NCBI GenBank assembly: GCA_025093555.1
Contig: JAIWNF010000003.1
Location: forward strand, 930,001 to 994,000
DNA from: Circinella umbellata
Taxonomy: Eukaryota; Mucoromycota; Mucoromycetes; Mucorales; Lichtheimiaceae
DNA: 64,000 nucleotides
Reading direction: 5' to 3'
The notes under the pieces were generated by a model. It did no database searches, was not told where the DNA came from, and saw only the letters and a list, made by a program, of their open reading frames with translations. Shown here one piece after another: positions 1-64,000 of the stretch. How positions within the stretch are numbered: the stretch's first letter is position 1; the number at the start of each line of letters is the position of its first letter. Made by a program: the position numbers and the translations under genes.

Positions 1-34
1 TGATATACATTTCATAAGTTCGATAGCAAACACC

Positions 35-605
35 ATGACTCGCACGTTGTTAATCTTTCTTATGCTGACTTTTCTTACTGTTTATTCGTACTGTGTTTAT
101 AACCAAATGAGTGATAAGACTGAATTATTTGTTTACCAAGACAGTGGACAAAATAACCTTGCTCACGCGAAAGAGTAAGAAATTATTAATATTACTATTT
201 ATGGTCATATAATATAATATACAATACGTAAATATATAAACGAATAATGTTTATTTACTGTTAAATAATAAAAATAGCCGTCGTTTTCATCATAATATGG
301 CACCAGGTTCAAAAGAATGCTGTCCTTGGGATGTAGGTGATTGTAGTAGAGAATCTAATAAAGATCACGGCGTTTCTTTAGTTGTAAGTTGGAAAAAGCA
401 GAAAGATTCAGTATTTTATATTATTTTTGACTTAAGGTATTCCTTTTATTGTTTGTTAATATAGATAAATTATCCACAAGACGGGCGAAAAAACCAAGAT
501 TTGAAGCATCGAATTCAATGTACTGCTGGTGGTTATGTCATAGTAAAGGGTACTTATGATCAATTACATTATTTTGTTTACAATGCCGACCATCAACTTT
601 CTTAA
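35..605 (+). CDS. Small secreted cysteine-containing protein, family member 1
   Basis: Three exons read cleanly (35-174, 278-383, 465-605) and give a protein of 128 residues. It starts with a hydrophobic signal peptide of about 20 residues. The mature part then carries the family pattern: a Y-C-[VI]-Y-N-x-M block, a short ECCPW motif, a DC a few residues later, and a C-terminal AGGYV...GTYD block. The same three-exon layout with the same intron phases (2, then 0) recurs in three other genes of this window, which supports the joins. I cannot assign a biochemical function. Small secreted proteins of this look are usually uncharacterised in Mucoromycota and Basidiomycota (recalled, not searched). 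The likely place of action is the cell surface or outside the cell. The start is the only ATG before the hydrophobic segment; the gene lies close to the window edge, so its promoter is mostly outside. Confidence 0.72.
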
Positions 606-1792
606 CAAGAAATCATTCAAAAAGGATTTAAAGACATTGTCTCCTCATTGCTACTACAAATAAGAAACATATTTAAACATAATTTAAAACGCTTCTAAAT
701 AAAACTAAATACATTTGTTATAATATTTATTTACAAAAGAAATAAATATAAACTTTCATATAAGAAATGTATTACGTTTAAAAGATTAGTCCTTATTTGA
801 CATGTTGTTTGTGTCTTAAAAAATGTTCCATACACAAAAACTTTTTACGTACGTACGTAAACTTAACAAAATTTAGAAAGAAAGTGGGTATGTCACAAAT
901 GACATTTGATAACGCAAAAATATTGTTTTAGAAAAAATAGTGAGCCTAATATATTATGTATAAGATATATTCAGTGTTTCTTCTTTCTCATTTGTGTAAT
1001 AATACAATATACATACGTAATGATTATGATAGTTTGTTAGTTTAAAAGTTCCTACGTACAATTATGTTTATTATAATCTACAATATAAGTCATGTAGATA
1101 TCCTTATTTATTAAGAGAATTTTCTCATTGTTGTACCTTTTATTTTATTTATTTTAAGTACGCATATCATCTATTTTTATTGGTGTTGTCTTTGTCTTTA
1201 ATGGAATGTATATTCGTCGTCAAATGTCACGAGAGAAGTTATCTAGTTCTGAATTATTGACTGGTTTTCACACCGCGTTCTCTTTTGCTTTCGTGATATA
1301 ATCTAAACGTTCCTTAAAACATTCATATATTAAAATTAATATAGACTATAACATTGTTATGGTGAATTAGCATTTAGTGTGAATATAACATTACATTTTG
1401 ATTACATAAAATAAGGGAGGAAGCGATTGTTGAGACTTCTCATTGACTTATTATCTTCTGTATTATATTGTTTAGAACTATATTGAATACTTCATTGTAC
1501 AGTTCCCAGGCCTGTGTCATCTATACCAAATACAATCAATATAATATTCGACGACGAACTTTTTTTAAATAAATTCAAGTAATTTAATTTATCTCTTTGT
1601 TTTGTAAATCACTAAACAATTGATCCCGTCTATTATCTGATGCACTATCGTCTTTTCCTCAGAAACAATCTTGTCAAACAAAATAAATAAATACTATAAA
1701 TATAGAAAAAGTAATTCGGCTGCTTTTTTTCTGTTGTTTTATGTATTCTATTAACTGGTGTAATATCAAACTTCTTGCAACTACTATCTAAT
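606..1792. other. Intergenic, family member 1 to member 2
   Basis: No credible coding region on either strand. The sequence is AT-rich with several TACGTA palindromes, including a run of overlapping ACGT units near 848-860. Nothing identifiable as an RNA gene or mobile element. Confidence 0.6.
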
Positions 1793-2458
1793 ATGATTCA
1801 TAAATTATTACTACTTTTAATTCTAACTATTTTATATATTCTACCTTATTATCGTGTTCATTCTTACTGTATTTATAATAAAATGGAAGGTGATACCCAG
1901 CTATACGTCCATCAAAATGCAGGCCAAACCTTCCTTGCTCAAAGTTACCAGTAAGTTATTATTATTATATCAACACCATACATCCTATTGTTGACAAGTA
2001 TTTGTATGCCATTTTACTTTTTTATTTTTATTAATTATTAACAATAATTTGCTTAAACATAATATAAAAGTCGTCGTTTTCATCATGATAGAATGCCTCC
2101 AAACACAAGTGAATGTTGTCCTTATGATAGTCGTGATTGTAATAAAAAGAAAAAAGATAAAAACTACATAGTGTTATTAACTGTAAGTTGACAAAGATCC
2201 ACCATTTTTAATAAAAAATCGGTCGCTTCATCAAAATAATGGAATTATTGATATTGCTAACCCGCTTTATATTTGCATTGCTCTCTAATTTTTTTTCTAT
2301 GATATATGTATTTCCAGGTAGCACCTCTAAAAGATGGTAAAAGGGAACTTGAAAATACGCATATGGTTCGATGTCCTGCCGGAGGATATGTCGTTGTTAC
2401 GGGAACATACGATTCTTTTTCATATAAAAGCTATGATGCTGAGCATAATCTGTATTAG
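1793..2458 (+). CDS. Small secreted cysteine-containing protein, family member 2
   Basis: Exons 1793-1950, 2071-2182 and 2318-2458 give 136 residues: a Leu/Ile-rich signal peptide, then SYCIYNKM, ECCPYDSRDC, a Lys-rich stretch, and a final CPAGGYVVVTGTYD block. It lies in the same orientation as member 1, about 1.2 kb downstream, with the same intron positions and phases, so the two are tandem paralogues. Compared with members 3 and 4, members 1 and 2 keep an extra Cys directly before the AGGY motif. The mature fold is probably a small disulfide-stabilised beta protein (inference only). Function is unknown; a cell-surface or effector-like role is a guess. Confidence 0.75.
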
Positions 2459-3555
2459 TAATACTTAATAAAACCATCATTCTCTTATTTTAGTTATTAC
2501 ATATTGATGTAAACAAAAAATAATGTTATAGTTACATATATGGCTCCTGTATCAATAAAATGGTTATTTTTATAGAATAAAATAACAACTATCAGCTGTG
2601 TATAATCACTTTGAATAACATAGTTATAATGACTGAAAAAGAAAAACTAGTTATGTATGAAAGCTATTAACATATTAGCACATTCACTTTGCAGCATCTT
2701 TTCAATTAGTAATAATATTTAATGTGATTTATTCGAACATATCCTTTCAATTTCATAAAGTTCTTATCATATATATATATATCATGAACAAGAATGAAGC
2801 AATACGTAGATAAAAAAAAAATAAAAAGGACTGCTTATTGTTTAAATAATGAAGTGCAACTCAAACTAGAAAGATTTGATACGAGTGATAGAACAAATTA
2901 TAAGTATCGTATCAAAACTAAATAATAATAATTTCGTTATATATGAATATAGGATCAAACGGCTGTATCGGTGTCATGGTTTTTGTGGCCTGATGTATAC
3001 ATTTTTTTCTTGCTTCTAACGATCAAGGTATCAATAGTTTTATTAGTATGATATTTTACAAATATATTGAAAAAAACAGCATCGACAAATAGATACGTAG
3101 GGTAGAACTTTGTAGGTGGAAACGAAACAGCAGCATTTTTTTTATCTATTAAAAAATGTATAGTAGGATGTATAGTACATTAGTGACTAGCAATTTTTTA
3201 GACTTAGGGTACATATAGATTATATGTGGATGTGAGTTTAGCTATCGGCGCCGTTTTGGTAAATTCTTTTTCGATGATAAACTGATTGGATTGTTAGAAT
3301 AGTTGCTTCATAATTTTGATCAACAGTCAATGCTGGCTTTCCTTGACCAATATGTTTTCATTATCATTTATGCGTCGTGTATTAGAAACAATCGAGATAC
3401 TTTATTTTCTAATAAATAGTATATACTGTGAATGAATGGAAATAGCACTTGTGTTCATATATATGTTTTGGTGTAGATCAGATCCCACGAAATTTATTAT
3501 ATTAAGCTTGTTATATTATATAGATGATATTATGATTATTATTAATAATATTTGT
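2459..3555. other. Intergenic between family member 2 and the CUE gene
   Basis: No coding region that I believe. It contains short (AT)n and A-runs near 2770-2825 and two TACGTA sites near 2803 and 3091. The left gene is transcribed towards it and the right-hand gene ends in it, so it holds two convergent 3' ends. Confidence 0.6.
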
Positions 3556-4733
3556 TTATTGTCCGGGTGCCCTTCGTTCAACAGCTTCCAACAGGTGACG
3601 ACGTCTCTCCTCAGGAGAAAGAGAGTTCAACTGCTCTACTGACATCTCATCATATCCAGCCTCTTCCTTTTCCTCTTCTACTTTTCCAATATCAGGAACC
3701 ACTGACGAACTACTTGATGCTGCTACTGGCTCTGCTTCTTTTACTTTTTGTTGTTGTTTTTCCAACATTTTCCTAAATTCATTTATATATAACAAAATAA
3801 TATCATTATATGGAATGTCATATACAGTTCATCAATATCCCAACATTTCCCCTGGTTTTGAACATTTCCTCTTCCCAGTTGAAAAAATACAATAAAAACA
3901 TACCTCCTAGCCTGTAAGACCATAAATTCTTTGCGCTTTCGTAATGTCTCTTGACGTTTATCCGGACTATTCTCCCAAATTTTTGCTGGTTCTTCAGGTT
4001 CACTGCTGCTATCTTTAGTCTCTGCATCGATTTTGTATCGATTCATTAGATTCGTATAATTTGATGGCTTTCGTGCACCTGATGAACTTGATGATCCATT
4101 TGAATTTGATGGTGGACTTGGAGGAGTCACTGGGGGAGGCTAGTAAGAAAGATAAAAATTTAGATTACACCATATTAACCGTCTATATTGATCCATTTTT
4201 TGTTTACCTCCACTGATACTATCTAATTTCTTTTCTTACCAAAGGTAAACCACCGTCGCGAAGAGCATTATCTATTGTAGTTTCTACTGAGCCTGTACGT
4301 TGAAGATCAGCAACAATGGCAGCAGCTGGTATATTTGGGAATACGTTACGGACCATCTCAACCTATTTAAAAACATAAAGGACATGAGATAAAGCGCGTT
4401 CATGAGGATAATGTAAGTTAACAAATTTAAAGAAAAACACCAAAGTATGTTTTCTTTACCATCTGCGGTGTTGCGCGATGTTGAGGTCTCCTTGCTGGTG
4501 CTCGGCGTTGACCAGGCTGTTGTCCAGGAAGTTGTTGAGAACCTCCTATTGATTAAAGTTATTAGGTGAATATTTAAGTTTTCGGCCTCGTTCGTTAACG
4601 TTTTTTTTCCCCTACTATTGCAATTTTGTGACGAACAGCGGGTAAATTAGCAATAAAAAAAAGTACCTAGCATCCAGCGAAGTGCAACGAGAATTAAAAA
4701 TACAGCGACTAGTATTGACACGCTATCATTCAT
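3556..4733 (-). CDS. CUE1: ER membrane CUE-domain protein (Cue1-like)
   Basis: Five exons (4667-4733, 4460-4545, 4240-4362, 3904-4139, 3556-3772) give 242 residues. The N-terminus is a single hydrophobic anchor starting MNDSVSILVAVFLILVALRW. A Pro/Arg/Gln linker follows, then a CUE ubiquitin-binding domain at about residues 45-90 containing MVEMVRNVFPNIP. After that come a Ser-rich linker, a basic helical part with WENSPDKR and VLQARRKMLEKQ, and a C-terminal helix with SPEERRRHLLEAVERR. In yeast Cue1 recruits the E2 Ubc7 to the ER membrane for ER-associated degradation through a C-terminal Ubc7-binding region. The layout (membrane anchor, CUE, basic C-terminal helices) fits that role. It could also be a fungal relative of Cue4. 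The ATG at 4733 was chosen because the anchor follows directly and the upstream frame has no splice support. Confidence 0.8.
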
Positions 4734-5257
4734 TGCATATATGTATAATAGGGTGTATAAGTGAAGAGAAACGAAGAAAAAACAGAAACTCTTGTCAATC
4801 GAGCATTGGCTAGCAAAATCCCTCTTTCTCCTTTTCACAGAGTCTAAACTCAGAAATTCCCAATGGGTTTCGTGGCTCGCAAAATTAAATCGGCATGTGA
4901 AGTTACTAAAGCTTTTAGATAGACTAATTCTAATGGATAAAGTTTCCAGATCACTTGTTTGGTTTGTTCTTTGACACATTATAATCGGTGTTTGTTGAAA
5001 CTCGAACCTATTCTTTCAAATCAATTAGTAATAATAAACTTATCTTCTGTTTAAATCAGTGCATGTTACAAAAAATCAACCTCAGTGATCGAAAAGATAG
5101 TTGATATGCTTTCCGTGACGACCGATGCGCCATTTATGGTTGCTCTTTTTATTTTATTTTTTAAATATAATTCATATATGTACTAGATACTAATTATAAG
5201 ATATGCCATTTTTTAATAAATGTATATTTTGAAGAGAGAGGTTCATCATCCAGGATT
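4734..5257. other. Intergenic, CUE gene promoter and polymerase 3' end
   Basis: About 520 bases between two leftward genes. It should hold the promoter of the CUE gene (near 4734-4950) and the 3' untranslated region of the polymerase gene. An open frame across 4792-4974 shows no family features. Confidence 0.5.
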
Positions 5258-8200
5258 CTACCAATCATAGGAGAAACGGTCTAATCGGTCACATGCTTCC
5301 TTTGCATCCTTTTGTGCTTTTTTCCGCATGTAGAAGATTGGACAATCCTTATTTGAACAGATGACATCTTGATGAAGTGATTCTTGACAACGTTGGCATT
5401 GCGTCCATAATCGAGAGAACTTTGTTTCTAATTCACTAACAGTATCCACCTAATCCATAACAACAATAAAATTAAATTTTAATCAATAAACTACTTCTGA
5501 TAATAGCATATCTAAAGTCTACCAAAACGCACTATCTTTTTTTTTATCTTTTACCTGGCGTTGATACAGTTCCTTTAATCTTGGTTTACAATTTTTACAT
5601 ACAGCGGAATTATCTTTACAGTAATAAACAAGTACATCAATGAGAATTCCATTTTCATGAATTGTTACTTTTCTTAATAATAAGGTTCTCCATATATGAT
5701 ATCCATATTTGTAATATATAACTTACCACCTCGCGGAAGTGGAGATTTACAACCTAAGCATGTCGCCGACTTTACTGTAAATTTCATCAAACCACCAATA
5801 CTTGGTGTTGCAATGTTAACAGTTCTAGTATGTGCACCTTTCACTGCAAGTTATAAGAAAATTAGCCCATCCAATGTATCAACAGTATATTTATACATCG
5901 CCTATAATAAGAAAAGGAAATGAGAGAAAAAACTTACATAGACTTTCAGCTTTCTCACCAAGGATAGGTTCAAAAATACGCAGTAACGGTTTTGAGAGTT
6001 GGTTTTCGAGATAGTAACGAGTATCGATTGGTATATTGTTATCTAGGACATAAAGCGGATCTTCTGATCTTTCATAAGCTGGTGTATTATTACTAGCCTT
6101 AATAATGACATATGCTACTCGATCACCCAAACTTGGTGCAGATCCGGCATCACGTTTACGCATACGTTCGGCAAGTTCCACATGTGCTTGTTTTGCGGCA
6201 TAATCTGACTTGCTTAAAGCTTTAGTAATTACGAGTTGCGATAAATCCACTTTATTTTGTAACAATTCGGAAATGGTGTTTTTCACGTATCTAAGATAAT
6301 TTTTAATTTGTTACTTATATATATCTTTTGGATCACATTTACTATATAATGCTTACTCTTGAGCACCATTCACGTCACGGTCAATTAATAGTTTATCCAA
6401 GCATCGTTGAATTACATTAGAAACCAATCGACAATTATCTCGACGAACAGTCTATTTTACATAAAAAACCATTGCTGTTAGAAATTTCATTCATTATCGT
6501 ATGACTCATTTGTTTCGCTGATTTCTTCTTCATATATATTACCTCAATACCCTTTGCATCCAATTTATCAAATTTATCAGGGTTAGACCAGTATAGGCCA
6601 GCATACCTCTTTTTACTAATAAGTAAATAAGGAAAATAAACTTTCTCAAAGTCCAAGTTAATAGGTCGAATAAATTGTTCAGTGACAAGTTTGGCACCTT
6701 CTCGTCCTATTGTAAAGAAGTCATGTAGTCAGTTAATAATGGCCCGAATAAAATAAATCATATTAGTAATAATAGCATACCAAGTTCCATAGCATCTTTT
6801 AGATTATCGACACCAAACTTGATCATGACAGAGTCGGTGTCACCATAAATAACTTCCGCATTATGTTTGTAGCCATTTTGAATTGAGAAATGACTCTCAA
6901 CAATCTATATATGTATTGTTTTGTGGTTATAAGTTGATGAGCAAAATAAATATACTTCTTTCCGTTTTTATGGAATTTATTAGGTTACCTCTCTTGTTTT
7001 CAGAATCATTTGACGACCATAAGCAGTAACACTGGAAGAAATTTGTAAGCATGGTAATTTACCAATAGTTGCGCCAGTAAAACCGTATACAGAATTTGCA
7101 CTGATCTATTATGTATTTAATTTTCATCATACAGAGATTAATTCACATATTTTGTTTTGTTTCAATTACGATTATAAAAAAAACAGCAAGATACGTTACC
7201 TTTAAAGCCAATTGACGACCATCCAAAACAGCACGTTTAAAAGGATCTTTTTCCTTTTTTAAATCTGTTTTAGCACGTTTACGAGCTGCAAGTAAATCTG
7301 CCAGAATCTCAGGCAATAAGCCTTTTCGTCGTGTTGATTTGACAAACAAATCTAATAATCAAATTCATAATTCCTTATTAATTATTAATTATTTTCAAAG
7401 CTAAACTAATTTCTTATCATGAATAATAATAAGCCTTACCATTATTTGGTGTTACAACATAATCTACATCTTTCACAAGCCCCAGATTTTGAATCACATC
7501 ATTCGATAATAATGTTGTGTAACACAAATTATGAGCTTGCATAATGGAGGGATATAAAGATGTGAAATCGAGTGTTGTGATTGGACTATCGTAATAACCT
7601 TTAACAGGTTCAATAACGGTAGCACCTTCATATTGTTCTTCAGTAACTATTTTCATGAAAAGATTGTTTATAAATAAGTTACTATATTGTTTCATTTTCG
7701 TATACGACAACAAAAGAGTGCTTAATATTATATTACCTTCTGATTTGACAACAGGAATAACTAAATCTTGTTCAAGTGCACGACGGAACAATTGAGAAAT
7801 GACCTTGATTTGTTGTCCTCGAACAAGAATATAGTTGAAAGGAACACCTGTTACTCTTGCCATTTCCGTATAATTAAACAACAACATCAATTTATCCATC
7901 AATCGTAAAGGTAAAAATGCATCCTTTAAACAATACACAGCCAAACGTCGACGTGTTTCCGAGTTTCCGTTTTGGAGTTCTGTAATAATAGAGTGATGGA
8001 CGTCTTCCTTTTGTTCACCTAAAAAGTGAGCACAGACTGAATTAAGGGTATATGAACGTAATTTGTAGTCTCGTTGAATTGCTTGTAACAGATCAAGTTG
8101 AAGACGACCTTCTAAATTAATGGTTTTATTTTCACGGGTACCGAATGCTTTCGATGAAAACTTTGTATCTCGTGCTTCAGTTTTGATACCTACATCATTT

Positions 8201-10187
8201 TTTTTTTAAAAAAAATTGTGTTTTTTTAATTGCTCTGTGCGCAAAAGAAATCGTTATGTTTATATATAACACTTACCCTTAACTCTACCGAGGAAAGGGA
8301 ATTTGGTAACACCTAAATGTTTTGCTCGATCAAGTAAATATGGAAAATCGAAGTTGGAAGTGTTATAACCAATAATTACATCTGGATCCGCCTATCAAAA
8401 AATGTTCCAAATCGAATAAGCTTTATGTTTAACTCTTTCTCAGCTTTTTTTTATCATTATTTAAACATTTTGAATATATGAGTTTACCTCAGTGACAAAG
8501 TCTTTCCATTGTTGTAAAAGATCAGCTTCGTTGAAGAAAGCTCGTACATCGGTTCCAACGATGGGAGCACATTCATCAAGTGTAAAAACAGTGCGAACAA
8601 ACGGCGCAGATTCACCTATAAAAATAAATAAATAGATACATGGATTTATAAAGGATTCATGGAAAGCAAATATATTTACACCTTTCTTTACCTTGGACTT
8701 TGACCACAGATGCAATTTGAATTACTGGATCCTTATCAGGCTCAGGGAAGATACCTTTACGACCAGCGCATTCAATATCGAAACTCAAAATACGAAGAGG
8801 TGCCATATCAGACCATTCTCCTTCAGGTTGATGACTTATAAACTTGTCATAACTATAAGAATAAGAGGCCCGTTGAGAAAATAAAATAAAAAACATAACC
8901 ACAATCAGACACCGCTGTCTCACTTTCCAAAAAATGCAATGTACGTATAACTCACTAAGTTTTGACTTCGATTTGTGCATTTGAAACTGGGGTTTCTACA
9001 AACGAATAAGTACCAGCTGGAAGTTCAATCCAATTCGAGCCGGTAACCTATAAAATAATTTTAAATCTATATAAATACAAATGTCTATTCTGCTTTCATT
9101 ATTCAATCGAATTAATTTATAATGTTACTGTACCTTTCTATCAATCATAAATCTTAATAAATAAGCCAAGTTACTTTCATAAGTTGTTTCGGCACGGCAA
9201 ATTCTCTCGAAACCAGGAATAGTAAACCCAGTTTCTACTTTGCTTCTTGCTTTTGGTACATCTTTAGGATCGCCAAGTGTAACCTTGACAAAGGGTGACT
9301 TTTGGTCACCGCGGTAACCATAGAGACTTTGTTTCATAGCAATATCTACACCTTGTACCATGAATGAGTTGCCTAGCGCAGACTACCAAACAGATATGTC
9401 GGTTTTCATAGTGAGTGAAATATAGAATATACGATGGCTGTTATAGTGTTTTTTTTTTGTGATTATTCATTATATTTACCGAAAGTGATGCCTGAAGACC
9501 AGGCAAATGCTTTTTTTGTAAACCAACTGGTGCTGGAAAATAAAAGTAAGGAAGAAATCCGTGAACGTGACATACAACGCTATTTCCATTCTATAATATC
9601 CAAAAATAAACCGAGTATCTTTTTTAATAAACTTGATGATGACCATGTACCTTTACTTCATGTAAATAGCTTCATAACTTACTGAAGTAACACCATAGAA
9701 TCGTACGACAGGTTTTCTTTCGTTATAATCCATATAATCATCCGCTTCAATTTGCTGGAATACTTGATACGAGAAAAAGGTACGATTTAAAAAGGGGAAA
9801 AGAAAGTGATTTGATTATTAGTGATATATCCAGGACAGCTGACGAGTCAACGTTATATTGCGTATACGTATTGCGTTCGTACCTATTTTATCTTTTGAAG
9901 GATCAATTCTTGGAGGTGGAGTACGACCAATATTTGCCTTTGAATGTTCACCTAATTTATTGAAACTTTAATTGTTTAATAAAAATAAAAATAAAAAAAA
10001 AAGTTGAATCATAATAAGAGAGATTTTGCTTACCGTCAACCACCATGTCATTAAGTTCTTGTTCGAATGTAGAAGAAGGTTGTTTTTCCAATTGCGAACT
10101 ATGTCTAACTTTGCGTCGTTTAGCAGGGACGTCTTGAGAAGGACTGACATCGAGCATGTCAATATCTTGGGATCCACTGTTTGCCAT
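5258..10187 (-). CDS. POL3: DNA polymerase delta catalytic subunit
   Basis: A family B polymerase split by many short introns (roughly 18-20 exons). In order I can read: an N-terminal basic NLS-like segment (PAKRRKVRH); FYGV and a [15 protein letters not shown] block; KQSLYGYRG; exonuclease motif [13 protein letters not shown]; Exo [16 protein letters not shown]; Exo III YCLKDA; polymerase region [11 protein letters not shown]; the KRA and ANSVYG region; and region I YGDTDSV. The C-terminus has two cysteine clusters, CLGC...CKNC (zinc site CysA) and CQRC...C-x4-C (CysB, which binds an Fe-S cluster in yeast), ending RLDRFSYDW. The enzyme is the main lagging-strand replicase with 3'-5' proofreading, acting with PCNA in the nucleus. 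All catalytic motifs are intact. First exon 10034-10187; last exon ends at 5258. A likely MCB box lies just upstream. Confidence 0.95.
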
Positions 10188-10929
10188 GTTTGTGAAAGGT
10201 GAAAAAAAAGGTAAAAATCGCCCGCTGCGCGTCCTTTTCTCTTTTTTTTTTTTTTGCTGAATGAAATTTTCGTGTTCGCGTTGGATTAATTCTAACAACG
10301 CGTGTGACGAGTATTATGCTAAATATTTAACTAAATCAATGGTTTGTTTCTATATCTTTCTAGCTAATAACAATATATTTGTAAGATTATGACATATAAA
10401 GAGTAAGGATATAGTGGATTGAAAATTGTTATGTAAAGATATTATCAAATATAAAATGATACAGAACTATCATACTGTAATGCTTTTTTTACATGTATCT
10501 GCTTTACGTGTTAATTAATAAAGTTTATCAATATAATAGGGGCTTTTTTTCTTACTAATTTTAAGTGAATATATACTTATTTAGTAAAATATAAAAAGAA
10601 TAATCATTATGTTTACTATGATACGATTTTTTATTCCTATTATACTGTAATGTAATATATTCTGCGTACGCCATATCACCATCTGTCCGTCCTAACGATA
10701 TTTGGAATGTGCTATGATATAGATTGAGAGTATTTAGCTGTACAAGTTATATGATGTGTAATTACATTTGATGTCGCCAGATAAAGAAAATGACTCATGT
10801 ATTACAAAAATTTTGTTGCATCATCTGTCTATAAATTCGATTCAAGAAGCCGACAATCCTTTACTTTTGTTTTTTTTAATTCGCCTTTGTTTATTTCTTT
10901 TTTATAAAAAAAAAATTCAACCACACACA
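10188..10929. promoter_or_regulatory. Divergent promoter region POL3 / ornithine acetyltransferase
   Basis: This 742-base region separates two divergent genes. The polymerase side has CG-containing motifs (10227-10303); the other side has T-rich and A-rich tracts at 10865-10920 just before the ATG. No gene is seen. An upstream in-frame ATG at 10768 extends the second gene, but the extension is AT-rich and unlike the family. Confidence 0.5.
10298..10303. promoter_or_regulatory. MCB-like box (ACGCGT) upstream of POL3
   Basis: An ACGCGT palindrome sits about 110 bases upstream of the polymerase start codon. A second GCGCGT lies at 10227-10232, about 40 bases upstream. In yeasts, MluI cell-cycle boxes bind MBF and drive G1/S transcription of DNA replication genes. 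In a region this AT-rich two such CG-rich hexamers beside a replication gene are suggestive. The regulatory role is inferred. Confidence 0.45.
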
Positions 10930-12351
10930 ATGTTATCCATTTTCCGATCTAGTATGAATGGCGTTCGTAACCAAACCCAACAACGATTTTCGTCCACTTA
11001 TTCTCACTTGACAACTTCCAAACAAGCACTCATTCCCACTTCTGGTGTTTATCCTGCAGGTTTCCGAGCTAGTGGTGTTTATTGTGGTGTCAAAAAGAAT
11101 GGTAACAAGGACATTGCACTTATTATTTCAGATCGCCCATGTTCTGGTGCTGCTGTCTTTACTACCAATGCATTCAAGGCTGCTCCTGTTCTTGTAAGTC
11201 AGGCCACCCTTGCAGATAACAGTAACGCGTTATTCGGTGTTGTAACTAACTCAGGCTGTGCCAATGCCGTAACAGGTCAACAAGGTCTTGAAAATGCCAA
11301 ACGTATGCGTAACACAGTCGATGAATTAGTGAATCACAAGAACAGTGCATTGACAATGTCCACTGGTGTTATTGGTCAACAACTTCCTATTGAAAAAATT
11401 GAAGCTGGTATTCGCGACGCTTATACAAAACTTTCGGACCAACACGCGGATGGTTGGATGAAATGTGCCGAAGCTTTTATGACAACAGATACTTTCCCCA
11501 AATTGCGTACTGGTCAATTTGAATTGAATGGCAAGAAAGTTACTATGGCAGGTGTTTCCAAGGGTGCTGGTATGATCCATCCTAATATGGCTACTCTCCT
11601 TGGTTTCATGGTTACCGATGCTCAAGTTGAACCTTCCTTGTTACAAAAGGCTCTCAAGTATGCTACTGATAGAAGCTTTAACTCGATTAGTATTGATGGT
11701 GATATGAGTACCAATGACACCATTGCTGTTTTGGCCAATGGTGCCAGTGGTGCCAAGATTGACAGTGAAGGACCAGCATATGAAATATTCCGTGATCAGC
11801 TTACTGCTTTTGCTATTGACCTTGCTCAACTTGTTGTTCGTGATGGTGAAGGTGCTACCAAATTTGTTACTATTCACATTAAAGTAAGTAAAGTTAATAA
11901 TAAGGGGTAAAGCAGGGGTAAGAAAATGGATGGGTGAGGGCCATACTAACTCAAAAAACCAAAACGAAAAAAAAAATTACAGGGTGCCAAAACATTTGAG
12001 GATGCAAAGCAAGCTGCTTCTCATATCTCCACTTCGATGCTCACCAAGACAGCATTGTATGGACAGGATGCCAATTGGGGACGTATTTGCGCAAGTTTAG
12101 GACATAGTGGAATCCCTGTTGATGCCAGCAAAGTTAGTGTAAGCTTTGTCCCAGTAAACGGATCTGAGCCTCTCAAGCTTATGATTACTGGTGAACCTGA
12201 AGTTGTGGATGAAGCTCGTGCTTCCGAAATTCTTAAAGATGAAGATCTCATTATTGAAGTCGACCTTAACCTTGGTGAAAGTGAAACCAAATTCTGGACT
12301 TGTGATCTTAGTCATGAATATGTTACCATCAATGGTGATTATCGCTCATAA
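10930..12351 (+). CDS. ARG7: Mitochondrial glutamate N-acetyltransferase / ornithine acetyltransferase
   Basis: Two exons (10930-11883, 11983-12351) encode 440 residues of the ArgJ family. The enzyme moves the acetyl group from N-acetylornithine to glutamate and can also make N-acetylglutamate from acetyl-CoA, closing the cyclic arginine pathway in mitochondria. The first 25 or so residues ([20 protein letters not shown]) form an amphipathic, basic presequence. The body has [47 protein letters not shown] and the autocleavage site [16 protein letters not shown]. Thr222 in MATLLGF is the expected new N-terminal nucleophile of the beta chain. [11 protein letters not shown] and GRDANWG-like GQDANWGRI follow. 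All hallmarks are intact and the length is normal. The ATG at 10930 was chosen over 10768 because the presequence begins there. Confidence 0.95.
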
Positions 12352-12924
12352 ATTTTATAGAAGTTTGTTATTTGGTTCTCATCTCCCCTCCCTTCTTTTT
12401 CTTTGTTCAGTCATGATAATGTAAATATTTTTTTGTTTTGATTCATGGTTTTATTATATTAAACAAAAAAACAGTTATTCAATAATTGAAAAATAATTAT
12501 CGAATCCGACGTGTTAACCATTTATTTCCTTCCTATAATTTACTAATATTTGACTCAGAAATACTTATACACTAAATAGGGGTGGGGGATATAGCTATCA
12601 CCCAATAATTATGATTTGTAAATTATCAGCAAGTAATCACACTTAAAATAAATATGCTTCAAAGAAGTAACAGATATCGGTAGTTAGGTAAGAATAAAGT
12701 ATATAAGGTGATTCATATTCATTATGGGATGATGATTCATGTATCAAAATTGATCACACTTAAGCAAGTTCGCGTGACCGTGAGCCAAATTCAAATCTGA
12801 TTGGTAGATTATCACCTTGCCTGTATAAACGTTGGTTGTGATGGTTCTTCTCCTAACCTTTTTACTTTTTCCCTACTTCTTTTTATTTTTCATTCCACAA
12901 GGTTTTATATAATCACAAAACAAC
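12352..12924. other. Intergenic, ornithine acetyltransferase to 4E-BP
   Basis: Contains the 3' end of the upstream gene and the promoter of the downstream gene; a pyrimidine-rich leader runs through 12840-12900. No coding region seen. Confidence 0.55.
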
Positions 12925-13519
12925 ATGTCTGCTGTAGCACCTGTCAACATTCGTCGAGCCGATCCTAACACACCTCTTCCTGCTGAATATTCAACTACTC
13001 CCCACGGAACGATTTATGGCTCAACTCCTGGAGGTACAGATTAAAAAATGAAATTCGTTTCATTTTCTTTTTGTTTCTTTTTTTTTATATATATTGTTTC
13101 CACATTACATATACATTATATGAGACACGTTTTGGTGAACAATAAAAGATAGGTACTCGTGTTATCTATGATCGATCGACGTTACTTGCCTTGTCCAATA
13201 GTCAACTGGCAAAAACTCCACCTACAAAAATGATGTATGTAGCTGGTGTTACTAAGGCAGGCGGTAACCAAGAGAACGGTAACAGCTCGCTTCATCCAAG
13301 TTCTGCAAATACTCCTCTTCGACGAGCTGCTGATGTTAAACGTGAAGAAGAAGAAAAGAAAAAGACCTGTAAGTTTTGGACCTATATAAAATTAAGAGAG
13401 AAGAGAGAAATAAAAGTATGGGATATAACCTCTTTAATGTTTCATATAATATTATTTAAATAGATAATCCTTATGCTGTTCTTAACAGTGAAGATGGCAT
13501 GTTTGACATGGAGGACTAA
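12925..13519 (+). CDS. eIF4E-binding protein (4E-BP), metazoan type
   Basis: Three exons (12925-13033, 13153-13368, 13464-13519) give 126 residues, close to the 118 of human 4E-BP1. The alignment to animal 4E-BP runs through the core: EYSTTPHGT and GSTPGGT match the two N-terminal priming Thr-Pro sites (here Thr25 and Thr34). TRVIYDRSTLLAL contains the eIF4E-binding motif Y-x4-L-phi at Tyr42-Leu48. LAKTPPTKMMYVAGVT matches the third Thr-Pro site and the following PGVT segment. The last five residues are FDMED, close to the TOS motif FEMDI that recruits TORC1 through Raptor. The protein should bind eIF4E, block eIF4G and repress cap-dependent translation until TOR phosphorylates it (family knowledge). 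A Glu/Lys-rich stretch precedes the last intron. The small exons make it easy to miss in automated annotation. Confidence 0.88.
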
Positions 13520-13925
13520 CTGAAATAAAAATAAAAAGTTCTTTGCACGTTATTTGTTCCCTTCCCTTCACCATTTTTCACTCTGATCCTTCTTCGCTTC
13601 TTTCTTCCTTACCCGTTTTTACCTGATATTTATCATATTTAATCGTGTTTTATTTTCGTACGATTACATACACACACATATCACAAAACATATTAATTGA
13701 TCTGGCACTTCCCCTTCTCCCTTTTTTTTCATTTTTCTTTGGTGTTCTTTTCTTCTTTGGTTTTCGTACGCAGCTATTATTATTATTATTTTCTGTAGTG
13801 ACAAATGATGATGAAAGTTATTTTCATATTATATTTCTTTAAAACAAAGGAATATCATTTTATTTAACTTATATGAAAAACACGTATATAAATACATCTT
13901 ATTACAGTTTGTTGTTTTATTTTAT
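13520..13925. other. Convergent 3' region, 4E-BP and esterase
   Basis: Holds the 3' untranslated regions of two convergent genes. It is strongly T-rich. An apparent open frame at 13645-13842 is low-complexity Phe/Leu and is not believed. Confidence 0.55.
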
Positions 13926-15261
13926 TTACAAATTAGCTTTATTAGCATTCCATGTCTTCTTTAACAAATCAATTGTTTGGGCAATAGTAGCTTTTGTTTG
14001 AGGTTTATCCATAGTAGTCAGGTAACCATGCTGAACACCTATATAATGTACAGGAACAACTTCAACTCCAGCACGGATTAATTTTTTGGCAAAAGCAGCT
14101 CCTTCATCCTTGAGTACATCATAATCAGCAGTTACTACCAAAGTTGGTGGTAATCCTTCAAGGTCTTCTTTGCTTGCATTCATTGGTACTGCCTTGATTT
14201 CTTTTTCGCGAACTTCAGGAGGAGCATAACAATCCCATACATACATCATTACATGTCTAGCTACCATATTATTATCTTTATGCTGAATATATGACGCAGT
14301 GTTGAAATCAGTACCGAGTACTGGATAGTAGAGAATTTGATAACTAATAGTTTTATTTCCACGTTCTTTGCAGAGCACTATATCAATATCATATTTCTAA
14401 AGTCAGCTATCACGTTATGTAATTTTTAAACCTTTGTCCTTTGTCATTATTTTAGTTTTAACTTACTACAAAGAGCCGCTGTAAGATTTCCACCAGCAGA
14501 ATCTTAGAATTGTATAGTTTTAAGTTAGTGTTAATTACTGGGAAACAATGAGTAAGATTTTTATTTCTTTTTACCTCCACCAACGGCGATACGTTTAGGA
14601 TCAATATAAAGTGATTTCGCGTTGTCAGTCATCCAAGTTAACGCAGCATAACATTCTTCAAGCGCAGTTGGATATTGAGCTTCTGGACTTGGAGAATATT
14701 CGACAAAAATGATTGCAGCTGGTGTCTGTTCTGCAAGCTATATAACATACGACAATTGTAAACTGAAATGAGACCAATGAAAAGAAAGATACTAGTATTT
14801 ACATCTTCCTAATATGATTATTCTACTATTTACTTCATAGACTAAAGGTCCGTGGGTTTTTAAACTTCCAAATACCCATCCACCACCGTGTCTAGTATAA
14901 CGATCATAATAAAAAAGATAGCAACATATTATGTCAATATATATACATATATAAACATGTTTTGCATCACAAAAACTAACATGTAAAGAATGGCCGGTAA
15001 AACCATATTTTCAGATCCTGCAGGTCGGATATGTGTTATTTTAACACTTATGTTATTTTGAGTAATAAAGATATCTTGTTCAACAATACTATCTGGTTTA
15101 GGTGGTAGCATTTGAGCTGCATTCAAATCAAACACTTTTCGCACAGCTGAAGGTTGAGTTACCTCTTCCTCGGTCATTCCCATTTGCTCCTTGAATGCAT
15201 TAACCAAAAATGGATGCAAAGGAAATGGCTTATATTTCTTTACACTTTCATTTGATGCCAT
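13926..15261 (-). CDS. Alpha/beta hydrolase, hormone-sensitive lipase type esterase
   Basis: Five exons (14981-15261, 14834-14891, 14575-14737, 14467-14502, 13926-14377) give 329 residues. The signature of the HSL/class IV family is complete: oxyanion hole HGGGWVFGS, nucleophile elbow GGDSAGGNL, acid ADYDVLKDEG, and catalytic histidine in VQHGY. The enzyme should hydrolyse short-chain carboxyl esters or a small-molecule ester or lactone; the true substrate cannot be told. No signal peptide is present (MASNESVKKYKPF), so it is probably cytosolic. The 36-base fourth exon carries the serine of the nucleophile elbow. The gene converges on the 4E-BP gene. A gene of this family may belong to detoxification or secondary metabolism, but no such partners are next to it. 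Confidence 0.88.
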
Positions 15262-18004
15262 AATAATAGTACGGTAGATATTAAAAAAAAAGAAGTAGCT
15301 GAAAAGAAAAGGGATGAACTCACTGCAGGTACCGAAAAAAAAAATAAGACTTTGTCGGGTTTTCTTTTTTGGTGTATCTTAAATGGTGAGAAAAATGATT
15401 GGTAAGATATTTGCAGACAAGGAAAACTCACACATAATCTTTTATAATACATATTAAGTAGTCGTTGATCACAGTAAACAGAGGATATTACTTTAAACTC
15501 TGATGATCCCGAAATTTTAGGAAAGTGTATGGAATGGGGGTATATTTTCGATATCATTCATCAAATAATACCTGTTCGTTATGAGTGGATGATAAGCAAT
15601 AATACTTATAAATCTTACTTATGTATCTATGGTTTTTTTATTACAGCACTGACTGTTCAAATACTAAGTATGACACGCTCCATTATTAAAACTGAGACAG
15701 AAAGCATATGTGATACGTAAATTAATTATTATGCTGTAGCAGAAAAGATGTTGATAAACGAAAAGATATAGAAACAATAATCACATTCTGGTTTTTAAGT
15801 CAAAACTTGTGCATTCTATTAACCTATACGTATAGATACTTGTAATGATTTACTAATCAAAGTATTGACATCTCACCGTCACGTTCCATGGTGTTTTTCT
15901 TTAACTTGGAACAGTTATCATATTGACTGGCGACATAGTATAGAGGGCATATTTTTTTGTGATAAACTACAAATCCATTCAAATATGCTATAACTTGGAT
16001 ATAATAAATCGGGACAGAAGTGTAACTTAAAAAAAAGACGAAGATAGTACAATTTACCCTGAATGATATATAGTGATACACGATTAGGATGATCCCTTTC
16101 CAGTAGTACAAAGAATCGCAATAATAAAAACTGTATTATCGTCAAACTTACTCTTAGAGCGGTAATCGATGAAAGGAAATGAATTTCACCTAATGCTGGA
16201 TAATAATTGACAGGTGTTTAACATTGATAACAAGCTTTTGTGCAACCATACTAGAAATACCTTGTGGCGAGGGACCCGCGGCATTTTATTGTATTGTATT
16301 TCATAAAAGGTAACAGTCTGCTGATATGTATTTGTTATTATCACAGAAATCATACACCATACCTAATTGAGAATAAACATTATTCGTGGCGTTACTGAAC
16401 ACTTATTTCTGCAACATTTAAGAACGCTTTAATCAATAAAGATATCAATTAATATAGCAATTATAAAGTTTATTATCTCTTAATTTGAGTAAGTAGCAAC
16501 ACTATTTTTATTGATTAATGATCAAATACTTTTTACTTAAAGCTGTGACAATATCAAAAATCTATGTCGTCCATTGATAATTTATTCTTCACAAACTAAA
16601 AGCCAAATAAAATAAGCAGTACCTATGACTATACATTCAAAAATAGATAATCTTTGAAAGGGGAGGAATAAACTGCTGAAAACATATAAAAAAATTGTAC
16701 TTGTCATTACCCGTGCACAATCTACTACAATTATAGTTAATGTTTGCTTGCCATTCTTCAAATTCCTGGTAGACGACAACATAAAAAAAAAGGACATTGA
16801 TAACGGCGAAAAATACTTTTTCATCATTATTTAAAATTGTTTAATGCATTTTTTTTTCAATACGTATGATAACTACAGTATATTGTAATATTATAAAGTT
16901 ACGTAATAATACTGTTGATGAAAAATCCGTAAGGTCACTATGCCTATATTAACGTTTTATTGATTAGTCCTCGGATTTAACATAGATATATATATATATA
17001 TATATATATCAATAAGAATAAAATGGGATTCGTATTTTTTTTTGTTTAGCTTTCTGTGAAAAATGTACTTTTTTTATTTAGCTCGGTCCCAGGACACGAT
17101 GGTACTCTAATAATAGAAAATATGCTCGTACGTAGTAGAACAAAGGTATGAAACATCACGTGTGCTAGTGACCATATATCCTTTTGAGCAGTAAAAAAAA
17201 AACTTACAAGAAATGCATTGTGCCAAAATATATGTATGATAAACAACATTGTGTTGGTTATAATAGTGGTGGTACTAACATTAGCTTGGCGCAATCAAGT
17301 TGTTTTAAACAAACGCTTACACATTTGTACTTTCTCCATTGTGACTTATAAATGATATTTAAGCTTGAATTGGATAATTAATATAAAATAGAACTACATA
17401 CGTATTAACAAGGAATGATATATTAATTTTAAAGAATCTATAGAATACTGTATGTTGCTAATTAAGGAAGAGGGAAAAATGGAAGTAGCAATATATAGTT
17501 TTTTATTGGATAAGCATCAATAGTTGAGAAGTTTGTGGCAAAGTAGCAAACATTAATATTGTAATAAATACAGTAAATTATTGCATTCTAATTACTTTTT
17601 TATATGATTAAACTTTGTAAAGTATAATTGACAACTAAGAATAAGCCTAATTGAAGATGATGGTGACCAGAAAAAAACGATAAATCGGTGTAAATGCTAA
17701 TTAAGTTAGGTTAAAACATGGGAGGTTTTTTTGGGGGAAAGAAGGGGCACCTTTCAGTCAGATTCAATGGAAACAGTGGAACAATATATCAAAAAGGTAA
17801 AAAAAATATGTAGTTTATTTATATTACTGCGTGCGGAGTAGCCAACAATATTGGAAAGAAAGAAAGAAGTATGCACAACTACTAGCCTGTGTTCCTAAAA
17901 ATATGGAAATGTCATATTACCTTCTGACCCTGACATTTACTATAAAAACTCACTCTTTTCTTTTTTTTTTCTTTGTCTTCTTCTTTGTTTTTATTCACTA
18001 AATA
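15262..18004. other. Long gene-poor stretch between esterase and SSI-like gene
   Basis: About 2.7 kb. Open frames on both strands (for example 15529-15720 plus, 16582-16827 minus, 17046-17294 minus) are short, AT-driven and show no family features. A (TA)n tract lies at 16986-17009. A T-rich pyrimidine leader at 17951-17990 belongs to the next gene. Confidence 0.5.
16986..17009. repeat. (TA)n dinucleotide repeat
   Basis: An uninterrupted TA run of 24 bases in intergenic DNA. Similar shorter runs occur elsewhere. Confidence 0.9.
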
Positions 18005-18561
18005 ATGAAATATCTATATACATTATCACTTTTCTTGGCTGCTACCATTGTTAATGCGAATAACAGCAATCCTGTTTCCATTCCAACACAAACAAGTAAG
18101 TATCCAGACCCCGGATTAATACTTCTGCGATATATGACTTATGACAATACGCAGTATCAGTATAACATATCATATAATTTCTTTTGGACACTAAATAAAA
18201 CTGATTAGATATTAAAATCAGTGTTATGGAGAATGTTAATAACTACGAATGGTCTTTGATTTGTAACCCAAATGGCGAAACCAATGGAAATCACCCAGAA
18301 AAAGAAGCGGTTTGTAGTGCTATTGAACAACTACAAGTTCCTTTGGATGAAGCTATCAAAAATGCACAGCCTGATGGCGCTTGTACTCAAATTTATGAGC
18401 CTGTAAAATTAGCCATCAATGGTATTGTTGATGGTAAAGAAGTACAAGTAGTCAAAGAATTTTCGAATTCATGCGTGATGAATCTTACATTGACGGCTGC
18501 TGGAATTCCAAAATTACTTCCCATAAATCAAGATGGGACATACAATGTTGACAACAACTAG
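18005..18561 (+). CDS. Secreted subtilisin-inhibitor-like (SSI) protein
   Basis: Two exons (18005-18095, 18209-18561) encode 147 residues. A signal peptide (MKYLYTLSLFLAATIVNA) is followed by a short linker and one SSI-like domain. The SSI landmarks are SLICNPNG...HP....AVC (first disulfide pair), DGACTQIYEPV (reactive loop) and EFSNSC (second disulfide partner). All four cysteines of the Streptomyces inhibitor are matched. In SSI the reactive loop reads C-P-M-V-Y-D-P-V with P1 Met. Here it is C-T-Q-I-Y-E-P-V, so the predicted P1 is Gln, which would alter the target protease. The protein should be an extracellular serine protease inhibitor (family inference). The intron sits right after the signal peptide. 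A tail of about 30 residues after the last Cys is unlike bacterial SSI, which ends soon after it. Confidence 0.78.
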
Positions 18562-21515
18562 AAATAAAAGAGTAGTACTATCTTTATAAAGGATCATACG
18601 TATATCAAATAAACAATATATTTATCCCATGAGGTTTTTCTTTTCTATCAGAATACGAATAACAATCGTTCTACGTATTAATTATTCATCAAAACGATTT
18701 AATGTACTAATTACGTAGTTTGATGTATTTACTGTATGTTGATATATGCTTATTGGATAAAGAAAATATAGAGTTTTATGGAACAGTATTCAATTTTTTT
18801 TACAGTATAAAAGTTACGTAGGAAACGTTTTGAGATATATGTAGTGTAAATCGTAATGATTAAAATACTACATTCAAACGAGAGTACTACAACTGTCACG
18901 TCCTATGAAACTAAAACTTAAAATGTAGTTACGCATTCAACTTTCGTTCTTACGTAACCTATTAAAAGTCGGTCAACATATTGAGGCTGAATAAAAACAT
19001 CTAAAGCTGCTCAAACTTGTTTTTTTTAACAAATAGATAACGAGTTTTCTTGTATTTTGATACGTAGGTTTTACTGTGTTTTTATGTACTTATTCTTAGT
19101 TGCTTTTTTCTTATTTAACTTTACCAGTTTGGCCATCAAGTATCTAGTAAAAACAAGTACTTTAAACAAGCTTACTAGTAAATAAAAAAAGATAGCTAAG
19201 ATATTGAAAAATTTACTTGGTGTGTGTTTATTTTCCACAGCCTGATGTCCCAATAAAAAGAAAATTATAATGTGGAAGGTCAAATAATATTTCTAAGTAC
19301 GTATTATATATCTGAATGCACAGAAAAACATAATTTCTAATTATACCTTTATAAAAGTCATTTACACGTAACGCCCTACTTTTCGATAAATTTTGCAATT
19401 GCTAAATAAAGAATACGTAGTAATAAAAAAAAGGGCATTTACATTACCAGTAAAGTAAGGCTTGCTATTCCAGAAAAGTGGAATAACATAAATAGAAGTT
19501 GCTTGGGACATACATAAACATATGCAGGTTGATCATTTTTTTTGCCCACTCTCGTTTAACAAAAACAATGATCAGCATAAAGTTTCTTTGTTTTGAACAA
19601 AGAATATTATATATAGTACGTAGGGCATTCTCATTTGGTAAGTTTTTTTTTTCTTTTTTTTTTTCCGGTCTTTATGTTGGTTGACATAATATAGAATAGT
19701 AATTGTCTAACTAAAAATTATTTAGCATTCTTATACATAATACATATAAAAATGTCATCTTGCTTCGCTGAAACTAATATTTTATTATTTCTACTGGGGT
19801 TTTTCGATCGATATATCTTCTCTTTTACTCTATGCATCTAATTATATATATATATAATCTTTTAAATGCATTGTGTACTTCATGCAAAAGCAGTCATACG
19901 CCCTAAAATGCAGGTCAATTTAATTCTCCAATTAAAAAACAAAAAAATTTCAATTCCACAATAATAAGATCATTGTTAAATTGACAAATATATTAGGTAG
20001 TGTTGATGGTAGTAGCATTTTCTTGTTTATTTTACAGAGAATATATAGGATTTGATGTTATTCAAACTGGTTTAACTTGAATAAGACATCCATTGAAATA
20101 CATATGAACGTTCCAATGTATTTATGTCACACGTTTCGTGCATATAATAATATAAAAGTCGAATAATTAAGATGGGACAAAATGTTTCATAATGTCACTC
20201 ACTTTTCATTCAAACCTACGTAGATAGTATCGAATTTTTTGGTATACAATATTTATGGATGATAAAATGATAGTGCCTCTAAAAAAAGAGAAACAGATCA
20301 GTATATTTTTTGTTTACATAAAGTATACGTAGCACTTTTGTGGAATTTAAACATTTCCGGTACCCCTTAGCAAACCTTAAATTTATTAAGGTTTTCAGAT
20401 CTGGAAAAATAAAAAGTAAATAATATGACATGAAGATGCATTACAACTACTAATTACAAAAGCCAAAAAGTTATCATTTTTCTATTTATACATTATAATA
20501 ATAACAGTTTAACTTTAGCATCTATTAGTTGAATACAGCATTAAGAAGACAAGACGAAGAAGAAAATTTATAAATAATATTTCAGCTGACTCTGACATTT
20601 CCAAGTAGCATTATGTACTATGATATATAAAAAATTTCATCAACCATACAAATATATCATAGTGACAAAAATAAGTAATGGTACATACATAAAAAATCTC
20701 TTGTTAGAACATATTATTAAAAGAATTTCTCCATCGTACTTCTGTGATTAAACAGAACAGCTAATATATATACTATTTTTTAGTTTCTTTAATGTATATC
20801 TTTTTCTTTTTATCTATCTCACTTGTTGCTATAAAGGGGTACTTAATTAGCTTTGTAAATAATGAAACTAGTAAAGAACTTGGTGGCAAACGTAGAAATA
20901 TATATATATAAGGGCGGTGTATGTAGTATAGCTGCAAATCCAAATTGTTTCTTTGCTTTACTTGTTCGGTATATTTTTCGGTAAATAAGAAAGCCAAAAA
21001 AAAAAAAAAAGAAAAGCTTATATAAATTACTTCATATCCTTGTTGCTTTTTTTCCTATTATCCTGATTTAAGTACACTCTTTATAAGAATATTATCTTCT
21101 CGATCTTTGCATATTTATATATGTATACATATTCGCACGAATACGTAACATGTTGGTTAACTATAATAATTATAAGAACGGGTTTTTATGGTGAGAAGTT
21201 TTGTCTGTGCATCTTTTATTCAATTTCCCAAATTAGGAAATATATTGAAGTTATTATGAAGGAAAAGTCGTTACACCGAACGACTTTTTAATAACTCCAT
21301 TATTCCGTAAAAAAGGCCCTTTTTAATCGGATTAAAGGAAGAATATTGGTAAAAAAAAAAGTAGAGAATGTTATATACTTACTTCCCACGAGAAGAGAAA
21401 TCTCAGTAAGAAATTTATGTACCACTGAGCGATTCATATAAGTATATATATTGAATAAGCTATTCCAGATTTTTTTCTTCTGTTCTCTTTTTAATTGATA
21501 ATTATTACCTAAATT
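18562..21515. other. Gene-poor stretch rich in TACGTA palindromes
   Basis: About 2.95 kb without a believable gene. Open frames at 19071-19283 (minus), 19499-19684 (plus), 20773-20997 (minus) and 21300-21551 (minus) lack any family feature. Ten TACGTA hexamers lie between 18672 and 20331. The last 150 bases, with T-rich tracts, are the likely promoter of the polygalacturonase gene. Confidence 0.5.
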
Positions 21516-23353
21516 ATGAAATTGACGATGAACGTCACTCATCGTCATCATCGTGGATTAATTTTCCTTATTATTGTATCTTTATTTTTAATTATCACTA
21601 CGGGATTAGTGCCCGTTGACGCAAAGAAAGGAAGACGAACATGTATTATTCCACATAAAAAAGGACAAGATTCATCTGATGCGATTATATCTACATTTGA
21701 AAAATGTAGTCATAATTCGCGAGTCGTATTCAACAAGAACAAAGATTATTTGGTATCTAAGCCTATGAACATTAGTGGGTTAAATGACGTACATATTTCA
21801 ATTCAAGGCAATGTGACATTTGACGATAGTAATATGACTTATTGGCAAGAAAATATCTTTTTACTTGATTTCCAAAGTGCTGGTACTTATTGGATTACAA
21901 GTGGTGATGATATTGTTGTTGATGGTGGTGGTACTGTAAATGGTCAAGGTCAAGTTTGGTGGGATGCTAAGGTAAAAATAAAAATATAAATGTTGTGTAT
22001 TTACGTATTTTAAATTTTATCAAGAAAAAAGAAATGCACAAATGAGTATTCTAATTAAGGCACATTGACGTCATTGCCTTATTTTTACTTATAATTAGGC
22101 TAAAGATCCTCGTCCAGTACTTATGACGTTTGACAAGGTCAATGGTTTGCACGTTTCAAATATTTGGGTTATTCAATCCCCATTCTGGCATATTTTTGTT
22201 AGAGATACGCATCATGCTGTATTTACTGATATCAATATCAAATCCAAGTCCAATTCTTCTGTAAGATTATAAAAAATAGAGTTACGTCTAGTAAAAAAAA
22301 AAGATAATATACAAACACACCATGCTAAAATTTATAGTTACAATATTATAGTTCTTTACCCATAATTCGGATGGTTGGGATTTATTACGTAGTAGTGACA
22401 TTGTCATTAAAGATTCCGTTATTCAAAATGAAGATGATTGTGTTTCTTTCAAATATAATGCTACTGATATTGTAATTCAAAATTTGGATTGTACTGGATC
22501 CCATGGGTTATCCGTTGGTTCTCTTGGTCAATATTCACGTGATGGACAAATTGATGTTGTTAAAAACATTCTTGTTCAAGATATTACGTGCCGTGATTGT
22601 GAAAACGGAGCAAGGTAAATATTTAGTTAACAATAATATTCTTTTTTATACTTTATCAATGAGACTACAGTAATGTGTTGCAGTGAAAAAAAAAATCTTT
22701 ACGAACAGTGAAACATGAATGTAATTATAGCTTAATAACCAAATTTTATTATATATTATCTTAACAAAAATAATTATATTCAAATTTAGAATAAAAGCTT
22801 GGGCTGGTGGTAAGGGGTTAGTCGAGAATGTTACATTCAGTAATATTGAAGTAACAAATGCTGAAAATCCGATTGTGATCACAACTCGTAAGTTTTTTAT
22901 TTGTATTTTTTTTATACGTATATCTATATTACTGTTATTTTCTCTCTCTCTAGTAGTTGCTGTTGACAACTAGCGTAACGATAACAACAACACATTTTTT
23001 CTTAAAAAAAAAAAGAAATACTATAAGTAATTGATTATTACCTTGATGTGAGAAACTAAAAAAGATACAATTTATTATTAGATTATTGTGATGGTAATCA
23101 AATGGAATTTTGTAATGGATCAGCTGACGAGTCTCTCACAATTCGTGATATTATATTTAACAATATTTTTGGGTCCGCAAGCGAAGATGGTAAACCTATT
23201 GTGAATTTGAATTGCTCTGTGAATACACCATGCAGTGATATCAAACTTACAAACATTGATATTGAACCTTCAAGTAAAACATCTACAGATAATGTATGTG
23301 AACATGTTGAAGGTGCTGAAAAAATGCCTTATTGTCCACAGTATAATCAGTAA
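21516..23353 (+). CDS. Secreted polygalacturonase, GH28 (exo type)
   Basis: Five exons (21516-21971, 22099-22260, 22352-22614, 22790-22887, 23082-23353) give 416 residues. The N-terminus has a hydrophobic signal segment (FLIIVSLFLIITTGLVPVDA). The right-handed beta-helix enzyme shows all four GH28 motifs: HNSDGWDLL (NTD-type, with Ser for Thr), NEDDCVSFK (DD pair), GSHGLSVGSLG (catalytic GHG) and RIKAW (RIK). The aspartates and histidine needed for inverting hydrolysis of polygalacturonic acid are present. The NSDG variant, the SVGSLG segment and the overall length fit the exo-polygalacturonases of Rhizopus and related fungi. Several N-glycosylation sequons (NVT, NMT, NAT) suit a secreted enzyme. 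The C-terminus has paired Cys (NCSVNTPCSD, CEHV...PYCPQ). The likely role is growth on pectin of plant debris. Confidence 0.93.
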
Positions 23354-24427
23354 ACAACTGCATATATTATAACAAATAAATAAACAAATAATTTTTTTAA
23401 TCCATTCATTATTACTCACCCGACATTTCACAAAAAAAAAAACCAACGTGATGAGCGAAATAGAGCACAATAGATGATACATGACTGATCAAAAGTCCGA
23501 ATCGTACGTATATTATGATAAGACATAAATAAAATAGTTCACCTTGTTGTCAAACAATTAATCAAACCAATATCAAAAGTATATATTATGAAAATGAGAA
23601 AGAGGGAAAGGTAAAGTGTATTATATGTAAGAGAAGGAAAATTACGGTTTGCGTTTCAAAAGATAGATAAGTATACAAGGAGTTATTTGAATCCTTTATT
23701 TTTTGATAATAATAATAGTACATTCTTTCACAGGTCTCATGGTAATTATGGGGGGGTATTGAGAAGGTGCACTATAGGTGTAGCGGAGGAATTGATGGTA
23801 GGAGTAGAAAGGATAAAGAGGAGAATCAAGAGGAGAGGGAATGAGAGTATTTGTGTTGTGTGTGTGTGTGTGTGTGTGTATCATAAGCATGATGAATAAA
23901 ATAACTCCGTACTGCCAAGACATTGATCTCTACATATACATATGTTATTATACGGAACATGTACAAAGGAACTATAGCCTTTATTTGAATATTGGAATTA
24001 TGAGAAAGAAAAAGTAATCACAATTAATATCAGTATAGTAATGTTACGTATTATCATTTACATGATATATTGATTAATGATGGCAAGTGATAATGGTATG
24101 ATATTATTGAAAAAAGATGAGTGGCAGGATAAAAGGCACAATACTCAAAAACTCTGTTTTTTTTTCGGTCAAGTTCGGATTTCAAGATGAGGGGTTATGT
24201 CCATCAAAACATATAAACATACGATATAAACATAGCCCATATTTTTCTAGTATACTTTTTATTTTTGGTGGGAAAAGTTAAAAAAAAAATTCTAATTATA
24301 TTTAACATCCATCCACTTCTCCCCCCCCGACTTTTCTTTTTCTTTCTCTTTTTCTCTTTCAACTTTTAATCCTTCAATCAAAAATATATTTTATCACTAT
24401 TCAATAAATTATCCTATAAAAATAAAC
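23354..24427. other. Intergenic with (GT)n repeat
   Basis: No credible gene. A (GT)n microsatellite lies at 23857-23879; open frames overlapping it on both strands (23687-23923) are repeat artefacts. The region 24310-24370 is a C- and CT-rich leader for the next gene. Confidence 0.55.
23857..23879. repeat. (GT)n dinucleotide repeat
   Basis: An uninterrupted GT run in intergenic DNA. Confidence 0.9.
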
Positions 24428-24778
24428 ATGACTACTACTATTACTACAACTACATCCTTTGTACGACAATGGCGACGGATCTTTCGTACTAATATCACAC
24501 GCCGAAAATCGACATCTTCTAATCAATCTTCTGATTCTAATAAATCAAATAAATCTGTACGATTTCAAACAGTTGATTCAGTTTACTATACACACAGTTC
24601 GCAAGAATATGATCGAACACCAGTACAAGAAGACACAGCAAGACCTGTATTAGGACAATTATTCTTTATAAATAATGAAGATATGAATGATCAAGCTCTT
24701 GTAAAAAATACAAATCAAAATAGACAGCGAAGCATTCAAACAATTGCAATTCATATTGCACTGCGCGCTATGCGATGA
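24428..24778 (+). CDS. Small basic fungal protein with RVxF-like motif
   Basis: A single open frame of 116 residues without introns. A Thr-rich start is followed by a basic segment (WRRIFRTNITRRKS), a Ser/Asn linker, then KSVRFQ and DSVYYTHSSQEYDRTPV. The second block resembles a short segment I recall from small fungal proteins of unknown function (VRF, then YYTHSS.EYDR), so the gene is probably real despite its small size. KSVRF matches the RVxF consensus for docking to protein phosphatase 1 (motif match only). A CT-rich leader lies upstream and a (CAA)n-containing 3' region lies downstream. I do not recognise a specific function. Confidence 0.6.
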   Translation: MTTTITTTTSFVRQWRRIFRTNITRRKSTSSNQSSDSNKSNKSVRFQTVDSVYYTHSSQEYDRTPVQEDTARPVLGQLFFINNEDMNDQALVKNTNQNRQRSIQTIAIHIALRAMR

Positions 24779-25697
24779 ACTCAAACTTTTTTTGATAAGC
24801 ACAACAACAACAACAACAGCAACAAAAGATTTTTTTTAATTCCCCTTCTTGGATAATTTTACCATTATGGAAAAAAAATTAAAAAGAAAAAAAAACTCCT
24901 GCAAGTACATAAACACACCTGACCCCCTTTTTTTTATTATATACCTCTCTCTCCCTCTCTCTTTTTTTTATATACCCTCATCTATTCAACCCCCTTGCTT
25001 TTGATCAATGTTCTAACCTACCCACACACACACACATATATATATATATTATATCATTATAATTTATATGCATCTTGCTGTCATGGGCAACCATGTAAGA
25101 TGAAGTTGCATTTTTTATAACCTCATTTCCACATATAAAGCAATTTATTCATTACAGCTCTTGGCAAAAATAAGGGCGATTATTATTAACAACATTTTAT
25201 TACCAATATTTTCATCATTATCATTCATTACTATTATCACAAGTAATTAATTTACTTTTCTTTAAAAAAAAAATCACCTCACTTTTTTTTTGTTCTTTTT
25301 ATACGTAACAACAAACAAAAAAGAAGTACATACTACATTCTTATTCTGATACACTATTTGTAAAATATTACATATGATACCTGGTACATATAAATAAAAT
25401 ATTATCATTATTAATTTTTAATATAATAAATATCTTTTGTTATGTCTCCTATTAAAGAAAAATTAATATTAACACTATACTTAAAACTTCTTGGCATGCA
25501 TTTGATAAGTAGAGTGTTGTCATAAGTATTGTTTTTTACTTGGTGAGAGTTAATGCAAATGACTTTTAATCATCCTCCCCCTCTCTTTCGGAGCTTACAA
25601 GTCATTCGCATAATTTTTTTTTCTTTTTTGGGTAATAACTCAGAATTACGTGTAAGAAAGAGAGCCTTTTTAATTTCTTCTTTGAAAAGGTTATATA
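24779..25697. other. Intergenic, small-protein 3' region and SEC12 promoter
   Basis: Holds a (CAA)n run near 24802-24825, CT-rich and (CA)n/(TA)n microsatellites at 24945-25050, and the promoter of the SEC12 gene. An open frame at 25553-25756 overlaps the SEC12 start in another frame and is not believed. Confidence 0.5.
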
Positions 25698-27309
25698 ATG
25701 AAGACATTTATAAAAAAAGTCGATTTTCCAGTTTACGGTTTAGATTTCACTTTTGATGATCGTATTGTTGCTGTTGGTGGTGGAGGAACAGGGAAATCAG
25801 GAGTAAAGAATAAATTGGTAATTGAATCACACCATCTTTTATTATTATCATTATTTTTATTATTACATAAAATATTTATATATTTAATTAGGTTGCATTT
25901 CCTGTTAATGATGAAGAAAAAATAACATTGGAATTACCTGATCAAAAAGATTGTCCAATGTCAGTTTCTTGTCATCCCAAGGTAAATTTCTATTTAATTA
26001 TCAACTAAAAATATATATTTATATTATCTTTTTTTTTATATTAGTTACCTTTATTTGCAACTGGTATTAATGATGAAGCTAACGTAATCGAACGTGGAGA
26101 AAATCAATCATGTCATGTTTATGAACTTGGGCCAAGGTATGTTATAATGATTTAAGAGAGAGATGAAAGGAAGGAAAAAAAAAGGTACATACGTATTATT
26201 AATAATAATTACTATAATGATAACAGCACAATAACACCAGTTAATAAAACATCTGCAAGTACAACTCGGAACATAGATGAATATCAGGTGGGTATATAGT
26301 TATTACTATTATTATTATCTACTATAATATTTTGGATGTATAATTAAATTAACGATTTCATCATTTAAAAGAAAGTGACCCGATTTAGTCGTTCTGGAAA
26401 ATATCTTGTTACTGGATTTACGGATGGAAAAGTGACAGTATTAAAAATGCCTGATTTAAAGTTAGCATTCCCACCTTTGCGATTTAATGAGGTTCAAGAT
26501 GTAGATGTGGATATTGAAGAGGAATATTTAGCTGTAGCCACTCCCAAGGCATTAATCATTTTATCTTTAGAAGATGGAGCTATTACTCAAGTTATTGATA
26601 GTCCAAAATTGAACAAAAAGACGGAATGTGAATTTCGTTCTTGTCGATATTCTTCTAAAGATAGATTATATGCAGTGGTTAATCCAAAATCCAGAGCACA
26701 TGGATTTATATGTGTATGGGAATTAAGAAAGAATAAACAACGACGTTATCCTGTGACTCAAGTGAAAACATCAAGTGTTTGTCGTAAAAGTATTACTAGT
26801 TTTAGTGTGAATCCTACTGGTGATTTACTGGCTTATGCATCTACTGATCTGAGTATTGGTTTAATTGATGCAAAAACTTTAACAGTAAAGTATTATATAT
26901 TTATATTTATTTCATTTTTTAATATTATTATCCTGTTAACTTACAATATATAATAACAATTTCTATATAATTATTAGCCTATTATACAAGTACAAAAAGC
27001 GCATGGCTTTGCTATCACAAGTTTAGCATTTAGTCAGTCAGGCAAATATTTGGCTAGTGCAGGTGCTGATACAAGATGTAGGATTATGTTACTTCCTGAT
27101 AATGTAAAATCTTTGAGTGGTGGTTCTGGTAAATATTTACAATAATAATAATAATAATAATAATAGTACTATAATATGGATATTTTAGGATTATTAATAA
27201 CATTTTGTTCTTTCTTTTTCTTTTAGTGATAGCATCACTATTTTATGCTATTGGCTGTGTTTTCTTATTAGCATTATTAGCATATGTGATTCCACAAATG
27301 AAGTTTTAA
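25698..27309 (+). CDS. SEC12: Sec12/PREB-like guanine nucleotide exchange factor for Sar1
   Basis: Seven exons (25698-25817, 25892-25981, 26045-26136, 26227-26287, 26372-26884, 26978-27128, 27227-27309) give 369 residues. It is a WD40 beta-propeller with a C-terminal membrane anchor (SLFYAIGCVFLLALLAYVIP). The signature is the N-terminal loop VGGGGTGKSGVKN, which in yeast Sec12 binds potassium and contacts Sar1. Later blades include RFSRSGKYLVTGFTDGKV and AFSQSGKYLASAGADTR. The protein loads GTP onto Sar1 at the ER and so starts COPII vesicle formation. The lumenal tail is very short (QMKF), unlike the long lumenal domain of budding yeast Sec12 and more like animal PREB. Some fungal Sec12 proteins are longer, so the size is at the low end. 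Confidence 0.9.
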
Positions 27310-28329
27310 TAATGTTAATATAATAATAATAATAATATACTGTTAATATTTCTTCATTATCCTATTACCTGTTATATACTATCTCCTTCTTACCCTCTTC
27401 ATTTACTCACAATAAGCTTATAAATATATCTTTTTGTCATTGACATTTATATTATAGTATTAGGGAAATAAAGTTCTAATAACTATTCTCGTTTATACAT
27501 AGTAACATAGTACGCAGTATGCATCCATTTTTACTTTTTGGTTCAAAAAGGTTTTAAAGGTTGCTATATTATGTATTAATCAACTGCAAGCTCTTTTTTT
27601 TATCTTCAAAAGAAGAAACAAGATGTCATTGAAACATAACAATGTTGATGGATCATTATATATCAATCAGCATATAGAAAGAAAAATTAGTGACAAATGT
27701 AACCTTGTTTCTCTGTGTAGAGTAGGTACTTTTATTAATGATATCAACTCTTTATTTCTAACTGAAGTATATATATATATATGAGGAATAGTATTAGTCA
27801 TGGGAAAACTTGTACAATAAGAAAACAAAATATCGACCACATAAATAAAATCACACTTTCCAAGTATATCGTTAAAGTTATTTATATATTCTATCCTTAT
27901 CTAAATATATACCTGTTAACATATTCAAAAAAGAAATAAATACTTATCCAATGTCCTGCAGGTGGAAGTTTCGAAATCAAATGAACGATCTTTATACCAA
28001 TTCTTCAATGCTTTCAATTATCATATCATATAAAATATAATGTTCATTTTAAAGTGTATATATAGATAGTTTGATTTGTCCACCACTAAGAATAATAATT
28101 GCTATCAAAACGGAAAATCCATAAAAATATAGATCTAGTAAATAATACTAAAGAGTTTATATTATAATTATAATTGTTATTAATATTAACACTGTCTACT
28201 GATTACTTTAATAATAAACCAATATATATATATATCTATACATAGAAAAAGAAATGAATGAAAAATTTTATGGATTGAGGGAGAATGATGATATATTACA
28301 TGATCTACATGTTACTTCTTTTTCTTTCT
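27310..28329. other. Convergent intergenic region, SEC12 and EFM7
   Basis: About 1 kb between two convergent genes. It contains AT-rich sequence and short (TA)n runs near 27768 and 28220. No gene seen. Confidence 0.55.
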
Positions 28330-29375
28330 TTATGGAAGACATAATTGCCAACCATGAATAGTTGAACGAACTTGTACATCTCCAGGATCCTCTTCAAACA
28401 TAACATTCATTTTTTCTTGTAAGAAATGATCAGCTTCAAATCCATATCCTAATAAATCTCGATCATCTGGATCCGCACTAGGATCATAAGGTCGTTGAGC
28501 GATACTAAAGAATTCAACATCTTTATGTGCAAGATGAGGTCGATGATGCGTGTAAAATACATAAACTCGTCCAGTCTTAGGTGTCAATAGTTCACGACAT
28601 GTTTTTAACATTGCATGGTGCTGTGAATGATTAAATACAAGATCACTCAAGATAATAACGTCGTATGTCGTTTTAGGTTCAATGGCTTTACGTAATTCTG
28701 TTGTTGATGTTCCCCAAACGTATCCCTTCATTGAGATATTATTTATGGTAAGCTCATATGTAAAAGTAGATTCTATTATAATAGTACATATATTAATATT
28801 TACCTGAACATTCACATTTTCACCTAAATGGTTCATATCAACATTATGCTGAATATTTTCAATCAATTCTTTATCTGGATAATCTGTAATCACTACTTTG
28901 GATGCTCCATTTGCAGCTGCAATCAAACTGGGTAATGCTCCACCAGCACCCAATTCAAGGATAGTTTTATTCTGACAAATCTCTGGATTCTTATCAAAAA
29001 ATGATGCAAATACTTTTGATGCGTTCCATAAATGATGTGCCCATAATGGATGTGATCCAACCAGTCGAATATTTAATGTCTTTGGTTCACTATCTGTTTA
29101 AAATAAATAAATAAATAAATATTTTTATATACTATTTAAAATCACTGTTCTAAATCGTTTTCAAGTTCACATTGACCATGATAACAAAAGACATATAAAC
29201 TCACGTTCTTTTTCACGAGTATAAACTTCACAAGTTGGTTCTGGTACTTGATATTCTTCTTCTTCTTCCTAAATAAAATAATAGTAATATAAGAATCCTA
29301 TACAATGGAGGTTCAATGTCAAAAATATATATTTACACCAAAGAGATCTCCTGCAAAACTTTCATCGCTTGACAT
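28330..29375 (-). CDS. EFM7: Protein N-terminal and lysine methyltransferase EFM7
   Basis: Four exons (29337-29375, 29205-29268, 28804-29093, 28330-28725) give 262 residues. It is a seven-beta-strand methyltransferase of the METTL21/Efm family. Features in order: acidic N-terminus (MSSDESFAGDLFGEEEEEY), LVGSHPLWAHHLWNA, the SAM-binding glycine motif ILELGAGGALPSL with VVITDYPD (acidic ribose contact), then DVIILSDLVFNHSQHHAML and FYTHHRPH. These last motifs are typical of Efm7 (formerly Nnt1), which in yeast methylates the N-terminal Gly and Lys2 of elongation factor eEF1A. Length and motifs are normal. It shares a 199-base divergent promoter with the RBM25-like gene. Confidence 0.88.
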
Positions 29376-29574
29376 TGTTGATTATGTTGTCAAGAGTAAA
29401 TGTGAAAAAATCAAAAAATAAAGAGAGAGGATAACTAAAAAAAAAAAAAAAGTGATAGGCAGAGTCACATACAACTAAATAAGTTTAAACTGACTTGTAA
29501 AATTCAAAAAGCTGCGTGTTTCCTTTTCTACTTTTCTTTTCCCCTCCTCATTTGAATTATATATATTTATATAC
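29376..29574. promoter_or_regulatory. Compact bidirectional promoter EFM7 / RBM25
   Basis: Only 199 bases separate two divergent start codons (29375 and 29575). The region has an A-run at 29440-29450 and a CT-rich tract near 29520-29545 before the rightward gene. Shared control is inferred from the spacing. Confidence 0.45.
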
Positions 29575-32150
29575 ATGGATCCTTACCGACCTAGACCTTA
29601 TGGAGGTATGAAATGGAAAGATCGTATACGATCTATTGCTTTTAATTATATTTTATAGAATAGAAATAGAGGATGAAATCATTGAACTAAAGAAATTAAT
29701 TAAATTAGGCTATAGACCTCGACCCCAGTATGGTGGTTATGGTAGAGGAGGAGGATTTCGTCCAAATTATATTCCAGGTCGACCTCCTATGCATCATCCA
29801 ATGTCTTTAAATTCAACTGGACGTCCACCTCCCATGGGAAATAGACATTTGGCTACATCTAATGCAGCTAATGCTGAAGCTGAAGGAAAGTTAACGACTT
29901 TATTCGTTGGTGGTATAGCCCCAGGAATTAATGATGCATGTATAGAGAAACTTTTAAAGGTACGCTATATATATATAACTTGATCATATATATTACTATT
30001 TCTATCTATTTTTTAATGTATCTAAATATAAACTCTTAAATCTATTCATATAGGCAGCCGGTAATGTCAAAAGTTGGAAAAGAATGAAAGATACACAAGG
30101 TAGTCCAAAAGGATTTGGATTTGTTGAATATGAAGATCCAGATAGTGTATTACGCGCTTTACGCGTATTAGGAGGAGAAAATGATACTCATCAAGGATTA
30201 ACTTTGACTGCTATGGATGGAAGTGGAACGGAAAAAAAATTAATTGTAAGTGTTTATTCTTTTTCTTTTAGTATGCAAGATATATTAAAAAAAATTATAT
30301 AATCTACTATTACTAGGTTAAAGCCGATGATAATGTTCGTAATTACCTTCAACAACATCAATCAATACATTCTCAACAAGAAATAGAAGCAAAAGACAAA
30401 GAATCTCTCACAAAAATCTATTCTTATGTGGATTCGATTAATCGGGGGCAAGAGCCTACTGATGAAGCCACTGGTGAAGATACCTTGATGCCCGATGTAA
30501 AAGATAATAAAAATAATGACGATGAACAACAACAACAACAATCAAAACAAGATGACGCTAATGATAATAATGAACAAACAGACGATAATGATTTTATTAA
30601 TAAAGAATTAGCCTTTTTTAAAGAACGTGCAGCACAAAGAGATCAAGAAAAACAACGGATACGGGAAGAACGTCGAGACGAACGTCGAGACGAACGTGAT
30701 CGTACACGATCTCCATCACGAAGAAGAAGACGAACAAGTGAAGACAATAATCGTCGATCGAATGATGATTTCGTACGAGGACCTTCAGAACATATGAGTC
30801 AAACACAAGAAGAAATGGAAATGGATGATGAAGAATTGGAGCGAAGGAGAGAAGAAAAACATGAAAAGGATGTTGAAATTGCTTTTCGACAAAGAGAACG
30901 ACGATTGGAAGGACGTGAAATTTCAAGATTACGTAATTATGAACGTGATTTACAACGATTAAAAGATGCAGAAAAACAACAAGAAAAAGATAAAGAGTAT
31001 TGGGCTGCACGATTAGCGGAATGGGATGATGATGTTGAAATTGAACGTGGAGAAGAAGCATTTTATAGTAATCGGTAATGATATATATATAATTATTTTG
31101 TTTGAGTGAGAAAGGAAGGAGGGAGGGAGAGGGATAAAAAAATGATGTATTAATTAGAATTTGAAAATATAAACTTTTATTTTAGATCTCGATGGCGTCG
31201 ACATAGAGAAGCTATTAGAAGAAGAGAAGATGAACGAGATGAAGAAGATAGACGACTTGAAGAACAAGAAATTGAGGATGAACGAAAACGTATTGAACAA
31301 AAAGAACGATTGATTCGACAAAAGGAAGAGGAAGAAGAACGTATACGAGAAGCAGAAGCAAAGAAAAAAGAAGAAGCGCCAAGGATAGCAATAAAACCAA
31401 CAAAAATTAGCTTCAATGCACCCATCAAACGACATACAGTTATGGGCGGTGGTGACGAAGATGATGAGGATGAAAGTGCTCGTAAACGACGTGTGTTGGT
31501 ACCATTGGATTATGGAGATGATGAAATGATGTTGGATCACAATGAAACATCAGAAACTAGTGCTACTACATCATCAGAAATGGATCCTGAAGAACGTGTT
31601 AAAAAAGTCAAAGAACTTATTGATTCTATACCTAGCTCAGAGCAAGAATTATGGAACTGGAATGTCAAATGGGATCAAGTAGATGAGGTAAAGTCTATAT
31701 AATTTGGTTGTCATGGTTTTTTCTTAATTTTGAGGTGGGGTTGTTATGGGTTGTTGCTATAGAAATGATTGATTAATTCATACACACACTCTATCTTTAT
31801 ATATACGATTTTATTTTTCTAGGAATTGCTTGATGAAAAACTGAAACCATTTATTTCGAAAAAGATCGTTGAAATTGTTGGAGCAGAGGATGATGAGTTT
31901 GTTGGTTTCATCTTAGACTTTGTACGACGACAACAAACACCAAATTCTCTTGTTCAAGAATTGGAAATGGTAAAAAAAAAAGTTACTTTTTTTTTCTATT
32001 GATTACATATGAAATTATGTTATTAATTATTCATATACATGATATTTATATATATATATATAGACCTTGGATGCCGAAGCACTTGTTTTTGTGATGAAAC
32101 TATGGAGAGCGTTGATTTTTGAAACCGAACGAAAAGCAGCTAAATTGTGA
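29575..32150 (+). CDS. RBM25: RNA-binding protein 25-like splicing factor (RRM + PWI)
   Basis: Seven exons (29575-29605, 29709-29959, 30054-30245, 30317-31074, 31186-31687, 31823-31969, 32064-32150) encode 655 residues. A Gly/Arg/Pro-rich N-terminus leads into one RRM (TLFVGGIAPG as RNP2; KGFGFVEYED as RNP1). The middle is a long charged region rich in Arg/Glu/Asp with DERRDERDRTRSPSRRRRR and coiled-coil EER repeats. The C-terminus is a PWI domain (QELWNWNVKW...LVQELEMTLDAEALVFVMKLWRAL). This order is that of animal RBM25, a U1 snRNP-associated regulator of 5' splice-site choice. Exon 2 carries poly-Asp/Gln/Asn tracts after the RRM. The first exon has only 31 bases and codes MDPYRPRPYG, repeated as YRPRPQYGG in exon 2. 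Confidence 0.9.
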
Positions 32151-32278
32151 AAATATAAAAAATATAAAAATATAAAAACAAATAAAACACTGGGGCTACA
32201 TTTCTTCCTTCGACCCTTCAAATCCAATTTTGTTTTCTTTTTTTTTTTTGCTTCTATATATTTATTATATACACTGAC

Positions 32279-33770
32279 ATGACAGTAATATTATCTACAC
32301 CTACACCCATAAAAACAATAGGTTTAATATTTAATCCATCAAAAATAAAACAGTTACGCCTAGATAGAGCAAAAGAATATGCCAGGTAAACAGTACCCTG
32401 ATTTTTTTTATATCTACTTGATCGCTAGAACAATGTCATAAACATTCGACTCTTAATTATTATTTTTTAATTTGCTCAACATTTAAAAGGCACTGTGGTT
32501 TAAATTTTGTATTCATTGATCTTGAACGATCTATTGAAGAACAAATGCCATTTGATTTAATCGTACATAAAATGTCAGATACTCATGGTAAAATGCTAAA
32601 TGGGGATGTTAATGAAAAACTTAAATTTGAACGGTTTCTGGTATGTCGTTTTCACAATGTTGAGAGGAAAGGAGGAAAGAGAGAGAGAGTGTGTGTATGT
32701 GTGTGTGTGACTTTTGCATAGCTATATATATACATATATAAATATATATTGTTTGTGGGTTGAGCTACTAAAATAAAATAAAAATATTAGAATTTCTGTA
32801 CGAAACATCCTCATATTAAAATACTTGATCCGTGGGAAAATGTTGAAGTTTTGTTGGATAGAAAAAGTACATATGAAATGTGTGTTCATGCTTCTGAAAC
32901 AACAATTGTTAAGAATTTATTTCATGTACCAAAAAGTGTGTTCCTGAATAATAATCAAGATCATATAAAAAATATTAACATCTCATTCCCTGTAATTTTT
33001 TCTTTTTTCTTTTTCTTTTGATATTATATCAATGATATGAAAATGTATACTCATATATATATAATATATATAGGCTATCTGTAAACGACAAAAAGCATGT
33101 GGTACGGGTGAGTCACATCTTATGGTTCTTGTTCCTTCAAAAGATTATTTGGGAGAATTACAACAACATTTTGAACCTAATGAACCGGTGATTTTCCAAG
33201 AGTTTATTGAACATGATGGTGTTCTTATTAAAGTTTATTTTGCCGATGGACAATTATTTACGTTTACTCGACCTTCATTTAAAAACAAATTTAATTCAAT
33301 TGTTGCATTCAATAGTCAAAAGATGCCTAAATCATTTGATAATAATAAAACATCAACTTTAATATCGTCCGTTATTAATACGGATATATCAATGATGAAA
33401 AATCAAGTGAGTCATGATCGATTACAAAATATAGCCAATCATTTACAAAACCAATTAGTAAGTTTAATATTTTTTTTAAAAAAAACAAGTTGTCAGTTCA
33501 AATGTAAAGAAACTTACTTTATATGATTTAGGGAGTCACTATGTTTGGATTTGATGTAATTATAAAGTCTGGATCAATAAATACATATTATGTAATTGAT
33601 GTAAATTATTTTCCTAGTAAGTAATTATAATTATTATTATTATTATAAACTTTACATTATTATTATTATTATTAACACATTATTTGTTTTCTGTTTAATA
33701 AGGTTTTAAAGAAGTAGATGATTTTCATATATTATTTACAAATATCTTAAATCAACATGTTACTCCATAG
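32279..33770 (+). CDS. ITPK1: Inositol 1,3,4-trisphosphate 5/6-kinase-like ATP-grasp enzyme
   Basis: Six exons (32279-32385, 32490-32640, 32791-32991, 33074-33457, 33532-33616, 33703-33770) give 331 residues. Recognisable ITPK blocks are GLIFNPSKIKQLRLDRAKEY near the start, DLIVHKMSD, ILDPWENVEVLLDRKSTYE, RQKACGTGESHLMVLV (ATP-binding loop), PVIFQEFIEHDGVLIKVYF, TRPSFKN, and MFGFDVI...YVIDVNYFPSF (metal-binding Asp/Asn). The family phosphorylates inositol polyphosphates at the 5 or 6 position with ATP on the way to higher inositol phosphates. The enzyme is common in plants and animals but missing from many yeasts, which use other kinases (general knowledge). Its start lies 128 bases after the RBM25-like stop on the same strand. 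Confidence 0.85.
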
Positions 33771-34031
33771 ACGCCAAATAAGAAATATACTCCGATGGGA
33801 TTTTATTTTTTTGTATATTATTTCCAACCCTTTTTTTTTTTTTTGCTAAAAAAGTAACCCCCCCAACCCATCATTTTTTACACTTTATAATAATATCAGT
33901 CAGCTTTTTATTTTTCTTTCTATTTCTTTCTTCCTTTTCTTTTCTATACATAATATAATCATATATATATTTACATATATTTTTACATTTATACATACTT
34001 TTTTTATTTGCTTCAATTCAAAGTTTATACT

Positions 34032-35539
34032 ATGCCTCCATCATCCGGTCTACATTTAATATCAGAAAAACAACGCAACCCTACTCATTCTACGACAACA
34101 GATGCATCAAACGTTCATGGTTGGTTGATGGGTGTACCTCCTCCATTTCCCGAGAAGGACGATAGTGATTATGACGACAATGATAATAATAACACTATAC
34201 AAACTGACTTTAGGTAATAATAATAACAGATAGTTTCTTTTAGACGGAAAAAACAATAAATAATACTATTTCCTAATAGTAAATAAATAAATGGGATATG
34301 TAGAAAAATCAAAGGTCGACCTCTTTCAATATCATCGATTAGTTCAGAAGACAGTGTAAATTTGGATGAATTGATTAAAGCCAATTATACTTCGGATATG
34401 GATGATGAAACAAGTCTTCCAGACTTAGCTGGTCTTGAGCTTGATGATTCAGATGAAGAGTTTTGGAAAATGGATGAGGTATTTTATTTTATTTTTCTTT
34501 AATTGGGGTTTTATCATTATCATAATTAATCTAAAAACGCGTGATTGGAATATTATTTTAGTCATCTATTGCATCACATCATAAACTGACTCCACCCATG
34601 AAAACTATACCATCAAGGATACTATCACCTACACCATCTATTAATTTTCGTCATCGTTCGGATAGTCTAAGTAGTGACAACAGTTTGACTTCTCAATCCA
34701 CTGTAACATATAGAACAACACCTATAATGCATTCATCAACATCTACTTCAACTGTAACTTCAGTATCTACAGCAACAAATAACACGACATCATCATCTAC
34801 TATTATTAGTAATAACAATAAGCAGCATCATAATTATCATCATCTTTCACCTCAACAACATAAACAACAATCATCACCACCATCTACTTTGGGTCGTTTT
34901 CCTACACCAGCACAAAGTCGTTCATTTAATACTTCATCAACTTCTAACAACAACAACAGTCATAGTAACAATAATAATAATAATAATAATAATCACGAAT
35001 TACCTTCTCGTTCTGGATCAAGGATAGGCATGACTCCTTCTAGACTAGCAAAACGAGCTTCACATATACCAGCACCATCAAGTTCACGTATAGCAACACC
35101 TAACCCGCAACGAACATTATCAACACGGTCAAGTAGTAGTAGTACTGGAAGTGGATTAGGAAGATTCAATAGCACAACAGCAGGATCAAATAACCATAAC
35201 AACAGTGGTACGACGCGTGACGGTAGTTTATCATTAGGAAGAGCAAGTAGTCGTTTAAGTAGTCGCGCAAGTCATATTCCATCTACAGCAACTTCCCGTG
35301 CAAGTCATATCCCATCTACAGCAACTTCCCGTGCAAGATCACCACTTTTTGGAAATACAGCAGGAAATAATGGTAGTAGTGGACAAAGACAAAGTATTTT
35401 TGGATTACAACAGCAACAACAAACTTTTTCTCGCCCAGCATCGCAACAAAGTAATCATAATATCATACCACGTTCAACTAAATCAACTACAAGAAGTGCA
35501 AGTCGAATTGGTATGACAAAAAGAACAGCATATTCTTAA
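34032..35539 (+). CDS. Ser/Asn-rich disordered protein with SxIP motifs (candidate +TIP)
   Basis: Three exons (34032-34213, 34304-34478, 34562-35539) give 444 residues. The N-terminus (SGLHLISEKQRNP, GWLMGVPPPFPEKDD) and an acidic middle (DMDDETSLPDLAGLELDDSDEEFWKMDE) are followed by a long basic, Ser/Thr/Asn-rich disordered tail. Three SHIP tetrapeptides occur: one in KRASHIPAPSSSR and two in a tandem 33-base repeat (35264-35329) reading RASHIPSTATS. S-x-I-P within basic, Ser/Pro-rich disorder is the known signal for binding EB1-type proteins at microtubule plus ends. SGSRIGMTPSR is echoed near the end by SASRIGMTKR. No folded domain is visible. The +TIP role is inferred from motif context. 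The reading frame is open over 978 bases of the last exon, so the gene is real. Confidence 0.7.
35264..35329 (+). repeat. Tandem 33-bp coding repeat (two copies)
   Basis: Two adjacent 33-base units (35264-35296 and 35297-35329) differ at two positions and encode RASHIPSTATS twice, adding one SxIP motif. Confidence 0.9.
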
Positions 35540-35675
35540 AATACTATTATAAATGTAATTATTACATATGAACATTTCATTCCTCTTTCTATCTCTCCCT
35601 TCCCTTCCCCCCCTTACATCCCCCCACCCCTTCTTATTTTCTCTTCATACTTCCCCTTTTTTATTATTATTTTTT

Positions 35676-35722
35676 CTTCGAACTTTATTTTTTTTTCTTC
35701 GAACTTTATTTTTTTTTCTTCC
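35676..35722. repeat. T-rich tandem repeat, unit about 21 bases
   Basis: Units starting CTTCGAACTTTA followed by a T-run are repeated about twice, then decay, downstream of the SxIP gene. Confidence 0.7.
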
Positions 35723-37597
35723 CTCTTCTTCTTTACATATATACGCACAGACAACATAATATATATATAATATATATATATTCATTTATATATAACTTTA
35801 GTGTAATAATTATAATTAGAATAATAATATTATATTACACAAAAATCTTTTTTTTTTGCATAACATATATAGTACCCAAAAAAAAAAATTCATTCTAAAC
35901 CGAGTATACAAAATCGTTTCTTATTTTTTCTTTACTCCTATTTTTAAATTTTAAGTTGTTCATTTACCAAACCAAGTAGTTTATCGCATTGACCATTAAC
36001 AATAATTGACTTCTAATTTATCTTTTTTAATTATTAATATTTATAATATGTACGTATAGTTTTCTTTTATTAAAAAATATATATTTGAGTTTAATTATAC
36101 GTATATTTTCTTTTTGCCCATCTGACAACATTTTATTTAAGAAAAAATACATACTGGGAGTTCATTTTTTTAATGATATATTTATAATTTATCTTTAACG
36201 ATTCTTAGATTGGAAGAACTCACCTTTACCGTTAATACATATCATTATTTTATTTTTACTTTGTAGACACAATAAGCATACATACATCTTTTCTTTTTGA
36301 TAGGTGACATTGAAAGATTTTTTCTTTTCTTTTCTTATATCTATGGATGGAATTATAATATAAAAATAGAAAAGCTGTTCCTGTACTTATCTGTTGTTGA
36401 AAAAAAAAAAAGCGATCATGCAGGTTTTTAATCTACGACTGGAAAGTGGTTTCATAGAATCAAACTTTTTTTTTTCAAGCTCATCATGTACTTAACGTAT
36501 ATCCATATCATCATATATAAACGTTTACACATTTTCCTCACAACGAAATCTTTATGAAAGTCTAAATGATATCAATGGGTTTACAACATGAAAAATTGAT
36601 AAATGACAGTTAGATATAGATATACTACGTATGTAACTATTACCGATCAAACTCAAATGTAGCCTGGTTGGGAGTACTTACCTAATTGTTATTTAGTATA
36701 CTTGATTCAAAAGAACTTATTAATTATTTCAACTAAAAGAGTACAATTGTTTTTATGTTATTTAAAGAGTAACTAGTGACTTTAATTTGAACGTTTGACA
36801 ATAAGAAGTTGTATAATAATACTCATGAGGCATTTTTATTTGCCATCAAATGAAAAAGAGCTATGTTATATATGGGAAAGCAACACACTGAATTATATAA
36901 ATATGAAAAGAAAAATTAAACAAATACGACATTGGTTGGTTGAAGAAGTGTAGCAGAAATATAATGAATCATAGACTTTTTCTTTAAATGTTATACTATC
37001 ATCTGCCAAAATACTAAATATAGAAATTTTCTTTGCTTTTGATTTTGATTTTTTTCTTTATGTATTCTCATATATAAGCAATAATAATTGTACGTTAAAA
37101 TGTATATGGCAATCATTTTCTTTTTATTGAATAAACAAACTACAAATGGTGTCAAAATAAGCTTCTTGAATCAATTTAATAGTTACAGGAGCTAATTTTA
37201 TCTATACGTAATGAATATTATATATTATTTAACATTATGAACTTCTATATTGAAGCGTTCCGTGTTATGTTAAGGAGCTTCATTATATGAAATTGATATG
37301 AAATATGTTAAAAAAATAGAATAACGGATATAATTAACTTAATAATTATATGAAATGGTATGTGGGAGTTCTAATATTCAGGAATTGTACGTCTGAATCC
37401 ACAAAAAGAGAGGTCTTAATAAAATTACCATGTAAAAGGAAATCAATTGAAAAGATTTATTTATACAGTAAAGGATAATTATTTAAAAGACACTCAGTAA
37501 ATTCAATAAAGAAAATAAAAGAGAAAAAGAACTGAAGAAAAGAATTTGAGAGTAGAAAAAGGTCGAGTATTTATACTATTTGCTTTTGTAAAAAAAA

Positions 37598-37680
37598 TAG
37601 TCAATAGCTTTTGTACGTAAGAATAATCAATAGCTTTTGTAAAAGATTACTAATGCTCTCGTAAAAAGAATCAATTGCGA
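37598..37680. repeat. Degenerate tandem repeat, unit about 30 bases
   Basis: CAATAGCTTTTGTA occurs twice, 30 bases apart, followed by more diverged units (AATGCTCTCGTAAAA, AATTGCGAAAAGA). Its function is unknown. Confidence 0.6.
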
Positions 37681-38002
37681 AAAGACTCAAAAGTGGGATC
37701 CAATCGAATGGCACAATAAATATTTATACTATAACAAGCTTTATGATGATAACATGTGACTATAATTGATAATAATAATGATAATGAAAAAGATAAAGAT
37801 AATAATAACGTTGTTTATAATGGGAAAAATACTAATATTACTAATGATATATATGAGGAAGAAATTGAAGAGTAACGGTAGGAGCGTTACAATATTTATT
37901 CGCCCCTAAAATATACAAGATATTTATATTTGTTGCTATTCTTCTAAGTGATTTTTCTTTCGCTGGTTATTGATTTGAGTGTTTTTTAACTATAAAAAAT
38001 AG

Positions 38003-38716
38003 TTACTGAATAAGTCTATGGTCAGAATCAAATTTTTCAAATTTAAACTGATCAAATGTTCCTGAGGCAACAATGTAACCTCCTGCTGGAATAATAGGGT
38101 AGAACGTATCACCAGGAGTTTTCCCTTGATCCTTTATATACGAAAGCTATACATTTATTGATATTATACGTAGGCAGAAAAAAAAAACTGTTAGAAACAC
38201 GTATATGACACGCTAATGCTGTTTGTGGTTATCATAATAGGCTTTATTTTTTGTAAAAAGGATACGTATTATCATTGATCACACTAGTTTAGTAGTAATT
38301 ACAATAATAGACTACTATATGATTATAGTTGTAAGGTACATACCACAAACTTGCAAGAATTGTCTCGACTTCCGCCTTTACTACAATCATTACTACTATA
38401 AGGACAGCACTCGGATGTACCAGGCTTTATATTGCGATGTTGAAAACGACGACTAAATGATGTATTTTAAATAAAATGGTTATTAGTATAAGCTGTCTGG
38501 GTACATCACCCGTTATTGATAATAATAATAAAACGACAAGTGTCATAATTTTACATACCCTCTTGTATTGGCATGTATAGCTTGACCAACAATTTGCATA
38601 GCAAACAATTCTGTGTCGTCACTCATCTTGTTATAAATACAATATGAATAAACATAATAATGAGACAAAATAAAAGCAAATGTTATAATAAAAGATAAAG
38701 GTAATGCGTAAATCAT
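38003..38716 (-). CDS. Small secreted cysteine-containing protein, family member 3
   Basis: Exons 38559-38716, 38344-38452 and 38003-38146 give 136 residues. A signal peptide (MIYALPLSFIITFAFILS) is followed by YSYCIYNKMSDDTELF, then RRFQHRNIKPGTSECCPYSS and NDCSKGG, a third-exon core with IIPAGGYIVASGTFDQF, and a final HRLIQ. Intron phases (2, 0) match the other members. The Cys before AGGY seen in members 1 and 2 is Pro here, and an extra Cys (NSCKF) appears near the second intron. It is the nearest relative of member 4 at both protein and intron level. Function unknown; probably extracellular. Confidence 0.78.
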
Positions 38717-40057
38717 ATTGTTGTAAGGTAGTAATAGTAATAATAGTATTAGTGGTGCTGTAATGGGGGATATAACATACAGCAAAACAAAAAAAAAATT
38801 ATATATCAAAATACTTTCTCGCTTTTTATTATTTTTCGTCTTTTTATATACATCGCCTTCAAAAAGTTTCAGTTTTATAGTTATCCTAGGTACCTAGTTG
38901 TCAAAAATTCCTTTTTTTAAGCAGCTAGCCAATGATGGAAATGTAATTATACATATGCCAAAAATATAACAAAATCAATAATGTTGTCTATATTAGCTTG
39001 GAAAATAAATTTGAAAACAAAGAAATTTGTATGTTTTCTTGTCGTTATCGGTACAGTAGTTAATTATTTATATATTTGATTGTGTTGGTAAACACGCTGT
39101 TTTTTCTGGGCATCATTACTTTAATTTTAAACAATAATCAGTCCTCATTCTTTTTTTTTTTTGTGAGGAATATAATTACTTTTTTTAATACCTTATCTTG
39201 TCTGTCATAAATCGATCAAAATAGAAATCAATAAAATGAGTGCATATGCTATGGTACTCTATTAATGCTTTAAAATAGATCATCTTATACTACATGCGTG
39301 TGTTTGGCAACAAGAACATTGAAATGTAATCTGAATAAATACCAAGTTTAATTCACTGGTTAAAGTCAACTGTGTAAATGAAGTAGTACAGTATCATATG
39401 GCATATGACTTGTTGTCACTCATCATGTATATATCAATACGTATCAATATATTCGGATTTCAGTGTATCTCGAATAAAAAGTCTTTCGAACCTTTTTACA
39501 ATATCGATTGTTTTTTCTAAACTTAAGTTACTTTAAGTTCATATTTGTTGCATAGTTTGGTCAGTCTCTATAGTAACAACATTATCAAAAAAATAGTTTA
39601 TACGTATGTACGTACTCTCTATTGGGTCTACAGACATAGTCATTTATTATATATTATGTTTTAACCCCAACAAAACAAATGAAAATCATATATAATACAA
39701 TCATTTTTCTTTAAATAGGTACTACTGTCCACATTTGAGGAACTGTACAGATTTAGTGAAATACCCGTTTAACTTTTGAGATTTATTAGCTAGAACCTAT
39801 CGTACATAACATACATGAAGATAAACTATAATTAGGTTTTAACCTTAAACAAGATAATAAATTGAAAGTTCTTTCAATGTAACCACTTCCTAAAGATAAA
39901 CATTTGCTACTGTGGATTTAACTTCTAGTGGTATGTAAAAAAAGCTTCAGTAATGTTTCTGAAATAGGTATTGACAATGAACTAGCGACTGGATCATCAA
40001 TTAATGCATTTATAACATAGTATAGATTAATATAGAGCATGTTGACCAGTTGTATAA

Positions 40058-40375
40058 ATGCGTAGATATATGGGTCTTTCCAACAGCACAGGACAATTAC
40101 AGTACATATTTGATTATGAAGAACTAGTACATGAAGAAGTTGAAAAAGAGGTAGACGAGGAAGAAGAAAAAACCATGTATGTGAAATTGATGAACAAGAG
40201 ACACTATTATCAACAATTTGTTGATATGCGTTCTCTTGATCACAAGAATGAGTTAGATGTTTTTATTTGCTACATACTCGAACGAATTAAAAAATTAGAG
40301 AGAGCTGAGACGACGTTTAAACAAGCTTGTATTATTAACTTTACCAATCAAAAAAAAACACTTTTGATACAATAG
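40058..40375 (+). pseudogene. Uncharacterised open frame inside a decayed repeat
   Basis: An open frame of 105 codons rich in Glu/Lys (YEELVHEEVEKEVDEEEEK, then RHYYQQFVDMRSLDHKNE). A diverged, frame-broken copy of the same DNA lies at about 51087-51470. No known domain is recognised. With one decayed and one open copy it is more likely a repeat-derived relic than a host gene, but a young gene cannot be excluded. Confidence 0.35.
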
Positions 40376-40974
40376 AGTAAAAAGATTATTATTATACGTA
40401 CCTTTGATAAATGTTATTTGGGCACATTCACTGGATGTCGGTTTTACAAGAAATTACTGTATTCTTTTATTTTCCACCTATTAAAAAAAGAGCTTTTAAC
40501 CATGTTTAAATGGCTTCACATAGAAAGAGAACATATTGACTTTTATTATACATACGTATTAAAAGGAAATTTAAACAAATACATTAGTTAGGTTAGTTGA
40601 TAAAGTGAGTGGTAGACGATTTGCGAACAACAGAATTTGGTCGGTCTGGAATAAAGTTAATGAATTGTCCAATTTCTTTATCACTTAGACCGATAGCAAT
40701 TATCCATTTTATTGAATAAACAAACTACTGTACAGATGTTGTCAAAATAAACTTTTTGAATCGATTTTTGTCATAATATGATAAGAGCCAATTTTATTCT
40801 ATACGTATAAATGGTGTTGATTTTTTATATATTTATTTACTCTATAATGTATAAGATATTTATATTTGCTGCTTACAAGCTATTGTCTATATGTATTAAA
40901 CAAAAAAAATCAAAGTAAATGTGGTTTCGATACAGGTATACCCACTTTGTCTATTTAGTACGATTCTTGTGCGT

Positions 40975-40976
<2 letters not shown>

Positions 40977-41019
<43 letters not shown>
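40977..41019. repeat. Poly-T tract of 43 bases
   Basis: An uninterrupted run of T on the plus strand, 28 bases beyond the stop codon of family member 4, hence a poly-A tract on the coding strand. The homologous place in copy A has no such run. Confidence 0.95.
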
Positions 41020-41023
<4 letters not shown>

Positions 41024-41047
41024 ATTATTGATCTAAGTGCTTGTTGA

Positions 41048-41755
41048 TTAAGTAAGATCTGTTTTAGCGAGAAGATGATGATCAGCATTGAACCTTTTCA
41101 ATTCAAAATTATCAAATGTTCCTGTGGCAACAATGTAACCTCCTGCTGCAATAATAGGGTAAGAAATGTCACCAGAAGTTTTTCCTTCATCCTTTGTGTA
41201 CGAAATCTATATATACAATTAATAAATTTTATAGTTAAAAAAAAACGTCAAAACTATGTTTATGCCACACAAATATACAATTAGCATTTCTTTGTTCTTT
41301 CTGTTAAAAGAAAGAGGACATTATTATTGATTATACTAGTAGTATATATGTATATATGTATAACTATAAGATTAATACCTTGAATCTCACAGGCATGTCC
41401 TTACTTCCTTTTCTACTACAATCATTACTACTATAAGGACAGCACTCGGATGTACCAGGCTTTATATTACGATGTTGAAAACGACGTCTACAGGATGCAT
41501 TTTCATAGATCATTATTGTTAGTACATACTGTAATATGGGTACATCACACGTTGTTGATAATAATAATAAAACGATAAGTGTCATAATTCTACATACCTA
41601 CTTGTATTAGCGTATCTAGCTTGCCCAATAATTTGCACAGCGAACAATTCTGTGTCGTCACTCATCTTGTTATAAATACAATATGAATAAGCATAATAAT
41701 GTGACAAAATAAAGGCAAATGTTATAATAAAAGACAAACGTAATGTGTAAATCAT
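41048..41755 (-). CDS. Small secreted cysteine-containing protein, family member 4
   Basis: Exons 41598-41755, 41379-41487 and 41048-41206 give 141 residues. A signal peptide beginning MIYTLRLSFIITFAFILS precedes YSYCIYNKMSDDTELF, RRRFQHRNIKPGTSECCPYSS, NDCSRKG, IIAAGGYIVATGTFDNF, and a tail HHLLAKTDLT that is five residues longer than in member 3. Exons 1 and 2 have exactly the same lengths as in member 3, and even intron sequences are similar, so the two arose by a recent segmental duplication. The second donor (GTATTA) is weaker than in member 3 (GTATGT). Confidence 0.78.
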
Positions 41756-43388
41756 ATTGTTGTAAGGTAGACAGATAATGAATAATAAATTGCAATAGTA
41801 ATAGTAGTATTAGTAGTGTTGTGATGGGAGATATAACATACAGCAAAACAAAAAATATAAGTATATATCAAAATCCTTTGCCTCTCATTATTTTTCGTCT
41901 TTTGTATATTTTCTTCAAAAGGCTTCATTATTTTGATCAATTTATCTTTGGTAACTTGTCGATGATGAATATATGATTATACATGAAGACAAAAATATAA
42001 TGAAGTCAATAATATTGACTTAACTTGGAAAATAAATTCCAAAAACAAAGAGATCAGTATATATCCCTTCATCATTCTTAGTTAATCATTTATAACATTT
42101 GATTGTGCTCGTACATTCGTTGCTTTTCCTGGAACAAAGAAGGTCATGGATATACGGATAGACATAAATTACTACTCTAATTTTCAACAATAATCAGTGC
42201 CCATCATTATTATTATTTTTGTGAGGCAGGTATAATTATGTTTTTTTGACTCTTTATTTTATCTGTTGTAAATTAATTATTCTAAAATATAATAACAATT
42301 TTGTATATACAATAGTCTGATTTAATAAGACTCTAAAATATATCACCATGGCAAAATGTTATGATAATTATATGTACGCTACATAGATACTTCAGCAAAA
42401 GACATTTGTTTCGTTTTGTAAAGTTAGTATCATACGTATTTCTACTAGAGTAATATCTTTGGTAAGAGCATATAAATGAAATCTACGTAAACAAAGATCC
42501 ATTGATTGAATTCAATTGTGTATGTAGCAATCTTATAACAAATGATTTTTGCTGTCAACCATCAATGTGCATATTCGGATCTTTAAGTGTCTTGTATATA
42601 AAAAAAACTATTGAAGATGCTTTAAGTTCGTAGTTCACTCAGTCTCAAAAAATATATTACCTAACGTATACACATGTTTATTCATTAGAAGGGTCTAGAA
42701 ATCAAACAGAACGATTGAAAATAATATGATATATCATGTTGACGAATTAATTCAATCATTTCGATATACTGTATATATATATACCCATGTACATAGTAGT
42801 AGGTGCAATGAAATTGTATTCAAACTTTCCCCAAGTCATATGTTTGTTGTATTATATTACATATTATCAACTTTAAGAATAGAAAAACAAAAAAAAAAAG
42901 AATATGTATTGTATGTAATAAAATGTGTATGTGAGTATGTGTGCTAAAACGAAAAAAAAAAAAAGAAATAAAGAGGTAAGAGAGAATATTGTGTGAATAG
43001 GTAATAAAAGAGCTCAAAGTAAAGGGGGGAAAAAGTATATTCATATTATATATATAAGAAAGAGAAACCAAAAGAAAGAACTCCAATCGTAAACATCGAA
43101 AATAATAAGAACGATACATAACAAAAACAAAAAGTTTTCTTTTTCTTTCTTTTTTGTAATAATCTTTGAAAAAAAAAAGAACTATATATATATAATATAA
43201 TAGAATAGAATATAATATTATCAATTGCATTCTGTTTTCGTCGTATATTTATGTGAGTTTGTGTTATATATATGTGTGTGTGTGTATGTGTTTGTGCGAG
43301 AGTGTGTATGTCATTGTTGGTAGTTTGGTTGTTGTAGTTATGGTTGTTATGGTTGTTGTTTATAATATAACGAGAAAATGAATTTCTT
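41756..43388. other. Intergenic, family member 4 promoter and GSK3 3' region
   Basis: Contains the right flank of duplication copy B up to about 42330, then AT-rich DNA with A-runs, and (GT)n-rich sequence at 43260-43320 near the GSK3 3' end. Open frames at 42726-42947 and 42820-43230 are low-complexity. Confidence 0.5.
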
Positions 43389-45400
43389 TTAACGCAGTGA
43401 TTTGTGTTTCATTTCAGAAGGTGACAATGGTTGAAAGTTATGGACATCAATACCACGAGATAAGAGTTCAGCTTCAATATGTGGTGGAACCAATTTGTCA
43501 ATTAATTCTGGTTTTATTGACAGTTCTATATAATAATACAATTAATAAGTTATAATTATTTTTCGCATATTTAAATTAAATTAATTCTTTTTATTACCAT
43601 GAGCAGAGAAATCAAATAATCTTGGTAATGGTTTTTCATTTGACAACCGAGTTTCTGGATCACGAAGTTCATCAAAGAATGGATGAGCCATTGCATCAAT
43701 AGCGGTTAATCTCTTTAAAGGTGCATATTGCAATAATTGACTAATAAATTCAATTGCTTCAGGTGTTGCCCGTGATCTAAAGATCTACACAAATATGTAC
43801 ATACATAAATAATAAAGTTAGAATATAGTTAGATTATTATCATTATGACACACACATATGAATAAATAAATAGTAATTTAAAAACATAATAACAATAATA
43901 ATATATACGAAACATGAAAAATAAAACAACCTTCATTTACATTCCCCCCCCCTTTAAAGTAACAAAATAAAGTAAAAAACTAACCTTGGATAATGGATGC
44001 GGCTTTATTTGCGGGAATCGATGATCGGTATAATTCGGATTCATAGCTAATAATTGATCTTTAGAAGGAGTACCTAGAACTTTGATAATCTCGACCAATT
44101 GATCAATACCACTTTCACCGGGGAACATGGGTTGACAAAGAATCAATTCTGCCATGACACATCCTGTTGACCAAATATCAATATTGACTGTATAATTTGT
44201 TGCTCCAAATATCAATTCAGGAGCTCGATAATATCTTGAACAAATATAGGATACATTAGGTTCACCAGCTACAAGTACCTTGGCACTATATAGAATCAAA
44301 ATTAAAAAAAAAAAAAAGATGAGCATATTTATATACATCTATAATAAGCACACACAGAGATTCTTCCTTTCTTCATTGTTTTTCCCATTTATATATAGAT
44401 ATATTTTTACCTTCCAAAATCACAAAGTTTAAGTATACCACTTGCAGGATCCAATAACAAATTTTGAGGCTTGATATCACGATGACAAATTCCAAGAGAA
44501 TGAATATAAGCAAGTGAACGTAATAATTGATAAGTATATAGTTTAACATGCAAAATGGGAATAGTTTGTTTTGCTTTTGCATATTGACGAGATGCCCGAT
44601 AGACTGTTTCAGGAACGTATTCCAATACCAAATTAAGATAAACTTCATCCTTCTAATAATTAAGATTGTGGTTTTTGTTTTTGTAAAATGAATATACACA
44701 TATAGCCTCTTTTTTTTTATACTAGAATCACTTAGGGAGAAAGAAGAGGAGGCGGGGGGGGGACTAAAGAGAACAAAACTATAACTAACCTTCGCATCAC
44801 CATGACTATAGAAATAGGCTTTGAGCGATACAATATTTGGATGGGAAACACTTCGCATGATTTGTAACTCTCGGTTCTATTATAATTGATCATGTGTAAC
44901 ACATACACACACAATATATATACATCCTTTTTTAATAACCAATCCCAATTTCAAATCTAAAGATAACTTTTGGTTTTTTTTTTATCATATTTTGTTAATC
45001 ATTTACCTTGAACCGTCTATCCTGCAATACTTTCTTAATAGCAACTTCTTCACCTGTACGTAATAACTTTGCTTGATATACAACACCAAATGATCCATTA
45101 CCAGCTACCTTATGATTAGAATAATGAAGTTGAATGTCTTGACCTGTTTTACCATCTTTGGCTGCCACCTTAATAACTTTTAGAGGATCAGCATCACCTA
45201 TATATAATAATAATTATGATTTGAAAGAAAACTCTTTGGGTTAAAAAAAAACAAAAAACAAAGAAACAAAAACACTTATAAACTGACCAACTTTTTTTTT
45301 TTTTTTTTTAGAAAAAAGAAAGAGAATACATCTGTATTCTTTGTATAAATATTTTACGTTTACCAATTATCTTTAAACCACTCATTGGGCCGTGCGCCAT
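43389..45400 (-). CDS. GSK3: Glycogen synthase kinase 3
   Basis: Seven exons (45364-45400, 45007-45197, 44790-44876, 44411-44652, 43985-44285, 43598-43784, 43389-43525) give 393 residues. The kinase core is complete: [14 protein letters not shown] (glycine loop), EEVAIKKVL (Lys), [25 protein letters not shown] (catalytic loop), LCDFGSAK (DFG), and the activation loop [17 protein letters not shown] with the regulatory Tyr of GSK3. [15 protein letters not shown] and [17 protein letters not shown] follow. It phosphorylates primed Ser/Thr substrates in glucose, stress and cell-fate signalling. The N-terminal extension is very short ([13 protein letters not shown]) and lacks the Ser9-type inhibitory site of animal GSK3, as in other fungal forms. 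A TATA-poor, GA-rich region lies upstream. Confidence 0.95.
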
Positions 45401-46283
45401 ATTGTTATTATTTTTATTGTGTTATTAGAAAGAAATAAGAAAGAGAAAGAGAGATAAAGAGAGAGATAAAGAGAGTTCGGACTACAGGTTCAAGTTTAAA
45501 ACATGTGTAAGTAATTAATATTGTTATTATAATACGCGAATGTGTAAAAAAAAATAAAAAATGAAAAATAAAAAACAAGGGAGAAGGTATGTGTTAAAGA
45601 GGCAAAAAGGGGAGAGAAGTGGAAAAAGAAGAAGAGGAGGAGGGAGTGGGGGGGGAGGGAGAAAGGCATCTGTTTAATAATAATAAGAGTAAAAAATAAA
45701 ATGCTGAGCCAGCATCTAATTTTGTACCTAATTACAACTACAACAATAAAGTACGTATATTTTTAAATGCCCCAAACCTATTTACAGTTTAAAAAAAGAA
45801 AAATGGTACTTACTCTTTAATTGTTTTATAGTTCAAATTGGATTATGAATTAGAAAAAAGAAAAGAAAAGTTATTATTGACTAATAATAATAAGAGAAAA
45901 TTGTGTGAGGTGAGTGTAATATTATTAATAAAAAAGTGGTGTGTTTGAAAATAATATGAAGAAAAAGAGAAAAAGAGAAAAGAGAGAGAGAGAGAGAGAG
46001 CTTCTTTCTCCCCTCTTCCTCATCACTTCTTCACTCATTCACACCCGTCCCCCCCACCCCCAACTAACCATCCCCCCCTCCTTCTTTTTCCACTCTTTGG
46101 TTGACACCACGAGTAAAAAATACGACTGCTGGTTCATTGTCACACCTAAAAAAAAAAGGTCATTTGATAAATCCCGCGGATGATCTGATATTTATACTTT
46201 TCACACGTAATTTGTTTTTTCTGTTTTATATATGCATATATATATATATATATATATATTTGTTTGTTTTTTTTATTTATTTA
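45401..46283. other. Intergenic, GSK3 promoter with GA and polypurine tracts
   Basis: Purine-rich blocks lie at 45428-45475 and 45598-45665, and an (AG)n run at 45981-46000 next to a C-rich stretch (46040-46080). A (TA)n run is at 46238-46260 near the YAK1 3' end. Open frames here are repeat-driven. The tracts may affect GSK3 promoter structure (inference). Confidence 0.5.
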
Positions 46284-46761
46284 TTATTGAACAGAAGGTT
46301 GTCGATATCTCATCCCATTATTTTCTTCATTTGTCATTGTTAATCCAACTAGTGATGAACGTCTTGAACCACGATTGGATTGAGGAATGTTGGTAGCTGT
46401 GCTGATACCAGCAATAGAAGCTTCTTTAACATTGGATTCAACAGGCGATAAAGGAGGAGTACCCATTTCATTTATTACAGCTTTTTTATTCTTATTAATA
46501 ATTTCTTGGTCTTGAAATTGGTCTGCTTTATGTTGAGGTGATATTTGATGACCTTTATCTATGCCACATATACACCAATTCGACATGTCTTCTTGTTTTA
46601 TTAATTCCGTTGATTTTAGTTGTTCTTGAGGCTGTTTTTGCTCTTGCTGATTTTCTAGTAATGATACATCATGCGATTTTGATATTGATTTTCTAGGAGT
46701 ACTGGTATCATTACTATCAGAAACTATAGAAGCAGTAGTGGTAGTGGCAGCTGTAAGCGTG

Positions 46762-46803
<42 letters not shown>

Positions 46804-49057
46804 TCTCTTTTACTATTGCCATGTTCCTTTTGATTTGTTGCAAAAGTTGCATAATCGCCCGTGATAAATGGATGGTATTTTGCTTCATGGGGCGTCATTC
46901 GTCTCATCGGATCAATTTGAAGAACTTGCTTTAAAAAATCAACTAAACATTTTCGTTTCTTCATTTCTATTTTACAAAATATACATTATTATTTTTTTCT
47001 TTCTTAACAAGTAAACAGTAATATATTCTTTACCTTTGCTTTTATCCTTTTCACTCATATGTTTTCGAGGCATTGGATAACTTAAAATAAGTTCTTCAAT
47101 ATTTGTAGTTGCAAAATATTTTTTACCCACTTTTTCATTTTTATTTTCATCATCCATGTATTGATGTCTACTTTTCAAGGTATATTTGATTTTGCCATCT
47201 TTTTCTATACGATTAAAAAATCGTTTTGAATTTCTTCCTTGTTCAGTCATGTAGATAGGAGGTGATCTAAAAAAAAAGAAAGATGAGCCGATTGAATGTT
47301 ACACAAAAAAGACCCATTTATGCCGCTCCCCTATATCTTTTTTTTTTTTACCCAAGTGAATCGATTATGCGTGACAATTGATTATATTCTGAACTGCCCG
47401 GAAAAATAGGTAACCCTAAGAATAATTCAGCCACTAATAAAAATAAAAATAAAGTTAATATTTATACATAGTATATAAAAAAAAAAGAAAACTTATTCTC
47501 TTTTCCTAATTTTCTTTCTCTTTACCTATACATCCAAATGACCACATATCAATTGCATTGGTATATTTTATACCGAGTAAAACTTCTGGTGAACGATAAA
47601 ATCGAGATTGGATATAAGTATATAAACGATTGGATCTATGACATGCCGAACCAAAATCAATGACTTTGATACCAGGCGATTCCAAATTTTTCAACAAAAT
47701 ATTTTCAGGTTTCAAATCACAATGAATAATTCCTGCTTCCTTGAGAATAATTAATACATCAACAATCTGAGCGGATAAGACCCGAACCAAATTAATGGAT
47801 AATCCACGAAACTTGTTTTGCTTGATCAATTCATATAAATTGACTGATAATAACTCAAATACAAGACAAAGATGATGTCTATATGTAAATACATCAAATA
47901 GTCGTAAAATATGATGCTGTCCGTCTGGATCCCATTCATTGTTAAGCTATATTTGTAATTAAATTGATGTATGAGATGTATATTACTTATATATATATAT
48001 ATTATCTAACAAAAAGAAAAAGATATAATACAAACGTGTTTTAAAATATCCACTTCTATCATGCTCTGTTTAAGGTATGCCGGTTTATTCTTAATTACTT
48101 TTACACCAACCATTTGACCCGTTGAAATATCTAAACATTTAACGACTTGACCAAATGTACCTGATCCAAGCATTTCTCGTACAACATATCTATTATATAA
48201 ATTGTAACCTTAATTAAAAACTTTCTTTTTCTCTTGAAAATAATAATAATAAAAAATACATACGCATTTCCATTGTCAGAACATGTATCACCCAAAACAC
48301 AATTGACATAAAGAATTAAATCCGAATTCTCGTTATCATAATTACTATTTTTACAACCCAAACTTGGCTTTGTAAGGACTCGTCTTGGATTTTTTGTTGA
48401 ATCATACCGAAATGTTGGGTTTCGTTTTAAATATGTATTCCGTAATAATACTGTCATGGCAATAACCGGCTAATTTTTTAATTTTTTATTTTTTGACAAG
48501 TTAATTTTTTGTTATTTAGCCAATTTCATTCTTTTTTTCCACATTAAATTTTTTTTTACCTTTGTTTTTCTATTTTTATTAATATCTTGTTTTCCTTTTT
48601 CTTTTTTCGGTTGATGCTCATGATGATCATCATCTAAATTATAAGGAGAAGGTGAAGATAAAGGTGTATGGAATGCACTAAGATGTATATGCTGTGGTGA
48701 ATAGTGATCTTGACCTTGTATGGTTGTTGCTACGGAATATATTGTGGATGGTGGCGATAATGGATCAATTGAATTATCTGTTGAAGTTGATGTTACTGTG
48801 TTTGTTGCTGTTAATACATTATGTTGTTGTTGTTGTTGTTGTGGCTGACTTGATGTATTACCAATAGTATTATTATCTTTATTACTATGACTACGTCGGT
48901 TGCTATCCATATCCGTATTGGTATTATGCTTATTGAATTTATTATGCCAACCTAATACCCCACTCCAACTTTTTCGTCTTGACCGATGTTGTGGTGAATC
49001 ACCATGGGAATCAGTTGTTGGTGTTATTAATTCTCGTTTTTCAAAATGTCGACGCAT
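46284..49057 (-). CDS. YAK1: DYRK-family protein kinase Yak1
   Basis: Seven exons (48560-49057, 48264-48469, 48036-48189, 47526-47946, 47352-47433, 47034-47266, 46284-46966) give 758 residues. A disordered N-terminal region (poly-Gln, RRKSWSG) is followed by the DYRK kinase domain: REMLGSGTFGQVVKC, GVKVIKNKPAYL, LVFELLSVNLYELIKQN, IIHCDLKPENILL, VIDFGSAC, and activation loop YTYIQSRFYRSPEVLLG with the Tyr-x-Tyr autophosphorylation site. FGCIVAELFLGLPIFPG comes next. The kinase insert after PPIYMTEQG is long and Lys-rich. The C-terminal tail is Thr/Gln-rich and ends RYRQPSVQ. Yak1 restrains growth downstream of PKA/TOR signals and promotes stress responses (yeast knowledge). RRKSWS is a PKA-type site (motif only). 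A Thr run encoded by a triplet microsatellite lies at 46762-46803. Confidence 0.92.
46762..46803. repeat. Triplet microsatellite coding poly-Thr in YAK1
   Basis: A pure 42-base GTA-type triplet run on the plus strand, read as ACT (Thr) codons on the coding strand, gives about 14 threonines in the kinase C-terminal tail. Confidence 0.92.
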
Positions 49058-49394
49058 GAATGGAATCTCAAAATAAAAAAAATAAAATAAAAAATAAAAA
49101 ATAAACCGAACCCCCAAAACCTTTTTACTTCACATTCTTCTTTCATACAACTTTTTTTTTTATTTTCTGGGGGGAGGGATGTTTGAATGAGTGGAGAACC
49201 AAAAAAAGTTCCAATCAAATTGACAGAATAAATTCTGTTTTGCATTAAAAAAGTCACGTTTCACATTTTTTTGTTGGAAAAGAAGAGCGGTAAAATTATT
49301 GTTTAAAAAGAATGAGAGATATACATTGTCTCTTTTTTTTTTTACTTTTTGTTAATGGGAGAGAGTGAATGATGTGTATGTGTTGTGCTTGTTA
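49058..49394. other. YAK1 promoter / SEC22 3' region
   Basis: A 337-base gap between two leftward genes, with G-rich (49170-49180) and T-rich tracts. No gene. Confidence 0.5.
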
Positions 49395-50432
49395 TTAAAA
49401 CAAGTAATACCTAACCAACAATACACCCAAGATAACAGATACAATAATGGCAGGTGGGCCATATTTTCGATAAAGTGCTTGTAAATTAAGATGACGTGCC
49501 TTATCTTTAAACATTTTAGCACTGTCCTTTAACTCTCCTGAAATATGACTCATTCCTATTAAAAAAAAAACAATTATATTGCATTTTTCATTAGAAAATA
49601 TTCTCCATTCCTCTTATAATTTCAATCCATTACTTACGATCCAAACTATCTCCACGCCACAAAAGATCTTCCATATTTTTGGTCATGATACGAGTTACAT
49701 CCTGTAAATCTTCATTCAACTTTGTCAAATTGTTTTGTGTTCGTGTGTCTTGGTATATTTTCTTTGTCTTTTGCATGAATGAATCTATAATATTAATTTT
49801 TAGTATAAAAATTATATATTTGATCTACCTATACAAAGACGACAGATATGTATATATATATATTTTAACTTACCAAACTTGACGAATGCATAAGGTCGTA
49901 ATCCAGGCTTCTCAGCTTCATTTCCATAACTCATGTTAAATTCCTTGGCTAATTCTTCAAGATAACTAAATGCCAATTTACGAGGATATGACTTGTCACA
50001 AATGCAAAGATGACATACACTTCCTTCAATAATGTAACTAAAAGAAGTCATATAATCGAGTTAAAATAGCTAATATATATATATAAAAGCCGTATTTTTT
50101 TTTCTTCCCTTACGTGTAAAACACACTATTAGAAACTTTCTCTCTTTTTATTGACTTACTGAAAAACATAAGGTCCAGATTCAATAGAACATCTCGGTTC
50201 TGAATTGACATTAAGTCGTTTAAAAATACTTTTGGCTTGTCCCTTATATTCTGCCAATTCTGTCTCAATCTATATTTTTTTATATAGATAATTCCATTAA
50301 ACATAAGAACAAAAAACAAAAAACGATGAAGAAAATGTTCAATATTATTTATCGTATTACCTGTTCGTCATCCATACTGGCAGCCAATGGCAAACCATCG
50401 GAAACTCGAGCAATAATGGTGGTTTTTACCAT
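49395..50432 (-). CDS. SEC22: R-SNARE Sec22 (ER-Golgi vesicle SNARE)
   Basis: Five exons (50361-50432, 50160-50269, 49874-50037, 49638-49784, 49395-49555) give 217 residues, the usual size. The N-terminal longin domain starts MVKTTIIARVSDGLPLAASM and includes CSIESGPYVFHYIIEG. The SNARE helix has LNEDLQDVTRIMTKNMEDLLWRG, with Arg at the zero layer, the mark of an R-SNARE. The C-terminal anchor is AIIVSVILGVLLVRYYLF. Sec22 acts in fusion between the ER and Golgi in both directions. The gene lies two genes from no other trafficking gene; SEC12, which acts earlier in the same pathway, is at 25.7 kb. Confidence 0.94.
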
Positions 50433-52387
50433 ATCGTTGATATTATTATTATTATTATTATTATTTCTTGAGACAAAAAAAAAGACGACACGTTTCGCTC
50501 TCGTGATTTTCCTTTAAAAAAAAAAAGAGAAAAAGAATTTCCAAAAAAGGGAGATTTTAGATGACCGCAAATACTAAGCAACAATGCAATTAACTTTTAT
50601 TATAATGCTTAATAGATGATATATGCATAAAATAAAGGAAGTCTGTTTGGTTTTTTATGATAACAACTCTCTCGATACATCTTATAAAAAAAATAAAATT
50701 AATTCATTACTCTACTTTATGATACCCTTTGTTACTACTCCAGTATCTTATTGAGATGATGAGTAGAGATTTGTATAGTTGTAATCCTTTTTTAGTTGAC
50801 ATACTATTTGGTTAAAATGGTACGCCTTCATATGTGAAAATTATCACCTGGTTAACGTTTTGAGTATAATCTGGTAGCTATAGAACATACTGTAATATAG
50901 CTTAGATAAAGTTGTACAGCTAAAAAGATGAGACATATAATGTAATAATGATGTAACTAGTTGTTTAGGATATAGATGTCTGGCGACTGTTGAATTAGCT
51001 CTTACGTAGTGATAAAAATGATACGTAACATTCATATAATATTTACAGTTTGATCACTTGGGTAATTAGAAACAGAGAATGTAAATAATATAGAATATGG
51101 TGAGTAGTTGTATAAATGTATATAGATACAAATTATATAAATAGCACAATTATATAATTGATAATAAAAAGCAAGTACATGAAAAAGTTGAAGAAGGAGA
51201 AACAAGGCAAGCCTTTGAAATATGCAGAAAAGTAAGATTGTTACCAACAATTCGCTGTCCGGCTCTCTCTTCTTGATGACAAAAGACTAATCTGTTGTAT
51301 CTTTCTTATTTACTGCGCAAAAGAATTAAGCAGTTGATGACATTTGAGTAATCTTGTATCAAATCAAAGGGGTGGAATTGTGTAGAATAAAATAAATAAA
51401 ACACTATGTATTTAAATTTTCGGGCATGTTCACCGGATATCGCTTTATCAGTATTATAAAAAATAATTGAGAGATCATACCAACTTAACAGAAAGTGTCG
51501 GATCGAATAGAAATCACTATACATGTTGTACATTATTACGTAACAAACCAAACCCTTCCCTATAAATGTAACATTAAAAGCAGTAGCAAATTTTATAGTA
51601 TACGTATTAGCCAACGCACAAGAATATATAACTAATGTATTAATAGTAGCTTTTTAGCTTAGTAATTAAAGTCTCATTTGCAATGTATACTCTTATTATA
51701 CTATCGTTTGTTTTTTGTGAAAGTTACACGCAAGGAGAAATGATTATCAATAAAATAAGCTAAGAAAAAACAGGGACGGATGCATGCTCTTTCTTATTGC
51801 TAACGACTTGAGTGTAACCACTAACCTGATACTAATTTGAGCCATGACAATCGTTTAATATGTACCCTCAATGGACTAAAATTAGACTTTACAATAAAAT
51901 ATATGCTAACTATTTATAAATTGATTTAGTATGATTATAAATAAAGGATATGTGTCAAGTGAGTCTTTACTTTATTTGTTTGGCATCATCATTATATCAA
52001 TGGTTACTCTGAGTTCATTCTCATGAAAATAAGAATTGAAAGTACCATTAATATGTCTTATGTCACTTTTAATCAACAGTATGATACATTAGCTGACTGT
52101 GTTAGTTTGATATGTAGAGAATGAGTAATAGAAGAAGACATGTATCCTAGATATTCAATCGGTTTATAGAACTGTGGATACGTAATATAGAGATATGAAA
52201 AGAAGCAAACGGGTTAACGAACAGGTCAATAGACAGAGACTGTTTCACACCCTCCACTTTTTATTTTATATTTCTACTTTTTTTTTTCTGCTTCTTTTTC
52301 TACTTCTTCTTATTTTTTTTCTTCGCCTAATTCTTATATCTGTTCTTGAAAGAAGAATAACAAACAATTACAAACAAATAGATAAAA
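50433..52387. other. Gene-poor stretch with decayed repeat
   Basis: Contains the SEC22 promoter with an (ATT)n run near 50440-50464, a decayed copy (about 51087-51470) of the repeat at 40000-40500, and a T-rich leader at 52260-52330 before the PAP2 gene. No other gene is recognised. Confidence 0.5.
51087..51470 (+). repeat. Decayed copy of the 40.0-40.5 kb repeat
   Basis: Matches 40030-40440 in order and orientation: GTTGTATAAATG near 51107, AGTACATGAAAAAGTTGAA near 51174, CAACAATTCGCTGTCCG near 51246, and GGGCATGTTCACCGGATATCG near 51422. The open frame of the other copy is broken here by substitutions and indels. Confidence 0.65.
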
Positions 52388-53039
52388 ATGGGAAATGGAT
52401 TATTGTTACGCTTTTTATCCAAGGTAAACTAAGTAATATTAATCTGGTAAACAATGGGAAACCATTCCATTCCATTCCTTTTTTTTTCTACATTGTCTTT
52501 TTGTTATTGAATGATTGTTATTAGTGATTTCCTAATGTGTCACTTTGATGAATAACTTCAAAAAAATTTACACATAATAATGTTACACTTTTTCGTAGGC
52601 ACAACCAATCGTCATTTCACTTTCAATAGCTATACTTGTCTATTTCCGTTCCATTGATTTACTTTTCCTATTTACTGGATCCACGATTTGTGCCTATGTA
52701 GCCAAAGGGTTGAAACGAATAATACGACAACCACGTCCATTACAAACGAATGATTCCAGTATATCTAAAAAGGATACTTTTGGCATGCCGTCCAGTCACA
52801 GTCAAGTGATGTCTTTTTTTGCCTATTATACCTTTCGGACTGTCTATAGAGATACATTATTTGCCACCTTTTTATATCTATTTACATTTTTGATACTATG
52901 GTCTCGAGTCAAGATGGGACATCATACATTAGCTCAAGTCTTAGTAGGCACTATTATTGGAGCAATCATGGCACACGTTTGGTATAATTTATGGCTTTCA
53001 AAGGTTGAATTTTTACAGCCATTTTTGTTAAATAAATAA
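52388..53039 (+). CDS. PAP2-type dolichyl-diphosphatase-like phosphatase
   Basis: Two exons (52388-52423, 52599-53039) give 158 residues. The three PAP2 phosphatase motifs are present: K-x6-RP (KRIIRQPRP), PSSHS, and SRVKMGHHTLAQVLVG. In the last, the usual Asp is Gln, as in dolichyl-diphosphatases (DOLPP1/Cax4). About four membrane segments surround them. The enzyme would recycle dolichyl diphosphate on the lumenal side of the ER for protein N-glycosylation. The protein is shorter than animal DOLPP1 (about 240 residues): its N-terminal part is minimal (MGNGLLLRFLSK) before the first membrane segment. The short first exon is the weakest part of the model. An upstream open frame from 52195 in another arrangement is not believed. 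Confidence 0.8.
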
Positions 53040-53233
53040 TTTAATTATTTGTATGTAAATTGTTTGTAGATTGTGTGAGTGATTTACAATATATATATAA
53101 TGATAATAATACACAATGATTATATGCTTATTGGGTAATAAAGAAATATACAAAAATATAAGGGGGGATCAATGTTGAAATAGAATAAATAAGGGATGAA
53201 GGGGGAAAGAAACAAAGAAAAATTATATACAAT

Positions 53234-54971
53234 TTAGAACAAAGTCATAATTGCAGTAGACAACAGCACAGCTGCAGTCCAACCCATGGCGGTCAAAGCG
53301 GAAGCATCAGACATACTGAAACCATCACCTTCAAATCGAGGGGCAAAATTAGGTCTTGGTTGACTTTCATCCCAAGTACAATTATCGGCAGTGGTTACAG
53401 AAATGGATTCATTAGCAGCAAAGTTTCGCAACCAAATACGTTTGTAATCTTCAGAGGGAGCAGAAGGATTGACAACATTGATCATATCTGAAAGCATGGC
53501 ATCACCCATGACAACGGCAGCAGCAAACCAGTCATAACCACCGGATGGGGTCAAAATACCATCAGTACGGAAAACACGCTTATTTTTGATAAACTTGTAG
53601 GGACTATCATCACCAGTAGTAGTACCATAATCTTCCATAAGATCATCAAAAGTAGGAGCAATGTAGGTTTCATCAATAACAATATCAACATCAGTAAGAG
53701 CTTGTAAGAATTCTTCCTTTTTGAAATATTGCAAAGTATCGGGTTTTAAGATACGACCACCTATAATTTATGATGAAAGAAGTATTATTATCATGTTTAT
53801 AACCATATTCGAACTATGCTTTTCAATGTAGTATGTATTTACCTGCATCTTCAGTGACTTGAATCTTGAAATCAGCAACGCTAACATTCCAGCTTGCAGT
53901 GTTTTGATTGTATTGACTTGGGGCATCATACATTGTCCAGGCAACCAAAGGCTTTTGATCATTTTTATATCCACCAGCAGCTTGTTGTAAACGCTCATAA
54001 TTACCAGTAATATCAGCAATAATTTCATTAGCCAAAGATTCAAGGTTATAAAATGCAGCATAATAACCTAACCATGCTGCGCGCTATTAAAATAAAAAAA
54101 ACAAATAACAACCTTTTTTTTTAGAATACAAAATATGCAAAAAACCGGGGGAGGGAAAGAACGAAAACAAAGTTTTTTTGTACAACATCAAATGACCCAA
54201 CACAAAAAAAATTTACACTTACACCAAGAATATCAGGTTCATTAACAGCAGCTGAACTAATAGTACCATTTTCATCAGTAACATAAAAACTAGAACCGAA
54301 TTGAACTTGAACGGCATCTGCTTGTTGATTTGCCAAAGTAACATTGGTAGTAGAGAGTTCAGTAACGCTGTTTGAAGTTTCACGGTACTTTTGGAAACAA
54401 CTGGAGGAAACCATGGAAGAATCGGCGATAAGATGAATCGAGTCACCGACACCGAGCATCTATCAAGGCACGTGTAAAAAAAAACAAAAGTACGGCATTA
54501 AACTTTTTTGTTTACAAAACATAAAAACAATAATGATTTTCTTTACTTACTTCAAGATAAGGTACAACAGTAGTTTCAAGAGCAGCAACATTTGTTACAG
54601 GGACTTGATGAATAATTGCATTGGCAGCAAGACCTGCAGGTGGTTGAGTACCACATTGAACCAAATAATATTGTTGTTCATTACGATGATCAGTAATAAG
54701 TTTATAATTATTATGATATTCAATTTCATAATATTGAGCATCATCATCTCCTACAAGAAAACAATATAAAAAAATAAGAGTCAATATTATTTGTTTATTT
54801 ATTTGTTGTTTTTTACTTGGTTACTCCTATTTTCTTACTTGTTTGTAATTTATCAGGGAAATAATCAGTATTGGCATCAAAGTTTTGAGCGCATTGACCA
54901 TCCTTTAAGTTTTGTCCAGAAACTTGGACACCTAAAAGTGCCAAACAACCTAAAGCAATTGCAGAACGCAT
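53234..54971 (-). CDS. Secreted GPI-anchored protein resembling periplasmic binding proteins
   Basis: Five exons (54839-54971, 54551-54750, 54223-54459, 53843-54083, 53234-53760) give 445 residues. A signal peptide (MRSAIALGCLALLGVQVSGQ) is followed by CAQNFDANTDYFPDK, YYEIEYHNNYKLI, QQYYLVQCGTQPP, VPVTNVAALETTVVPYLEML and MLGVGDSIHLIADS. These fit a fold like the TroA/BtuF class of substrate-binding proteins (recognised from pattern, not searched). Several NxS/T sequons occur. The C-terminus is hydrophobic (ALTAMGWTAAVLLSTAIMTLF) after a Ser/Asp-rich stretch, typical of a GPI signal. Such proteins bind metals or siderophore-like ligands in bacteria; the fungal role is unknown. The gene converges on the PAP2 gene with about 195 bases between stop codons. 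Confidence 0.75.
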
Positions 54972-55617
54972 TTTCTTTCTCCTTGTTTTTTTTTTCTTGT
55001 GGAGTAAAAATGGAAGAGGAAAGAAAAGGTAGAAAGAAAAAGAAAAAGAAAAAGAAAATAACCAGTCCGAATCTGATAAAAATCAAAAAAAAGTTGCTGA
55101 GATAACCTCTTTTGGGGAGTTTCATAATTTATCCCAAACATTTTAACTTTAAAGAAGTAAATGAAATAAAACTTTAATTACATCTGTGGCTTACATCTGA
55201 GAAAAAAGTTACACTAATCACAAGCAAGATCAGAAAAAGGTAATATTCGATCTTATTTTTTTTTACAGTTAGAAAATAAAGTAAAATATAATACATATAT
55301 ATATATTATATCTAAAATAATGGTTACGTGATTTGATTATGTGTAATATATATATGGTGTATATGTGTGTATGACAAGATGTAAGTGTGAGAGGAAAAAA
55401 AAAGAATGATAGTACAACATATGAGGCAATAATAAAAAAGAGTTATATAATAGATGAATTTTTGGATGGCGTTGTTATATATATATATGTGCGTGTGTGT
55501 ATGTGTGTGTGTGTGCTAGAGAGGGAGAGAAACATATGTTAAAAATTGTAGGGTGATAAAGGAAAATGAACAAGTCGGATTTCCTTTCTTTTTTTTTCTA
55601 CCTTTTTTTTAATTAAT
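54972..55617. other. Promoter of binding-protein-like gene / RRB1 3' end
   Basis: AT-rich DNA with an A/G-rich block at 55010-55060 and (TA)n and (GT)n runs at 55289-55520. Apparent frames across 54791-55141 are low-complexity. No gene. Confidence 0.5.
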
Positions 55618-57549
55618 TTAGATTGAAATAGTTTTAAAGATATTAAAGCCAGTGTTTGAAGTACTAAGAACACAGCCGGGAATTTGCTTATGCCAATGAA
55701 GTTCTTTAATTTCAGTTTGACCTTGATGAACAAAGAGTAATTGGGGTGGTACTTCAACACCTTCGCTTGTTAATCGGCCTTCTTCTTCTGTATCTGGTTC
55801 AACAGAAAGATCCCAAAGTGTCAGCTGATCATCTGCTCCTGATACTGCAAGTGCAGATTCTTCAGTAGGATGCCATTCAATAGATGTAATAGGAGCGTTA
55901 TGCCATTTGAAACTGGCCACAGGAGTTGGATTGTTTCTATAGTAACGTTTGAGTTATTTGGTATTATTAGCTCAATTGTTATTATAGTTATCATCACCAT
56001 TATCATTTGAAACATATATAAAAAGTTTCTTACCCTTTAAATTGTCGAAGATCCCATACACTAAAGACACCATCATCATGACCACTTGCTAATAAATAAC
56101 TTGCTTTATGATTCCATGTAATAACATTAACATCCGATGTACTTGCATGAATACTGACTGCAGGACGATTTTTGCTTCGAGTATCCCAGATTTTAACGGT
56201 TTGATCAGCAGAACATGAAGCAAAAACATTACGTTCAGTAGAAGACCATTGAAGATCTTCTACAGATGATTTATGTCCACGGAAAGGAGTATTATCTGTT
56301 GAAGCACCAGTAGGTCGTACAATGGTATTATAAATGAGACCTGCATTATCACCTGTTAATAATCTAAAAGATAATAGTAATAAACAAATAAGTTCTTCTT
56401 TCTTTCCTCCTTGTTCTATTTTTTTCTCCCTTTTATTATTATGATTAACTATTTACCTTCCAGTATCTAATGGAGACCAATCCATTGCATAACCTTCATA
56501 ACGACCATGGTTATTAATAGTAGCAAATGGTTTATTTGATTTAGGCAAAGTAGTACCAGGCACATCGAGACTCTTCATGTAAGGTGATAAATCAAAAATA
56601 TGAACTTTGCCCGTTTCGGACCATGTGGAAGCAATATGTTTTTCTTGTTGTTGTGGCATCACACGTAAACGATTGACACAACCATTATGTGGAATCGAAC
56701 GATATTCCAAAACTGGATCTTCATCCAAAGCATCTGCATCATCTTCATCATCTGAATCGTCTTGTTGAGTCTTATGTAATTGAGACATTTTCATGACTAA
56801 TACTTCATTATCACGAGCACCTGGAACTGAAGTACCTGCTGCAACATAAGCTGTGGCAGGGAACTATATATATATATATATATATATTGATATATGTATC
56901 CAGTTTAGCTAAACAATTCAATTATATTACATTTTCACTCTTGTTTATAAACTGAGAGTGAGAAAAAAGTAAAAATAATAATAAAAAAAACTTACATTCT
57001 TTCGTTCTTCACCTAATGAATCTTCTAAAACATCAAAACTTAAGAAAGGAGCACGAACATCCAAATTATGAAGCATAACGTAAACTGATTGATCAGCTTC
57101 CAATTGTTCTCCTTCTTCAAGTGGTTGACCTGGAAGATAAGTTCGTAATTCGGGTTGTTGTTCTTCTTCTTCCTCTTCTTCTTTTTCTAATTCTGCTTTT
57201 TCATCAACATCCATGCCTAAATAAAATATAGTTATAATAAGTAACCTAGACGTTTCATATCACATTATAACACACTACACATGTTCTTTTTTTTTTGGAT
57301 AAAGTATTTTGTTTTGTTCTCTTATAATTCCCCCGAAAGATATATAGTAACTTTACCATCTTCTTCCATAGCCTGATCTTGTTCATCGCCAGACTCTTGT
57401 TCAAAATCGTCTTCCCAAGCATCTTCAAACTCGCCCATGTCGTTCAAATCGTTTTTACCACCATTACGATTACGACCATTGCCAAAATCAACAGCTTTGG
57501 AATCTTGTTGCATCATATCTTCATCTCGATCAGCTTGACGTTTCGACAT
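55618..57549 (-). CDS. RRB1: Ribosome assembly protein Rrb1 / GRWD1 (WD40)
   Basis: Five exons (57357-57549, 56996-57216, 56457-56863, 56034-56363, 55618-55936) give 489 residues. The N-terminus is acidic ([17 protein letters not shown], then a poly-Glu run). [20 protein letters not shown] and [19 protein letters not shown] are typical of the GRWD1/Rrb1 family. The WD40 propeller follows: [79 protein letters not shown] and [16 protein letters not shown]. Rrb1 is the dedicated chaperone that binds ribosomal protein Rpl3 and brings it to nucleolar pre-60S particles. Complete and normal in length. Confidence 0.94.
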
Positions 57550-59039
57550 TTTTATTTAATTCGTTCGAGTAAAAAAGGGATATTATATATACAAAGTTAA
57601 AAGTTGAAAATCGGGCAAGAAAAAAAAAAAAAAAAAAAGTTGAGTGGTTCAATTTTCCTTGGTATTCAAAAAAAAATGTGACTTGTTTATCTCCGCTCCT
57701 AGTGAATTGGCTTGGATTTATGCAAAAAAAAATGAAAGATGATTCGCTTCAATCCTAACTACAATCATACGTCTCAATAATATAAAATGAAAGCTTTAGA
57801 ATAATTGATTGTGTAAAAGATAAAATTGATAAAAATCTAAATTAATCGACAAATTACTTGACTAGATAACTTTTTAGATACGTACTTCATAACAACTACA
57901 TTATCTATTCATAGGGAATTACTACGGACACCCCAAAAACATACCATATTAGGTAGGTAATTTCAACTCTTACTGACACCCCACTTTTTATCTTTTTTTT
58001 TTTTCAAAGACACACAACAATCTAATATAATTACATTGTATCCAACCATTTATACACTATCCATACAGTTATTATTGTTATATAACTTAAAATGAATATG
58101 AAACTTATATTAGCAGCTCAACTTTTTATGATAGCAGTCAATATTTCTTATCTTTTTTCATTATATCATTTTGTACACAAGTGAGAGTTGTAACCCTTAT
58201 AAAGACAATACAAACAAGAAATAATGTATACTTTTAGTGCTACATTACATGAGCGATCAAATAAGCGTTATTGGTGTTGATAACGCTGTTACTATAATTT
58301 ATATACGTAGTCCAAGAACTTATCTGGTAGCTTTCTATTTTTTGTGGGGTGTCAGTAGCAATACCCCTATTCATATCTATTCATTCATATAAGTAGTTGA
58401 TGTAAAACAGTAATTACCAACCTCAGTAAATAATAATATAATAATATTTATAGGTTAAAATTTATATTTATTAAATGGAAGACTAATATAACCTGCGCCA
58501 ATGGACATGTGGTCGCTTCCTTGCGGCACAAACAGGATTGACAGTTATACAAAAAGAAAGGGTAAAGAGGTATCAACTGAAAAATCCCTCATTGAGGAGA
58601 AAAGTTAAACTAGTGGGGGGGGAAGCGAGTAATAGCTAAGTATATTGCAACAACGCGCGAGAAATAGGACTAAGTTTATCGAATTAATAATATTTATAAT
58701 ATACAAAAAGTTATGTATTTATAAAAACGAAATGTACTAGAGCGTACAGTATAACAACTCGATTTATTTTTTTTGGTAAGAAATTGAAAATGTCCGCCAA
58801 TCAACGGGCTCAAAAGCTTCAAAAAGTTACCAAAAATGGAAGGTAACGACGAAGGAATACTGAAGTCGAGTTATAAATACTGGGGATTTAGCTGGTACAA
58901 GACCAGTAAAATTAACCTTTTGTATAATAAAAAAGTTATGAATACTGGAACTTTATTTTTTGAGTTATAAATACTGAATTGTGAAGGGTTTGAGACTATA
59001 TTACACATTGCTCTTTTTTTTTTCTCAATTATTTTTACG
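57550..59039. other. Intergenic with TIR element
   Basis: Promoter of RRB1 on the left (with an A-run at 57620-57638), the TIR element at 57914-58366, then 670 bases before the Ndc10-like relic. A short reading frame at 58792-58845 (MSANQRAQKLQK) has no support. Confidence 0.55.
57914..58366. mobile_element. Non-autonomous TIR element (MITE-like) with 9-bp TSD
   Basis: Left end GGGAATTACTACGGACACCC and right end (read inward from 58366) GGGTATTGCTACTGACACCC match at 17 of 20 positions. The element is flanked by a perfect 9-base direct repeat, CTATTCATA, at 57905-57913 and 58367-58375. A further inner copy of the terminal motif (ACTGACACCCCAC, 57972-57984) is a perfect 13-base inverted match to 58344-58356. 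The 453-base length, absence of a transposase and 9-base duplication suggest a Mutator-like MITE; assignment to a superfamily is inference. A 30-codon signal-peptide-like frame (58092-58184) lies inside. Confidence 0.82.
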
Positions 59040-60562
59040 ATGAATCATTCTAATAACACTTCTCAAAACCAACTCGCCAAGCGTGGCCGAGGTCGTCCGA
59101 GAAAAATTGTTCAGGAACAAAATCTTGCAACATCTGCCGGATCAAGCAGCCAATCTTTACGCGATCTGCCAGTTAATCTTTCCATTCCTCATCCTTCGAG
59201 TGAATTGGATGAGATTGATCTTGGTCTTGATTTCTTAAATAGAAACAAAAGGCCAACTACGACTTTGGCTTATAAACAGCCACTAGTCCAGTGGAAGGTA
59301 GTCTATTTTGCCTTTTCATTTTGGGAGTTGCTACAAACACCCTAGTTTTTATTGTTTTTTCCGGGGTTAAGCAATAATTTGACATGTATTTGTACGCACT
59401 TTATATGGAATTACTATATGGTCATATATCTATCAGTATTTTCGATCATCACGTGTATAAGTCATATAAATTCTGCAGCTTAACTCTAAATATGATGTTA
59501 TAAATGATTATTGTTTGAGCTTATTGAGAAATTTGTTTTCGCATCTTGTCAATAAACTGTATGGGTGGGGTTTCCATAGCAACTCCCTTCTTTCTTTTTT
59601 ATATATATATATATCTCGGAATGTAACAGTTGCTTACTTTATTTGTAATTGTAAATTATAGCAATTCTGCGATGAAAATCGTTCAAGATACAACACTGAT
59701 CAGGAGCACCCATATACTGTGGGTCCTCCTGAATTGGTGGTCGCATTTTTCTCTGAATTTGTGTTTAAACGCAAATTCAACAAAAATGTGCCAATCGGTA
59801 CAGATGTGAGAACACAACTTTATCTCAAAGAAAATGATCAGTTGAATTTGTCGACGACTTTACCTCAGAGTACGTAATATTTTTACAACATGTTTTCAAT
59901 AATAGTATTTTTATGGTTGTAATAAGTATATATAGCTTAACTTTTGCTTTATGCTCTATTTTATAGTGACGGATGCAGCTCGTCTGAGATGAGTAAAGAT
60001 GGGAAATCAAAGGTTCTTGAAGTTCCTTTGAGTTATGAAGCAGTGAACCAGTATCGGAAGGCACTGTTATTCTTGTACGAGTTCCAATGCCAGCGACGTG
60101 CAGTTTCTTGGCTGTCACCAAATGACAATAAAAACCTAGCTTTGTTACTCAAGCAGTACAGGAATAATCTTGTTTATGACCCAGTCGTAACAAACGCTGA
60201 CCGTGCTGCTCACTGCGTCATCCGGGACTCCTACAAGCCTGGCGACTTGATTCGGATGATGAAGCAACTCTGGTTGAGCAGTAAGAAAAGTCTACGAGAA
60301 ATGTTCTCGATCGCTGCTCGACACCATTTGCTACTTCGGGATCAGGACATCAGAGGTCTCAATTTCTCTGATTGTTTCTGTACAGTCATTCCGAAGCAGC
60401 AACATCGAGGAACACAACAAGCGTTAGCCTTAGTGTTTTGCTTAGACAAAGGGAAAACATTGAGAGAAGGCGAGGTGAAATTCGGCTGTGGGATTAGACA
60501 TGAAAAATGTTTTCAGGTGCCCTGTTAGTGCATTTGCATTTTATATGTTCAGTTTGCTTCAG
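59040..60562 (+). pseudogene. Broken Ndc10/Crypton-like DNA-binding protein gene
   Basis: Exon 1 (59040-59297) starts with an AT-hook (KRGRGRPRK) and ends TLAYKQPLVQWK. Exon 2 (59662-59869) continues QFCDENRSRYNTD with VVAFFSEFVFKRKF, matching the helical N-terminal part of tyrosine-recombinase-like proteins. The third part has PLSYEAVNQYRKALLFLYE, LLLRDQDIRGLNFSDCF, KQQHRGTQQALALVF, LDKGKT and GCGIRHEK, the NDC10_II-type core. Two faults show. The best acceptor of intron 2 (59966) puts a stop after eight codons, and only a weak acceptor at 59998 restores frame. At about 60507 one extra base shifts the frame: with it skipped the conserved VFRCPVSAFAFYMF follows, while the actual frame stops at 60526-60528. 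The C-terminal half is absent. A TIR element sits in intron 1. Confidence 0.7.
59333..59587. mobile_element. Second TIR element, inside intron 1 of the Ndc10-like gene
   Basis: Perfect 11-base terminal inverted repeats GGGAGTTGCTA (59333-59343) and TAGCAACTCCC (59577-59587). The inner sequence (AAACACCCT on the left, AAACCCCA reading inward from the right) matches the ends of the 57914-58366 element, so both belong to one family. It fills most of the 364-base intron. No clean target-site duplication is visible. Confidence 0.65.
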
Positions 60563-61280
60563 GTAATATGTTTATATGTAAAATGTAGGGAATTATTTCA
60601 ATGGAGACATTGATGTTTCTTAACTCTATCATTGATGCTTTTAATGACACAGTAATGATCAATTCATATTTAAAGCACTTCTTCTATTTAAATTGATTGC
60701 TAAGAATAATTTGGCGTGCATCTTCTAGGTTATATGATTTACTTAATATTGTTTTATTTCTTATTATGTTGATGAATATAACCATATTACCATATTTACA
60801 TCGTAGTAATAGTAGCATTTTAGTTTTTGATATCAAACATTATAATATTATGACAATATTATTATAGAAGTTTAACAAAAGATTTAAAGTATCATGATTT
60901 GTTAGTAATGTCGAGGTTACTAACTACGTTAATCGTTAAAAAAAATGTTATATAAATTATATCATTCAAAATAATTATTTTATTGATACGTAAAATATAT
61001 AATCAACAATTCATATACATATTTCTCCAGCTTAAATTTATGTGTTTTTGACCGAGATGTGACTACAATTGACAGAATGTTTAGAACCCATGATGCTAAT
61101 TGATGGGTCTAAAGTAATAATACGTAACATAATATTTATGATTTAATTGGTCCATAGCCATCAGCTACCAGTATCACTTGCGTCATAGCTATTCTTGCTT
61201 TTTTTAAAAAAAATTACAATAATCGATAGCTAACTCTGGTACTTTTACTTTTCTCTATCTCTTCCACATTTATTATTCCA
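60563..61280. other. Intergenic after the Ndc10-like relic
   Basis: AT-rich, no coding region seen. The missing C-terminal part of the Ndc10-like protein was looked for here in all frames and not found. Confidence 0.5.
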
Positions 61281-61731
61281 ATGTCGCTCAGAAAAAAGGT
61301 CGTCAATACTTTCAAAAAAATATCGTTTAAAAAATCCAAGAAAGCTAATACTTCTGAAGAACAAGAAGAACCGGAAGAGCAATCTCGTCTGCAACCGGTA
61401 GTACAGCAGCAGCATCAACATAAAGTTGATCATGCAATTGTGTGGTAAGTGCTTTGGCAAATCGTACAAGTATTGAAAAGACACTGTATTCATGTCAATT
61501 TCCTGGTATATTAGGCTCCGAGAGAATGTTCTCGTTGACCAATCAATGGAAATTAAAAGTCAAACTCTATATGACTTATATAAAAACGAACATACAAATA
61601 ACGACGCGATGCTATTGAAAAGAGAGTTTGATGAAGTTGTTATTCAACTATTTCCAAACGCAAAATTCATCAATAAAGGGAGACGAGGGAATGCTGGATA
61701 TGTTATCGAAGGAATAACAAGACAATTATAA
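61281..61731 (+). CDS. Small RFX-like winged-helix DNA-binding protein, copy 1
   Basis: Two exons (61281-61444, 61515-61731) give 126 residues. A Lys-rich start (MSLRKKVVNTFKKISFKKSK) and a Glu/Gln linker precede an RFX-type domain: VWLRENVLVDQS, IKSQTLYDLYKNE, LKREFDEVVIQLFPNA, FINKGRRGNAGYVIEGI. These line up with the RFX pattern W-L-x-N-Y...L-Y..Y...F..L....F......R-x-G-N..Y.Y.G. The intron splits the codon of the conserved Trp (TG|G). The protein contains nothing else, so it would be a minimal DNA-binding protein, perhaps competing with full-length RFX factors (inference). Mucoromycota seem to have many such mini-proteins (recalled, not checked). Confidence 0.65.
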
Positions 61732-62679
61732 CAAACAGCTTTTTTTTTTGGGATACGTATTGACCACAAACTTTTTTTTTCGCTTTCTGTACTTGAACTT
61801 ATGTGGTATATTTTCTTCTTAAAATAAAAATTATTTTGTTTTGAAGAGTTAAAAAAAAGATCAAGTATATTGTCTGGTAAAATATAGTTAAATAAAATTC
61901 AGGAACATTTTTTGTACGTCCCTGAACTACGTATGAGAGAATCGTCGTCTTGTTGTAAAAAAAATCACAATGCAAATGTGGTGCCGTGAGCTACATAGTA
62001 CTATATCAGTTGGACTTGAATCTGACGTGTGTACCTCGCAAGTAAAAGCTCTTGGATAACATGAAGATAGTATATTTTAAATAGAAGACTTTATGTCTTT
62101 TTACGTCTTCAAAATTATATGCTAAAGTGTGAGTTCACGATTTCGGCCTTTTTATGCTGAAACCACTAGTAAGTAGGGAATAATTTCCCAATTGCTCAAA
62201 ATAATAAGACTGATAATAATATAAAATAAAATGAGATAAGAGTCAAGTGAAGTTCTTTAAAAAGTGAAGAGAATTTATCACAATACGTATGGTGAAATGT
62301 TTTCATAGAAAGAAACGAATCGGGAAACAAATATTGTAAAAAAAAGGTGGTGTAACAATATTATGCATTCATGTTATTTAGTTTGTTCATAAATTTATGT
62401 TTGAATAATTAAGAAAAGGTAATGTATCACAGCTGTGGTGTATCGAATAATACAGAAATCCATTCCTGCGTATATCTTTCATGTCTTGGTCGTATTTATT
62501 GATCTATGTAATAGATAGTACGTAAAATCGGCAATCTTTAGATTACAGAAAAGTACTAACGTTACAATAAATAATAAAAAGATAGTTGATATATAAATGT
62601 TTGACATAATTTCCTTATTAAGAAAAAGTTTTTTCTTCTCCTTTTCTTTTTCTTTCTATTTTATACCAAACTTTTATCA
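61732..62679. other. Intergenic between the two RFX-like genes
   Basis: AT-rich, no coding region believed. A CT/T-rich leader at 62625-62665 belongs to the next gene. Confidence 0.5.
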
Positions 62680-63180
62680 ATGTCAGCTAAAAGAAGTGTC
62701 GAACAAAGCCAGAACCAAGAGCTAAAACCTCTTACTAAAAAACAATTGACCAATAGCGACAATGAGTTCTTGAAAGAGTGGTACATAGAAATCTGATAAA
62801 AAAAAAGGATAATAAGATTTATGGCACACTCATTGATTACTATTGCTTGTAATAATAGGATTAGCGATAACTTCAAGCAAAGCTACAATCAAGTTGTATC
62901 ACCACGAAAAGCTTACAACCACTACAAACGTGGTTGTAAGCTTTTCAACTTCTCAACTTGTGAAGAAAGACTGTTTACCAAAACCTTCAAACAGTTAATT
63001 GGGGTACAAGAACAAAGATTATTGAGTGGCCCTGAAGGACCCGGAAAATCTTTCTGGAATAATGTTGCAAATCGTGCGGTTCCTCGAAAGAGGGATTCTT
63101 ATTTTATTTTACACGATTATCAAGATGATTACGAATATCCTTGCCATCTTGCTGTCACTGAAAAAAAACAAAAAAACTAA
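62680..63180 (+). CDS. Small RFX-like winged-helix DNA-binding protein, copy 2
   Basis: Exons 62680-62780 and 62859-63180 give 140 residues. After MSAKRSVEQSQNQELKPLTK the RFX-type domain reads FLKEWISDNFKQSYNQ, VSPRKAYNHYKRGCKLFNF, FTKTFKQLIGVQEQRLLSG and PEGPGKSFWNN. VSPRKAYNHYKRGC is very close to the RFX segment V-S-R-x-x-L-Y-x-H-Y-x-x-x-C. The intron splits the conserved Trp codon exactly as in copy 1, so the two are paralogues despite low similarity. An acidic C-terminal tail (DYQDDYEYP) is added. Read without splicing, the frame stops four codons after the intron start, which explains why a longer frame is not seen. Function beyond DNA binding is unknown. Confidence 0.65.
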
Positions 63181-64000
63181 ACCCATTATCATTATCACCC
63201 TTGCTTTTTACTGTATTTTCACTTTTATTTTTTTATTATAACTAATAGTATTGTCCATTATTATTGCTTTTTATTAGTTGTTGAAAAGAACATCCATTTA
63301 AAAAGTTGTTTGTCAATTCTTATTATTTAAAAAGTTCTATTTATTTTAGCATTTTATAAGTGTTGAGTGTACTTTAGCATATTTATAAGAGATGGCTAAT
63401 ATCATATTATTAACTACTTGTGTTTTCTTAATGCTTAAAGTATGGACTACAATGATATTAACTTCTTTGTGCTCACTTTCATTTTTAGTGACAACTATAT
63501 AATATATGTATATTACAGAACTGACAATAAGATCAAACATGTAATATTTAAATTTTAAATTTTTAGGTGTACGTAATAATATTTATATAGACAAAGCTTA
63601 CTAAAGTACGGCTATATACATAGAAGAATTTAGTATGTACGTAATAAAAAGGTAGACATTACATAGTAGCCATTTACTTGGTATTCATAAAAAAACGGGA
63701 GTTCCTGTTCTCGGTCCTAATGATGTTACAAAAGAATAGATCTAGGCTATTCTCTTACTAGTAAATATTTCTTTATTCTATTTACAAGTATCAATGCCAG
63801 AATCTCTTTCTTCTAACTTTATATAAAAAATCAAATAGCTTTTTTTTTTATGTATAATTGTTAAATACCATACGTATTATTTAGCTGTTTTAGACCAATA
63901 GATTTATAACTTTATAATTAAGATGCTATATAACATCTATTATTTTTATTGCTATGAGAAAAATAATAAATATAAGCAGAAAAAAAAGTAAATGCTCTTA
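63181..64000. other. Right-hand end of the window, no gene seen
   Basis: AT-rich DNA with several TACGTA or GTACGTA sites (63570-63640). A frame at 63346-63540 on the minus strand has no family feature. Confidence 0.5.

What the first reader, a model, noticed from the sequence alone, without database searches (positions are those of the whole stretch)
12925..13519. Metazoan-type 4E-BP in a fungus, with TP sites, eIF4E motif and TOS-like tail
The spliced 126-residue protein matches animal 4E-BP across the core, not just the short eIF4E motif. Two N-terminal Thr-Pro sites (STTPHGT, GSTPGGT), YDRSTLL, the later KTPP...GVT segment and a C-terminal FDMED are all in the animal order. The known yeast eIF4E-binding proteins Caf20 and Eap1 are not related to this. 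A TOR-regulated 4E-BP in this lineage would mean the switch predates animals and was lost in yeasts. The gene is easy to miss because exons are short.
Basis: partly seen in the sequence, partly recalled or inferred. Interest (0 to 1): 0.82.

Follow-up and report, generated by a model that had tools for sequence, protein, structure and literature searches.

The report
Animal-type 4E-BP gene in a fungus
A bread-mould relative carries a true relative of the animal protein that brakes protein synthesis when nutrients run out, apparently inherited from before animals and fungi split, but with some of its regulatory signals altered in this mould order.

Summary
Exons 12925-13033, 13153-13368 and 13464-13519 (+) splice to a 126-residue protein matching Pfam eIF_4EBP (E 4.5e-24) and human 4E-BP1 (E 5.6e-15). 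The identical protein is already annotated in a public Circinella record, so it was not missed. Relatives were listed from Mucorales, Mortierellomycota, Glomeromycotina, Zoopagales, Entomophthorales, Basidiobolus and one chytrid. A tree splits 13 animal rows from 30 fungal or fungal-like rows with 100/99 support, which speaks against contamination and for common descent.

Among 11 Mucorales rows the eIF4E motif and the T46 and T70 sites remain in 11 and T37 in 10, but the RAIP arginine and Ser65-Pro are gone in 11, and in 10 intact tails the last TOS position is acidic (9) or Ala (1). A conserved [YF]NP[FY][AS][VL]L block precedes the tail.

TOR control is inferred. Loss in yeasts was not tested. 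My paper searches found no description of fungal 4E-BP; one older survey was not held.

The parts
12925..13033 (+). exon 1: residues 1-36 and the first base of codon 37, holding STT25P and ST34P (human T37, T46)
13034..13152 (+). intron 1, GT-AG, phase 1 inside the Gly codon of TPG-G-T
   Evidence: relatives P0005, P0018, P0022, P0025 break or begin at the same place, read by me as an exon end
13153..13368 (+). exon 2: eIF4E motif YDRSTLL (residues 42-48), NSQ (human S65 place), KT58PP (human T70), AGVT, and the charged run KREEEEKKKT (13338-13368)
13369..13463 (+). intron 2, GT-AG, phase 1 inside the Tyr109 codon
   Evidence: identical protein annotated independently
13464..13519 (+). exon 3: rest of the YNPYAVL block (to 13483) and TOS-like tail FDMED, stop TAA

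Best explanation
This is the Mucorales ortholog of animal 4E-BP: a small, probably disordered inhibitor that binds the back of eIF4E through YDRSTLL and keeps eIF4G off the cap. When nutrients are present, TORC1 would phosphorylate T25, T34 and T58 (human T37, T46, T70), helped by raptor docking on the C-terminal FDMED, and release eIF4E. Shown here: gene structure, homology, a tree that fits vertical descent, conservation of these sites, and matches to eIF4E, raptor, TOR (FRB) and tuberin in the same genome. Inferred: eIF4E binding, TORC1 phosphorylation, translational repression. My confidence is about 0.95 for orthology, 0.85 for eIF4E binding and 0.65 for TORC1 control; the figure given is for the whole statement.
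For: Pfam eIF_4EBP 85 bits; human 4E-BP1 alignment over residues 18-82. Tree of 53 rows: 40 fungal or fungal-like against 13 animal or animal-like, 100/100; 10 Mucorales one clade 100/100. Tree of 43 rows: 13 animals against 30 others, 100/99; 8 Mucorales one clade 100/99. In 78 rows that I picked by name out of 202 fetched (11 Mucorales, 39 other fungi, 28 animals), the eIF4E motif and the T46-P site stand in 78 of 78. The eIF4E locus on C46 reads, exon by exon, HPLHNAW, TVEDFW and LLAMIGEQF. One raptor match; its 638-residue piece matches human raptor with 819.6 bits. FRB E 6.7e-45, tuberin E 1.5e-42.
Against: In one search Mucorales lack R/K-x-IP (0 of 11) and Ser65-Pro (0 of 11, against 39 of 39 other fungi and 28 of 28 animals); TOS position 5 is acidic in 9 of 10 intact tails and Ala in 1; Cunninghamella echinulata (P0010) has Ala at the T37 place, so even that site is kept only in 10 of 11. 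These changes could weaken TORC1 docking or control. The raptor is not specially animal-like: it matches chain 6zpn_A (recalled as the ascomycete Chaetomium) with 764.2 bits and the plant-type chain 5wbi_A (recalled as Arabidopsis) with 695.7. The chytrid row does not fall at the base of the fungi but beside Dimargaris (83/79) on a long branch of 1.06, so its place is unsure. The hamartin search found nothing; the 14 control genomes gave no match in any of my six family searches, so they tell nothing. No expression, binding or phosphorylation data were available.
Confidence: 0.75

Rival explanations
1. Orthologous 4E-BP whose regulation has moved away from raptor docking in Mucorales: weakened TOS and RAIP leave the TP sites to other proline-directed kinases, and the [YF]NP[FY][AS][VL]L block takes over part of the docking or makes a second contact with eIF4E.
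For: Loss of the RAIP arginine, Ser65-Pro and the hydrophobic TOS position in Mucorales, a long Mucorales stem (1.17, 0.52), and a block conserved in 10 of 10 intact Mucorales tails.
Against: F, the hydrophobic third and the acidic fourth TOS positions are kept in 10 of 10 intact tails; the TOS of PRAS40 (FVMDE) also ends in an acid (PMC6325617, passages), and one animal row ends FSMDE (P0105). Raptor is well conserved.
Confidence: 0.2
2. Animal contamination or recent horizontal transfer from an animal.
For: The core is strikingly like animal 4E-BP.
Against: The gene sits inside a 1.35 Mb contig next to an ArgJ gene; nearest relatives are other Mucorales; fungi and animals separate with 100/99; broad fungal distribution.
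Confidence: 0.01
3. Convergent eIF4E-binding protein like Caf20 that shares only the YX4L-phi motif.
For: Such convergence is described for p20 (PMC7139794, passages).
Against: Similarity extends over both TP sites, KTPP, GVT and tail, with Pfam E 4.5e-24.
Confidence: 0.01

Closest known systems
Animal 4E-BP1/2 (EIF4EBP, Pfam PF05456)
   Same: YX4L-phi motif, T37/T46/T70 places with TP, GVT segment, C-terminal F-x-M-acid tail, same order
   Different: No RAIP arginine, no Ser65-Pro, TOS position 5 is Asp, first TPGGT is TPHGT, extra KREEEEKKKTYNPYAVL block
Other fungal PF05456 proteins (Mortierella, Rhizophagus, Syncephalis, Basidiobolus, Phlyctochytrium)
   Same: Same family and core; fungal side of the tree
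   Different: In 39 such rows: Ser65-Pro in 39, R/K-x-IP in 34, hydrophobic TOS position 5 in 37
Yeast Caf20/p20 and Eap1
   Same: eIF4E binding (PMC7139794, passages)
   Different: Described there as Saccharomycotina-only, and p20 as sharing only the short motif with 4E-BPs; not compared here

Membership tests
4E-BP family (PF05456) | Match to the family profile over the curated cut-off | tested here: met
   85 bits, cut-off 24
4E-BP family (PF05456) | YX4L-phi eIF4E motif | tested here: met
   YDRSTLL, residues 42-48
4E-BP family (PF05456) | Paired TP sites before the motif (human T37, T46) | tested here: met
   STT25PHGT, ST34PGGT aligned
4E-BP family (PF05456) | Common descent with animal 4E-BP | tested here: met
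   Profile match and trees; the root between fungi and animals was set by me, not inferred
4E-BP family (PF05456) | Binds eIF4E and blocks eIF4G | not testable with these tools
   needs a binding assay
Animal-type 4E-BP1/2 with full mTORC1 feature set | Ser65-Pro | tested here: not met
   NSQ in the window; 0 of 11 Mucorales
Animal-type 4E-BP1/2 with full mTORC1 feature set | Thr70-Pro | tested here: met
   KT58PP
Animal-type 4E-BP1/2 with full mTORC1 feature set | RAIP motif | tested here: not met
   window reads VAPV; R/K-x-IP in 0 of 11 Mucorales; 4 of 28 animal rows also lack R/K-x-IP, so it is not universal
Animal-type 4E-BP1/2 with full mTORC1 feature set | TOS F-x-phi-(E/D)-phi at the C-terminus | tested here: not met
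   FDMED: four of five positions fit the consensus given in PMC11348030 (passages); the last is acidic, as in PRAS40 FVMDE (PMC6325617, passages)
Animal-type 4E-BP1/2 with full mTORC1 feature set | Rapamycin-sensitive phosphorylation | not testable with these tools
   needs phosphoproteomics

The most novel reading that the evidence does not exclude
Mucorales have rebuilt 4E-BP: weakened raptor docking (no RAIP arginine, acidic or Ala TOS end), a lost Ser65-Pro switch, and a conserved [YF]NP[FY][AS][VL]L block that reads as a second, degenerate YX4L-phi motif, making a bidentate inhibitor. Basidiobolus shows FTPASLL at a like place, so such a block may be old or have arisen twice.
Probability: 0.15. 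Interest if true: 0.65.

Novelty: new variant of a known kind. Interest (0 to 1): 0.5.

Why it matters
A review treats yeast p20 as a convergent stand-in for metazoan 4E-BPs (PMC7139794, passages). Orthologs across zygomycete fungi and in a chytrid would put the protein in the ancestor of animals and fungi and offer fungi such as Phycomyces and Mortierella in which to ask whether TOR control of 4E-BP is equally old. The Mucorales changes are a natural experiment on which docking and phosphorylation features are needed.

Tried and rejected
Considered and rejected: animal contamination, horizontal transfer from an animal, and convergence (profile match, contig, trees).

Led nowhere or little: the hamartin search found nothing in the genome nor in the 14 controls, so it is uninformative. 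AlphaFold2 on the 17-row alignment A1 gave mean pLDDT 53.1 and pTM 0.27; two short strands (29-33, 39-43) fall where phosphorylated 4E-BP2 is known to fold (recalled), but the confidence is too low to use. The human eIF4E piece used as a query gave weak matches on C127, C1 and C90 and missed the canonical copy on C46, so it added nothing. The first tree display failed on overlapping groups and was repeated. The patterns for the eIF4E motif and Ser65 were faulty (a dash in every row) and were replaced. Dikarya, holozoan protists, Mucor and Rhizopus could not be checked: no fungal genome other than G000 was within reach of the tools, only the best 120 hits were shown, and one search scored only the candidates sharing most words.

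Rows left out of the counts: 124 of the 202 fetched proteins, namely unnamed metagenome proteins, fragments, intron-retaining copies, some named fungal rows and many named animal rows. P0014 was left out of the tail count because its annotated tail lacks the motif.

Full report
WHAT IS THERE. The window lies at 930001-994000 of contig C134 of a 50.8 Mb, 210-contig genome; C134 is 1,350,852 bases. A public record holds the same protein, 100% identical over its whole length, named as an eIF4E binding protein of an organism whose name, cut short in the listing, begins 'Circinel', on a contig of the same length. I take this as Circinella, in Mucorales, Lichtheimiaceae. So the gene model is independently confirmed and had not been missed. 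I did not see whether that annotation used RNA-seq.

WHAT FAMILY. Pfam gives one match, eIF_4EBP, 85 bits against a cut-off of 24. In the Protein Data Bank the best match is human 4E-BP1, E 5.6e-15, window residues 18-82 on human 30-94. The alignment has no gaps, so window T25, T34, S53 and T58 stand on human T37, T46, S65 and T70. The genome search with the family gave two matches, both exons of this gene.

HOW WIDESPREAD. The single-sequence search gave 28 hits among 50 candidates, all shown; the hits whose source named an organism were Mucorales genera and Basidiobolus. A profile search gave 1767 hits, of which 120 were shown: these add Mortierellomycota, Glomeromycotina, Entomophthorales and Zoopagales, mostly but not wholly ranked above the animals. 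A second profile gave 1256 hits, 120 shown, scored only for the candidates sharing most words; it adds a chytrid, Phlyctochytrium arcticum (lineage). Except for Circinella and Phlyctochytrium I assigned genera to groups from memory. Among the shown rows that name an organism I saw no Dikarya, Mucor, Rhizopus or Absidia; most hits were not shown, so this is a lead and no proof of absence.

DESCENT. A tree of 53 rows puts 40 fungal or fungal-like rows against 13 animal or animal-like ones, with support 100/100, and the 10 Mucorales as one clade, 100/100. A second tree of 43 rows with the chytrid puts 13 animal rows (one, labelled only 'scpid', I take as a sponge from memory of that label) against 30 others, 100/99; the window lies with Lichtheimia and Dichotomocladium (98/91). 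The root was placed between animals and fungi by me. Inner fungal forks are poorly resolved, and the chytrid falls beside Dimargaris (83/79) on a long branch instead of at the base. The pattern fits descent from the animal-fungal ancestor; it does not fit animal contamination.

WHAT CHANGED IN MUCORALES. I compared 78 named rows of the 202 fetched: 11 Mucorales, 39 other fungi, 28 animals. The eIF4E motif and the T46-P site stand in 78 of 78. T37-P stands in 10 of 11 Mucorales (P0010 has Ala) and T70-P in 11 of 11. Ser65-Pro: 0 of 11, 39 of 39, 28 of 28. R/K-x-IP (RAIP-like): 0 of 11, 34 of 39, 24 of 28; Phycomyces keeps TAIP without the arginine. Hydrophobic fifth position of the TOS-like tail: 0 of 10 (nine acidic, one Ala; P0014 left out), 37 of 39, 25 of 28. 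These are probably few events on one branch, not independent counts. The TOS consensus is F-x-phi-(E/D)-phi (PMC11348030, passages), and PRAS40 has the variant FVMDE (PMC6325617, passages), so an acidic end does not rule out docking; one animal row (P0105) ends FSMDE.

Before the tail, 10 of 10 intact Mucorales carry [YF]NP[FY][AS][VL]L after a run rich in Lys and Glu that ends KK[KQ]T, KKKT or RKKT; the seven columns of the block have on average 8.7 of 10 rows alike, against 3.9 for the linker 72-97. The strict block occurs in none of the other 192 fetched proteins except P0005, an unnamed copy that closely resembles the Rhizomucor row. In 182 other rows with a recognisable core, a second [YF]x4[LVIM][LMFIV] after the first motif occurs in 9: seven Basidiobolus rows (FTPASLL), P0014 (a Mucorales row with an odd annotated tail) and P0074 (a doubled domain). 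What the block does is unknown; a second eIF4E contact, a contact with the FRB domain of TOR, or extended raptor docking are guesses.

PARTNERS IN THE SAME GENOME. Eight eIF4E-family matches at four places, one of which (C46) reads as canonical with HPL, TVEDFW and LLAMIGEQF in its exons. One raptor, whose 638-residue piece matches human raptor with 819.6 bits, chain 6zpn_A (recalled as Chaetomium) with 764.2, chain 5wbi_A 'Regulatory-associated protein of TOR 1' (recalled as Arabidopsis) with 695.7 and Kog1 with 575.4. A TOR FRB domain and tuberin; hamartin was not found. The 14 control genomes gave no match in any of the six family searches, so they add nothing. A TORC1 able to act on a 4E-BP is thus likely encoded, but action on this protein is inference.

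LITERATURE. [quoted passage not shown] a term search of its main text found no '4E-BP', '4EBP' or 'eIF4E'. A 2010 survey of fungal TOR (PMC2997006, passages) has '4E-BP' twice, both times in references. A 2020 review (PMC7139794, passages) describes p20 and Eap1 as Saccharomycotina-only and p20/metazoan 4E-BPs as convergent. A 2012 review calls most 4E-BPs phylogenetically unrelated to each other (PMC3359775, passages). Passages of PMC3388326, PMC12467227, PMC5745459 and PMC8439657 did not mention a fungal 4E-BP ortholog. Ten library searches (the listings showed 30 of 35, 20 of 199 and 20 of 48 papers and every paper found in the others) listed no title or abstract that I could recognise as describing fungal 4E-BP orthologs. 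The library holds open-licence papers only; a 2011 survey of TOR pathway evolution that I recall was not held and may cover this. Supplementary files were not read.

VERDICT. A real 4E-BP ortholog, already annotated and shared with many early-diverging fungi. Its breadth and the Mucorales remodelling were not described in the papers I saw, and they make the age of TOR control of 4E-BP directly testable.

Noticed in passing
window 13338-13368 and 13464-13483; P0002-P0004, P0006-P0011: Conserved Mucorales block, a Lys/Glu-rich run followed by [YF]NP[FY][AS][VL]L, reading like a second degenerate eIF4E motif; Basidiobolus has FTPASLL at a like place.
   Followed up: partly
listings: No Mucor, Rhizopus or Absidia protein was seen among the shown rows that name an organism, although other Mucorales genera are there; possible loss or unannotated genes. 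Most hits were not shown.
   Followed up: no
P0050, P0072: Two proteins labelled as the plant Anthurium amnicola fall beside Rhizophagus (100/98) and Paraglomus (100/99) in the tree, so they look like fungal contamination of plant data.
   Followed up: partly
P0015-P0017, P0019, P0020, P0029, P0030: Basidiobolus has several 4E-BP paralogs, with R-x-IP motif, Ser65-Pro and FDMELE/FDMEME tails.
   Followed up: partly
P0010: Cunninghamella echinulata row has Ala at the place of Thr37 and Asp in the following turn (STAPNDT), while its second TP site is intact.
   Followed up: no
P0074: Unnamed animal-like protein with two 4E-BP cores in tandem and a very long branch (3.63).
   Followed up: no
window 10924-11910 (+): ArgJ-family gene upstream; ordinary.
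   Followed up: partly
G000:C127, C46, C1, C90: Four eIF4E-like loci in this genome; only the C46 copy was read as a canonical form.
   Followed up: partly
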